Assembly (NCBI GenBank): GCA_003154115.1
Contig: PMCF01000305.1
Location: 222 to 41,245 of the forward strand
DNA length: 41,024 nucleotides
Source of the DNA: Anaerolineae bacterium
GTDB lineage: Bacteria > Chloroflexota > Anaerolineae > Fen-1058
Direction of reading: 5' to 3'
In this document: piece after piece, positions 1 through 41,024 of the stretch
Layout: each line of letters opens with the position of its first letter
Numbering within the stretch: the first letter of the stretch is position 1
Made by a program: the position numbers and the translations under genes
The notes under the pieces: generated by a model
What the model was told of the DNA's origin: nothing
Seen by the model: the letters and a program-made list of their open reading frames with translations, nothing else
Database searches by the model: none

Positions 1-1001
1 TTCTTGTCAGCGGCTTGACCGGCTTCGGAACCAGGAGCCCACTGTCCGGACAGTTCCATGGCAGCCTTGCCGTTGCCAAAGTTGCCCTGCATGTCATCAT
101 GCGAGGCACCGAGGAAACCGGCCTGGAAGGGCTTGAGGTCGATCAAATCCTTGAGATCTTTGCCGGCTTGGACAAAGCAGGGATCGGTAAAGGCGCCGCC
201 CGAACGGTTTGCGGCGGCCAGGAAACCGGCCTGTCCACAGAGACGAGTGGAAAGATAGGACCAGATGTGCATGCCGGTCCAGCTGTCTTTTTCACCCAGG
301 GCGATGGGGGTGATGCCGGCGGCTTTGAGGGTCTTGACATCGGCTAGGAGTTCGGTCCAGGTGGCGGGCGGGTTGGCAATCTTGGCCTTGGCGAACAGGT
401 CCTTGTTGTACCACCAGGCGACTTCCCCCATGTCCCACGGCGCGCCGTAGTTCTTGCCGTCCAGGGCATAGACAGCCAACGCACCGGGTGCAAAGGTGTT
501 GCGCCAGGCGCCGCCGTTGGCATCGAGATCCGCAGTGATATCTTTGAGCATACCGGCAGAGATCTGATCATTCATGACACCGCCGCCCCAACTCTGGAAG
601 ATATCGGGGGGAGTGCCGCCCTGCATGACGGTGGTCAACTTGGTCTTGAAGGCTTCATTTTCCAATATCGTAATATTGATCTTGACATTGGGATGCTTGA
701 CCATATATTCATTGGCCATATCCTGCCAGAGGGTCTTGCCTGGGTCTATGGTGGTAATATGCCACCATTCAACGGTGACTGGGGGAGCAGCCGTGGGTGC
801 CTCTGTCGCCTTGGGCGCCTCGGTCGGCTTGGGAACATCAGTCGACTTGGGCGCTTCAGTGACCTTGGGCGCGGCCGTCGGCGCGGGGGCCTGCGTGGCG
901 GGAGCCTGCGTGGCCGGGGCCGCAGCAGGCGCGCAAGCAGACATCAACATCGCAACTACAACGAGGACAGCCAATACACTAAACAAACGGCGGGTGTTCA
1001 T
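1..1001 (-). CDS. Extracellular sugar-binding lipoprotein of an ABC transporter (C-terminus beyond window)
   Basis: The frame is open from an ATG at 1001 to the window edge (about 333 codons). It starts after a good ribosome site (AAGGAG). Residues 1-23 form a lipoprotein signal with a lipobox ending in Cys23 (LMSAC). Residues 24 to about 75 are a low-complexity Ala/Pro/Thr linker with repeated TEAPK-like units. The mature part starts VEWWHITT and has the look of the MalE/UgpB-type solute-binding family (SBP_bac_1), including a PDIFQSWGGG segment and several Trp-rich sugar-contact stretches. It would capture a sugar or oligosaccharide outside the membrane and pass it to permeases that should lie beyond the window. 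It follows the LacI-type regulator on the same strand, so the two probably form one sugar-responsive unit. The substrate cannot be read from the sequence. Confidence 0.92.
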   Translation of the reverse strand, partial: MNTRRLFSVLAVLVVVAMLMSACAPAAAPATQAPATQAPAPTAAPKVTEAPKSTDVPKPTEAPKATEAPTAAPPVTVEWWHITTIDPGKTLWQDMANEYMVKHPNVKINITILENEAFKTKLTTVMQGGTPPDIFQSWGGGVMNDQISAGMLKDITADLDANGGAWRNTFAPGALAVYALDGKNYGAPWDMGEVAWWYNKDLFAKAKIANPPATWTELLADVKTLKAAGITPIALGEKDSWTGMHIWSYLSTRLCGQAGFLAAANRSGGAFTDPCFVQAGKDLKDLIDLKPFQAGFLGASHDDMQGNFGNGKAAMELSGQWAPGSEAGQAADK

Positions 1002-1163
1002 GGATGCTTCTCCTTCTTGAGAGTTGTAGAAATAGATGGGTTAGACAAACAGTCAAACGGTGAGCGGTGAATTGTGTATAATTGAGGTGCTTATGAGCCT
1101 CCTTTGGATTCTTCAATGGTGTGCCATAGGCGGTCAGCGAAGGTCGGCGCGGTCGTGACCGGG

Positions 1164-2204
1164 TTAGCCAGCCTTCTCTGTTAGCGCTCGCGTTGAGGCA
1201 CGCACCATCAACTGTGTCGGTAACTCCACATGCGCGTAGGGCCGCTCGGGTTCTTGAATCAACCCCAACAGCCTCCGCGCTGCTTCACGCCCCATCTCCG
1301 CCAGTGGTTGTTGAATCGTGGTCAACTGCGGACTAACCTGCACTGCCTGCGGGATGTTGTCAAAGCCGATAATCGAAATATCTTCGGGAATTCTCAAGCC
1401 CCGATCGCGCACGGCTTCCATCACACCAAAAGCCATCACATCGTTCGAAGCAAAAATCGCTGTAGGGAGTTCAGGCAAGTCGAGGAGCGCCTGGGCTGCG
1501 GCAAAGCCGCTCGGTTGGAGAAAATCCCCTTCCTGAATCAACTTTGGATCGACACTCAGGCCGTGCTCCTTCAGAGCCGCTTCGTACCCCGCCAATCGCT
1601 CGCGCGCGCAGCCCAGATCCATCGTGCCGGTGATGAACCCGATGCGCTGATGCCCCAACTCGATCAGATACTTCGTCGCATCGTAACCACCCTGATAATT
1701 CGCGGCACCGACTGAAGACTCCGTCTCGCCGATGCCCTGATGATCGATCAGCACGTAGGGGAAATGCCGCTGTCGCAGCGTGAAGATGAAGTCGCCGGGA
1801 TCGCGCGGCAAAATCAGCAATAGGCCATCCGTCATGCCTTGCGTCAACGAGGCCACATACGCGGATTCTTTGGTCTTGCGGCGATGAGTGGTGTATAACA
1901 TCAGATCATATTGCGCCGCCGCCAGCGCCTCGTCCACACCGCGCATAATTTCGCCGATGTAGCCGGTTCCCAGATCGGGCACGAGCAAGCCAATCACATG
2001 CGAGCGCCCACCGGCCAGCATGCGGGCCTGCTGATTGACGGTGTATCCAAGACGGGTGATGGAGCGGATGACGCGTTCGCGAGTGTCAGGCTTGACGTGG
2101 AGATCGTTGTTGAGGACGCGGGACACCGTCGCGTAGGAGACTCCCGCTTCTTGCGCCACATCGATGATAGTGACGTTTCCGGAAAAACGACTGGTGCGGG
2201 CCAC
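1164..2204 (-). CDS. LacI-family transcriptional regulator
   Basis: This 346-residue protein has the LacI architecture. An N-terminal helix-turn-helix (about residues 11-32, containing VAQEAGVSYATVSRVL) and hinge helix (to about 65, QARMLAG) are followed by a periplasmic-binding-protein-like effector domain (GLLVPDLGTGY onwards, with FASNDVMAFG and ISIIGFDNI). The start is a GTG at 2204 with GGAG upstream; no earlier start in the frame has a ribosome site. The gene reads toward the sugar-binding lipoprotein 162 bases downstream, so it most likely controls that transporter with a sugar as inducer. Three LacI-type operators lie upstream, which suggests autoregulation. The specific sugar is unknown. 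Confidence 0.95.
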   Translation of the reverse strand: MARTSRFSGNVTIIDVAQEAGVSYATVSRVLNNDLHVKPDTRERVIRSITRLGYTVNQQARMLAGGRSHVIGLLVPDLGTGYIGEIMRGVDEALAAAQYDLMLYTTHRRKTKESAYVASLTQGMTDGLLLILPRDPGDFIFTLRQRHFPYVLIDHQGIGETESSVGAANYQGGYDATKYLIELGHQRIGFITGTMDLGCARERLAGYEAALKEHGLSVDPKLIQEGDFLQPSGFAAAQALLDLPELPTAIFASNDVMAFGVMEAVRDRGLRIPEDISIIGFDNIPQAVQVSPQLTTIQQPLAEMGREAARRLLGLIQEPERPYAHVELPTQLMVRASTRALTEKAG

Positions 2205-2273
2205 ACTTAACTCCGTCTGAAACGGCTCAACTCGACCAAAACGCTGAAATCTGAAAAGAGGTTACGTAATTCG

Positions 2274-2287
2274 TGTAAACGTTTACA
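2274..2287. promoter_or_regulatory. LacI-type operator 1, perfect palindrome
   Basis: TGTAAACGTTTACA is a perfect 14-bp palindrome with the central CG typical of LacI/CcpA-family operators. It lies about 70 bases upstream of the regulator start codon, a position suited to autorepression. Confidence 0.85.
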
Positions 2288-2356
2288 TATATATGTGAAA
2301 TAAATGGCGGATATCAGATAGATCGCCATGACTGTAAAACCTGACAATTTAAGCAA

Positions 2357-2370
2357 TGTAAACGCTTACA
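2357..2370. promoter_or_regulatory. LacI-type operator 2
   Basis: TGTAAACGCTTACA differs from operator 1 at one base. Its centre is 83 bp from that of operator 1, close to eight helical turns, so two dimers could face the same side of the DNA and form a loop. Confidence 0.8.
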
Positions 2371-2418
2371 CGCTATTTATAGCATAGATCACCAAGCTTT
2401 GTCAAGGGTTAATTTTTG

Positions 2419-2432
2419 TGAAAACGATTACA
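2419..2432. promoter_or_regulatory. Degenerate LacI-type operator 3
   Basis: TGAAAACGATTACA has one mismatch in each half-site relative to operator 1 and keeps the central CG. Its centre is 62 bp from that of operator 2. It is a weaker candidate. Confidence 0.5.
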
Positions 2433-2528
2433 TGTTTTCAAAGTCACGGATCTGGCAACAGGGTGAAGCAGTCAAACAGGCCCGTATCACTTCGACGGAA
2501 AATGCGCGGCAACTCGTGCGGAAGGAAG

Positions 2529-2537
2529 TGGTATAAT
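2529..2537 (+). promoter_or_regulatory. Extended -10 promoter of ssrA
   Basis: TGGTATAAT is a consensus -10 box (2532-2537) with the TG of an extended -10, 10 bases before the 5' end of the tmRNA. No good -35 box was seen at the expected distance, which fits an extended -10 promoter. Confidence 0.7.
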
Positions 2538-2547
2538 CTAATTACCT

Positions 2548-2935
2548 GGGGATGCACTGGCTTCGACGGGAAGCGGTCGATGTCGAGTGGCAAGCCGGGG
2601 CGCTCTAGCCCCGTTAACAATGGAGCAACCTTTAAGTGCCAATCGCACTTCCTATGCTGCAATGCCCCTCGCTGCATAAGCTTGGGTCAAAGCGCATGAT
2701 CATCTACGGATGATCCGTCCGCTCCGGCCTCGTGTCGGCAGGTCGGAAGCCGGGCGTCACAATGCCGGCGTGCGGCTCACCAGACACCGATAGGGTGAGC
2801 CAAAGACCATCGGCTGGTTGATCTAGTCTACGCGTCGCTGCGCGGCGGATCGACGACAAACAAACAGCGACTAAGCTTGTAGGCATTCGCCGTCATCCTT
2901 TTCGGACGCGGGTTCAATTCCCGCCATCTCCACCA
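2548..2935 (+). ncRNA. ssrA: tmRNA (transfer-messenger RNA)
   Basis: The tRNA-like ends pair as an acceptor stem: GGGGATG at 2548-2554 with CATCTCC at 2925-2931 (one G-U), followed by an encoded ACCA. The T-arm with GTTCAATTC lies just before the 3' end, and the 5' side has the characteristic TGGCTTCGACGG. The reading frame for the degradation tag begins at a GCC resume codon at 2638 and ends with TAA at 2677-2679. It encodes ANRTSYAAMPLAA, which would follow the Ala charged on the RNA itself. The hydrophobic Ala-Ala end is what ClpXP-type proteases recognise. The product rescues stalled ribosomes together with SmpB. The 388-base length is normal for one-piece tmRNA. Confidence 0.97.
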
Positions 2936-2939
2936 GGTG

Positions 2940-2981
2940 AAGACCTCACAGGTTTCAGAAACCTGTGAGGTCTTTCGTTTT
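2940..2981 (+). terminator. Intrinsic terminator of ssrA (possibly shared with selD)
   Basis: A near-perfect 17-bp inverted repeat (2940-2956 with 2958-2974) starts four bases after the tmRNA 3' end and is followed by TTTCGTTTT. The symmetrical stem could also end transcripts arriving from selD on the other strand. Confidence 0.85.
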
Positions 2982-2992
2982 GTCACCCGAAT

Positions 2993-4039
2993 TTATTCCA
3001 CGCTGATACCGGAACCGTCTGCTACTTCCCCAATGACGCGCGCGAATAAGCCATCACTTTCGGCTTGCGCGAGGAACGATCGGGCCTGGGCAGGATCGAG
3101 CGCGATCAGCAGGCCGCCCGAGGTTTCCGGATCGAACAAGATCGCCCGGTGGGCCGCCGTTAGCCGATCGGCGAAGCGCACGTGCGGCAGCACATGCTCC
3201 CGGTTACGATGGAGTCCACCGGGGAAGATCTCTTGTTCGGCGTATTCGATCGCGCCGGGCAGCAGCGGAATGTCGGCGAAGCGCAGCCGGAACATCACAC
3301 CACCTGCGTTCGTCATCTCCAGGCCGTGCCCCAAAATGCCATAGCCCGTGATGTCGGTGCAAGCGTGGGCTGCAAAGCGCTGCGCCAAATGCGAAGCATG
3401 CTGGTTGAGCGTGCTCATGCTTTTCACCGCGGCTGCCACGTGCGCCGGATCAGCCTGGCCGCGTTTGAGGGCTGTTGTGATCAGTCCCACACCCAGCGGC
3501 TTTGTCAAGACCAATAGATCGCCCGGCTGCGCGCCGCCTTTCGTGAGAATGTGCGCCGGATGCACGAGGCCCGTCACGGCCAGCCCATACTTCGGCTCTT
3601 TGTCGCTGACCGTATGCCCGCCCGTGATGATGGCGCCCGCCTCACGCACTTTCTCCGCGCCGCCGCGCAATATCTCGGACAAGATCGCGCGATCCAGATC
3701 ATCGGGGAAGGCCGCCAGATTCAACGCAAACAGCACCTCGCCGCCCATGGCATACACATCGCTCAGCGCATTGGCGGCCGCAATCGATCCGAACGTGTAT
3801 GGATCATCCACGACGGGGGGGAAGAAATCGATCGTGCTGACGATGGCCTGCTCGTCGTTCAATTGATAAACGGCAGCGTCATCCGGCCCGTCAAGTCCAA
3901 CCAGAACCTGCGGGAAGTTGCGCGAATCGAAAATATTTTTGAGCGGACGCAGCACCTGCGCCAGATCGGTCGGCCCGATTTTACTGGCTCAACCGGCGCA
4001 TGAGGCCAGCGCCGTCAGGCGAATTTCTTCGCGGGTCAT
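2993..4039 (-). CDS. selD: Selenide, water dikinase, itself a selenoprotein (UGA = Sec17)
   Basis: SelD makes selenophosphate from selenide and ATP, the selenium donor for selenocysteine and selenouridine. An ordinary reading gives a 320-residue protein starting at 3955 that lacks the catalytic N-terminus. Upstream in the same frame, an ATG at 4039 with AAGGAG encodes MTREEIRLTALASCAG, then TGA (3989-3991), then ASKIGPTDLAQ. This is the conserved SelD active-site loop with Sec at residue 17 and Lys at residue 20, the positions of Cys17 and Lys20 in E. coli SelD. The full product is 348 residues, a normal length. Later AIRS-family motifs are GGHTVSDKEP and DPETSGG. A SECIS-like hairpin follows the UGA. 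The gene has its own promoter, divergent from the FHA gene. The host should therefore encode SelA, SelB and tRNA-Sec. Confidence 0.93.
3960..3988 (-). promoter_or_regulatory. Bacterial SECIS-like hairpin after the selD UGA
   Basis: Immediately after the UGA the transcript can fold as GCCAG (3988-3984), a TAAA bulge, ATCGG, the loop GCCGA (3974-3970), CCGAT and CTGGC (3964-3960). This gives ten base pairs with a 5-base apical loop beginning with G, as expected for a bacterial SECIS bound by SelB. The loop starts 14 bases after the UGA, slightly closer than typical. Confidence 0.75.
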
Positions 4040-4068
4040 GGCACTCCTTTCCAGAGGATTCTGAGGCG

Positions 4069-4097
4069 AGTATACTCGATCCAGGATTGCTTGTCGA
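4069..4097 (-). promoter_or_regulatory. selD promoter
   Basis: On the minus strand TCGACA (4097-4092) and TATACT (4074-4069) are separated by 17 bases, a good sigma70-type promoter. It leaves a leader of about 25 bases before the selD ATG. It overlaps the divergent FHA promoter. Confidence 0.6.
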
Positions 4098-4116
4098 TTC
4101 GACTTCGCTGTATAAT
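4087..4116 (+). promoter_or_regulatory. Promoter of the first FHA gene
   Basis: A perfect TATAAT (4111-4116) is preceded 18 bases upstream by TTGCTT (4087-4092). The start codon lies 30 bases downstream. It overlaps the selD promoter, so the two genes may compete for polymerase. Confidence 0.6.
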
Positions 4117-4145
4117 CGCAGTAACGATCTGACAAGCGAGGCCGC

Positions 4146-4934
4146 GTGGGAAAATTGGCGAAGTTTGAATCCAAAGCAGAGCAGTGGATTGAAGGAACCT
4201 TCGGGCGACTATTTGGCGGGCGGGTACAACCCATGGAAGTGGCGAGCGCCCTCGCCCGTGTGATGGAGGACGATCACTTTACAGCGGAAAACGGTGAACA
4301 CTTCGCGCCGAACGTCTATTGGGTCTATTTGAATCCAGCCGATTACGAAGCGCTGCGTGAAACCCGATCGAATCTGCCCGACGATCTGGCTCGTTCGCTC
4401 ATCGAGTTGGCCTCGCGTGCCGGGCTGCGCCTGACCGATCAACCCGCTGTTGAGATCCATGCCGATGAGCGCATTCCCCGCCGGCAGGTCTCTGTCGCCG
4501 GACAGTATGTGGCGCAGAACACCGCCCCGATTGGTCAAACCGCTGAAATCGCGGTGAGCCAGATCAACACTCTGCGGCAAGCCATTGATGCGTCCCTGGT
4601 TCACAGCTTTCTGATTCTGGAAGGCCGCCGGCATGTGCCGCTGGTGAAACCGGTCGTCACGCTGGGCCGCGCGCTCGATAACGATGTAGTGCTGGACGAT
4701 CCACGAATCTCGCGGCATCATGCGCAGCTGCGGCTACGGCAGGGCCGCTATGTGCTGTACGACACGGGGTCCAGTGGTGGCACGTTCGTCAATCAGCAGC
4801 CCGTCTCGGAAGTCGTCCTGAATGCTGGCGACGTCATCTCGCTGGCCGGCGCACAAATCATCTTCGGCGAAGACACGCCCACTCCGTCTCAACCGCCGGT
4901 CAAGACCGACGACACGCTGCCCTTGGGAAAATGA
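4146..4934 (+). CDS. FhaA-like protein: DUF3662 domain plus C-terminal FHA domain
   Basis: The 262-residue product begins at a GTG with a GAGG ribosome site. Residues 1 to about 115 match the pattern of the FhaA N-terminal domain (DUF3662: FESKAEQWIEGTFGRLFGGRVQPMEV-like start). After a linker, residues 155-242 form a forkhead-associated domain with the phosphothreonine-binding signature GR (174-175), SRHHA (189-193) and the Asn of TFVN (216). Such proteins bind Thr-phosphorylated partners of Ser/Thr kinases. In Actinobacteria and Chloroflexota they sit with cell-wall and division genes. A second FHA gene follows; no kinase or phosphatase gene is in this window. No membrane segment is visible, so it is probably cytoplasmic. 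Confidence 0.93.
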   Translation: MGKLAKFESKAEQWIEGTFGRLFGGRVQPMEVASALARVMEDDHFTAENGEHFAPNVYWVYLNPADYEALRETRSNLPDDLARSLIELASRAGLRLTDQPAVEIHADERIPRRQVSVAGQYVAQNTAPIGQTAEIAVSQINTLRQAIDASLVHSFLILEGRRHVPLVKPVVTLGRALDNDVVLDDPRISRHHAQLRLRQGRYVLYDTGSSGGTFVNQQPVSEVVLNAGDVISLAGAQIIFGEDTPTPSQPPVKTDDTLPLGK

Positions 4935-5108
4935 GCAATGAACAATTGGCAATGATCAATGATCAACGGAGACCGACATGGAAGATCGAAAAGCAATAGA
5001 CATCCAGGAACGCACTTTCAAGTTCGGAGTGAGAATCATCAAATTCGTCGATAAATTAACTCACCCAAACCATTGATCATTGAAAATTGATCATTGAACA
5101 TTTCTCAT
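4931..5108. mobile_element. Small inserted segment with imperfect inverted repeats carrying a gene remnant
   Basis: The space between the two FHA genes is bounded by ATGAG (4931-4935) and CTCAT (5104-5108). Inside these ends are CAATGATCAATGATCAA (4950-4966) and, inverted, repeats of TTGATCATTGA (about 5073-5096). The AT-rich composition contrasts with the GC-rich flanking genes. The segment overlaps the stop codon of the first FHA gene and ends at the start codon of the second. It looks like a small insertion that brought in part of a four-helix-bundle gene, but no target-site duplication was recognised. Confidence 0.45.
4978..5076 (+). pseudogene. N-terminal remnant of a four-helix-bundle (23S rRNA intervening-sequence type) protein
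   Basis: Thirty-two codons from ATG to TGA encode a product containing DIQERTFKFGVRIIKFVDKL. This matches the opening helix of the small four-helix-bundle family (also called 23S rRNA intervening-sequence proteins), normally about 115-130 residues long. The rest of the gene is absent and the frame ends in the inverted-repeat tail. It is probably a nonfunctional fragment. Confidence 0.6.
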
Positions 5109-5598
5109 GGAGATTCTTATCTTTCTCGTCCGTCTCCTTTTCAGTGTATTACTCTACGTCTTCCTGGGCGCGCTCTTTTTCTTATTGTGGCGCGATCTGA
5201 AAACCGCTACGCGTCATCCGATCGCCGATGCGGCGCGCGAGCGGCCCGGGCAATTGCGCGTCCTGCATGGCTGCGATGGCGTGAGTGAAGGTTCGATCAT
5301 TAAGCTCGTGCCCTTCACCACAATCGGTCGCTCCGATTCCAACACGATTGCGATATCGGATCCTTACGCTTCGGGCGAGCATGCCCTGGTCGCGTGGCGC
5401 AGCGGCCAATGGTGGCTGGAAGATCGCGATAGCCGCAACGGCACCTTGCTCAACGAAATTCCCGTCGAAGAGGCGTTGATCATCGGCCACGGCGACGTCA
5501 TCGGCATCGGGCAAATGCAGTTCAAGTTTGAATATCGAGATGCGCTGGAAACCGAAGTACAAGCCGCTTCGGCCCAGCCTGAAACTGCCGTATCCTAA
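5107..5598 (+). CDS. Membrane-anchored FHA-domain protein (FhaB/FipA-like)
   Basis: The 163-residue protein has one N-terminal transmembrane helix (about residues 4-28) and a cytoplasmic FHA domain (about 50-142). The FHA signature is GRS (74-76), SGEH (89-92) and RNGT (110-113). This is the layout of FhaB/FipA, which reads phosphothreonine signals at the membrane in division and wall synthesis. It probably works with the FHA protein encoded just upstream. No Shine-Dalgarno sequence is visible because the bases before the ATG belong to the inserted repeat segment, so expression may have been altered. Confidence 0.9.
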   Translation: MEILIFLVRLLFSVLLYVFLGALFFLLWRDLKTATRHPIADAARERPGQLRVLHGCDGVSEGSIIKLVPFTTIGRSDSNTIAISDPYASGEHALVAWRSGQWWLEDRDSRNGTLLNEIPVEEALIIGHGDVIGIGQMQFKFEYRDALETEVQAASAQPETAVS

Positions 5599-5620
5599 CG
5601 GCGCATTCGGAGGACACACC

Positions 5621-6421
5621 ATGGATTTACGCTTGAAAGATAAAGTCGTTCTGGTCACGGCCGCTTCGCGCGGATTGGGCGCGGCCAGCGCGCGCCGCTT
5701 TGCAGAAGAAGGCGCGCGTGTCGCCATCACCGCGCGCAACGGCGAGAAGCTCTCAGCGCTGGCGCAAGCGATTGCGAAAGACACGGGCGCGGAGGTGCTG
5801 CCTATCGTCGGCGATGTCACCCGGCCAGCCGACATCGAACGCATGGTGCAAAGCACCGTCGATCGGTGGGGGCGGCTCGACGTGTTGATCACCAATGCCG
5901 GCGGCCCGGCGGGTGGCAAGTTCCTCGATCTCAAGATCGAGCAGTGGGATGCGGCGGTGCAGATTAGCCTGATGAGCGTGGTGCGTTTATGCTATGCCGC
6001 CCTGCCCCACCTGCTCAAGAATGATCCGCCACAGCGCGGCGCGATCGTGGCGATCACGTCATTGTCGGTGAAGCAGCCGGTGGATAATCTGATGCTATCG
6101 AATTCGGTGCGCATGGCCGTGATTGGCTTACTGAAGACGCTGGCGAGTGAACTCGGCCCACAAGGCATTCGCGTCAACGCCATCGCACCCGGCTGGACGC
6201 GCACCGAGCGCGTAGAAGAATTGATGCAGGGCCGCGCTACGGCCAACCACACGACGATTGAAGAAGAACTCAAGAAGCAGGCCGCCGCCATTCCCTTTGG
6301 CCGCATGGGCGATCCCGACGAATTTGCCGACGCGCTGGTGTGGCTGGCTTCGCCGCGCGCCTCGTATGTGCACGGCATCGTACTCCCGGTGGATGGTGGT
6401 ACGATTAAAGCATCGTTGTAG
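5621..6421 (+). CDS. SDR-family oxidoreductase with atypical active site
   Basis: The 266-residue product starts at ATG 5621 after a clear GGAGG; the frame is open further upstream but only inside the FHA gene. The Rossmann signature TAASRGLG (13-20), the NAGG motif (92-95) and the C-terminal PVDGG are those of a classical short-chain dehydrogenase/reductase. The catalytic Ser region is ITSLS (146-149). Where the family has Tyr-x-x-x-Lys this protein reads LSNSVR (159-164), so neither Tyr nor Lys is present. Many SDRs annotated as 3-oxoacyl-ACP reductases share this LSNSxR variant, but their reaction is not established. The substrate is unknown. Confidence 0.9.
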   Translation: MDLRLKDKVVLVTAASRGLGAASARRFAEEGARVAITARNGEKLSALAQAIAKDTGAEVLPIVGDVTRPADIERMVQSTVDRWGRLDVLITNAGGPAGGKFLDLKIEQWDAAVQISLMSVVRLCYAALPHLLKNDPPQRGAIVAITSLSVKQPVDNLMLSNSVRMAVIGLLKTLASELGPQGIRVNAIAPGWTRTERVEELMQGRATANHTTIEEELKKQAAAIPFGRMGDPDEFADALVWLASPRASYVHGIVLPVDGGTIKASL

Positions 6422-6424
6422 CCT

Positions 6425-6590
6425 ATGAGTGTCATTTCCCGCCTTCGTGCGGCGCTTCGCACGAACAACTACGAATACAGCCAGCATGCGCTACCTGGTT
6501 AAAGGCAAATCTGGTAGGATTGACGTTGAGATTATCGCGCGATTTGTTACCGACGACAAAATCAGAATTATCACAGTATATGTTCCCTAA
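6425..6590 (+). pseudogene. Decayed DUF4258-type toxin gene
   Basis: The 5' part (ATG at 6425) encodes LRTNNYEYSQHALPG and stops at 6500-6502. The 3' part, in another frame from 6486, encodes RYLVKGKSGRIDVEI and ends IRIITVYVP at 6588-6590. Together these are the beginning and end of a DUF4258 domain with the middle deleted. DUF4258 genes commonly sit just before a YgiT-type zinc-finger gene, as here, so this is the broken toxin-like half of a pair. Confidence 0.7.
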
Positions 6591-6602
6591 AGGTGTCTGA
6601 CC

Positions 6603-6848
6603 ATGAGTGAGAAAAGCGTGTGTGATTACTGCCATTCTGAACTACCGATGAGCGAGAAACGTGTGACCGTGTATCGCAAACGCCACGGGCAGGTCTATGT
6701 GCTGGAAAATGTTCTGGCCCGTGTGTGCCAAACGTGCGGTGAAAGATATTTCGCGGCAGAAGTAGTCCAGGCCATGGAGAAGATGATAACCGGGCCTGCC
6801 ATTCCAACGCGCACGATGACGGTTCCCGTGATTGCCTTTGCCGGATAA
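6603..6848 (+). CDS. YgiT-type zinc-finger protein (MqsA N-terminal-like antitoxin)
   Basis: The 81-residue protein has two CxxC pairs (C7/C10 and C42/C45), as in the zinc-binding N-terminal domain of MqsA/YgiT. It ends with a short Val-rich tail that may be strand-forming. No helix-turn-helix is present, unlike full MqsA. Proteins of this shape are encoded immediately after DUF4258 genes and are thought to act as antitoxin-like partners. Here the partner gene is decayed, leaving an orphan. Confidence 0.8.
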   Translation: MSEKSVCDYCHSELPMSEKRVTVYRKRHGQVYVLENVLARVCQTCGERYFAAEVVQAMEKMITGPAIPTRTMTVPVIAFAG

Positions 6849-9032
<2,184 letters not shown>

Positions 9033-9051
9033 ATTTCCAGGAGGAATTACC

Positions 9052-9261
9052 ATGGACGAATTGATCAAGAACGTAGCGAAGCAGGCCAACATCTCACCCG
9101 ATCAGGCCAAGGCGGCGGTGAACTCGGTGCTGGATTTCTTGAAAGACAAGTTGCCCGCACCGGTGGTCGATCAGATCAAAGCCGCGTTGAGCGGACAGCA
9201 AGTTGATGCTAGCGCTGTCGCCAATGCGCTGGGCGGATTGCTCGGCGGCACGAAGAAGTAG
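9052..9261 (+). CDS. Small helical protein of unknown function
   Basis: The 69-residue product follows a strong AGGAGG ribosome site 19 bases after ligA. It begins MDELIKNVAKQANISPDQAK and looks all-helical, ending in a Gly-rich LGGLLGGTKK tail. The helical pattern with a Pro break in the middle (KDKLPAPV) resembles small DUF2267/DUF2780-like proteins, but the match is only by eye. No function can be assigned. It may be co-transcribed with ligA. Confidence 0.8.
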   Translation: MDELIKNVAKQANISPDQAKAAVNSVLDFLKDKLPAPVVDQIKAALSGQQVDASAVANALGGLLGGTKK

Positions 9262-9270
9262 ATCGAGCTG

Positions 9271-9292
9271 CCGGCCGTAGCCGGTTTTGATT
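9271..9292 (+). terminator. Weak candidate terminator
   Basis: CCGGC (9271-9275) and GCCGG (9280-9284) form a short GC stem with a CGTA loop followed by TTTTGATTT. It lies just after the small gene. The stem is only five base pairs. Confidence 0.35.
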
Positions 9293-9359
9293 TCGCCGGC
9301 GCGCGGTGCGTTACACGCTGCGTGTCAGTAGCTATATTCTCTACACGAGGCTCCTCCTC

Positions 9360-10538
9360 ATGTCCAACAAAATCATTCTCAAACCTAACCGCGATAAACC
9401 CGTTCGACAGAAACATCCGTGGATCTTCTCCGGCGCGATCGAGCGCATCGATTCCGCTAGCAGCGATGGCGATTTGGTCGATGTGCTAACCTCGCAAGGC
9501 GAGTTCTTGGCGCGTGGCTACCTCAATCGCCGTTCACAGATCGCCGTGCGTTTGCTGACTTGGCTAGAAAGCGAAGCTGTAGATGAAGGCTTCTGGGCGC
9601 GCCGCCTGGCGCTGGCGGCCTCGTGGCGCGTGATGGGCGCTCACGAGGCGCGCCGGCTGGTCAACGCGGAGTCGGATGGCTTGCCCGGCCTCGTCGTGGA
9701 TCGCTATGGCGAGTGGTTGATCGTGCAGGCTTTAACTCTGGGGATCGATGGTCTCAAGCCGATCATTACCCAGCAGCTCAACGCGCTGCTCAGGCCGCGC
9801 GGGATCTACGAACGCAGCGATGTAGACGTGCGCGAAAAAGAAGGGCTGGCGCAAGCCAGCGGCCGCTTAGCGGGTGACGAGCCGCCCGATCGAGTTGAGA
9901 TCGAAGAAGGCGGTTATCGCTATCTGGTCGATGTGAAGCGCGGACACAAGACCGGGTTCTATCTCGATCAACGCGAGAACCGCAAGAAGATTCAAGCCTA
10001 TGTAGCCAACGCCGAAGTGCTGAACTTGTTTGCCTACACCGGCGGCTTTGCCGTCGCGGCGTTGAGCGCCGATGCGAAGTCCGTCGTCAGTGTCGATTCA
10101 TCGGCCGACGTCTTGCAGTTGGCGCAAGAGAATGTGCGGCTGAACGGCTTGCCCGCCCGCGCTGGCGATTTCGTCGAGGCCGATGTCTTCTCTTACGTGC
10201 GCAAGCTGCGAGCCGAGAAGCGCACTTTTGACGTGATCATCGCCGATCCACCCAAGCTGGCGCAGTCGCAGGGCCAGATCGAAAAAGCCGCGCGCGCTTA
10301 CAAGGATCTCAATCTCGTGGCCATGCAGTTATTACGTCCCGGCGGCTATCTCATCACGTTTTCGTGTTCCGGCCTCGTGACGCCTGACCTGTTTCAGAAG
10401 ATCGTCTTCGGGGCGGCGGTGGACGCCGGGCGCGATGCGCAGATCGTCGAACGCCTGTCGCAGTCCAGCGATCATCCGGTCTTGTTGAGTTTCCCGGAAA
10501 GCGAGTACCTCAAGGGTCTGGTCTGCCGAGTGTGCTAA
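9360..10538 (+). CDS. rlmI: 23S rRNA (cytosine-C5)-methyltransferase of the RlmI family
   Basis: The 392-residue product has an N-terminal PUA domain (about 1-75, RDKPVRQKHPWIFSGAI) and a class I SAM-dependent methyltransferase domain. The SAM-binding segment is LNLFAYTGGFAVAAL (221-235); DPPKL is at 296-300 and the Cys-containing FSCSG at 334-338, as in RlmI (E. coli RlmI methylates C1962 of 23S rRNA and is 396 residues). The chosen ATG at 9360 follows a GAGG; an earlier in-frame ATG at 9306 has no ribosome site and adds a non-conserved extension. It acts on ribosomal RNA in the cytoplasm; exact target base is inferred from the family. Confidence 0.92.
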   Translation: MSNKIILKPNRDKPVRQKHPWIFSGAIERIDSASSDGDLVDVLTSQGEFLARGYLNRRSQIAVRLLTWLESEAVDEGFWARRLALAASWRVMGAHEARRLVNAESDGLPGLVVDRYGEWLIVQALTLGIDGLKPIITQQLNALLRPRGIYERSDVDVREKEGLAQASGRLAGDEPPDRVEIEEGGYRYLVDVKRGHKTGFYLDQRENRKKIQAYVANAEVLNLFAYTGGFAVAALSADAKSVVSVDSSADVLQLAQENVRLNGLPARAGDFVEADVFSYVRKLRAEKRTFDVIIADPPKLAQSQGQIEKAARAYKDLNLVAMQLLRPGGYLITFSCSGLVTPDLFQKIVFGAAVDAGRDAQIVERLSQSSDHPVLLSFPESEYLKGLVCRVC

Positions 10539-10560
10539 CTGGTGGGCGTAAATGAGGCAT

Positions 10561-10795
10561 TAGAGCGAATTCCAGTTTGGTTTACGACTCTGTCATGCCC
10601 GAATGCAGTAGTCGGGCATCCAGCATGACCATTGGCAGTTGGCGCTGACACATGCGGTGCAGTGTTCCCGTAGGGCGACTGGATTCCCGCCATACCGTAC
10701 CCAGGCCCCACCGGGGCCTGGCGGCACGCATGAGCGAAAGCATGCGGGAATGACGGTGTTGTGCAGGATCGTAAATCAACTTGGAAACCGCTCTA
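10561..10795. mobile_element. MITE-like element with 27-bp terminal inverted repeats
   Basis: The left end (10561-10587, starting TAGAGCGAATTCCAG) and the inverted right end (10795-10769, starting TAGAGCGGTTTCCAA) match at 22 of 27 bases. The 235-bp interior has no gene and contains hairpins: GCCCGA/TCGGGC near 10598 and CCAGGCCCC/GGGGCCTGG at 10701-10721. The interior resembles common dispersed 'TGGATTCCCGCC...GCGGGAATGACG' palindromes. A solo end of the same type lies at 27451-27479. No target-site duplication was recognised. Confidence 0.65.
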
Positions 10796-10810
10796 GGAAG
10801 GCTAATCAGC

Positions 10811-11026
10811 ATGAGTGACTTACCTGCAGATGCAGCAGAGATTAACGGGGGAGATGTTTACATCCGCACAACGGGCGATGTCAGCGGTGTGACGCTGGTG
10901 AAAGATACGCTCGGCGTCATTTTTCTGGGACTGGTGGCGTTGTTCCTGGTGGTGGCCCTGGCGCGATCGCAGGCACGCAATCATGAATTGATCATCAAAC
11001 TGCTGGAACGGAATCAACAGCCTTAA
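10811..11026 (+). CDS. Small single-span membrane protein, unknown
   Basis: The 71-residue product starts at ATG 10811 after GGAAGG, which lies directly beside the right end of the MITE-like element. It has a polar N-terminal part (residues 1-32) and one transmembrane helix (about 33-52, LGVIFLGLVALFLVVAL). The C-terminal tail is basic/amphipathic (ARNHELIIKLLERN). No family was recognised. The reading frame and the hydrophobic pattern argue that it is real. Confidence 0.65.
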   Translation: MSDLPADAAEINGGDVYIRTTGDVSGVTLVKDTLGVIFLGLVALFLVVALARSQARNHELIIKLLERNQQP

Positions 11027-11052
11027 GAATGCGTCTTAAAAATCTGCCGACG

Positions 11053-11125
11053 TGTCATTCCGACGAGCGCAGCGAGGAGGAATCTTGGCTGAACAGAGAG
11101 ATTCCTCGCTTCGCTCGGAATGACA
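11053..11125. repeat. Intergenic palindromic repeat
   Basis: TGTCATTCCGA and AGGAATCT on the left pair with AGATTCCT and TCGGAATGACA on the right, forming an imperfect 73-base hairpin. This belongs to a widespread class of dispersed bacterial palindromes. The same arm sequences are recognisable in the ligA insertion. Confidence 0.75.
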
Positions 11126-11183
11126 TCTCTGAAAGAGTTTCAAGACAACCACTAAGCGAACTCCTTGAGACGGGAACTGAATC

Positions 11184-11663
11184 ATGACGCGCGATTTCTC
11201 CAAGCACTGGGATGTGGGTGTCACGGGCGCGGTCGTACACGACGACAAGGTGTTGTACGTCCGCCGCAATTACGAGCCGAACAAAGGCTTCTGGACACTG
11301 CCCGGTGGTTACGCAGAGCACACCGAAACGCTGGATGAAGCGGTGCGACGCGAACTGCGCGAAGAGACAGGCATCGAGGTAAGCGTCACGGGCGTGATTG
11401 GAGTACGAACACGCTATGGCGAAAAAGGCGGCGCGGTGTTGGTGGTCTTTCGCTGCGAGTTAGTGTCGGGTGAACCACAGGCTGATGATTACGAGATCAG
11501 CGCGGCGGAATTCTTCGACGCAGAGCACATCCAGACGCTGGAGCCGGTATTTCCGTTGTCGCGCGAACTGGGTCTGCGGGCGTTAGCCACCGCTGAGCAC
11601 GGTTTGCTCGAACGCGACATCCCGCCCAGTACTTCGCTCACGTGGAAAGCCTTCACGATCTAA
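11184..11663 (+). CDS. NUDIX hydrolase
   Basis: The 159-residue protein contains a complete Nudix box at residues 42-64. Its invariant Gly42, Glu48, Arg56-Glu57, Glu60-Glu61 and Gly63 all fit the consensus (GYAEHTETLDEAV then RRELREETGI). The preceding FWTLPGG strand is typical of the family. Nudix enzymes hydrolyse nucleoside diphosphates linked to another moiety; the substrate cannot be told. The product looks complete and cytoplasmic. The ribosome site is weak. Confidence 0.92.
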   Translation: MTRDFSKHWDVGVTGAVVHDDKVLYVRRNYEPNKGFWTLPGGYAEHTETLDEAVRRELREETGIEVSVTGVIGVRTRYGEKGGAVLVVFRCELVSGEPQADDYEISAAEFFDAEHIQTLEPVFPLSRELGLRALATAEHGLLERDIPPSTSLTWKAFTI

Positions 11664-11753
11664 ATTGGCCGTGATATGATCCAAATATCATCGGCGGAGT
11701 TTGCATGCGCAGTCAGCATATACTGCGAACGGTCATAGATTGCGGAAAAATCT

Positions 11754-11815
11754 GATCCGCGAATTGCGCGAATGTCCGCGAATTATTCGTGAAAATTCGC
11801 GGACATTCGCGGATC
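11754..11815. repeat. Palindromic 'CGCGAATGTCCGCG' repeat
   Basis: GATCCGCGAA...TGTCCGCGAATT on the left is matched by its reverse complement AATTCGCGGACA...TTCGCGGATC on the right, around a short AT loop. The left arm carries nine extra bases. It lies upstream of an antitoxin gene and could act as a terminator or a recombination target. Confidence 0.7.
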
Positions 11816-11869
11816 AAAAAGCGCAGTTTGTGCCCGCGCAGTCAGGATAGTATGATTAGGAGGCGACGC

Positions 11870-12121
11870 ATGGTTGAGACGCCTGTTACCCTTGAACGTG
11901 TCGAAGCTGTGCTCCGCGACTTGCCGCCACAGCAGCTCAAGGCCGTATTGCTGTTCGCTGAGTTCGTGCGCGAACGTACTCACCAGGAAGAGGATGAAGA
12001 CGAGGAAGAGCTGTGGTCGCTCATCGAAAGCGACCGCGCCTATCGGGTCGAGCATCCCGACGAGGTTGAAACCTATTCCACCGCCGAAGAGATGTTGGCT
12101 GCGCTGGGCGATGCGGCATGA
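11870..12121 (+). CDS. Putative antitoxin of a RelE-type pair
   Basis: The 83-residue acidic protein starts at ATG 11870 after a perfect AGGAGG. It has a helical N-terminal part (VTLERVEAVLRDLPPQQLKAVLLFAEF) and a Glu/Asp-rich middle, ending with EEMLAALGDAA. Its stop codon overlaps the start of the next gene (ATGA), the usual arrangement for an antitoxin-toxin pair. The acidic tail would wrap a basic toxin. The family was not identified beyond this context. Confidence 0.75.
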   Translation: MVETPVTLERVEAVLRDLPPQQLKAVLLFAEFVRERTHQEEDEDEEELWSLIESDRAYRVEHPDEVETYSTAEEMLAALGDAA

Positions 12122-12351
12122 TTTTCAGCCTTCGCCTCAGCAAGCACAACAAACAGCAAATTGAGCGACTGCCGGGCAACCTTCGCAATATTGCCCGGCG
12201 TCGTATTGTAGCCCTTCAGACAGAACCACGGCCAGCAGATGCCAAAGAATTAGACCACCATCCGGGATACTTTCGTCTCTGGCTTGACGCCACTGTTTAT
12301 CAACGGTCGTCGTGCGTCTGGCGCTCTCGGCGATGCCACATCTCCGCATAA
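12118..12351 (+). pseudogene. RelE/ParE-type toxin gene with lost C-terminus
   Basis: The basic product begins MIFSLRLSKHNKQQIERLPG and continues through RRRIVALQTEPRPADAKEL and GYFRLWLD, the helical hairpin and first strands of a RelE/ParE fold. At about residue 59 similarity ends: the expected strand ('YRIVY...' and a final 'VG.R' strand) is replaced by ATVYQRSSCVWRSRRC. The last 52 bases overlap the 3' end of the convergent mocA-like gene, so a deletion or rearrangement probably joined the two. The toxin is likely inactive. Confidence 0.6.
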
Positions 12352-12974
12352 TCCTCCGGCGTGTCGAGGTCCTTCAGCACGCTGTCCGTCTCCACCACTA
12401 CATAGCGAATCTGTGCTTCGTGCGCTCGAATGAAGTCGCGCAACGTGGTCGTCTCCGACAGAGCCAGCACCTCCGGCCACAACGCTCGATCGATCAGAAT
12501 CGGATGGCCGCGCTTCAGCTGATAGGATGGGATGATGATCGCCTGAGGCTGTTGGGCATCGATCCCACCACGCCGTTTCCTGTGCGAAGCACAGGCGGCG
12601 CGCTTGGCGAAAGATGGGGACTGTTCCGTCACGCGCTGGATCACAGCGCGCTGGATGCGCGGCTGATCGCCCAGCACGATCAGCGCGGCGGTTGCTTCGG
12701 CCGGTAAGGCGCGCAATCCCACTTGAATGGACACCAGCATATCGGCCTGAGCATAAGCGGAATTGAAGACACAGCGCACCGGATAAGAACTGAGCAGCGC
12801 CGCAATCTGATCGGCCTGGTGGCCGGTCACGACGACTAGGTCATGTACCTGCACACAGGCGGCCACTTCCGTCACGACGGTTTCCAGCACCGTCGACGCG
12901 GCCAAAGGCAACAGCATTTTGTTGCAGCCCATGCGGTGTGATTGTCCTGCGGCGAGAATGACAGCGCCAATCAT
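12300..12974 (-). CDS. MocA/MobA-like nucleotidyltransferase with in-frame repeat insertion
   Basis: The 224-residue product begins MIGAVILAAGQSHRMGCNKM, the NTP-binding signature of the molybdopterin cytidylyl/guanylyltransferase group. Later it has LGDQP (101-105) and RGHPIL (155-160), typical of MocA, which attaches CMP to molybdopterin for xanthine-dehydrogenase-type enzymes. Between them, about residues 119-140 (QSPSFAKRAACASHRKRRGG) come from a 55-bp repeat and have no counterpart in the family. The frame is open upstream through three 27-bp repeats, but ATG 12974 gives the conserved N-terminus, so that start was chosen. The ribosome site is the GGGG of the last repeat unit. No molybdoenzyme gene is in the window. 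The Lys after MGCN is conserved. Confidence 0.88.
   Translation of the reverse strand: MIGAVILAAGQSHRMGCNKMLLPLAASTVLETVVTEVAACVQVHDLVVVTGHQADQIAALLSSYPVRCVFNSAYAQADMLVSIQVGLRALPAEATAALIVLGDQPRIQRAVIQRVTEQSPSFAKRAACASHRKRRGGIDAQQPQAIIIPSYQLKRGHPILIDRALWPEVLALSETTTLRDFIRAHEAQIRYVVVETDSVLKDLDTPEDYAEMWHRRERQTHDDR
12560..12627. repeat. Long-form repeat copy inside the mocA-like gene
   Basis: The segment begins CGATCCCACC, carries a hairpin CCTGTGC GAA GCACAGG flanked by CGCCG/CGGCG, and ends AAAGATGGGGACTGTTCC. Bases 12560-12614 are identical over 55 bases to the reverse complement of 15693-15747. The outer parts match the 27-bp unit found at 12980-13060, so this is the unit with a hairpin inserted in it. 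Confidence 0.8.
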
Positions 12975-12979
12975 GAAAT

Positions 12980-13060
12980 AATCCCCGTCTTTGGGTGGGA
13001 CGAAACAGTCCCCGTCTTTGGGTGGGATGAGATAATCCCCGTCTGTTGGTGGGATCGACT
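12980..13060. repeat. Three tandem 27-bp repeat units
   Basis: Units at 12980-13006, 13007-13033 and 13034-13060 share the pattern AATCCCCGTCTTTGGGTGGG followed by seven more variable bases. Read toward mocA on the minus strand each unit is nine codons giving IPPKDGDYF-like peptides, all open. The array ends directly at the mocA-like ATG, where the last unit supplies GGGGATTATTTCATG. Further related copies lie at 12560-12627, 15681-15747 and 20212-20264. Confidence 0.85.
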
Positions 13061-13213
13061 TCCGACAGTTGGCAGAGATAGAATGTGCTGCCGCGCGCAC
13101 TCCGCACCACACGCATATGCCGGCAAGTGGCCGCGCCGCGCAAGCCTAGCGGGTCACGCAGGCCGGGAGAAGTGGAGATCGATCGATCCGTCATAGGACA
13201 CAAGTTGCTAAAG

Positions 13214-13253
13214 TAAAAACCTTGCGAGAGCACACCATCACTCTCGCAAGGTT
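13214..13253 (-). terminator. Terminator of the FKBP lipoprotein gene
   Basis: A perfect 13-bp stem (AACCTTGCGAGAG with its complement, 13218-13230 and 13241-13253) is followed on the minus strand by a run of T. It lies 25 bases after the stop codon. Confidence 0.9.
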
Positions 13254-13278
13254 CTATCTTCATTCATTACGGCTGACG

Positions 13279-14487
13279 CTACTTCACGTCGAGCAATTCC
13301 ACTTCGAAGATCAGCGTCGAATTCGGTGGGATCGCGCCCTGGCCTTGCGCGCCGTAGCCCAGCGAAGGCGGAATCGTCAGCTTGCGCTTGCCACCCACTT
13401 TCATACCCTGCAAGCCCTGCTCCCAACCGGGAATTACCTGGCCCGCTCCCAGCGTCACTGTGATAGGCTCATTACGTTGGTAAGAACTGTCAAACACCAC
13501 GCCATTGGTGAGGGTGCCGGTGTAATTTACCGAGACCGTCTTGCCCGCTGCGGCTTCTGCGCCGGTGCCGACTTGAATATCCTCGATCTTCACTTGCGCC
13601 GGGGGCTGCACATCAAGCAATTCAATTTCGAAAATCAACGTGGCATTTGGTGGAATCGTGCCGCCATTGCCTTGCGGGCCATACGCCAACTCGGGCGGAA
13701 CGGTGAGCATACGCTTGCCACCGACTTTCATCCCTTGCAGGCCTTGGTCCCAGCCCGGCCCTCCTTGCTGGGCGCCCAGCGCGAATTCAACTGGCTGCTT
13801 GCCGGCGGACGACCCAAACACGGTGCCATTCGTCAAGGTACCCGTGTAATCGACCTTCACCGTCATGCCTGTTTTGGCCTCGGCCCCGGTACCCACTACG
13901 GTATCGTCGATCTTCACCTGCGGCGCAGGCTTGGTGTCGAGCATCTCGACGACAAATACTAACGTCGCATTCGGAGGAATCATGGCACCGGAACCTTTAT
14001 CGCCAAAGGCCAGATTCGGGGGAACCACCAGCTCACGGACACCACCGACTTTCATCGTGCTCATGCCTTCGGCCCAACCGGGGATGCCTTTGGCCAATTG
14101 ATCAAGCGGGATATTCTCCGGCCCACCACGCGTGCTTGAGTCGGCGATTAACGTGCCATCCTGCAAGGTAACTGTATATTGCACGGTCACCCAATCTGCG
14201 CTGGCCGGGGTCGCGCCCGTACCGGCCACGATATCGCTGTACTTCAAACCGGAAGTCGTCTTCTGCATATTAGGATCATCCAACGGAACGACCGGCGTCA
14301 CCTTCGGCGCAGTCGAGACCGCCGGGGTGGCATCGGTTGGCGCAGCCGTCCCACTCGGGGCCGCTGTCGTCGGCGCGACTGACGCAGCCGGGGAAGCCGT
14401 GGGCGCAGGCGTAGCCGCTCCACCCCCGCACGCTGCTAATCCTAACACGGTCATCACACACAATATACTAACTGCTAAACGTTTCAT
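13279..14487 (-). CDS. Lipoprotein with three tandem FKBP-type peptidyl-prolyl isomerase domains
   Basis: The 402-residue product starts at ATG 14487 after GAGGAG. It has a lipoprotein signal with lipobox LAAC (Cys20), then a Pro/Ala/Thr-rich linker to about residue 75. Three FKBP domains follow at about 78-187, 190-294 and 298-402. All keep the pocket Trp (PGW at 137, 246, 355). Domain 3 has the full set (NYTGTL, VFDSS, GYG, LIFEVELL). Domain 2 has Gly in place of Asp in VFGSS, and domain 1 has drifted further (VQYTVTL, LIADSS, AFG). It would assist folding of exported proteins at the outer face of the membrane. Domains 2 and 3 are alike enough to suggest a recent internal duplication. Confidence 0.95.
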   Translation of the reverse strand: MKRLAVSILCVMTVLGLAACGGGAATPAPTASPAASVAPTTAAPSGTAAPTDATPAVSTAPKVTPVVPLDDPNMQKTTSGLKYSDIVAGTGATPASADWVTVQYTVTLQDGTLIADSSTRGGPENIPLDQLAKGIPGWAEGMSTMKVGGVRELVVPPNLAFGDKGSGAMIPPNATLVFVVEMLDTKPAPQVKIDDTVVGTGAEAKTGMTVKVDYTGTLTNGTVFGSSAGKQPVEFALGAQQGGPGWDQGLQGMKVGGKRMLTVPPELAYGPQGNGGTIPPNATLIFEIELLDVQPPAQVKIEDIQVGTGAEAAAGKTVSVNYTGTLTNGVVFDSSYQRNEPITVTLGAGQVIPGWEQGLQGMKVGGKRKLTIPPSLGYGAQGQGAIPPNSTLIFEVELLDVK

Positions 14488-14610
14488 GCTCTCCTCGATT
14501 TTGAAAGTCATACCGACGTCACTTACTGCACCCCATGCAGTTCATCCGCCGGCTGCTTGAATAGAATCAGCGCGGCATAATCCACTTGCTCAGCGCGCGC
14601 TGTAACATCT

Positions 14611-14994
14611 CTACTTTATCATAAGTGGGAACGGGAAAAACAAGTGATGCTCGCTGCCCGTCACGCCAATCCATAGTTCCGGTTCGCGTTTGCCCGGTTT
14701 CAGTTCCACATCCTCGATCGCTTCCAGACGAATGAAGTAATTGCCCTTGAGCTTGACCCATTCGTCGAGCGTCGCCGGATCGATCTGGCTTTCGCGCGCC
14801 TGCACAGCCTGGATGCTGCGATCAGCCGATCGGGTGGCCACCACCTGGCCCTGCTCATCACGCCGATAATGCTTCAACGCCCCGCTGGTCCCCGTCTGAA
14901 TCAAGTACAGGCCGTCGTCAGTCAGCACTAACGAATAAACCCGCCGCACGCCCAGGGCCACCACGCGGATCACTTTATCGAAGCGCAGCGCCAT
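14611..14994 (-). CDS. Conserved-looking hypothetical protein
   Basis: The 127-residue protein starts at an ATG that overlaps the stop of the histidine phosphatase gene (TGATG), so the two are translationally coupled. It is predicted mostly strand-rich (VVALGVRRVYSLVLTDDGLYLIQTG) with a C-terminal FFPFP segment. This pattern resembles small PH-like or cell-wall-independent intracellular domains, but no family was recognised. No signal peptide or membrane helix is visible. Confidence 0.75.
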   Translation of the reverse strand: MALRFDKVIRVVALGVRRVYSLVLTDDGLYLIQTGTSGALKHYRRDEQGQVVATRSADRSIQAVQARESQIDPATLDEWVKLKGNYFIRLEAIEDVELKPGKREPELWIGVTGSEHHLFFPFPLMIK

Positions 14995-15626
14995 CAGTAC
15001 TCGTCCAGGTGATGCGTATCATTCGCCGCCAGTAATTCCCAACCCTGGACATTGATGTCCTTCAGCTCCAGCCAATGCCAATGAAAGATGGCGGTGTGAT
15101 CGCAGTGCATGAATGATATCAGGTTACGCTCGATCGGAATGCCCAGCAGGTGGAAGCTCACCATTTCGATCAGGCCCCCGTGCGTCACAATCACGATCGT
15201 CTTGCCCCAGTGGGTCTGCACAATCGCATCAAACGCCTGCGCGCCGCGCCGCAATAAATCGGCCAGGGCTTCGCCGCCGGGAAACGCGGGCGTATAGGGC
15301 AGCCGCCGGGCGCGCACCCAGCCATCGAAATCGACTTCCGCCGTGGCTTCCGACGGGCAATTGAGGCGCAATTCGGCAAGATTAGGATCGACGTTGAGGG
15401 GCAGCCCGGTGGCCTCGCCGATATGCCGGGCAGTCTGTCTGGCGCGCAGTAACGGGCTGCTGTACAACACATCCGGCTGGATGTGATTTGCCACTCGTTC
15501 GGCAACGCGGCGGGCCTGCGCATGGCCCTTTTCCGTCAGGCCATCCTCATGATCGGCCAACACCAGCCCGCCATCACTGTGCGCGCTGAACTGTTGGGCG
15601 TGGCGAATGAAGTAAAGATGTGTCAT
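14994..15626 (-). CDS. Histidine phosphatase family protein (phosphoglycerate mutase-like)
   Basis: The 210-residue product carries the catalytic RH motif at its N-terminus (FIRHAQQ, His9), the SSPLLRARQTA segment (Arg61), an acidic Glu85 and the second catalytic His149 in VTHGG. It is the size of cobC/GpmB-like phosphatases. The usual RHG is RHA here. It removes phosphate from a small molecule or protein; substrate unknown. Its ATG directly follows a partial copy of the 27-bp repeat (GGGGATTGTTTCATG), and an extended -10 promoter lies 42-50 bases upstream. Confidence 0.9.
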   Translation of the reverse strand: MTHLYFIRHAQQFSAHSDGGLVLADHEDGLTEKGHAQARRVAERVANHIQPDVLYSSPLLRARQTARHIGEATGLPLNVDPNLAELRLNCPSEATAEVDFDGWVRARRLPYTPAFPGGEALADLLRRGAQAFDAIVQTHWGKTIVIVTHGGLIEMVSFHLLGIPIERNLISFMHCDHTAIFHWHWLELKDINVQGWELLAANDTHHLDEY

Positions 15627-15667
15627 GAAACAATCCCCATTACCTGGTAGGATGGGACTTGGCGGCG

Positions 15668-15676
15668 ATTATAGCA
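15668..15676 (-). promoter_or_regulatory. Extended -10 promoter of the histidine phosphatase gene
   Basis: On the minus strand the bases read TGCTATAAT, a consensus -10 with the extended TG. The expected start of transcription is about 35 bases before the ATG at 15626. The region where a -35 would lie is occupied by the repeat at 15681-15747. Confidence 0.6.
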
Positions 15677-15680
15677 CATA

Positions 15681-15747
15681 GGACAATCCCCGTCTTTCGC
15701 CAAGCGCGCCGCCTGTGCTTCGCACAGGAAACGGCGTGGTGGGATCG
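15681..15747. repeat. Long-form repeat copy upstream of the histidine phosphatase gene
   Basis: This is the same element as 12560-12627 in the opposite orientation, identical over 55 bases (15693-15747), including the GCACAGG/CCTGTGC hairpin. It is intergenic here. A partial relative (AATCCCCATTACC) lies at 15630-15645, directly before the ATG. Confidence 0.85.
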
Positions 15748-15818
15748 CACCACGTCAAATGCTCCCTGCCGGGCTATATCCGGCCACGCGCCCATCTCCC
15801 ACCAGCAGCTTCGATTAG

Positions 15819-15827
15819 TGCTATAAT
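15819..15827 (+). promoter_or_regulatory. Extended -10 promoter of the DUF433/DUF5615 pair
   Basis: TGCTATAAT has a perfect -10 (15822-15827) and extended TG. The start codon is 41 bases downstream. No -35 match was seen at the usual distance. Confidence 0.6.
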
Positions 15828-15867
15828 TTTCTTGAAGATTGAGGCCTAATTGACAGGAGCAAATTTC

Positions 15868-16185
15868 ATGAGCGCCTTTACCCTCACCGATTATCGCTAC
15901 ATCACCCGCGTGCCAGACATCTGCGGCGGCCGGCCCATTATCAAAGGCACCCGGCTGCCAGTCCAAACCATTGTCGGCTATTACAAACTGGGCTTAGATG
16001 TGGAAGAAATCCTTGCGGGCCTGCCGCAGTTGACACCGGCTCAAGTCTTTGAAGCCCTCAGTTACTACCACGATTTTCCCGCCGAGATCGAGCAGGATAT
16101 TGAGGCTGGCCGGATGGAGCGCGTTCTGGCGCGTGAACACCTGACCGTAACGCCCGACGGACGACTCACCTCCAATGCCCTATGA
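15868..16185 (+). CDS. DUF433 protein, likely antitoxin
   Basis: The 105-residue product starts at ATG 15868 with AGGAG eight bases upstream; an in-frame ATG 18 bases earlier lacks a ribosome site. It contains RYITRVPDICGGRPIIKGTR, the classic DUF433 opening, followed by a winged helix-turn-helix-like region (DVEEILAGLPQLTPAQVFEAL). DUF433 proteins are VapB-like partners of PIN-fold proteins. Its stop overlaps the next gene (ATGA). Confidence 0.92.
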   Translation: MSAFTLTDYRYITRVPDICGGRPIIKGTRLPVQTIVGYYKLGLDVEEILAGLPQLTPAQVFEALSYYHDFPAEIEQDIEAGRMERVLAREHLTVTPDGRLTSNAL

Positions 16186-16550
16186 GCGCTGAAACATCGC
16201 TGTTCATCCGCCTGTATCTGGATGAAGACGTTCACAAGCGAGTTGCCGCGGCTTTGCGACTGCGGCACTTTGACGCCGTCAGCGCCCACGAGGTCCAGCG
16301 CTGGGGACTGACCGACGAGGCGCAACTGGCTCAAGCTGCCGCCGAAGGACGGACGCTCTTCACTTACAATACGCCGGACTACGTCCATCTCCACTTTGCC
16401 TGGCTGAAACGCGGCCAGCAACATTCCGGGATTATCGTCTCCGACCAACTTCCCATCGGTGAAACGATCCGCCGCCTGCTCAGCCTTTTGAACCGCGTGA
16501 CAGCCGACGAGATGAAGAATGAAATCCGCTGGCTGCAGGCCTTCAAGTAA
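16182..16550 (+). CDS. DUF5615 PIN-like protein, likely toxin
   Basis: The 122-residue protein begins with an acidic cluster LYLDEDVHKRV (Asp14, Asp16) and later has LFTYNTPDYVHLH, the positions of acidic or metal-binding residues in the PIN-like DUF5615 fold. It is encoded directly after a DUF433 gene, the standard partner. Such proteins are presumed ribonuclease-type toxins. The usual 'T.D.DF' strand reads TYNTPDY here, so one acidic residue is Asn; activity is uncertain. Confidence 0.88.
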   Translation: MSAETSLFIRLYLDEDVHKRVAAALRLRHFDAVSAHEVQRWGLTDEAQLAQAAAEGRTLFTYNTPDYVHLHFAWLKRGQQHSGIIVSDQLPIGETIRRLLSLLNRVTADEMKNEIRWLQAFK

Positions 16551-16701
16551 GCGCCCGCTCTCGCCAGGATGGGATTTTTCCAACCAGCCATCTGCTGTAA
16601 CCACGCCCCCATGACTATTATGCTCGCCATGCCCGACGTTCTTACGGAGCGTCAGCGGCCGCCAGGCGTGTGACTTCGTGGATCAAATCTTTCCGGCCGA
16701 T

Positions 16702-17883
16702 CTATATTCGGCCCCGCGCCGCATCGAGGAAATGCCGCAGTCGAGTGGAGAACGTGTAACGCCCATAGCGCGCGATCAACCACTCGCGTTCCGGCCACAG
16801 GGCGCGAAAAACCAGCTTCACCGCATCACGGGGTCGATCCACCAGCAGGAGCAAAAACACGTAGCGCCAGCGGCTCTGGCTAAGATTACGCCGACCGACG
16901 ATCAAGGCAGGGTTTGCCAGCCGGGTGATGAAGTGCCGGCGGAACGCGGAAGGGGCGAGAACGCGCACAGCAGCGTCTGCCTCGGTGAGCCCCAACAGAT
17001 TCACGGCAAGATTCAGGGCCAACCAGACCACTGCGGCCAGTCGCCACGCCTGTGCCCGCTGCACTACCGCATCCCAGTCAATCGATTGCCTCCGCGCCAG
17101 CAAAGCCATATCCAGCAGATTCCGCGCCGCAAAAAATGAGACTTGATGGTTGATCACCAGATGCGTCGCCGATTGGATCAAGGCATCTTCCGGCGACATT
17201 AGGCGGACTGGAACACTTTCTAGCTCTAGCGAGCTTACACGAACCCGCACACTCGTCTCGTCAACCCGCGCCGCATGCCGCAACCATTCACCAAGAAAGA
17301 CGCTGAGATGTAACTCGATCAGGCCGGTGTCTGAAGGTACACCGCTCATATGAATCTCGCCACCGAATTGCGTCATCAAAGCGGGAGGTCGATCGGGGTT
17401 GGTGATCTGCGCATAGCCCAGGCGGCGCAGCACGTCTTGCACATGCGGCAATTCAGCCGGCTCGATCCACAGATCGAGATCGCCCATCGGGCGACATATC
17501 GAATCAGGGTAAACGGTTCGCCCCAGTGCCGCCCCTTTGAAGACGATCGGCGTAATGCCTGCGGCCAACAACGCGCTGAGCACCGTGTGCAGCTCACGCC
17601 GCTGTAATTCCGCATCGCCCACAGCGGAGTAGTACGACATCTGCAATTGTGTGCCCGCTTCAAGGGATAGGTTGGGGGTCGTGCGGCACACCTGCCAGAC
17701 GAATGGGGCAAGACCTTGCTGTTGGACCCACTCCACTCCCAAAGCGTTGGTCGCATCGGCGCAGCTGAGTCGATCGGTCGTGAGTAGACTGATCAGCAAG
17801 CATCGCACGGCCGTCACACGGCTCGCTTGAAAGCCCGGTGGGGCATCAGCCGCGAACAGCGGCGCGACACTGTTGGCAAACAT
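16702..17883 (-). CDS. Nucleotidyltransferase family protein (NTP_transf_5-like)
   Basis: The 393-residue product has a central nucleotidyltransferase core: FKGAALGRTVYPD, then GDLDLWIEP (about residue 133), the Asp-x-Asp of the pol-beta superfamily, followed by IELH. The flanks are helical. Such proteins occur in polysaccharide and peptide-modification clusters, where their substrates are mostly unknown. The gene overlaps the end of the DegT gene by 38 bases, so it belongs to that operon. A shorter start further in cannot be excluded. Confidence 0.82.
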   Translation of the reverse strand: MFANSVAPLFAADAPPGFQASRVTAVRCLLISLLTTDRLSCADATNALGVEWVQQQGLAPFVWQVCRTTPNLSLEAGTQLQMSYYSAVGDAELQRRELHTVLSALLAAGITPIVFKGAALGRTVYPDSICRPMGDLDLWIEPAELPHVQDVLRRLGYAQITNPDRPPALMTQFGGEIHMSGVPSDTGLIELHLSVFLGEWLRHAARVDETSVRVRVSSLELESVPVRLMSPEDALIQSATHLVINHQVSFFAARNLLDMALLARRQSIDWDAVVQRAQAWRLAAVVWLALNLAVNLLGLTEADAAVRVLAPSAFRRHFITRLANPALIVGRRNLSQSRWRYVFLLLLVDRPRDAVKLVFRALWPEREWLIARYGRYTFSTRLRHFLDAARGRI

Positions 17884-19042
17884 AGTTCACTTGCTCTTCC
17901 GTCATCACACTTGAGAAAGGCAGCGCGAGGGAAACATCGCCCAAATATTCGGTTACGGGAAAATCGCCGCGCTGGTAGCCGAATTTGTCGCGGTAAAACG
18001 GCTGAAGGTGAATCGGTGTGAAATAGGGGCGGCTGGGCACGCCCGCGATCTGCAAACGCCGCAGCACTTCGTCACGTTGTGCCGGGGGTTTGATGCGCAC
18101 TACATACACGAACCAACTCATGCGCGTGGTCGACGCCGCGAGATGCAGCACCTCGATCAGTTCTTCATCCTTTAGGCGTTCCGTATACCAGGCGGCCACC
18201 TGGGCTCGCTTCGCTAACAATTCGTCGAGGCGCTTGAGCTGGCTCAACCCTAAGGCCGCGCTCAACTCGTCGAGACGATAGTTGTACCCCAGCCGCGAAT
18301 GGTTCAGCCATGCGTCAAACACATCGCGGCCTTGATTGCGCAAGGAACGAAACAGGTTGGCCCAGGCTTCGTCGTTGGTGACGATCATGCCGCCTTCGCC
18401 GGTGGTCATCTGCTTATTCGGATAGAAGGCAAAGACACCCATGTCGCCCAACGTGCCCGCTTTGCGCCCTTTATACTCCGCGCCGATGGCCTCACACGCA
18501 TCCTCAATCACGCTCAATTGATGAGTACGCGCGACTTCCAAGATCGGATCCATGTCACATGGCTGCCCAAAGGCGTGTACAGGCAGAAGCGCTTTCAAAT
18601 TTCTGAGTGCTGATTTCTGATTGTTGATTGATCTCGGCAACCAACGATTCTGCATCTCGCTTCCTGCGTCTTGCATCAAATCGTGCGCCGCTTCCGCCAC
18701 CAGCGCCGGATCGATGTTGCCCGTCTGCGGATCGACATCCACAAACACGGGCACGCCGCGCTCGTACAGGATGCTGTTGGCCGAGGAGATGAACGAGAAG
18801 GGCGTGGTGATGACCAGCTCGCCGGGCTGAACATCAGCGGCGATGACGCCCAAGTGCAGACCTGCCGTGCCGGAGTTGACACCCACGCCGAACTTCGCGC
18901 CGACAGCCTCTGCGGCTGCCTGTTCGAACGCTTTAATCTGTGGGCCGATGCTGAGAACCGGTGTGTGTAGGACGGCATTCACCGCCGCAATATCGTCGGC
19001 GGTTAGATCGGGGGAGGACATGGGGATGGGCAATTTAGACAT
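17846..19042 (-). CDS. DegT/DnrJ/EryC1/StrS-type sugar aminotransferase with an extra insertion
   Basis: The 398-residue PLP enzyme transfers an amino group, usually from glutamate, to a keto-sugar nucleotide. It shows NSGTAGLHLG, PFSFISSANS, DACEAIGAEY and the Schiff-base Lys210 in FYPNKQMTTGEGG. Residues about 123-149 (from MQDAGSEMQNRW to ALRN) are extra compared with the family, where the strand ending ALLPVHAFGQP follows directly. The DNA there is repeat-like and keeps frame. The N-terminal 60 residues are duplicated at 20105-20371. The gene overlaps the small gene upstream and the nucleotidyltransferase downstream, so all are probably co-transcribed. Confidence 0.93.
   Translation of the reverse strand: MSKLPIPMSSPDLTADDIAAVNAVLHTPVLSIGPQIKAFEQAAAEAVGAKFGVGVNSGTAGLHLGVIAADVQPGELVITTPFSFISSANSILYERGVPVFVDVDPQTGNIDPALVAEAAHDLMQDAGSEMQNRWLPRSINNQKSALRNLKALLPVHAFGQPCDMDPILEVARTHQLSVIEDACEAIGAEYKGRKAGTLGDMGVFAFYPNKQMTTGEGGMIVTNDEAWANLFRSLRNQGRDVFDAWLNHSRLGYNYRLDELSAALGLSQLKRLDELLAKRAQVAAWYTERLKDEELIEVLHLAASTTRMSWFVYVVRIKPPAQRDEVLRRLQIAGVPSRPYFTPIHLQPFYRDKFGYQRGDFPVTEYLGDVSLALPFSSVMTEEQVNYVCQQCRAAVRG
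18596..18676. repeat. Repeat-like in-frame insertion inside degT (approximate ends)
   Basis: About 81 bases (27 codons) have a composition unlike the enzyme gene. Short near-repeats are visible: TCTGAGTGCTGATTTCTGATTGTTGATTG-like spacing of TGATT motifs, and GCATCTCGC/TTGCATC at the other end. There is no stop codon in the degT frame. Confidence 0.5.
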
Positions 19043-19397
19043 AGGCTAAGTTGGGATCGTCCTGAATATAAGCGAGTGTTTGACCCAGATAGGGCAGCGC
19101 CGGCAAGTCATGCCACGCGCGTAGCAAGTGATAGGTAGGCGAGGTCAGTAATTGGCAGTGATCGACGGCCGCGCGCCACGCGGGACAACGAATTTCGGCA
19201 ATCGTCGCCGGTTCTGGCAGGAACCCAAAGTCCCACGCCGCACACAGACGCGCCAGAAAATCAATCTGATCGTCGAAGTCATCCAGCCGGGCAGGCGGCT
19301 CCACATCAGGATATAGCGCGCCGTCCAGCCAGACCTCAACCGGAGTGTTGTCCGGCGCCGAAGCATTATTCGGCAGCGAGGCGTTATTCGGCAGCAT
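19035..19397 (-). CDS. Small acidic protein paired with the AbiEii-like gene
   Basis: The 120-residue product probably starts at ATG 19397, which overlaps the end of the AbiEii-like gene by 14 bases. The first 15 residues carry a duplicated LPNNAS unit. The rest is rich in Trp, Asp and Pro (VEVWLDGALYPDVEPPARLDDFDDQIDFLARL). It ends eight bases inside the degT start. The overlap on both sides shows that it is translated with its neighbours. No family was recognised. Confidence 0.7.
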   Translation of the reverse strand: MLPNNASLPNNASAPDNTPVEVWLDGALYPDVEPPARLDDFDDQIDFLARLCAAWDFGFLPEPATIAEIRCPAWRAAVDHCQLLTSPTYHLLRAWHDLPALPYLGQTLAYIQDDPNLAYV

Positions 19398-20082
19398 CAA
19401 GAAACTCTCCCGTATACCAGGCCCGCAGGGCCTCGGCCTGTTGTTGCTGGGTCGAATCGGCAATCTGATCCAGACGGCGATGCTGCGCAATCCGCGCCAG
19501 GTGAGTTTGAATGGCTAGTTTGGCCCGGCCTACATCTGCCGGGCTGCCTGCTGCAGTTTGACGCCGCTGCCACAACGCCCAACAGTCACGCGGCATCAGC
19601 AGGCCCGCCTGGCACAAGGCGTGAATGTCACGAAAATCGCGCGGCGCGCCGCGTTCAACCAAGGCGACCATTTTGCTCGCGACCAGATCGGCCAGGCTAT
19701 CCAGCGGCACTTGAATCCAGGGGGCCAGCCGCGTCGGATCCAGTTGCGCCGAACGATGCGCAATCTGAAAACTAAAAACCGTTTTTCCGGCATGCACCAA
19801 CTCCACACTGGCCACATCACCCCAACCCCGGGTCTTCACCTCACCCGCCTGACGCAAGACCTCTTCAAGAATTTGGAGTACCTGCCGCCGATCGGCTTCG
19901 GTCGCCGTGTCGGTCCACCAGGCATCGACGTCATGGGTAGCCCGGTAATCAAGATAATGCAACGGGCCCAAAGCACCACCCAGCGAGATTTTCTCGGCCA
20001 GACCGTGATCGACCAAAGCCTGCAGGCACAGCTCACTATAGTCAGGCAGATGTTTCGGACGACGCGGCTGCAGAATAGTCAT
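19384..20082 (-). CDS. AbiEii-like nucleotidyltransferase
   Basis: The 232-residue product carries SLGGALGPLHYLDYRATHDVDAWWTD, the pol-beta-type GG...H...TxDxD core of the AbiEii/AbiGii (DUF1814) family. Later conserved parts are SKMVALVERGAPRDFRDIHAL. AbiEii proteins are toxins of abortive-infection systems that modify tRNA acceptor ends. The usual partner AbiEi (winged-helix antitoxin) is not present; instead a 120-residue acidic protein overlaps its 3' end. The pair lies between a degT fragment and a full degT, which suggests insertion. It could also be a non-defence family member. Confidence 0.82.
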   Translation of the reverse strand: MTILQPRRPKHLPDYSELCLQALVDHGLAEKISLGGALGPLHYLDYRATHDVDAWWTDTATEADRRQVLQILEEVLRQAGEVKTRGWGDVASVELVHAGKTVFSFQIAHRSAQLDPTRLAPWIQVPLDSLADLVASKMVALVERGAPRDFRDIHALCQAGLLMPRDCWALWQRRQTAAGSPADVGRAKLAIQTHLARIAQHRRLDQIADSTQQQQAEALRAWYTGEFLDAAE

Positions 20083-20104
20083 GCTTCACCACGACCTTTC
20101 GCAT

Positions 20105-20371
20105 CTATTGTACACCAACGCCGCCAGCCAAGGGCAACCCCGCCGTGCCAGAGTTGACGCCCACGCCAAACTTCGCGCCGACAGCCTCTGCTGCTGCCTG
20201 CTCAAACGCTTCGATCCCTCCCAAGACAGGGACTATCGTCCCACCCAAGGACGGGGATTGTCTCATCTGCGGACCGATGCTGAGCACGGGCGTCTGCAAT
20301 ACGGCATTCACCGCCGCAATGTCGTCGGCGGAGAGATCAGGGGAGGACATGGGAATGTGATAAGCAGGCAT
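20105..20371 (-). pseudogene. 5' fragment of a degT aminotransferase gene carrying a repeat insertion
   Basis: The first residues (IPMSSPDLSADDIAAVNAVL) and EAFEQAAAEAVGAKFGVGVN are nearly identical to the start of the full degT at 19042. Similarity stops after NSGTAGL, and the frame ends nine residues later. Between SIGPQM and EAFEQ the fragment has 17 extra residues (RQSPSLGGTIVPVLGGI) from two repeat units. Its ATG overlaps the stop of the FemAB-like gene, suggesting this was the original position of degT in the operon. Confidence 0.88.
20212..20264. repeat. Two 27-bp-type units inserted in the degT fragment
   Basis: Units GATCCCTCCCAAGACAGGGA... (from 20213) and GTCCCACCCAAGGACGGGGA... 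(20238-20264) belong to the family seen at 12980-13060. Compared with the uninserted degT copy at about 18935, 53 bases replace two, a net gain of 51 bases or 17 codons without loss of frame. Confidence 0.88.
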
Positions 20372-21441
20372 TAGCTCTCTGTATCAGCTGGTGGAATCGA
20401 TCGATACGCCGGAAAGTAATTTGGTGCCAGTTCACAGCCGTGATAGTATGCCAGCCAGGCACTGCATATCTGCGCATATTCTTCGGCCTGATGTACATGC
20501 TTATATACCTGAAAACGTGCGCGCAAGGGTGAAAAACTCGACTTGAATCGAAAGATACCATCATCGGGATGATATCCGCCGCCCAGGATGAGACGCCGCT
20601 TTCCGTGTTGACGTGCCCAGTTAATTGTGTCGTAGACTACGGCATTCGTCGGTCGAATCTGTTGAAACGCTTGATCAGCCCCACCTAAGTAAGAGTACAC
20701 ATCAACATCATCGTGAAGATACAGGGTGGCGGCTACAATCTGATCACGGTATTCAGCCAAAACAAAGTGAACATGATCGGGCATCTGCTCAAAAAAAGCC
20801 TGAAAGTAGTCAAACGGAAAGTAATAGCGCTTTAGGGCATTATTCCGATCCATGGTATGCGTATAAATACGATAGAACTCACGAACATGATCCAGCGATG
20901 TCGCTACAAACACACGTACATTTTCCTGGCGTGTCCGGTTGAGGTTCTTGCGGCACGCATACGTCAAAGACTCATTCCACAATTGACCTTCGGATAACGT
21001 CACGTCGACATAGACAATTTCACGGTCAAGGCTGACATCTTCTGAGTAAAGGCACTCCGCCTGCCAGTTCCAAGGATGCAGGTGGGCAAACTCGGCAATG
21101 ATGTTATGCTGACGACAGACCACGTCAAATTGCTCTCTAAAAGACTGCATAAGCGCCTGGTCAGTTGTGCGCGCAATCGGGCCGGTATACTCAGGCGAAA
21201 GGATATCCACCCATTCTCGATCCAGGTTGACCGCAAAAGGCAGACTGTTCACGGGTCGCAAGAAGAATGGGAAAGCAACCGCGCCTGTATCAGAGGATAA
21301 CACAAACAAGCGCGCCGCATGTCCCGTATGCTCCTGATAAATCCGCGCATATTCAACGCTCCCAAAGATACTGGCAGTAGCAGGCAATGTTGCTTGCCAG
21401 CGCGCGACGTCGGCAACACTCAACAACTTTTCGTGGATCAC
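20371..21441 (-). CDS. FemAB/GNAT-type acyltransferase
   Basis: The 356-residue protein shows the double-GNAT pattern of FemAB-like enzymes (Acetyltransf_6): TYACRKNLNRTRQENVRVF, then FVLAEYRDQIVAATLYLHDDVDVYSYLGG and RFKSSFSPLRARF near the end. Such proteins in polysaccharide clusters move acyl or aminoacyl groups onto amino sugars or glycans. It overlaps the upstream aminotransferase gene by four bases, so it may acylate the amino group that enzyme makes. Substrate is inference. Confidence 0.85.
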   Translation of the reverse strand: MIHEKLLSVADVARWQATLPATASIFGSVEYARIYQEHTGHAARLFVLSSDTGAVAFPFFLRPVNSLPFAVNLDREWVDILSPEYTGPIARTTDQALMQSFREQFDVVCRQHNIIAEFAHLHPWNWQAECLYSEDVSLDREIVYVDVTLSEGQLWNESLTYACRKNLNRTRQENVRVFVATSLDHVREFYRIYTHTMDRNNALKRYYFPFDYFQAFFEQMPDHVHFVLAEYRDQIVAATLYLHDDVDVYSYLGGADQAFQQIRPTNAVVYDTINWARQHGKRRLILGGGYHPDDGIFRFKSSFSPLRARFQVYKHVHQAEEYAQICSAWLAYYHGCELAPNYFPAYRSIPPADTES

Positions 21442-22415
21442 CTGACTATCCTAGTAAGCTGCTCTACCATGGCCTCAAGTGCCTGGGGGACGATATCCTG
21501 ATGCACGGGCAGATTCATGATATGCTTAGCTAACCAGTGTGAATCAGGAAACTCGGCCGGTTGAATAGCTTCAATCAGAGTATGATAGAGGCTGACCACT
21601 CCAAATCCTCGTTCGTTCATTTTGAAGTAAAGGTCGTCCCTTGAATGTTCTGTAACGATAACTGGCAGGGTCTGTGGCACGACCCCCTCAGGCAAAATGG
21701 TGTAGAGTGGCCTAATCCGATCATTGATTGGACTAAGCAATTCTAGTAGTTTCTGTGCATGTTCTCGGCGTGCAGCTGCTATGCTATACCAATCATAGTT
21801 TAGCGGATCATAGGGCAATGGATTGCGCAAAGGGGACTGCAATAATTGGGTAATGATAGACGGCTCAAGCGAACGATTCAAAGCTAGCCAGCCGCCATAA
21901 TCGAATGGCAGCATCTTGTGTAGGGAAAAAATGGCAGCATCACCAAGTCGGCCGCATATGCCTGAGACCCAGTCGGAGTACAAGGCGTGTGCCTCGTCTT
22001 CCAAAACGACGGCCCCGTGTTCCCTCGCCAGCATCACCGCCTCCGCCAACTGAGCATCCGGCCAGCCAAAATAGTGAATGAACACGACCAAACGAGGTCG
22101 GCTAGTCTTCAATTGTATGCACAAGTCGTCCAAGTCGATGGCCAGATCGCGGGTAAGTCGATAAAACCGAAATTGCGCGCCTACCTCGCACACAGGATCG
22201 AAAACGCCCGAACCCTCGTTCTTGCTCCAACCCACGTAAGCGGGCAGTAATATCTCATCGGCAGCAGAAAATCGAAATTCCTGCAGCAATGCCTTAAACG
22301 CTGTCCGCGCATTGTGAAATGGCACTATGGGACGCTTCATGATCGTCAGTTCAGAAGCCTTCTTGGAAATGACGAGCGTTTGTGTAAGAGAAGTTAGACT
22401 AGAGGATAACATCAT
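21438..22415 (-). CDS. Second DegT-type PLP aminotransferase
   Basis: The 325-residue product starts at ATG 22415, which overlaps the stop of the GNAT gene (ATGA); a longer frame upstream lies inside that gene. The fold is recognisable from DEILLPAYVGWS, VVLEDEAHALYSD (Asp140) and the Schiff-base Lys167 in IFSLHKMLPFDYGG. It is shorter and more divergent than typical DegT proteins (about 370 residues). It could aminate a keto-sugar, but an altered reaction is possible. Confidence 0.85.
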   Translation of the reverse strand: MMLSSSLTSLTQTLVISKKASELTIMKRPIVPFHNARTAFKALLQEFRFSAADEILLPAYVGWSKNEGSGVFDPVCEVGAQFRFYRLTRDLAIDLDDLCIQLKTSRPRLVVFIHYFGWPDAQLAEAVMLAREHGAVVLEDEAHALYSDWVSGICGRLGDAAIFSLHKMLPFDYGGWLALNRSLEPSIITQLLQSPLRNPLPYDPLNYDWYSIAAARREHAQKLLELLSPINDRIRPLYTILPEGVVPQTLPVIVTEHSRDDLYFKMNERGFGVVSLYHTLIEAIQPAEFPDSHWLAKHIMNLPVHQDIVPQALEAMVEQLTRIVR

Positions 22416-23203
22416 GAGTTCGCTTTTACCAAGCGTAGCGCTTTTTCGTAATCCAAGATTGGCCAGGCCGAGGGCAGCTCGGGTAATGACGGGACAATGA
22501 GCACTGGCCGGTCGGTTTGAAATCGTGTACAAACTGACGCAACCGCCCCTACAAGGTCAACTTCATGATACCCCAATAGTTTGCAGACTTGCCCGCCGAT
22601 TAGGCCAACAGTAATTTGTCCGGTGCCACATACGCCATCCACCTTGCTGAATCCCTGTACTTGTTCTTCATTTACGGCGCGCTGGAAATCGTCAGCTGTG
22701 ATTAAGAGAGGCTGACCGCGTCTAGTAAGTCCATCGGCCGTTGAAACGCGCACCTGAAAACTGGCCGACTCAACTTGATAGCCTTGATTCAAATACCAAT
22801 GATAAGCCCGAACATTGCTTTCAAACACATCCAGTACATACTGCTGACAACCGCATAACGTTCCTTTCGTTTCAAAATGGGTCAGAAGCATTCCGCCAAT
22901 ACCGTTACCTCGTTCGGACTGGGCAACCGCAATATAATTCAGGAAAAACTCCGTCTGACGCATAACTGCGTCATAAAAGCCTCTGAGCTTACCATCCAAT
23001 ACCCTTACACTAAATAAGTGACCTGATCGCTCAAAGCCGTGTTCAATCAGACGTTTTAGATACACGACTGACTGAGATGGCTGAAAAATCGTATACGGCA
23101 AATAGCGTTTGTCAAATCCATCTACCAGCAAATCATATATCTGGTTGGCATCCTGTATTTCTGCCTCACGAATATCAGTTTCAACAGCGGCTGGCTGCAT
23201 CAA
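22412..23203 (-). CDS. GNAT-family N-acetyltransferase
   Basis: The 263-residue product has one GNAT domain (about residues 10-160): FFLNYIAVAQSERGNGIGGMLL, with the acetyl-CoA-binding pyrophosphate loop SERGNGIGG, and AYHWYLNQGYQVES. The C-terminal 100 residues are not typical and may bind the acceptor. Overlaps of four bases on both sides tie it to the sugar transferase and aminotransferase genes. The order sugar transferase, acetyltransferase, aminotransferase resembles pglC-pglD-pglE, though PglD is a different fold. Confidence 0.88.
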   Translation of the reverse strand: MMQPAAVETDIREAEIQDANQIYDLLVDGFDKRYLPYTIFQPSQSVVYLKRLIEHGFERSGHLFSVRVLDGKLRGFYDAVMRQTEFFLNYIAVAQSERGNGIGGMLLTHFETKGTLCGCQQYVLDVFESNVRAYHWYLNQGYQVESASFQVRVSTADGLTRRGQPLLITADDFQRAVNEEQVQGFSKVDGVCGTGQITVGLIGGQVCKLLGYHEVDLVGAVASVCTRFQTDRPVLIVPSLPELPSAWPILDYEKALRLVKANS

Positions 23204-23829
23204 GACAATTTCTCCAGGCGCCTGCGCCGCTCTTCGTCAAAATCAAGCCTGGTTGCTCCTGGATCAACTTGCAGGCCGCGTCGACCTAACACATGCCAGA
23301 TCGTCAAGAAGATAATTCGCAGGTCTAGTCTAGGCGATAATTCTCGAACATATCGTATATCCGTTGCAATACGTTGATCCCAATTCAAATCGTTACGCCC
23401 TGAGACCTGCGCCAGCCCGGTAATACCGGGCTTCACGGTAAAGCGCGAACGTTCATCATCAGTGAAATAGGGGGAATAACGCATGAGCAACGGCCTTGGT
23501 CCCACCAAGCTCATCTCGTCCTTCAGCACATTCAAAAATTCTGGAAGTTCATCTAAGCTAGTGCTGCGCAAAAAACGGCCTAGCCGTGTTAAGCGATCCG
23601 CGTCTGGCAGTAGACGACCCTCGGCATCACGTGCATCCGTCATCGTACGAAATTTGTAAATCGTAAACGGTTTACCATGCAAGCCAGGCCGCTGCTGACG
23701 AAACAAGACCGGCGCACCCAGTTTCAGGCGTACGAGCAGCGCTACAAACAGCAGCACCGGCGACAGTACGATGCAGGCCGGAACCGTTAGGACAAGGTCA
23801 AAGAGGCGTTTGCCGAAATGTCGGTACAT
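23200..23829 (-). CDS. Initiating phosphoglycosyltransferase (bacterial sugar transferase, PglC-like)
   Basis: The 209-residue protein is the minimal monotopic catalytic unit. An N-terminal membrane re-entrant helix (about 11-32, with the Ser-Pro kink at 23-24) is followed by FRQQRPGLHGKPF, the catalytic Asp93-Glu94 pair in TSLDELPEFLNVLKDEMSLVGPRPLL, and PGITGLAQVSGRN. It transfers a sugar phosphate from a UDP-sugar to undecaprenyl phosphate at the inner face of the membrane, starting repeat-unit synthesis. It lies next to UDP-amino-sugar genes, so the first sugar may be an N-acetylated amino sugar. Confidence 0.95.
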   Translation of the reverse strand: MYRHFGKRLFDLVLTVPACIVLSPVLLFVALLVRLKLGAPVLFRQQRPGLHGKPFTIYKFRTMTDARDAEGRLLPDADRLTRLGRFLRSTSLDELPEFLNVLKDEMSLVGPRPLLMRYSPYFTDDERSRFTVKPGITGLAQVSGRNDLNWDQRIATDIRYVRELSPRLDLRIIFLTIWHVLGRRGLQVDPGATRLDFDEERRRRLEKLS

Positions 23830-23842
23830 GGCCGTATACGAA

Positions 23843-24970
23843 CTAGCCTGTCGTCTGTTTTTGCCACACCACTCGGTTCACGTAATCGGTATAGCTTACA
23901 ATAATCCGCACCACCTTTTCGGACACATTCGGCACGGCATAATCGGCAATCAGCCGCAGCGCCCGTTCTGCGCCGCGTGGCTGGGTCTCCAGAATAGCGA
24001 GCGCCTCTTTGATACGCGCCCACTTCAACCCCACCAGCATCACCGCCCCCTCCTCCATTCCCTCGGGACGCTCGTGGGCCTGCCGCAAATTCAAGGCCGG
24101 AAAATTCAGGATCGAGGATTCTTCGGTAATGGTGCCGCTGTCTGACAGTACCACCCGGGCCTGCCTTTCCAGCTGGACGTAGTCACAAAATCCAAACGGC
24201 TTCATCAATTCGACCGGCGGCGGCAGTGTCACCCGCTCCGCTTCCAGCCGCTTGCGCGTGCGGGGATGGGTGGAGACGATGACGCGGCGTCCCTCATCGG
24301 CCAGCCGGGACAGGACCTCGATCAAGCGGGCAAACTGCTCCGGTGAATCCACGTTCTCTTCGCGATGCGCGCTGACCACATAGTATTCCCGTTCCTGCAA
24401 CCCCAACCGCTGGAGCGCATCCGACGCTTCGATCTTGGGCAGATAGTAGTGCAGCACTTCATACATGGGACTGCCGGTCTTGATGACACGATCGGGCGGC
24501 AGGCCTTCCCGCAGCAGATACTCGCGTGACAGGCTGGAGTAAGGCAGGTTGATGTCGCTGATGTGATCCACGATCCGGCGGTTAATCTCCTCGGGCACGC
24601 GCTGATCGAAGCAGCGATTGCCCGCTTCCATGTGAAAGACCGGAATCTTCTGCCGTTTCGCGGCGATGGCCGCCAGGCAGCTGTTGGTATCGCCGAGAAT
24701 CAAAACGACTTCGGGCTGTATCTGGCGCAGCGCCGCATCGGCGCGCGCAATGACCAGACCAATCGTCTCGGCCGCCGTCGCCCCAGCGGCATCCAAGAAC
24801 ACATCAGGTGCGCGAATCCCCAATTCGTCAAAGAAGACCTGGTTCAATTCGTAGTCATAGTTCTGGCCGGTGTGAATGAGCACGTGATCGGTATACCGAT
24901 CTAGCGCTGCCAGCACGCGCGACAGGCGGATAATTTCCGGCCGAGTACCTACGATAGTGGCAACTTTCAT
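23843..24970 (-). CDS. UDP-N-acetylglucosamine 2-epimerase-type enzyme (CapG/WbjD group)
   Basis: The 375-residue protein is a non-hydrolysing 2-epimerase: [11 protein letters not shown] at the start, [29 protein letters not shown] and the catalytic SAHREENVD (His202). The long [10 protein letters not shown] signature and its place after capE- and capF-like genes point to CapG/WbjD. That enzyme converts the product of CapF to UDP-N-acetyl-L-fucosamine, rather than making ManNAc as WecB does. Ribosome site GAGG precedes the ATG. Confidence 0.93.
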
Positions 24971-25111
24971 GTGATGCCTCTACTTTTACTGACTCTAATG
25001 CTCACCAACCGCACGGACACGGGCGACGAGCGAAGAAGCGACTTTCATCCTGGACCTTTTCTGCCAGCCCTGCTAGTCTGATTGGCGCTGCTCACGCTGG
25101 CATGCGCGCGT

Positions 25112-26233
25112 TCACACGGCCAACACCGGCAGGGCGGTCGTGTCTGGATGCGACGGATCAAATACCTCACTCGCCCAAAACAGCGTCACCAGCTCTCCGG
25201 CCCCGACGTTTTCAATCGAGTGGGTATAGCCGGGAGGAATGTCCAGGACACGGAAATCTTCGCCCCGCACCCGGTATTCGATCGGCTCCCCACCCGACAG
25301 CTGCCGGAAACGGATCACCGCTTCGCCTTCTACCACCAAAAATTTCTCGGTCTTGGTATGATGATAATGGTTGCCGCGCGTGACGCCCGGCGCCGTCCGC
25401 GACACGAACAACTGGCCAAAGGCTGCCGCTTTCACAAATTCCGCCAGGCACCCGCGTGGATCGCATTTCTTGTCCAGCGTGTACGCAAAGTCATCATGCT
25501 CAAGATACGCGAGGTAAGTGCCATAGAGTTTGCGTGTCAGATCCACTGCCAGGTCGGGTACGTACAGGGTCTGGCGCATCTGCCGGAATGACTGGATCAG
25601 CTCGGCAAGGCGGCCCAGCGTGATGCGATACGCCGGAGTCACTTCCCGATACAGTAAGCCACCCGGCGCGCTTTCCCGTTCCAATTCTTGGGCAAACTGC
25701 GCGATGACATCGTCCACGTAAATCAATTCCAGTTCTTTGCCCGGATCAGAGATGGCGACCGGTAAGTCATGCGCGGTGTTATAGCAGAACGTCGCTACCA
25801 CCGAATTGTAATTGGGACGACACCATTTGCCAAAGACGTTCTTCAGCCGGTAGATCGTGCCCTGCGCGCCACTCTGTTCCACATAGTTCCTGACCACTTC
25901 TTCCGCTTGGCGCTTGCTGACCCCATAGGGATTATCCAGAACAACCTGGATCGAGGAGGCCAATACGATCGGCACCGGGCGGCCGAGGCGCAGCAGCTCA
26001 GCGCAGACCAGTCGGGTGGTATCCACATTCCCGGTCTGGAACTCCGCTTCGTCGCGCGGGCGATTGACACCCGCCAGGTGAAAGACCTGATCGGCTTCCG
26101 CCAGCATGGCCGCTAAGTCCTGCGGATGGTTGTCCTGGTCGAATTCCAACACGCTTAGCCCGGGACGCTGCTTTAGCCAGGCCACCAGATTTTTACCGAT
26201 AAAACCCTGTGCACCCGTCACCAGAACTTTCAT
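25112..26233 (-). CDS. CapF/WbjC-like bifunctional epimerase-reductase
   Basis: The 373-residue product has an N-terminal SDR domain (GAQGFIG at residues 7-13; FHLAGVNRP; YGVSKRQAEEVV) and a C-terminal cupin domain with the metal-binding NHYHHTKTEKFLVVEGEA. This is the unique layout of CapF (S. aureus) and WbjC (P. aeruginosa). CapF epimerises at C3 and reduces at C4 with NADPH, the second step of UDP-L-FucNAc synthesis. It starts ten bases after capE with an AGGAG site. Confidence 0.95.
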   Translation of the reverse strand: MKVLVTGAQGFIGKNLVAWLKQRPGLSVLEFDQDNHPQDLAAMLAEADQVFHLAGVNRPRDEAEFQTGNVDTTRLVCAELLRLGRPVPIVLASSIQVVLDNPYGVSKRQAEEVVRNYVEQSGAQGTIYRLKNVFGKWCRPNYNSVVATFCYNTAHDLPVAISDPGKELELIYVDDVIAQFAQELERESAPGGLLYREVTPAYRITLGRLAELIQSFRQMRQTLYVPDLAVDLTRKLYGTYLAYLEHDDFAYTLDKKCDPRGCLAEFVKAAAFGQLFVSRTAPGVTRGNHYHHTKTEKFLVVEGEAVIRFRQLSGGEPIEYRVRGEDFRVLDIPPGYTHSIENVGAGELVTLFWASEVFDPSHPDTTALPVLAV

Positions 26234-26242
26234 GCCCGCTCC

Positions 26243-27256
26243 TCACTTTCTGGTTGCCAATTCCTGCTGAATAAAATCCAATTGCCGCAGCAGCTCCGCC
26301 ATCTCGTCCACGTTGAGCCGGTAGGTATTATGCGAATTATAATCTTCTTCCGGCAGGGACGCCTCGCCCTGCGTGAAATAGGCGTCGTAATTCAAATCGC
26401 GATTGTCCGCCGGAACACGATAATAGCCGCCCTGATCGATGGCGTGCAGCATTTCCTCGCGCGTCAGCAGGGTCTCGTATTTTTTCTCGCCGTGGCGCGT
26501 GCCGATCAGGTGCAGTGGATTGTCCGCCTGAAAGACCTGCAACAGCGCCCGCGCCAGTGTCTCGATAGTGGCGGCCGGCGCCTTCTGCACGTAGAGGTCT
26601 CCCGGCTGCGCCCGCTCGAAAGCATACAATACCAGATCAACCGCGCCGTCGATGCTCATCATGAAGCGCGTCATGGTCGGATCGGTGATCGTCAACGGCT
26701 GACCGGCTTTGATCTGCTCGACAAACAGGGGAATGACCGAGCCGCGCGAGCCCATCACATTGCCGTAACGCGTGGCACAGATCACGCACGCGCGATCGGC
26801 CGCTACCCGCGATTTAGCCGTGGCCAGTTTTTCCATCATGGCCTTGGCAATGCCCATCGCATTGATGGGATACGCCGCCTTGTCCGTGCTCAACACGACC
26901 ACGCGTTGAACCCCGGCGGCCAGCGCCGCATTCATCACGTTCTCGGCGCCCACGGCATTGGTGAGCAGCGCCTCCATCGGATAAAATTCGCAGGAGGGCA
27001 CCTGCTTCAAGGCGGCGGCATGAAAGACAAAGTCCACCCGCGACATCGCATCTAGCAGGCTTTCAGGACGGCGCACGTCGCCGATGTAAAACTTCAGTTT
27101 GGGATCATGATAAGCCAGCCGCATGTCATGCTGCTTCTTCTCATCACGTGAGAAGATGCGTATCTCGCCGATATCCGTTTCCAGGAAACGGCGCAGGACG
27201 GCATTGCCAAAGGTGCCGGTGCCCCCCGTAATCAACAATGTTTTATCTTTGAACAT
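26243..27256 (-). CDS. CapE/WbjB-like UDP-GlcNAc 4,6-dehydratase/5-epimerase
   Basis: The 337-residue SDR enzyme has the NAD motif GGTGTFG (11-17). Its catalytic region is STDKAAYPINAMGIAKAMMEK, with Lys126 and Met134 where most SDRs have Tyr. The Met substitution is a known mark of CapE. It converts UDP-GlcNAc to the 4-keto-6-deoxy-L-arabino sugar, the first step to UDP-L-FucNAc. capF and capG type genes follow, so the pathway is complete. Confidence 0.95.
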   Translation of the reverse strand: MFKDKTLLITGGTGTFGNAVLRRFLETDIGEIRIFSRDEKKQHDMRLAYHDPKLKFYIGDVRRPESLLDAMSRVDFVFHAAALKQVPSCEFYPMEALLTNAVGAENVMNAALAAGVQRVVVLSTDKAAYPINAMGIAKAMMEKLATAKSRVAADRACVICATRYGNVMGSRGSVIPLFVEQIKAGQPLTITDPTMTRFMMSIDGAVDLVLYAFERAQPGDLYVQKAPAATIETLARALLQVFQADNPLHLIGTRHGEKKYETLLTREEMLHAIDQGGYYRVPADNRDLNYDAYFTQGEASLPEEDYNSHNTYRLNVDEMAELLRQLDFIQQELATRK

Positions 27257-27583
27257 AGTGCCTTGCGCCTAGGGCTTGCCAAGAAATAAGTCCGCACTTT
27301 CGACGCTCCCGCCGGATTGCAAATCCGGCGCTGGGGCTGGACACTTGCACCCATTCCCACTCCGCTTCGCTGCGGGGACTTCGTGCGTGCAGTGCGGTGT
27401 GTGACCATCCAGCCTGGAGCAATCTGCGGAGTTGTTCTTTGACGGCTTCTTAGAGCAAATTCCAAATTGATTTACAGCACCGTCTGCTCCCGGCAGATGG
27501 TCACACAACCGCTGGATGTAGCCATCCAGCAGGAGCACGTCCCGTTGAACCCGGAAGGGCCAGCGTTTGTTACTCCTCAGCCG
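27257..27583. other. Repeat-bearing intergenic region between WbuB-like gene and capE
   Basis: The 327-base stretch has no credible gene. It contains a perfect hairpin GCCGGATT GCA AATCCGGC (27311-27329). An inverted pair TGTGTGACCATC (near 27400) and GATGGTCACACA (near 27497) is also present, together with a solo MITE-type end (27451-27479). It separates the FucNAc genes from the upstream glycosyltransferases and could be decayed insertion-element DNA. No promoter was identified with confidence. Confidence 0.65.
27451..27479 (+). repeat. Solo terminal repeat of the MITE-like family
   Basis: The sequence starting TAGAGCAAATTCCAAATTG, then TTTAC, matches the left end of the element at 10561 with about five changes over 27 bases. 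No inverted partner was found within the intergenic region, so it is a solo end or a remnant. Confidence 0.6.
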
Positions 27584-28819
27584 TCATTTTCTTTTCTGCT
27601 TGTTCTTGACCACTTGCTCAAACAACTCCTCGTATTTCTTTACCAGGACGGCCCGCGTATACTGTCGCTCAAAAGCGGCCCGTCCGTTGCGGCCCAACGC
27701 CTCGCGCCGTTCGATCGGCAGTGCCAACAACTCCCGCACGGCTTGTGCCAGAGCGCCAGCGTCCTGCGGCGGAAAAATCAATCCGGCCTGCGCTTCGTGC
27801 ACCACCTCGGCCGCATCACCGGCCACGCCGCATAAAATCGGCCGCCCACAGGCGAGGTAGGCCAGTGTCTTCGACGGGATGGTAATCTCAAACAGCGGAT
27901 CGCGCTTCAAATGTACCAGCAGCGCATCCGCCCACGCAAAAAAGGTCGGCATCCGTTCGACCGGTTGTCGTCCAATAAAACGCACGTTATCCAGCTGGCG
28001 CGCCGCCGTCTGCTGCTTCAAGCGCTCGACCTCAATGCCATCGCCAATCAATACAAACTGCACGGCAGGATAATCATGCAGTTTCGCCGCGGCCTCCAAC
28101 ACCGTATCGAGCGCCTGCGCTGCGCCCAGCGTGCCGGCAAATATCACGGTGAAGCGATTGAGCAGGCCATGCTCACGCGCCAGCGCCTCATCGCGTTCAA
28201 CCGGGCGATAAATATCTTCGTCCGCCCAATTGGGAATGACGTGAATCTTCTCGGCAGGCACGCCTTTGCCGATCAAACTACGTTTGAAGCCGGGCGAGAT
28301 AACGGTAATGGCCGCCGCGCGTCGATAGATGAATTGCGCTACCCGCCCCACGACGTTAAGTGCCCGCGCCGAATGGACCATGCCCGTGGCCGCCAATGTC
28401 TCCGGCCACATATCTTGAATCTCATAGATAAACGGAATACGCCGCAGCAGTCCGATCCACCAGGCCGGAAGGCCCACCGTGAGCGGCGGATGATACACCC
28501 ACATCACGTCGGCGGGGCCGCACAGCGCCGCCCCAATGGTAGAGGCCGACAGCGCAAAACTGGCGTAATTCAACGCCCGCTTCAGGCCCGAATGACTATG
28601 TTCCGGGTACAATGGCACACGCAGCACACACACGCCGTCACGTGACTCCCACTGCCGCCAGCGAATATGATAGCCGGGATAGATTCTGCCGCGCGGATAA
28701 TTGGGAAACCCGGTAATGGCCGTAACCTGATGACCGTAAGCAGCCAGGTCACGCCCCAAAAAATGAATCTTACTATCCGGTTCTGGCTGATACCACTGAG
28801 ATAATATGATTAGCCGCAA
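27584..28819 (-). CDS. WbuB-like GT4 glycosyltransferase
   Basis: The product (about 411 residues) begins LRLIILSQWYQPEPDSK and has PNYPRGRIYPGY, YEIQDMWPETLAATGM, VIPNWAD and FEITIPSKTLAYLACGRPIL, the pattern of WbuB, an L-FucNAc transferase of the GT4 family. This fits the complete UDP-L-FucNAc pathway next door. No ATG gives the conserved N-terminus without running into the upstream gene; a TTG at 28819, one base after that gene's stop, with GAGAGA upstream, was taken as start. Acts at the cytoplasmic membrane face. Confidence 0.88.
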   Translation of the reverse strand: MRLIILSQWYQPEPDSKIHFLGRDLAAYGHQVTAITGFPNYPRGRIYPGYHIRWRQWESRDGVCVLRVPLYPEHSHSGLKRALNYASFALSASTIGAALCGPADVMWVYHPPLTVGLPAWWIGLLRRIPFIYEIQDMWPETLAATGMVHSARALNVVGRVAQFIYRRAAAITVISPGFKRSLIGKGVPAEKIHVIPNWADEDIYRPVERDEALAREHGLLNRFTVIFAGTLGAAQALDTVLEAAAKLHDYPAVQFVLIGDGIEVERLKQQTAARQLDNVRFIGRQPVERMPTFFAWADALLVHLKRDPLFEITIPSKTLAYLACGRPILCGVAGDAAEVVHEAQAGLIFPPQDAGALAQAVRELLALPIERREALGRNGRAAFERQYTRAVLVKKYEELFEQVVKNKQKRK

Positions 28820-28820
28820 A

Positions 28821-29984
28821 TTATCTCTCGCTTGATAAAAATAATAGTCGATTGGCTTCCAACACGGCCGGATTGGTGGCAAACCGTTCACCTAGCTGTT
28901 GCGCACCCTGTGACCAGCGAGAAAATTCCGCTTCATCCATCGCCACGATTCGCTCGATCGCAGCGCGAAACTGAGCTGGTTGCTCCAGTGGCAAATCCCA
29001 GCCGGCCTGGGCGGCTTCCAGATCATGCCATTGTGTTCGATCGCTGATAATAACGACGCACCCTGATCGTAAGGCTTCCAAAATGGCATGCCCGAAATTC
29101 TCACCGCGCGTGGGCAGCAGCAGTGCATGATACTGTTGTAATTTCTCGCTTACTTGCTCGGAAGGCAATTCGCCGCGATAAGTGACACCGATGGTCGCGG
29201 GAAGTTGCCGAATCAATTCTTCACAGTCAGCCCAATAACGCTTGTCTTCGCACGGGCCATAGATATCCAGTTCGACCCGGCTATGAATGCCTTGCAGGAC
29301 CTGCAAGGCGTAATCCAAGTTTTTCATGCGTGAGATCCGGCCCAGGAAAATCAAACGGGCGGCATCACCTTGTTTTCTGTTCGTTCGAACCAAAGGTTGA
29401 ACGGTCGCGGATCGCGGCAAATTAGGTGCAATGATCACCTTCATGCAGCCTGCCGCGGAACGAGCTGCGAAGGTCTGGATAATATCATGCCGTTCGAATT
29501 CACTGGACGCCTGCCACACCACAGGCATGCCCAGCCGCAGCCACTTGAACAGTCGCAAATACCACTGCTTCTTCACCTGCTTTAGAGCCAGTGCTCCTAC
29601 CGCAAATTCACCCCGTGGAGCGACGATGATCGGCTTGGCCGGAATTAGGCCGAAGTGCTGTAACCAGAGCAAGTGTCTGGTCGTTGGGGCAAAGAAGCCA
29701 TTGAGATATAACACATCATAATCAATCTGTTGTAATCGTTTAGGCCAGGTCCACCACCGTAACTGATCGGGGGGCAGATAACATACCTGCGCCTTGCCTA
29801 CTACCTGCCACGTGCCAATCTGTATGCCGGGATAGGGCTGCACATCGCCCAGGTCGCGATCGGCGGTGAGGATGAAAAACTCAAACTCGATCCCGAGCCA
29901 AGCCACCAGATTCGCGATGGTGCGCACCGGCCCACCCGCTTTGTAGCCCGGCACATACCGTGGAATTACCGTCAGCACTTTCAC
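28821..29984 (-). CDS. GT4 glycosyltransferase
   Basis: The 387-residue protein has the GT-B layout: an N-terminal acceptor domain starting KVLTVIPRYVPGYKAGGPVRT and a C-terminal nucleotide-sugar domain with RLIFLGRISRMKNLDYAL. The E-x7-E motif is ENFGHAILE. It starts at a GTG five bases after asnB. The donor and acceptor sugars are unknown. It belongs to the polysaccharide operon. Confidence 0.9.
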   Translation of the reverse strand: MKVLTVIPRYVPGYKAGGPVRTIANLVAWLGIEFEFFILTADRDLGDVQPYPGIQIGTWQVVGKAQVCYLPPDQLRWWTWPKRLQQIDYDVLYLNGFFAPTTRHLLWLQHFGLIPAKPIIVAPRGEFAVGALALKQVKKQWYLRLFKWLRLGMPVVWQASSEFERHDIIQTFAARSAAGCMKVIIAPNLPRSATVQPLVRTNRKQGDAARLIFLGRISRMKNLDYALQVLQGIHSRVELDIYGPCEDKRYWADCEELIRQLPATIGVTYRGELPSEQVSEKLQQYHALLLPTRGENFGHAILEALRSGCVVIISDRTQWHDLEAAQAGWDLPLEQPAQFRAAIERIVAMDEAEFSRWSQGAQQLGERFATNPAVLEANRLLFLSSER

Positions 29985-29988
29985 AAAT

Positions 29989-31776
29989 TCAGCCCTTGAC
30001 TAACGTCTGATCCCATTCTTTTAACACTCTCAGCGCCAACTTCCGCGAGTCACGCCCCCAATGAAGATCCGTCCGTTTATCATCACGGTCGTCCAGCCAG
30101 TCCAGCACTGGAATAAAAAAGCCCGACTTGGGTCGCGTCCACACCGCGGGGGGCAGTTCCGGCGCCGCCTGTTGCACCACGGCCGCTTTGCCGGCGCTGC
30201 GCGCTGGTTCAAAATTGAGGCGCGCCGCCTGATCGCGTAAGCGCACGTCGACCAGCGGCACCCGTAACTCAAGCGAATGAGCCATGCTCGCCCAATCGGA
30301 ATCGCGCAGCAATTGCTGGCGCATATAGCGGGTTGATTCCAGAAGGTGTACGGACTGCCACCCGTCGTCGGCGACTTCGTTAACGCCGGGCACAGTATCA
30401 TGGATCGGATCGTAGGCCGCCAGACCTGCCCGTGTTATCTCCACGCCAATCAAGGCCGGCAATTCTTCCGGCAGGAACAATCCGCGCCGCAAATAATACG
30501 CGCCTGGCAGTGCATCCCCATAGCGCAGCAAGCCGCGCAGCTTAGGTTGCCCGGGGCGTAATCGAGTCGCTACGCGCGGCCACACACGGCTTAAACCTGG
30601 AATGCGCCCCAGTCGCCGCGCTTGCTGCACCCAGTGTGGCACATCATGAAAAGAAGGATACCCCCCAAAGAGTTCGTCGCCGCCCAACCCTGACAATACT
30701 ACTTTCAATCCGGCTTCATGGGCGACCTGACTAACCACATAGGTGTTAAAGCCGTCGATGCTGGGTTGATCCATGGCCGCCATGACTCGCGCCCAAAGGT
30801 CGGGCATCGCCTGCCGATCGATCGTACGTTCGACGTGCCGCGTGCCAAGCCGGCGCGCCACTTCCGCCGCCAAGGGCGCTTCGTCGTAGGGGGTGCCGAC
30901 GAAGCGCTCGAAGCGGAGTGTGAACGTCACTGGCGGCTCGACGACTTCACGCCGGGCCAACGCAGCAATGAGTGTCGAATCCAGACCAGCCGAGAGGAAG
31001 ATCGCCACCGGGACATCGGCCACTAGATGTGCGCGTACTGTGTCACGCAGCGTTTCGACCAGCGAACCCGTTCCATCCGGCCGGGCGGCACTGAATTGAT
31101 AATACGCGTGCGGCTCATTCACGCGACCCTGCTCGACCAGCATGTAATGACTGGCTGGCAGCGCGCGAATGGCCCGGCGCAGAGTGAGCGGCTCCGGCAC
31201 CGAGCCCCACAAGAGAAAGCCCACCACGCCGGCCGGATCGATCTCCATGGGCAATGTGCCGCCTGCTTCCAGTGCCTTGACCTGCGAAGCAAAGCGCAGG
31301 GTGCCCTCCTGCACCGCATAATACAGTGGTTTGATGCCATAGGGATCGCGTGCCAGCAGCAAGCGCCGCTCAACTGTATCCCAGAGTGCCACGGCAAACA
31401 TGCCACGCAAACGTGATAGCATTGCCACGCCTTCGCGTGCATATAAGGCGAGGATCACCTCGGTATCACTGTGTGAGCGAAACGTGACGCCTGCTCGCTC
31501 CAGTTCGACGCGCAGTTCGCGATAGTTGTAAATTTCGCCATTGAAGACGATCCAGTAACGCCCATCCGCCCAACTCATAGGCTGATGGCCGTCCGGCGAG
31601 AGATCGATAATCGCCAGCCGTCGATGCCCCAGCCCGATCACGCCATCAGGAGCGATCCATTCCCCCACTGCATCCGGTCCACGCTGTGCCATATGGTCGC
31701 GCACACGCCTTAACTCCGCATGATCGATCGGCGCAGCTCGTTCCTCAAGTCGTAAGATGCCATTAATGCCGCACAT
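29989..31776 (-). CDS. asnB: Asparagine synthetase B-type amidotransferase
   Basis: The 595-residue product has the N-terminal glutaminase domain with nucleophile Cys2 (MCGINGIL), the RGPDA and GEIYN motifs, and a C-terminal synthetase domain with PP-loop FLSAGLDST and SGLGGDELFGGYP. In polysaccharide clusters AsnB paralogues often amidate uronic or amino-acid-substituted sugars instead of aspartate. The position here, between glycosyltransferases, supports that role, but it is an inference. Confidence 0.93.
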   Translation of the reverse strand: MCGINGILRLEERAAPIDHAELRRVRDHMAQRGPDAVGEWIAPDGVIGLGHRRLAIIDLSPDGHQPMSWADGRYWIVFNGEIYNYRELRVELERAGVTFRSHSDTEVILALYAREGVAMLSRLRGMFAVALWDTVERRLLLARDPYGIKPLYYAVQEGTLRFASQVKALEAGGTLPMEIDPAGVVGFLLWGSVPEPLTLRRAIRALPASHYMLVEQGRVNEPHAYYQFSAARPDGTGSLVETLRDTVRAHLVADVPVAIFLSAGLDSTLIAALARREVVEPPVTFTLRFERFVGTPYDEAPLAAEVARRLGTRHVERTIDRQAMPDLWARVMAAMDQPSIDGFNTYVVSQVAHEAGLKVVLSGLGGDELFGGYPSFHDVPHWVQQARRLGRIPGLSRVWPRVATRLRPGQPKLRGLLRYGDALPGAYYLRRGLFLPEELPALIGVEITRAGLAAYDPIHDTVPGVNEVADDGWQSVHLLESTRYMRQQLLRDSDWASMAHSLELRVPLVDVRLRDQAARLNFEPARSAGKAAVVQQAAPELPPAVWTRPKSGFFIPVLDWLDDRDDKRTDLHWGRDSRKLALRVLKEWDQTLVKG

Positions 31777-31791
31777 ATTGCCAAGCTACCG

Positions 31792-33018
31792 TCAATCCGA
31801 GCGTCGCGAAGTATCTCGCCGGGCCAACAATTCGTCGTACACGTCCAGATACACCTTTCCGGCGGCTTCCAATGAAAAGCGCTGTTCAATCACAGCCCGT
31901 CCGGCTTGTCCCATACGTCTGCGCCGCTCCGGATCGAGCAAAAGCTCTTGCATGGCCTGTGCCAGCGCTTCATGATCACCGACTGGTGTCAACAATCCTG
32001 TGATGCCCAGCTGGATCGCCGTCGCCGGGCCGCCGCAATCGGTGCTGATGACGGGCAGGCCGCAGGCCATGGCTTCCAGTATCACGATGCCCAGACCCTC
32101 TTCATCGGAGGATAAGACAAACAACGCCGCCTGCTGATACAGGGCGCGGAGTTGTTCCACGGATACGTCGATGTACGTCTCGATATGTTCTGTTAGCCCC
32201 AGCGCCGCCGCGTATGCTTGATCGGCCAGCGACAGCCCGCTGTGTCCCACCAGCGCCAGCTTTGGGGCGCTGGCGAGTTGCTGTCGTAATTGATGATAAG
32301 CCGTCAACAGCAGCCGCGCGTTCTTGCGTGGATCGCTCAACCGCCCCACGACCAGGATATGGCCCCTGGCATGGTATGGTATATTCGGAATAAAGAAATC
32401 GGCATCCACTCCCGGTGGTCCCAATCGCAGCCGGTCAGGCGCTACGTACGGCGCTAACAGCTGTTGCGTGTAGTCGCTTTCTGCAAAGGTGCAATTCACC
32501 CACTGTAGCGTCTTCCGTTCAGCGTGCTCATTCAGCCGCGTCATCCATGTCAGCCAGGCCTTGCGCCAACCAACTGTCCGCTGCAACCGTGACCTGCGAT
32601 CCTGTGCAATCGTTGTTGCAGCAAACAAGCACACCGGCGGCTCCACTTCACTCGCCACAGCTGCCCACGCGGGAGTACCGGCCACGACTTGGATGAGATC
32701 ATATTGATTCAGCAGCTCGGTCAATACCCGACGCGGTCGATAACGTTGAAATTCAAACTCCGTAAAGACTGTGCCGACGTGAACGTAGTCTCGCCCAGCC
32801 CATCTACGCTGTTGAGTCTGCGGGCCATGCAGCCAAGTACGGGGTGCCAGTAACCGCATGCTCGTTTCGTCGTTGGCAGCAGTCGGAATGGATATAACGC
32901 CAATTTTATAGCGTCCTACGCCTTGTAACGTCTTGTAAACAAAATCGACAACAGTTGGCACACCGCCCAGGTACGTTAGTGATGGTGTGACCAAAGCGAT
33001 CTTCGTGTTAATATTCAT
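31792..33018 (-). CDS. GT4 glycosyltransferase
   Basis: The 408-residue protein starts with a GT-B N-terminal domain (ALVTPSLTYLGGVPTVVDFV). It ends with a typical GT4 C-terminal domain containing GHILVVGRLSDPRKNARLLL and the E-x7-E motif EGLGIVILEAMACGLPVIS. The ATG overlaps the stop of the upstream methyltransferase gene by four bases. Sugars not known. Confidence 0.92.
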   Translation of the reverse strand: MNINTKIALVTPSLTYLGGVPTVVDFVYKTLQGVGRYKIGVISIPTAANDETSMRLLAPRTWLHGPQTQQRRWAGRDYVHVGTVFTEFEFQRYRPRRVLTELLNQYDLIQVVAGTPAWAAVASEVEPPVCLFAATTIAQDRRSRLQRTVGWRKAWLTWMTRLNEHAERKTLQWVNCTFAESDYTQQLLAPYVAPDRLRLGPPGVDADFFIPNIPYHARGHILVVGRLSDPRKNARLLLTAYHQLRQQLASAPKLALVGHSGLSLADQAYAAALGLTEHIETYIDVSVEQLRALYQQAALFVLSSDEEGLGIVILEAMACGLPVISTDCGGPATAIQLGITGLLTPVGDHEALAQAMQELLLDPERRRRMGQAGRAVIEQRFSLEAAGKVYLDVYDELLARRDTSRRSD

Positions 33019-33947
33019 GAACGCATTTCTGATTTGCTAAGCACAGATACAAGGAAAACGCCCCACCTCATGCGATTAGTGAACATGCGGCTGACTGAAT
33101 CGGGGATAACTCGCATCACACTATTCTTGAACTTGCCGGCTGGCAGAGGAACGATTTCTGCTTTTGCGCCATAAACACTTATTCTTTCTACGCTAAAGAA
33201 TTGAGAGGTCAGCGCGCGCCATTCGGGAATCGTGTAATAGCGGGCAATGGCGCCGTCCGTCCAACCTTGAACCACACCGTGCACCGATCTGGTGCGGCGC
33301 AAGCCGCGCCGCAAAATACCAATGAACAGGCCGTTGAAGATGTACCAGTTCCAGAAGTTGCGATGGTACACCATCACCGTTGCCTGTCCTCCCGGCTTCA
33401 GCACGCGCTGCATCTCGGCGAGTACTTTCCGGGTATCAGACGAGTGATGAATAACTCCCCACGTCCAGATGTAATCAAAGCTGTTATCGGCAAATTCCAT
33501 ATGTTCGGCATCCATTTGTATGATATGCCCGTTCAATCCGAACTGCGGCATGCGCAATGAAGTGCTTTTTACCGCGTAGTCAGTAATATCAATTCCCGTA
33601 AACGAACGGGCATACTTCGCCAACAAGCCGGCATGACTGCCGTTGCCGACGCCGATTTCCAGAACCGCTTTGTCTTTTAGTGATTCGAAGTCGATTAGTC
33701 GGTCAAATGGTATCTTCTTGGAAGGTAAATATGTTTCAGCGTTCGAAAAGAAGCGACGATCAATTTCCTCGTAGAATTCACGCGAAAACTCCTCTGGCGC
33801 AACTTTCTCACCCCAGTCATACCGCATCGGATGTGAATTCCACCATTGACGATTAGCGGTCTGCCAGTGACTTGCCTGTTCAAGCGATTGCGGCAAAGCG
33901 GTTGGACTATCGAATCCATTTAGGTTCTCTTCTTTAAGTTCTGGCAT
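33015..33947 (-). CDS. Class I SAM-dependent methyltransferase
   Basis: The 310-residue product has the SAM-binding motif LEIGVGNGSHAGLL, the acidic GIDITDYAV, and the DYIWTWGVIHHS and PGGQATVMVYHRNFWNW regions of Methyltransf_11-type enzymes. The N-terminal 90 residues are unusual and Trp-rich. It probably methylates a sugar or lipid-linked glycan intermediate. A GGAGAC site precedes the ATG. Confidence 0.88.
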   Translation of the reverse strand: MPELKEENLNGFDSPTALPQSLEQASHWQTANRQWWNSHPMRYDWGEKVAPEEFSREFYEEIDRRFFSNAETYLPSKKIPFDRLIDFESLKDKAVLEIGVGNGSHAGLLAKYARSFTGIDITDYAVKSTSLRMPQFGLNGHIIQMDAEHMEFADNSFDYIWTWGVIHHSSDTRKVLAEMQRVLKPGGQATVMVYHRNFWNWYIFNGLFIGILRRGLRRTRSVHGVVQGWTDGAIARYYTIPEWRALTSQFFSVERISVYGAKAEIVPLPAGKFKNSVMRVIPDSVSRMFTNRMRWGVFLVSVLSKSEMRS

Positions 33948-34151
33948 ATCTCTTGTCTCCTTTACAAAGCTGTTACCACGATAACATCCGACTCATACTG
34001 TCCACTGCAGCGTAAAACACTTTCCAGGAAACGCACGACCGACCAGACACCCCACCTCTTGTATGAGTTACGGGTGCAATGCGAGGCAAACGTTCATCTC
34101 CTTGAGAATTTCGGTTGGCACCCAGTCACCCCGGGCTCGCTCAACCCTGCT

Positions 34152-35690
34152 TCAAAGGTTGCGCAATTTCCCAATGAAGAACCGTAGAAACAACGTACCT
34201 ACCGCCACTGTCACGCCCGCGCGCAGCATGCCCGGCAGAATCGTCCCGTAGAAACCCTCATACGACACAGTGACCAATAAGGCATAGTATAGCCCGGCGC
34301 GCCATGCGGTAGTGGGTTGTCTGGCGACCAGTTGATAGATGGCCGCGAATACGACGCCAAGAATTGCCATTCCAACGGGAACGCCTACCGGGCCGAAGTT
34401 TCTCAGCAAATCACCGAACGGTGTGATCGCATAAGAGGTGTCTGGCCGATTGAAGTACAAAGCAGCAACTGCGCGAGTATCCGAAATAACCGGCTTTTCG
34501 GGCCAGACAAAGCGCGGAATAAACCCTGTCAGCGTGTACATCATGATGTTATTAGCCAGACCGTACTGCTCTTCTAACGGCGCTAACCGTTCGTATTTTG
34601 AAACAATGACACCCAGGTGGGTGATGATCTCCATGCGCTGGAAAAAACTCTCCGCGCCACTCGCGAGAGAATCTCCTAAGTCGCTCGCGAAGAGCGCGCC
34701 GGTTGCGTCAGAAACGAAACCGGCATAGTCTGCAACGTCAACTGTGCTCTCTGAGCCTTTGAGACCTCGGAAGGTATTCCCATAAGACACGCCAAGAACA
34801 ATTAGAGGGACTGCAATCACGGCAACCACTATCGCGTAGCGCAAGCGTAACCGGCGTCCGGCTAGAAAATACACCGCCAAGACAACGAAGACTTGCTCAA
34901 ACACACCACCCTTGCCCCCGCTCAACAACGCATTAAGGCCCCCGTAGGCAATCAGAATAATGATGACCAGCCAGTGTACGGGCGTGCGCCGCCGCGCGCG
35001 AAAAATGGTGAACCACAACACCAGTTGAGCAAAACCGCCTACCGCACTCAAACTCGTTAGCGTTTGCCCCCACAGCGAAGGGCTTTCCGTCAGTTGGTAA
35101 CCCACGGATCCGGCCTGCAATCCAGCCAGTGTCCCTACCTGGCCAATCGCCAGGAGTAGCAACGCGGGTACCCAAACCTCTTCAAACGACCAATCCCCCG
35201 CGGGCACTTTGGCGAACACCTTTCGCCCGATTCGGGGTCCAATGGGCAAGGCAAACCCCACCGCCAATCCTGCCAGGCCTAACGCTACATAGATCAGCGC
35301 CAGCGGCAAATAAAATTGAGGGTCAGAGATTAATGAATAGGCGTACGTGTCGTGCATATTGAGCGCAATCGCAATCGGCCCAATCACAAACTCGGGAATA
35401 ACAGACCGTACCACGCCATAGACCAATGGATGGTAAAACACCAGGCGACGCTTATAGTACAGATAAACAGCCGGCGTCAAAGCAATCACCGCCACTAGCG
35501 CCATCCAGGGCAATAGGTAAAAGCCGAGCACACCATTGGACTGCCCCCCAAACCCTAGCCCGAGCAAAAGCAACGCGGTTCCACAGAGAATCAATCCTAC
35601 TGCAAGTAGACCGGTGCGCTGCGGTTGCAGTTGCCGGGCTGAAGGGACGACTGACTCTTGTTCGGCAGTCAGGATCGAGTTAACGCCCAT
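34152..35690 (-). CDS. O-antigen polymerase-like (Wzy) membrane protein
   Basis: The 512-residue protein is highly hydrophobic with roughly 10-12 predicted membrane spans, beginning after a short polar head. It has the long periplasmic loop region between spans (SYGNTFRGLKGSESTVDVADYAG through ITPFGDLLRNFGPVGV) that is typical of oligosaccharide repeat-unit polymerases. Sequence identity to named Wzy proteins cannot be judged by eye, as is usual for this fast-evolving family. The start follows AGGAGGG. Its expected role is to join lipid-linked repeat units outside the membrane. Confidence 0.8.
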   Translation of the reverse strand: MGVNSILTAEQESVVPSARQLQPQRTGLLAVGLILCGTALLLLGLGFGGQSNGVLGFYLLPWMALVAVIALTPAVYLYYKRRLVFYHPLVYGVVRSVIPEFVIGPIAIALNMHDTYAYSLISDPQFYLPLALIYVALGLAGLAVGFALPIGPRIGRKVFAKVPAGDWSFEEVWVPALLLLAIGQVGTLAGLQAGSVGYQLTESPSLWGQTLTSLSAVGGFAQLVLWFTIFRARRRTPVHWLVIIILIAYGGLNALLSGGKGGVFEQVFVVLAVYFLAGRRLRLRYAIVVAVIAVPLIVLGVSYGNTFRGLKGSESTVDVADYAGFVSDATGALFASDLGDSLASGAESFFQRMEIITHLGVIVSKYERLAPLEEQYGLANNIMMYTLTGFIPRFVWPEKPVISDTRAVAALYFNRPDTSYAITPFGDLLRNFGPVGVPVGMAILGVVFAAIYQLVARQPTTAWRAGLYYALLVTVSYEGFYGTILPGMLRAGVTVAVGTLFLRFFIGKLRNL

Positions 35691-35779
35691 TGATGTTGCC
35701 CTCCTGGGAATCCGGCAAGGATAACGGAATCAGAAAAACAGAGATCGACATTGCCATTTTTCCCTTCACCGGTCAACTG

Positions 35780-37105
35780 TTAAGGATTCGATTGCAGTGA
35801 TGCTTCGTAGGCGATACGACAACGGGTGGGAGCGTCGGGCGGCGCAAGTGGCACAAAAAGTAAATCATCTGCTGATACCCAGCCTGGCGCAGTCCAATCA
35901 AGCACCAGGATTTGTACGCCCTGGGCGTCAAGCGGAACGGAAACAACACTGGCAAAATGTAACCAATTGAAATTTCCACCATAAAGACCACCGAACATCC
36001 AGCGCTGATCAGCCGCTGAGAGCAATTCCTGTCCTTCGCGAGTTTGCCAGACACGTCCAAAGACAGGCCAACCCTGATCACTCGCTAACCAGCCCGCCTG
36101 CAAATAGTAGCAACCTTCTTCGACAGGGTACGGTCCGTAGCTCAAACTTCTTGGGGTGGATGTTGGATCCTCCAGGAGCTTCGACACCTGCGTCGCATCG
36201 CCTCTTTCGGTAGACCATTCAATCCGCGCATTCGCTTGAGACGGCTGTTCCGATGTTACGCCAGGCAAACCTGTCTGTGACCATTCAAATCCCGAATTGG
36301 GCACAAAATTCAATAGCGAGACACATTGCACCCAATAGTTGCCCACAGCACGCCAGGCAGCGGGTGGTTTTTCTCCGGGTTGAACAGGTTGCCAGTATAG
36401 CAAAGCAGCAAACACCGATCCATTTTCGAGAGATTTTTGATCTGGCGAGAAACCGGCCAGCAGCCAGGCCGATCCGACCGGCTGCGGTTCATCTACCCAG
36501 CGACCTTCTGAAACCTGCCCCAAAAGATATTGGGGCGTCATCGGCAGAGACACCTGCCGATCCTGGCACCAGCGCCAAGTCTCCTGGGTGTCAGTCAATT
36601 GGGCTAACGGTGATGCTAACGAGACACCTATCACGCCATCCCCGTTGGCAAGCGACTGCCTAAAAAAAACGCGCGCCTCGTCAGACCTGCCATCTTTTTG
36701 CGCGGCAAATCCGCGCAAGGCGTCGAAATCAGATCGCCACGCCGCTGCTCCTCGAATGATATCGTGCGTACAAAAAGCCTCAAGATCGGAGGCATGTTCC
36801 CAATCCATTTTCGCCAAACTCGCGCGCAGCAACAAGCAAGGCAGCCGGCTGGAATTATTGGATCGCCCTAGCGTTTGGTCTACTCCGGATAGTGCCGCTG
36901 CCAGGTGCTGTTGGCTAGTGACGTCTGTCGGATGGTGAAATCCGACCGGATGTGGCGTTAAGGCCATCGTCAAATGTAATGCGACATAGTTGGCAAAAGC
37001 CATATCAGGAAGGCAGCTCGCACCTCGCCAGAAAAGCATGAATACCGAGAGGACGATAGCAAAATACATCGTAGGAACGGAACTATGGCTAGTCAATTTT
37101 TTCAT
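35780..37105 (-). CDS. Anchored extracellular protein with jelly-roll-like domain, unknown
   Basis: The product (about 441 residues from ATG 37105, which overlaps the GT2 stop) has an N-terminal membrane helix (MYFAIVLSVFMLFWRGA). A region resembling helical repeats (residues about 80-190) follows, then a C-terminal domain starting NFVPNSGFEW and ending VQILVLDWTAPGWVSADDLLFVPL. The NFVPN/NSGFE opening is the usual start of carbohydrate-binding jelly-roll domains (CBM4/9-like). It sits beside the polymerase-like gene and may assist chain handling or attachment outside the cell. Function is inferred only from position and fold hints. Confidence 0.72.
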   Translation of the reverse strand: MKKLTSHSSVPTMYFAIVLSVFMLFWRGASCLPDMAFANYVALHLTMALTPHPVGFHHPTDVTSQQHLAAALSGVDQTLGRSNNSSRLPCLLLRASLAKMDWEHASDLEAFCTHDIIRGAAAWRSDFDALRGFAAQKDGRSDEARVFFRQSLANGDGVIGVSLASPLAQLTDTQETWRWCQDRQVSLPMTPQYLLGQVSEGRWVDEPQPVGSAWLLAGFSPDQKSLENGSVFAALLYWQPVQPGEKPPAAWRAVGNYWVQCVSLLNFVPNSGFEWSQTGLPGVTSEQPSQANARIEWSTERGDATQVSKLLEDPTSTPRSLSYGPYPVEEGCYYLQAGWLASDQGWPVFGRVWQTREGQELLSAADQRWMFGGLYGGNFNWLHFASVVSVPLDAQGVQILVLDWTAPGWVSADDLLFVPLAPPDAPTRCRIAYEASLQSNP

Positions 37106-38022
37106 GGCTTCTCGCCAAGATAATTCTGCGGGTCCGGCCAATCGGGCCACGAACCACCCAGCCGCATCATCCTAAGCACACGTCGCACCGAAGCAATACT
37201 GAATCCCGCTAACCCCAACCAGCGAGAAGGTGCGGAATACCATTCTGCGTAAAAGGACTGCAACAAATTGCGACGCCGACTTCGATCCCAGAACAATTCA
37301 CGCACCAGCTCACGTTTGGAGAGGGTGCGTATTGACGGAGTCAGTATATTGGGCTGACACCAAACATAGGCGCCAGGCTCTATGAGCAATTTCCACCCGG
37401 CTCGACGCATCCGTGGAGTATACTCCGCGTCGCCAAAGCCGTATGGGAAAGCCTTTTCATTCATAAGCCCTAATTGCCTGATTGCTTCAACAGGATATAA
37501 CACGCAATTTCCGACAATGATCTCAACTTCCCACGGTTGCCGGGGAACAGTCCAAACAGTCAACTGACGCGGCTGCCGCCAACCTCCATACCAGGTATCC
37601 CAGCGCGCGCCCACCTGAAACACTTTGTGAGGTTGATCCCACAGCAGCAGCAGGGGACCGACTACTGATCGAGGATGATTTTCTGCGCAGCGCACCAAAC
37701 GCTGCAAAAATTGGTCGTGGAAGATCGAGTCGTCGTTGATGGCCAGGATATAATCAGGCTCCCGGTGCAGCGCTGCTTGAATGCCACGATTGGTTCCAGC
37801 GGTGTACCAGAGATTTCCATCCCCTGGCGCTAGTTGCACTTCCGGGAACTGTTCGCGAATCGCATCGCTCGTGCCGTCTGTCGAACCGTCATCCACGACG
37901 ATGATATGGACTTGCAAGCCTCTACAGTCAATACGCGAGAGGCTTCGCAGACATTGTAAAGTGATAGACTTGCGATTGTAGACCGGCATCACTATCTCGA
38001 CATGAATCATCTGATCGCTCAC
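37102..38022 (-). CDS. GT2-family glycosyltransferase
   Basis: The 306-residue protein has the GT-A core: VMPVYNRKSITLQCL, VDDGSTDGTSDAI, and NDDSIFHDQFL as the metal-binding Asp motif. FGDAEYTPRMRRAG follows. The start is a GTG at 38022 overlapping the upstream stop (GTGA); the paralogous fragment at 39019 starts at the same position relative to IHVE, which supports this choice over the ATG 12 bases later. Sugars not known. Confidence 0.92.
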   Translation of the reverse strand: MSDQMIHVEIVMPVYNRKSITLQCLRSLSRIDCRGLQVHIIVVDDGSTDGTSDAIREQFPEVQLAPGDGNLWYTAGTNRGIQAALHREPDYILAINDDSIFHDQFLQRLVRCAENHPRSVVGPLLLLWDQPHKVFQVGARWDTWYGGWRQPRQLTVWTVPRQPWEVEIIVGNCVLYPVEAIRQLGLMNEKAFPYGFGDAEYTPRMRRAGWKLLIEPGAYVWCQPNILTPSIRTLSKRELVRELFWDRSRRRNLLQSFYAEWYSAPSRWLGLAGFSIASVRRVLRMMRLGGSWPDWPDPQNYLGEKP

Positions 38023-38696
38023 GCCACAGACTCCTCTGCCAGAGCGCATTCTGCAATAATTCCATCAGCTAACTGTGGCGAAAGCCGGACGCACACATCA
38101 TTGATCCAGTTGATATAAAAGCGGTTGTGCGGGCGATGCTCAAAGCCAATATCATAAAATAAAAAGCGTTTAACGGAAAGATTCGCACGCGATACAAGGT
38201 GATGAAGGGTCGAGTACGAATAGTACGCCACGTGATCCGGATGCACAGGTTCCATCTTGCCGCCGCGTCCTCGCAGCGCGTAAATGAACATCCGCATACC
38301 GCAGTAAGCGTTGATTGTAGTGATCACCAATGTACTATCAGTCCTCATGAAGCGCTGGATCGCATGTAGGAACAACCCTGGGTTGGACAGATGTTCAATC
38401 ATTTCACCCGCCAGGATGACATCGAACTGCTTCTCCAAATCTAGCGTCTCCAGACGTTCTAGATCAACGCGCCGAAGATTGGAGACGCCGCTCTGGGCAA
38501 GTACGTCCAATCCGGCCTGATCGTAATCAAACCCCCATATCTCGCGCGCGACACCCTGCAGTTCAAGGTGCAGCAAACTGCCCAACTTCAACCGCCAGTT
38601 TGTATATGGCCAATCAGTGCAACCGAGATGTAGAACTGTTTTACCACGACAGGCTTGCTTCAAGTATTCGACCCGCTGAACTAATGGAATGCGCAT
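38019..38696 (-). CDS. Class I SAM-dependent methyltransferase
   Basis: The 225-residue product contains VLHLGCTDWPYTNWR, GFDYDQAGLDVL, FDVILAGEMIEHLSNP and a Met/Tyr-rich tail, a Methyltransf_23-like enzyme. The start codon MRIPLVQ lies in a 110-bp segment that is repeated before the gene at 40693, where the encoded protein also starts MRIP. A glycan or methyl-ester target is likely. Confidence 0.88.
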   Translation of the reverse strand: MRIPLVQRVEYLKQACRGKTVLHLGCTDWPYTNWRLKLGSLLHLELQGVAREIWGFDYDQAGLDVLAQSGVSNLRRVDLERLETLDLEKQFDVILAGEMIEHLSNPGLFLHAIQRFMRTDSTLVITTINAYCGMRMFIYALRGRGGKMEPVHPDHVAYYSYSTLHHLVSRANLSVKRFLFYDIGFEHRPHNRFYINWINDVCVRLSPQLADGIIAECALAEESVA

Positions 38697-38796
38697 TGAT
38701 CCTCTTATAGTAAATGTTTTGAGGCAAGCGCATGCGTAGCAGACGCACGCCGGTCTCGATAATGTTCAGCCGGAATACAAAGGACATTGGCTCCAG
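38683..38796. repeat. 110-bp duplicated segment, copy 1
   Basis: This stretch covers the 3' end of a FkbM-like gene (ASATHALASKHLL), a short spacer and the first codons of a methyltransferase (MRIP). It is about 85% identical by eye to 40681-40795. It marks a duplication or recombination boundary. Confidence 0.8.
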
Positions 38797-39019
38797 CGGT
38801 ATACCATAGATTTCCATCCCCTGGCACAAGCTGCACTTCCGGGAACTGTTCGCGAATCGCATCGCTCGCGCCGTCTGTCGAACCGTCATCCACGATGATG
38901 ATATGGACTTCCAACCCTGTGCGATCAATACGCGACAGGCTACGCAGGCACTGGAGCGTGATCGCCTTGTGATTACGAACAGGCGCAACGACTTCGACGT
39001 GGATGCATCTATTGCTCAT
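38705..39019 (-). pseudogene. Chimeric remnant: GT2 N-terminus fused to FkbM C-terminus
   Basis: Residues 1 to about 77 (IHVEVVAPVRNHKAITLQCL through GDGNLWYTAG) duplicate the start of the GT2 protein at 38022. From GANVLCIPAEHYRDRRASAT to the stop the product instead matches the tail of the FkbM methyltransferase ending at 40704. The join lies at a shared CTGGAGCYAATG. The product lacks the GT2 acceptor region and the FkbM core, so it is most likely nonfunctional. Confidence 0.85.
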
Positions 39020-39083
39020 GCAAACTCTCCGGCCAAGTATTGTCCAGCACTCAAGATTCTCTGGATCGGAACGGACTTCCTCT

Positions 39084-39878
39084 CTACTTTACAAAATGAA
39101 TGATTGGATCTCTAAGGGAAGTACCCACATCCGGGCTAATCACGGTATAGCCCAATTCCTGCAACATTGAGCAGGTTTCTCTAATCCCCGCGTGGTACCA
39201 ACGTCCTGGCCTCGGAGTATTATCTTCTGCTTTACTCACAAGTTCCGGCGGCTTGGACGGATTCAACAGCTTGTAGACCCAGTAGAGCACCTTGTTCCGT
39301 TTTCCCCAGAAAACCGGACGTAAAATCCTCAAACTTTCAGCCTGTATGGCTTGATTGTATTTGTCATAGTCGGCAACCATAATAAATCCATGCGCACCAG
39401 GTTTTAGCTTTGCATGCAGATTCTTCATATACTCCCGGATCCCCGCAAATGATATGTGGCAGAAACACCCAAAAGAAAACATGTAGTCGAAATGATTCTC
39501 GGGCAGCATGCTGCAACTGAAATCGGATACCTGAAAATAGTGAACATCCTTGTGCGCACCAACATAGAGATCAAACTGGTTATACTCTCTGGATAACGCG
39601 TCCAAACACCAAATCTCCTTTGCACCCAATTCCACAAAAGCTTTGGTCCAGGCACCTCTTCCCGGTCCGATCTCCACAACCGATGCATGAGGAGTAATGT
39701 ATGGCTTGATACATGCGAGATACGTCGCATGGAGCACACTCATATAGCCAATTGCACCATATGAGGACTGGCCAACGGGGTCTAGCGGATCCCCTTCATA
39801 GTATCCTCCTCGCCATACTCCATTGAACAGGCGTAATTCATGTTCCAGCCTAAGGTCAAGATCGGTTGTTGCTCCCAT
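39084..39878 (-). CDS. Class I SAM-dependent methyltransferase
   Basis: The 264-residue product starts at ATG 39878 after a strong AAGGAG; an ATG 27 bases earlier lies inside the previous gene. It has VVEIGPGRGAWTKAF (motif I), LDALSREYNQF, and FDYMFSFGCFCHISF. It is probably a glycan or lipid-intermediate methyltransferase; target unknown. It follows another methyltransferase gene by 11 bases. Confidence 0.88.
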   Translation of the reverse strand: MGATTDLDLRLEHELRLFNGVWRGGYYEGDPLDPVGQSSYGAIGYMSVLHATYLACIKPYITPHASVVEIGPGRGAWTKAFVELGAKEIWCLDALSREYNQFDLYVGAHKDVHYFQVSDFSCSMLPENHFDYMFSFGCFCHISFAGIREYMKNLHAKLKPGAHGFIMVADYDKYNQAIQAESLRILRPVFWGKRNKVLYWVYKLLNPSKPPELVSKAEDNTPRPGRWYHAGIRETCSMLQELGYTVISPDVGTSLRDPIIHFVK

Positions 39879-39889
39879 CAATCCACTCC

Positions 39890-40693
39890 TTAAGGGTCGT
39901 AGCAATTATCCGGATAAAGCCCGACCGCGCGCCAGTTCACAGCCGGATCAGCGATGTGTTGAGGGGGGTCGATCTTCCCTCGCCAGGCGATTCCCAACCC
40001 CACAGCAGTTTGCAGAAAAGTTACCTGCCAACCGCATTGCGCTAAATTGGACATGGCCTCATAAACATTCTCGTTGATTGTGTCGTGGCACATGATAGCG
40101 CAGTCAGGCTCGCAATAGTTCAAGACCGCCGATATGTCCCGCCGAGGCGCATCGCCAGCGTGGTCACCGTCAATAAAACAGAACGTCCAACGGTGGCCCT
40201 TTTGGCCGAGCACATGTACGTCCTCGGGACTGAGGCCCTTAACCAGGTTGACTCTCTCTGCAACACCAGCCGCCTGAAGAGCGTAACGGACTGTGTCAGC
40301 CTGCATACCGGAACCTAGACCTGGATCGATGACGTCCAGATGAATGTCGCTCAATGCTAGACATACCGTCGACCATCCCATCCAGCACCCAATCTCGAGA
40401 CCAAGTCCGTGCGAGAACCTCTTTGCCACATTCATTAGAACTGTGCTTTCATCCCATGTCACAAAGCCCACACCGGGCTGACGTTTATCCTCGCGTGAAA
40501 TGTGTGGAACGCGAGGATTAAACGACATCACTTGGTGAACACTGGGGAAGTACCGTTCGATGTCTCCGGGTAGATCGCCCAACCCTGGCGAGCAGTAATC
40601 ATGCGCCGAGAGTTGACCCAAACCAAGTAGTGGATGGCGCGTCCAAAGGCGTAATACCCGAGACCAACCTTGTAGACCAAATGGAATGCGCAT
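39890..40693 (-). CDS. Class I SAM-dependent methyltransferase (Methyltransf_24-like)
   Basis: The 267-residue product starts at ATG 40693 after GAGAGGAG. It has GLEIGCWMGWSTVCLAL, DVIDPGLGSGMQADTV, FCFIDGDHAGDAPRRDI and MCHDTINENVY, the pattern of Methyltransf_24 and cephalosporin-hydroxylase-like proteins, which bind SAM and a metal at the Asp/His cluster. The substrate is probably a sugar. The longer open frame upstream lies in the FkbM gene. Confidence 0.88.
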   Translation of the reverse strand: MRIPFGLQGWSRVLRLWTRHPLLGLGQLSAHDYCSPGLGDLPGDIERYFPSVHQVMSFNPRVPHISREDKRQPGVGFVTWDESTVLMNVAKRFSHGLGLEIGCWMGWSTVCLALSDIHLDVIDPGLGSGMQADTVRYALQAAGVAERVNLVKGLSPEDVHVLGQKGHRWTFCFIDGDHAGDAPRRDISAVLNYCEPDCAIMCHDTINENVYEAMSNLAQCGWQVTFLQTAVGLGIAWRGKIDPPQHIADPAVNWRAVGLYPDNCYDP

Positions 40694-40795
40694 TGATCTC
40701 CTCTCATAGTGAATGTTTTGAGGCAAGCGCGCGCGTAGCAGACGCAAGCCGGTCTCGATAATGTAGAGCCGGGACACACAGGACATTAGCTCCAG
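40681..40795. repeat. 110-bp duplicated segment, copy 2
   Basis: This is the counterpart of 38683-38796. Here it spans the FkbM 3' end, the spacer and the start of the Methyltransf_24-like gene, so it is likely the parent arrangement. Confidence 0.8.
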
Positions 40796-41024
40796 GATCT
40801 TCTTGGGCAAAACTTTGGAAAGGCATCAACGCTCCGGTCAATTCATCTATCCTGTAGAATTCATAATCCGCTTGTGCTTTCATATGGACGATGAGATCAT
40901 TCGGCAAGTGACCGAACGAGGTCGACGTTCCTTTTGACATTTCCATGATCCAAATTGGGGGAATAGCTTGCCGAAAAAGTCCCTGGGCTCCTCGGAGCAC
41001 TTGCAGTTCCGCGCCCTCCACATC
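40704..41024 (-). CDS. FkbM-family methyltransferase, C-terminal part (start beyond window)
   Basis: The 106 visible residues begin with DVEGAELQVLRGAQ, the conserved acidic signature near the end of the FkbM SAM domain, followed by IPPIWIMEMSKG and ending ASATRALASKHSL. FkbM enzymes O-methylate hydroxyls of sugars or polyketides. The N-terminal SAM-binding half lies outside the window. Confidence 0.88.
   Translation of the reverse strand, partial: DVEGAELQVLRGAQGLFRQAIPPIWIMEMSKGTSTSFGHLPNDLIVHMKAQADYEFYRIDELTGALMPFQSFAQEDPGANVLCVPALHYRDRLASATRALASKHSL

Follow-up and report, generated by a model that had tools for sequence, protein, structure and literature searches.

An in-frame UGA codon in selD of an Anaerolineae bacterium is very likely read as selenocysteine

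Does the UGA triplet near the 5′ end of selD in this Anaerolineae genome interrupt the gene, or does it specify selenocysteine (Sec)? The window analyzed here, a stretch of 41,024 nucleotides, has on its minus strand a frame for SelD (selenide, water dikinase; also selenophosphate synthetase) that remains open over 348 codons if one TGA is read as Sec. The initial annotation, made from the DNA letters, proposed that selD is a selenoprotein gene and that the host has a working Sec system. We evaluated this proposal using profile and structure matches, related genomes, RNA folding, and the gene content of the host assembly.

The selD frame and its catalytic position

The features discussed below are as follows.

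2993–4039, minus strand: selD, full frame with UGA read as Sec, 348 aa
2993–3955, minus strand: truncated ORF expected from a standard gene caller, GTG start at 3955, 320 aa
3960–3988, minus strand: putative bSECIS stem-loop, GCCAG/CUGGC and AUCGG/CCGAU with a UAAA bulge and the loop GCCGA
3989–3991, minus strand: UGA codon 17, Sec at the catalytic Cys position, aligned with Cys17 of Escherichia coli SelD
4044–4049, minus strand: ribosome-binding site AAGGAG, just upstream of the ATG at 4039
4069–4097, minus strand: sigma-70-like promoter TCGACA-17-TATACT, a consensus match at 10 of 12 positions

With TGA translated as U, the product begins MTREEIRLTALASCAGUASKIGPTDL and contains this single in-frame TGA. 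The protein matches the curated equivalog model TIGR00476 with 389 bits (E = 1.5e-116; cut-off 125), and the match is full-length, residues 7–318 covering positions 1–310 of the 311 in the model. E. coli SelD (Protein Data Bank entry 3u0o; E = 7.7e-69) and the next bacterial-type match, entry 2yye, are both homologous to it over most of its length.

Aligned with E. coli SelD, the segment SCAGUASKI lies opposite SHGAGCGCKI, such that U17-A-S-K20 faces C17-G-C-K20. The TGA of codon 17 therefore occupies the catalytic Cys/Sec position, as the initial annotation had it, and the conserved Lys of SelD proteins is found as K20. The two proteins differ in that E. coli SelD has Cys17-Gly-Cys19, whereas the protein encoded here would have Sec17-Ala-Ser19 and lacks the second cysteine. 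Compared with the Sec-containing bacterial SelD proteins of TIGR00476, it shares family, length, Sec at the position of Cys17, and a downstream stem-loop, and nothing of substance is different.

The ORF list, in which TGA is a stop, opens the gene at the GTG at 3955 and drops the first 28 residues of SelD, the catalytic site among them, which is the truncation that had been predicted. The upstream ATG was said to have its own ribosome site and promoter; AAGGAG and the sigma-70-like sequence are indeed found there, the latter being a candidate promoter on the basis of its consensus match.

Conservation of the UGA codon among relatives

The TGA could in principle be a pseudogene mutation or a sequencing or assembly error from TGC, in which case the gene would be dead or would really encode Cys; the host assembly is fragmented, which lends this idea some plausibility. 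However, the UGA is kept in the two nearest full-length relatives, which show 87% and 83% protein identity, and independent assemblies from the genus and the family have the same TGA at the same codon. The nearest named relative at selD is a Thermoflexales metagenome-assembled genome (83% identity), which is in line with a host in the class Anaerolineae of Chloroflexota. Of the 80 related loci scored, 68 have TGA at codon 17 and 12 have TGC or TGT (Cys), in a count that includes the window's own locus (L011) and two loci, L020 and L013, from the same contig. We consider an error or a dead gene to be refuted by this conservation within a frame that is otherwise intact, and give it next to no credence. 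As is typical of a selenoprotein gene, selD has its UGA where homologues have Cys, and the codon is kept in relatives.

It is similarly hard to believe that a changed code or a suppressor makes the UGA specify a different residue (Trp or Cys), or that translation begins at the downstream GTG. The 320-aa ORF from this GTG does exist, but the residues upstream of the GTG make up the conserved catalytic motif of SelD. A different residue at codon 17 is opposed by the complete Sec system encoded by the host (see below), and nothing else that we observed suggests a changed code.

Among 298 Anaerolineae-class genomes drawn, 251 have SelD. Of the approximately 150 SelD matches listed from these 298 genomes, nearly all have a single TGA and about seven are free of stops, three of the latter in long frames of 743–770 aa. 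These long frames, from three genomes of the class (L137, L138, and L139), carry UGA-less SelD domains and are perhaps oxidoreductase fusions. Judging from the codon, SelD normally carries Sec across the whole class of the host, and hence the initial annotation gave its occurrence here too much weight. SelD is among the two most widespread bacterial selenoproteins (PMC1794560) and has been ranked as the second most expansive selenoprotein family (PMC13188914). Weaker SelD-like matches in the host (25–29% identity over part of the length) were also seen, none of which passes a search with the SelD model at 1e-40.

Structure downstream of the UGA codon

Directly 3′ of the UGA, the sequence GCCAG-UAAA-AUCGG-GCCGA-CCGAU-CUGGC is predicted to fold into a stem-loop of −17.9 kcal/mol. 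The initial annotation described a 10-bp hairpin with a 5-base loop. The 10 pairs and the 5-nt loop stand, but a 5′-side bulge of 4 nt splits the pairs into two stems of 5 bp each, so that there is no continuous helix.

Because the stretch is coding, stability was compared with that of synonymous recodings of the same peptide, drawn using the codon usage of selD itself. The stem-loop is more stable than codon choice would give, with z = −2.5 over 39 nt (1.2% of recodings equally stable) and z = −3.6 over 30 nt (0.05% equally stable). Dinucleotide shuffles set it apart only moderately (z = −1.8; 7 of 200 shuffles equally good). The same bias is seen across relatives: relative to synonymous recodings, the downstream structure has a mean z of −1.08 at UGA loci (n = 66) and of +0.12 at Cys loci (n = 12), with selD of the window kept outside the group and scored separately. 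The Mann–Whitney p value of 0.003 is optimistic because related sequences are not independent, although the contrast is still in the expected direction.

A published bSECIS model requires a loop of 3–9 nt, a stem of 4–16 bp, a G in the first two loop positions, a minimum free energy of at most −7.5 kcal/mol, and a spacing of 16–37 nt between UGA and loop (PMC13188914). The loop size, the 10 pairs, the G as first loop base, and the predicted energy all fit this model, whereas the apical loop starts 14 nt past the UGA, just under the range given, and the second loop base is C and not the usual G or U (PMC13188914).

These deviations bear on whether selD, while being a Sec gene, relies on some other structure or register than this stem-loop to guide SelB. 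Apart from the short spacing, such a reading draws on the next genus (L013), in which the register differs and the loop of the best apical stem lies approximately 16 nt past the UGA, and on the different fold that is preferred once sequence upstream of the UGA is included. On the other hand, the stem-loop is the dominant predicted fold of the 47 nt starting from the UGA (frequency 0.77), and its stability exceeds that expected from codon choice, so that we regard another guiding structure as unlikely. From one genus to another the hairpin changes register, and both of its arms are under codon constraint. One could also speculate, with considerable doubt, that SelB of this Chloroflexota lineage accepts bSECIS elements with a loop unusually near the UGA (14 nt) and a register that changes between genera, the published spacing rule being too narrow. 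If so, scans built on that rule would miss some Chloroflexota selenoproteins.

Selenocysteine machinery of the host

The absence of selA, selB, and selC would have spoken against a Sec reading of selD. All three are present in the host assembly, each over its curated cut-off: selA with 558.7 bits, selB with 338.7 bits for the joined frame, and tRNA-Sec (selC) with 65.8 bits and a UCA anticodon, called as tRNA-SeC (tca) by ARAGORN. The tRNA-Sec with its UCA anticodon is conserved in relatives. The C-terminal part of host SelB contains winged-helix domains (Pfam SelB-wing_2 and wing_3); in known SelB proteins, these domains bind the bSECIS. Hence, a Sec system appears to be encoded as proposed, with genes for SelA, SelB, tRNA-Sec, and SelD.

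The assembly comprises 7.7 Mb in 460 contigs, with 96% completeness and an estimated contamination of 8.5%, and the window lies on contig C13. Since the sel genes are on different contigs of such an assembly, we infer their joint ownership. Contamination as their source is unlikely: a same-genus genome has a SelB 84% identical over the first 432 residues as well as a selC region that matches, the selC locus of relatives shows 80–91% DNA identity, and the tetranucleotide profiles of the sel contigs agree with that of the window (correlation 0.96–0.97).

Other UGA-containing genes

A search of the host for the AhpC-TSA family, which bears on the suggestion that further UGA-containing genes be sought, yielded two genes with an in-frame TGA, both at a UxxC motif. 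One, on contig C349, encodes a SelL-related redox protein with FGUPMC (124.8 bits; cut-off 120). Two other genomes keep its TGA, one of the same genus (75% identity) and one from elsewhere in the family (60%). The other, on contig C53, encodes a redox protein with FTUPYC. The structure test singles out neither gene (z = +0.2 and −0.4), so their assignment as Sec genes relies on position and frame, with conservation added in one case. Given these two genes, SelD is very probably not the sole selenoprotein of the host.

Formate dehydrogenase is the commonest companion selenoprotein. In the host, an N-terminal piece (contig C445) loses its frame after approximately 100 profile positions, and a C-terminal piece (contig C309) starts at the first base of its contig; the host copies are broken across contigs, and the Sec/Cys site is left unassembled. 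In a same-genus genome (G001), the Sec site of two formate dehydrogenases (L117 and L136; CARLUHAPTV) is a TGA, and a formate dehydrogenase of the same family has Cys.

Proposed decoding and its implications

The selD frame, the UGA position, the structure bias, the remaining Sec machinery, and the other UGA genes occur together in one assembly. With a high degree of confidence, we infer that selD of the window encodes a Sec-containing selenophosphate synthetase, in agreement with the initial annotation and based on frame, codon position, structure bias, sel genes, and UGA conservation. SelB with Sec-tRNA(Sec) would decode UGA codon 17 as Sec, guided by the stem-loop just 3′ of the codon. The Sec would stand in for the catalytic cysteine, which deals with selenide ahead of the ATP-dependent step that forms selenophosphate. 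Selenophosphate from SelD would feed SelA and, through it, the production of Sec-tRNA(Sec); a SelD that itself contains Sec would therefore depend on its own product.

SelD as a Sec enzyme and the truncation of such genes by gene callers have long been described, and automated annotation often truncates or misses selenoprotein genes, as noted in a review (PMC13188914). The present result supports Sec use by the host and provides the correct start of selD; automatic annotation would remove 28 residues and with them the active site. Apart from a corrected annotation of this assembly, it alters little, Sec-containing SelD being the norm in the class.

Neighboring genes and a dispersed repeat

A tmRNA (ssrA) gene at 2548–2935 on the plus strand is convergent with selD and encodes the tag peptide ANRTSYAAMPLAA. 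It is followed by a strong terminator-like hairpin of 17 pairs at 2939–2975.

In host selB (L005, contig C130), codons ~432–454 are an in-frame insertion that adds about 22 residues between the C-terminal domains; the same-genus SelB is without it. This insertion is one copy of a dispersed repeat, to which the genome has about a dozen matches, full or partial. Within the window, three tandem 27-bp units at 12973–13054, inside a predicted ORF, share the GGGGATTATTTCAT core.

Follow-up and report, generated by a model that had tools for sequence, protein, structure and literature searches.

What is the 27-bp sequence that recurs in both orientations among the genes of a Thermoflexales genome, and why does it sit where it does? 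The window, the whole stretch of 41,024 nt that we analysed (G000:C13:222-41245), belongs to G000, a Thermoflexales (Chloroflexota) MAG of 7.7 Mb in 460 contigs with 8.5% estimated contamination. A preliminary description of this DNA had counted at least seven related units in 8 kb, read in both orientations and in different frames, and had proposed that they are either a mobile peptide-encoding element or a product of replication slippage. All seven units are present and are read in both orientations and several phases, and an eighth (15626-15652) had been overlooked. In the window, the core pattern CCCACCCAAAGACGGGGA has 4 matches at up to 3 mismatches, against 0.03 expected.

Three of the 27-bp units form the tandem array reported earlier (13028-13054, 13001-13027 and 12974-13000, minus strand), which has an exact period of 27 and splits the start codon of a mocA/mobA-like gene (CDS 12300-12974, minus strand). 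The final base of the array, at 12974, is the A of the ATG, the TG being host bases 12972-12973, and the flanks once joined read gaagtcgATGATTGGC. Counted from the ATG restored by the array end, the MobA domain starts at residue 4. The peptide IPPKDGDYF, previously read as part of this protein, does not belong to it: the array (12974-13054) is an untranslated in-frame leader, as is seen from the position of the MobA domain and from the orthologues, which start at the codon that the array restores. The same gene also carries the long form described before, of 66 bp (12563-12628, plus strand), antisense to the gene and in frame, which adds 22 codons encoding about SFAKRAACASHRKRRGGIDAQQ. The insert is exactly 22 residues long, as an alignment to PDB 2we9 advances from 121 to 144 in the query while the structure advances from 123 to 124.

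The overlooked unit (15626-15652, minus strand) interrupts the first codon of a histidine phosphatase gene (CDS 14994-15626, minus strand). In the product read from the restored ATG, residue 4 is the first of the His_Phos_1 domain. Upstream of this gene is a second 66-bp long form (15679-15744, minus strand), the intergenic copy that had been placed at 15681, which is 97% identical, inverted, to the one at 12563-12628; a TATAAT-like sequence separates it from the start-codon unit. The last two units of the window, of 24 and 27 nt (20215-20265, plus strand), interrupt a truncated degT copy (20105-20371, minus strand), in frame and in antisense; this copy comprises about 70 N-terminal residues and lies 1 kb from an intact degT (17846-19042). 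The 51 nt of the two units make 17 codons, and at this site the fragment (LSIGPQ-MRQSPSLGGTIVPVLGG-IEAFEQ) has 17 residues more than its intact paralogue (LSIGPQIKAFEQ). A related unit occupies the same degT site in the relative G003 (locus L193/L094). Elsewhere in the window, at 15850-16550, a DUF433 gene (PF04255) followed by a DUF5615 gene (PF18480) is likely a VapBC-like toxin-antitoxin pair, and in G003 (L167) a unit array has a similar gene end (CTGCAGGCCTTCAAGTGA) some 1 kb on its upstream side. The LigA gene (6855-9032) has an unusual stretch of 42 protein letters at about 7300-7450, directly before LVVRGEAF, which is possibly another in-frame repeat insertion.

From 88 short units we derive a 27-bp consensus, TCCCACCAnAAGAYGGGGAYTNTYYCR, followed by T. 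The ends are fixed (5' TCCCACC, 3' GGGGAYTNTYYCR; terminal sequence on the right GGGGAYTNTYYCRT), and long forms, of 66 bp and more, keep both ends and have one or more extra hairpins in the loop (ACGCCGTnTCCTGTGCTTCGCACAGGCGGCG.. or ACGCCAGGCGGCCCACC..GGGGAATGGGCA). Terminal inversion is limited to TCCC/GGGA near the unit ends and is not fully terminal; where two units meet, the junction GGGAY-TNTYYC-RTCCC makes a small inverted repeat. Positions Y20 and R27 covary, with 89 cases of T..A, 17 of C..G and 4 of other combinations (Fisher P about 1e-17), a statistic that may be inflated by shared descent of two subfamilies. The two unit types alternate within single arrays, as in the mocA array (TA, CG, TA). 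A stable RNA hairpin is not supported for the short unit, which folds no better than shuffles (hairpin z-score about 0), and long forms fold just slightly better. Rfam covariance models gave no match at E≤1 in 12400-20500. Some long forms (L109, L082, L172) hold a further repeat (GGACACACCGCACTGC..GCAGTGGGTGCAAGTGTGGGCA) nested in the unit loop, and the long-form interior of the CGGCCCACC..GGTGGGCA type resembles sequence adjoining other repeats in L200 and L201, which we take as nested insertion.

Copies were gathered by pattern search followed by retrieval of the surrounding regions. The search of the whole genome and of relatives, which the preliminary description had recommended, finds the family genome-wide and in related genomes, so that it is not limited to the window. 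The source genome has about 70 units; in it the core pattern has 44 matches at up to 3 mismatches and the right-end pattern GGGGATTNTYYCAT has 56, against 0 for each reversed-pattern control. Among 60 sampled genomes (the source and relatives of its class), the unit is found in five, all of one family, with 51, 7, 14, 7 and 1 matches; outside that family these genomes give one stray match with 3 mismatches. In a collection of 85,462 species it appears only in three Thermoflexales MAGs (BIN19, BIN20 and Chersky.3_67). Six IMG/VR contigs also carry it, some with terminase, portal, capsid protease and major head proteins, which identifies them as real tailed phages. The 86.7-kb contig IMGVR_UViG_3300031949_000016 has 12 units, a density far above that of the bacterial genomes, including five identical 27-bp units in tandem (52041-52175; L266-L270) at the start codon of a 287-aa gene.

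The location of the insertions is the main result. We rebuilt insertion events from all loci by joining the flanks with a script, allowing up to 2 mismatches. Genes were predicted by a hexamer model that had learned from the long ORFs in these loci, with computed starts checked against orthologues. This also provides the proposed count of copies in genes versus between genes: of 87 events, 30 are exactly in a start codon, 20 are inside genes and 37 are elsewhere. In the start-codon events the unit is in sense orientation, between the first and second base (A^TG or G^TG). Start codons make up 187 of the 5479 intergenic YNR^T sites (3.4%), which we use as the null, and receive 30 of the 67 non-intragenic events (about 45%), a 13-fold excess with P~3e-26 in a statistic that pools related genomes and partly dependent events. 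The source genome alone has 21 of 55 events in start codons. In the distance profile, 30 events fall at 0 nt, no distance between 1 and 59 nt holds more than 2, and the antisense side is flat. The effect is not created by the search, because the search patterns behind most copies include the T of the start codon and not its G.

In each of these events the start codon now begins with the last base of the unit, R27, and the native start is regained when the flanks are joined. R27 is A in 29 of the 30 events at start codons and in 44 of the 57 others. The insertion displaces the native Shine-Dalgarno sequence (SD) at least 27 bp upstream, and the unit's GGGGA sits seven bases before the restored ATG. 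For ribosomal protein S10 the joined flanks give a native initiation region AAGGAAACAACCGT-ATG (with downstream sequence, aaggaaacaaccgt-ATG-gccaag), and for an NADH-dehydrogenase-like subunit they give gaggtaactct-ATG. Alignment of orthologues, also suggested in the preliminary description, reveals the empty sites: most of 18 genes tested share their start codon with orthologues from four relatives, these orthologues mostly carry no unit, and one colinear pair of loci (L097 and, in G001, L231) differs by exactly 27 bp directly before ATGAGCCTGCAAACC. The S10 gene has a unit in G000 and G001 and none in G003 and G004. The genes for TruA, SelB and the NADH-dehydrogenase-like subunit are occupied in G000 as well as in G001, in part by units of different types. 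This shared occupancy of the four genes suggests either old occupation with turnover or recurrent insertion. On the viral contigs, four genes, encoding 270, 315, 488 and 287 aa, likewise have a unit exactly at the start, in one case as the five-unit array, and these are an independent replicate of the bacterial pattern.

The target of insertion can be written YNR^T: the left flank has Y at position -3 in 91% of cases and R at -1 in 85%, and the T is that of the unit. The pattern also holds away from start codons (C at -3 in 75%), where there is no preferential G after the target T (30%); as far as is visible, therefore, the sequence that is targeted does not include the start codon. The right end of the unit is YCR before T, the same as the target, and since a unit's own right end is thus a good target, head-to-tail arrays with an exact period of 27 result. 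No target duplication is visible, the net insertion being exactly 27 bp compared with the empty site in G001 and the left base at -1 frequently differing from the unit's last base. The covariation of Y20 and R27 would fit an internal guide. A guide for the left end is disfavoured: the base at -1 does not follow Y20 and is independent of it (P=1).

Insertions inside genes account for 20 of the 87 events (about 23%); all are multiples of 3 bases and 18 are free of stops. Fourteen of the 20 are antisense, mostly in one phase free of TGA and TAA. That intragenic insertions are always multiples of three and nearly always stop-free fits a purging of other insertions. The preliminary description had held that units stay in frame inside genes and that no copy adds a stop. 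The former is correct for the true intragenic copies, such as those in MobA (22 extra residues) and degT (17), and not for the majority of events, which lie outside coding sequence; the latter fails in 2 of the 20. Both kinds of site can occur in one gene, as in SelB (L050), where one unit occupies the start codon and another, of 66 bp, lies in frame within the body of the gene.

We looked for an enzyme that could mobilise the unit. All five genomes have RAYT-like/Y1 genes, at ten PF01797 loci in all, and in these incomplete assemblies none of the ten is flanked by the unit, each having other palindromes. The six viral contigs have no Y1 transposase. The RAYT/Y1-like genes at L031-L034 and L198-L202 (G000-G004) each lie amid their own palindromic repeats (e.g. 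CCGGCTNAAGCCTCGACTCC, CAACCCGCGCAGCGGGTTT, GCGATTTCAATCGC), so that several REPtron-like families coexist in Thermoflexales genomes. As candidates for an autonomous long version we read left ends without a nearby right end; in L106 the sequence between two near-identical units holds an ORF for a membrane protein of 555 aa, not a transposase.

The unit shares properties with several known kinds of repeat. It is possible, although we find it doubtful, that the unit belongs with the REP-like palindromes and owes its movement to a REP-associated tyrosine transposase (RAYT), its start-codon location being a by-product of tolerance. REP/RAYT REPtrons and the GTAG- and CGTC-tagged repeats are likewise short, multicopy and mostly extragenic, with a palindromic tendency, arrays, tagged ends and some in-frame intragenic copies, and CGTC repeats are also without a known transposase (PMC3733652, PMC6006769). 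The RAYT-like genes in all five genomes and the lack of target duplication agree with such an origin, as does the YCR^T common to both cleavage-like sites. This last property is also that of IS200/IS605 elements (Y1 HUH), in which the left target and the right end share a short recognition sequence and no duplication arises (PMC6006769); the unit has YNR^ on the left and YCR^ on the right, both before T. However, it lacks an internal transposase and the guide tetranucleotide 5' of a hairpin needed by IS200/REP enzymes, and it shows no clear counterpart of the subterminal guide and hairpin at each IS200/IS605 end. In particular, the GT[AG]G 5' of a stable hairpin that defines a REP is absent, with no GTAG/GTGG foot in the consensus, and the RAYTs found are flanked by other repeats, never by the unit, and do not occur in the phage contigs. 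The location is also a mirror image, since published REPs mostly adjoin gene 3' ends, where GTAG REPs supply a TAG stop and CGTC repeats are found too (PMC3733652), whereas the unit lies inside start codons in sense and supplies an SD-like sequence together with the start codon. MITEs (RUP, BOX, ERIC, Correia/NEMIS) resemble the unit in being non-autonomous, mobile and near genes, and in known cases they affect expression. They differ by their terminal inverted repeats and target site duplications; the unit has no long terminal inverted repeats and no duplication, is only 27 bp long and is placed at start codons with one-base precision.

The unit might instead be a translation-control module, inserted at random YNR^T sites and kept at start codons as an SD-bearing hairpin by which initiation is regulated or improved; an RNA thermometer with UCCC covering GGGGA would be one example. 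The SD-like spacing, the excess of A at R27 in start-codon events and the occupation of the genes for S10, TruA, SelB and the NADH-dehydrogenase-like subunit in two genomes, sometimes by different unit types, speak for this proposal; against it, the hairpin is weak and not above shuffles, the affected genes have no common pathway and there is no Rfam match at the locus, and we treat it as an unlikely though serious candidate. The view taken in the preliminary description, a mobile peptide like the Rickettsia palindromic elements (RPEs), is improbable. RPEs are about 150 bp long and often intragenic, and they encode a conserved peptide (Ogata et al. 2000, 2002, reviewed in PMC10969869). The unit resembles them only in its in-frame tolerance within protein genes, to which the 20 intragenic events, 18 of them stop-free, and the clean inserts of 22 aa in MobA and in SelB (L050) testify. 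It differs in its length (27 or 66 bp) and mostly extragenic location, and it has neither a conserved encoded peptide nor a long palindrome; both orientations are read, antisense copies fall mainly in a single stop-free phase, as purging predicts, and in start codons, about a third of events, the unit's own frame is untranslated. What survives of the mobile-peptide proposal is the dispersed mobile family, while a peptide-encoding role is not supported as the principal account, given that just about 23% of events are intragenic. That some neighbours within the tandem 27-bp arrays are identical could suggest replication slippage or an assembly artefact, an origin to which we give almost no weight. 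The dispersed copies are spread over many contigs, at loci that are unrelated and differ in their flanks, and there are orthologous sites that are empty; the copies recur in five genomes, across separate MAGs and phage contigs that stem from different metagenomes. This refutes slippage or artefact for the dispersed copies and leaves slippage at most some of the tandem ones.

The best explanation, to which we assign a probability of roughly 0.75, is a non-autonomous mobile repeat of Thermoflexales and their phages that inserts at YNR^T, is concentrated at start codons and is presumably mobilised in trans. Insertion at YNR^T proceeds without duplication, spikes at start codons, restores the start through R27 and is tolerated in frame within genes. 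The enzyme acting in trans would be a site-specific, probably single-strand (HUH-like) nuclease or a recombinase recognising YCR^T. Judged by its sequence and position, GGGGA may act as the Shine-Dalgarno sequence; it is a weak candidate, with one G-U pair, when compared with a single 16S 3' end (that of G004). The affected gene would then keep its protein and a working initiation region despite the displacement of the native SD, and units would be retained at start codons as nearly harmless or as useful for translation, besides which there may be real targeting to initiation regions. With the 37 events elsewhere taken as the neutral rate per intergenic YNR^T site, start codons should hold about 1.3 events, and they hold 30; tolerance alone is therefore insufficient, unless almost every insertion at other intergenic sites is purged. 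Either insertion prefers initiation regions or selection keeps units for an effect on translation. As a cause of such a preference, the coding strand being single-stranded near starting ribosomes is speculative. We tentatively consider, at somewhat less than even odds, that the unit is a selfish element that targets start codons and brings its own initiation region, and so spreads nearly harmlessly in the genes of host and phage, a "safe harbour".

Mobile repeats are usually described by their avoidance of genes. Here one base-exact site, the interior of the start codon in sense, holds a third of the insertions, and the affected genes include the essential ones for ribosomal protein S10, TruA and SelB. 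In the open-access literature that we searched, no repeat with a base-exact preference for start codons is described; if the safe harbour is real, the strategy would be new for short bacterial repeats, as far as that literature shows. Targeted insertion would point to a nuclease or recombinase with a specificity for initiation regions. If the units are instead selected, they would be a natural experiment in which one ribosome-binding module has been placed before dozens of genes. Either way, gene callers are misled into false N-terminal extensions such as IPPKDGDYF, and the unit can serve as a marker by which phages are assigned to Thermoflexales hosts.

Follow-up and report, generated by a model that had tools for sequence, protein, structure and literature searches.

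Transposons of the IS200/IS605 type, such as IS608 and ISDra2, insert 3' of a fixed tetranucleotide without duplicating the target, and they carry subterminal hairpins and short, guide-like sequences. The palindromic elements of Rickettsia are small palindromic repeats that are inserted in frame into coding genes. REP sequences, together with their TnpA-REP (RAYT) transposases, are small palindromic repeats present in dozens per genome; they are believed to transpose in single-stranded form, using short cleavage motifs and leaving the target unduplicated (PMC8266576, PMC3733652). The TAACTGA direct repeats of the Beggiatoaceae and Cyanobacteria lie upstream of start codons and have been proposed as sites for a post-transcriptional regulator (MacGregor 2015, PMC4679880). 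Here, we describe a miniature element that has traits in common with each of these; a literature search, confined to open-licence papers, found no description of it. The window, a stretch of 41,024 nucleotides from an Anaerolineae bacterium, contains three arrays and two long forms of the element (Table 1), one of which, in a fragment of a degT gene, was the subject of an earlier note.

Table 1. Copies of the element in the window and the genes that surround them
Feature	Position	Strand	Remarks
Insert in degT fragment, 51 bp	20216..20266	+	Two tandem short units: 20216-20239 (24 nt) and 20240-20266 (27 nt)
degT 5' fragment	20105..20371	-	88 codons; holds the insert
Intact degT (PF01041)	17846..19042	-	Empty at the same site
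AbiEii-like nucleotidyltransferase gene	19384..20082	-	Between the degT copies; context, outside the element
Array of three 27-nt units	12973..13053	-	Last CAT + next G form the start codon of the NTP_transf_3 gene
NTP_transf_3 (MobA-like) gene	12300..12974	-	Starts at the array; also holds a 66-bp insert
Long form with hairpin core, 66 bp	12564..12629	+	After CGAT; 22 in-frame codons inside the NTP_transf_3 gene
Single 27-nt unit	15625..15651	-	CAT + next G form the start codon of the His_Phos_1 gene (14994-15626)
Long form, 66 bp	15678..15743	-	After CGAT; upstream of the His_Phos_1 gene

The element exists in two forms, the lengths of which (27 and 66 nt) are both multiples of three. The short form is CCCACCNNNAGAYGGGGATTRTTYCAT on the conserved strand and has no hairpin. 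The full form, to which most long forms correspond in length, is made up of CCCACCACGCC, a hairpin core and AAAGAYGGGGATTATTTCAT, the ends being common to the long forms and the core lying between CCCACC and AAAGAYGGGG. Folded as DNA, the long form scores better than shuffled sequences (z -2.2 to -2.6), the 27-nt form does no better than shuffles, and an Rfam covariance-model search with the element gave no relevant match. Core types A and B are found solely inside this element, and a third hairpin family, C, also stands alone. A separate family of hairpin repeats around GCCGGGTACGACGAGGCG is seen both alone and within some long forms (L094, L102, L079, L108).

The unit matches four places in the window versus 0.00 in shuffles, and the genome (G000; 7.7 Mb in 460 contigs) holds 57 units at three or fewer mismatches versus none in a reversed control; the repeat is therefore not a product of chance. 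Together with some long forms, these units are placed in 54 locations. The census was made by matrix and patterns and may miss diverged copies, a looser 12-mer scan being too noisy; an unselected 666-kb sample contained 3 units. Copies on the same contig are more alike than expected (permutation P 0.005), probably pointing to local spread. Among 199 genomes of the class, the element occurs only in G000-G003, which belong to one family (f1), and in 0 of the 195 others, and a scan of an 84,980-species collection gave matches only in Thermoflexales MAGs and none in Rickettsiales. The genomes are metagenome assemblies, that of G000 having an estimated contamination of 8.5%, and the element is present in four separate assemblies. 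It is also found in three contigs classed as viral in IMG/VR, of which at least one (L248; IMGVR_UViG_3300002124_000247) is a tailed-phage contig that encodes terminase, portal and head proteins. Its unit (11704-11731) lies at the start codon (ATG) of a 315-aa gene downstream of the head genes, and this copy suggests that the element may move between host and phage. Several short units and one long form are present in an 86.7-kb viral-classified contig (L249/L247; IMGVR_UViG_3300031949_000016).

Inspection of both degT copies confirmed that the fragment has 17 codons that the intact gene lacks. The insert is, judged by its sequence, two tandem copies of a miniature, non-coding element, the CCCACC...CAT strand of which is antisense to degT. 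Its borders, previously placed at 20212-20264, are best set at the 51 bp given in Table 1, directly after CGAT. On the plus strand, the fragment reads AACGCTTCGAT, followed by the 24-nt unit CCCTCCCAAGACAGGGACTATCGT, the 27-nt unit CCCACCCAAGGACGGGGATTGTCTCAT and CTGCGG, with the junctions AACGCTTCGAT^[51 bp]^CTGCGGACC; the empty site of the intact gene is AACGCTTTAATCTGTGG or, set beside these junctions, AACGCTTTAATCTGTGGGCC, and that of the degT orthologue in G002, a genome of the same family and another genus, is GGCGTCGATCTGCGGG or, likewise, GGCGTCGATCTGCGGGCC. In this orthologue, CGAT and CTGCGG are uninterrupted, exactly as if both flanks of the fragment had been joined, from which it follows that 51 bp were added and none lost. 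The earlier description of 53 bases replacing two thus gives way to a simple addition plus a TA/CG substitution, the TA of the intact gene accounting for the two bases supposedly replaced. At the junctions, AT or ATC is the sole possible terminal duplication, and this would be better read as the target CGAT and the element's terminal CAT than as duplicated target.

The insert is missing from the intact copy and from the degT orthologues of G002 (81% identical), G017 and G016, and the empty state is therefore ancestral, the direction of change that the earlier note had favoured. That note had also recognized that, were the 17 codons present in all orthologues outside this genome, the intact gene would have become empty by deletion of an ancestral repeat; the orthologues lack them. 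A deletion might draw on a contig of G003 (G003:C476) that has two degT 5' fragments, one with a single unit at the same point, the insertion therefore not being confined to G000, but the other fragment is empty, the inserted sequence belongs to a dispersed repeat that obeys a target rule of its own, and the intact orthologues refute this reading, which we regard as extremely improbable. The degT insertion either predates these genera or travelled with the fragment. The repeat did enter an empty site, as had been proposed, but the window does not hold its own before/after pair: its two degT copies are diverged duplicates, 79-87% identical, that flank the AbiEii-like gene, and the better "before" state is the G002 orthologue. 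Similarly, the frame is indeed kept, but in a truncated duplicate such as the fragment this is uninformative.

Gene order in G002 is uninterrupted (degT2-GNAT-degT-NTP5). The fragment in the window follows a GNAT gene, as degT does in G002, and is separated from intact degT by the AbiEii-like gene and an unnamed ORF. Toxin-like modules, AbiEii-like or TumE-like, recur beside or between degT 5' fragments (window 17846-20371; G003:C476; G000:C241). A TumE-family toxin gene and a small partner lie between the two fragments of G003:C476 (L078, 383-1471), and a TumE-family pair precedes a degT remnant in G000:C241 (L079, 10040-11301). The neighbourhood of the degT 5' fragment looks like a recurrent integration spot.

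Because the NTP_transf_3 gene is intact and the degT copy only a fragment, the long form within the former is the better filled/empty pair and the better example of a tolerated in-frame insertion. The 22 codons that it contributes are TEQSPSFAKRAACASHRKRRGG, and the orthologues in G001, G002 and G004 lack it and align straight across the point; its core is identical to that of the long form upstream of the His_Phos_1 gene. The same orthologues have no array at the site equivalent to that from which the NTP_transf_3 gene starts. The units of this array are of different subtypes, as are those of an array at sdhB, and the stacking of unlike subtypes within one array speaks against local tandem duplication as the sole source of arrays, making repeated insertion at the same point likelier. 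Both intragenic inserts keep the reading frame, as the element comes in lengths divisible by three. The parallel here is with the palindromic elements of Rickettsia, in that 22 codons have been added to an intact gene and 17 to the degT fragment, but lineage and sequence are different, and the two inserts represent a minority, intragenic class of an element whose main theme is its seating on start codons. Elsewhere in the window, there is an inverted repeat of ATTGATCATTG-type sequence (4929-5103), and a glycosyltransferase/methyltransferase cluster contains diverged direct repeats of 236 and 97 nt (37789-39021 and 38700-40795).

The exact seating of the same element at start codons across the genome had been overlooked, and the earlier account was to that extent incomplete. 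At 31 of the 54 locations, the final AT of the unit is followed by G, giving ATG. This ATG opens an ORF of at least 100 aa at 21 of the 54, the rate for CAT sites of this genome being 6.7% (P about 1e-11), and it is the 5'-most ATG of such an ORF at 18 of the 54, as compared with 1.0% of AT sites (P about 7e-23). A G also comes next at 15 of the 33 places without an ORF of this length, a modest excess. Of the places that end in ATG, 68% are followed by a long ORF, and a preference for the sequence ATG alone thus does not explain the seating. Pfam domains are carried by 18 of the 21 ORFs, which encode ribosomal protein S10 (rpsJ), TruA, NuoM, GlmS, transketolase, an SdhB-like protein, SelB, the MobA-like NTP transferase, a histidine phosphatase, an epimerase, glycosyltransferases and others. 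Several of the starts are beyond doubt, the domain beginning almost at the N-terminus: at residue 2 in SelB, at residue 7 in S10 and at residue 8 in transketolase. GlmS requires Cys2. For one of the 21, a class-III aminotransferase, the real start may lie further downstream.

Orthologues within the family have an empty start codon in seven of these genes: rpsJ, nuoM, glmS, tkt, truA, sdhB and the NTP-transferase gene. Beyond these seven, the starts rest on ORFs and Pfam, and about 60% of the places do not coincide with a verified start codon. For rpsJ, the empty site AAGGAAACAACACGTT^ATG of G004 compares with the filled AAGGAAACAAACAGCAT-CCCACCAGAAGATGGGGATTATTTC|ATG of G001, in which the inserted unit spans CCC...TTTC before ATG; G000 is also filled. 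For nuoM, the empty site is TTGAGGTAACT^ATG in G003 versus TTGAGGTAACTTTCCAT-[long form]-ATG in G000, and G001 carries a long form and, after it, a short unit. Of 25 start-codon copies, 14 have a motif resembling a Shine-Dalgarno sequence in the left flank (background 16%, P 8e-6), as do 9 of 37 other copies. The simplest reading of these sites is that insertion split the old start codon between its AT and its G.

The target is CNRT, the four bases to the left of the element, the right end of which is YCAT. C is found at -4 in 27 of 36 copies away from start codons (P 7e-9) and in 13 of 22 start-codon copies, and most have R at -2; the search patterns in part dictated the T at -1 and the terminal CAT, which are not independent evidence. 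The degT and NTP-transferase inserts both follow CGAT, with matching uninterrupted orthologues. The joins are clean in comparison with G002 and other orthologues, the AT at both ends leaving a 2-bp duplication formally possible. New copies would thus be added 3' of CNRT with no loss of target bases and apparently no target duplication, and where the target ends in the AT of a start codon, the CAT of the new copy and the old G would remake ATG. The sequence before the remade ATG, GGGGATTATTTC, has the geometry of a Shine-Dalgarno sequence and spacer, its GGGG being a weak Shine-Dalgarno; it could act as such, the old ribosome-binding site being displaced 27 or 66 nt upstream, and a function of GGGGA in translation is plausible. 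As for a guide, base-pairing of CCCACC with the Shine-Dalgarno sequence of the target is not supported, the left flanks having no excess of GGTGG or GTGGG.

If copies landed at random on any CNRT and purifying selection alone removed the harmful ones, those at start codons would survive as silent, since the remade ATG and Shine-Dalgarno sequence would render them harmless; the lengths in multiples of three would also fit this view. Intergenic CNRT sites upstream of or away from the ribosome-binding site should, however, be equally harmless and are far more numerous, and if start codons are assumed to make up 5-10% of tolerated sites, 18 of 54 has, even at the assumed 10%, a P of about 3e-6. 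We therefore consider random landing doubtful, though a serious possibility, and start codons to be either targeted or positively selected; enrichment of start-codon copies would reflect such targeting or favour rather than mere tolerance. Our more specific proposal, that the element is targeted to translation-initiation regions (CNAT^G behind a Shine-Dalgarno sequence), inserts within the start codon and, while remaking the ATG, supplies the gene with a new ribosome-binding site, such that rpsJ, glmS and selB would now start inside a mobile element, with movement between host and phage suggested, is tentative, and we give it somewhat less than an even chance.

The seating also invites comparison with the TAACTGA repeats. 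Both repeats are short and are stacked directly 5' of many start codons, those of ribosomal-protein genes included, with no functional theme downstream. The element lies directly 5' of start codons and in the same orientation at 21 of its 54 places. In contrast to the TAACTGA repeats, which are heptamers with little Shine-Dalgarno character and no hairpin, it is 27 or 66 nt long with a Shine-Dalgarno-like GGGGA, its fixed CAT end becomes part of ATG, it follows the CNRT rule and it has orthologous empty sites; the heptamer is not found in it, the unit sequence differing throughout. The closest published parallel having been proposed to consist of post-transcriptional regulator sites (PMC4679880), the element might be an old translational control site, bound by an RNA-binding regulator or forming a structured 5' leader, that was selected at start codons and spread by recombination or local duplication. 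Exact seating, fixed orientation, stacking at start codons and conservation of CCCACC and GGGGA would all suit such a regulon. It is nevertheless distinctly improbable: copies inside degT and the NTP-transferase gene and far from any start obey the same CNRT rule, the affected genes are functionally unrelated, the long hairpin form resembles a mobile repeat, there is no Rfam match, and CsrA, a candidate binder, is absent from the genome.

That the repeat forms a family, its copy number, the occurrence of its sites both filled and empty, its preference for CNRT, and the fact that copies are seated on start codons and stacked in tandem are matters of observation. We take them to describe, with a probability of about 0.7, a non-autonomous miniature mobile element that probably transposes as a single strand (HUH-type) and has been either kept at start codons or directed to them. 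It would be moved in trans by a single-strand transposase of the HUH/Y1 type, an enzyme favoured because the joining of the element 3' to a short sequence, with no apparent duplication, resembles IS200/IS605-type transposition. Unlike members of that group, the element bears no transposase, has a loose target and is much smaller than any IS. Nor is a transposase linked to it: G000 has five Y1 (PF01797) matches, with no element in the flanks searched, and across 31 genomes the presence of Y1 genes does not track the repeat, none being common exclusively to the carriers.

Mobilization by a TnpA-REP transposase in the strict sense would account for the small size, the hairpin, the lack of target duplication and the short cleavage-like motif at both ends, and Y1 genes are present in the genome. 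As in REP sequences, which are imperfect palindromes of 20-40 nt, a small hairpin repeat occurs in many copies (57 units, the 66-nt form having hairpins). Its conserved ends are CCCACCACGCC and AAAGAYGGGGATTATTTCAT, however, with no GTAG or CGTC tag at the end of the palindrome and no GTAG at the hairpin foot in any of the long forms listed; the hairpin is dispensable, as the 27-nt form illustrates; no RAYT gene is linked to the repeat, nor are the Y1 genes; and the copies are found at start codons and within coding sequences rather than being mainly extragenic. A strict REP origin is thus unlikely, and we return to a non-autonomous element moved in trans.

If this interpretation is correct, translation initiation regions can spread as mobile modules, a small repeat entering the start codons of essential genes, leaving them unbroken and replacing their ribosome-binding sites. 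Protein levels could be rewired in this way, and the element would offer a test case for the means by which small repeats escape doing damage; it may also explain other start-codon repeats whose spread lacks a known mechanism. As filled and empty orthologues of the same genes are available, the idea is directly testable.
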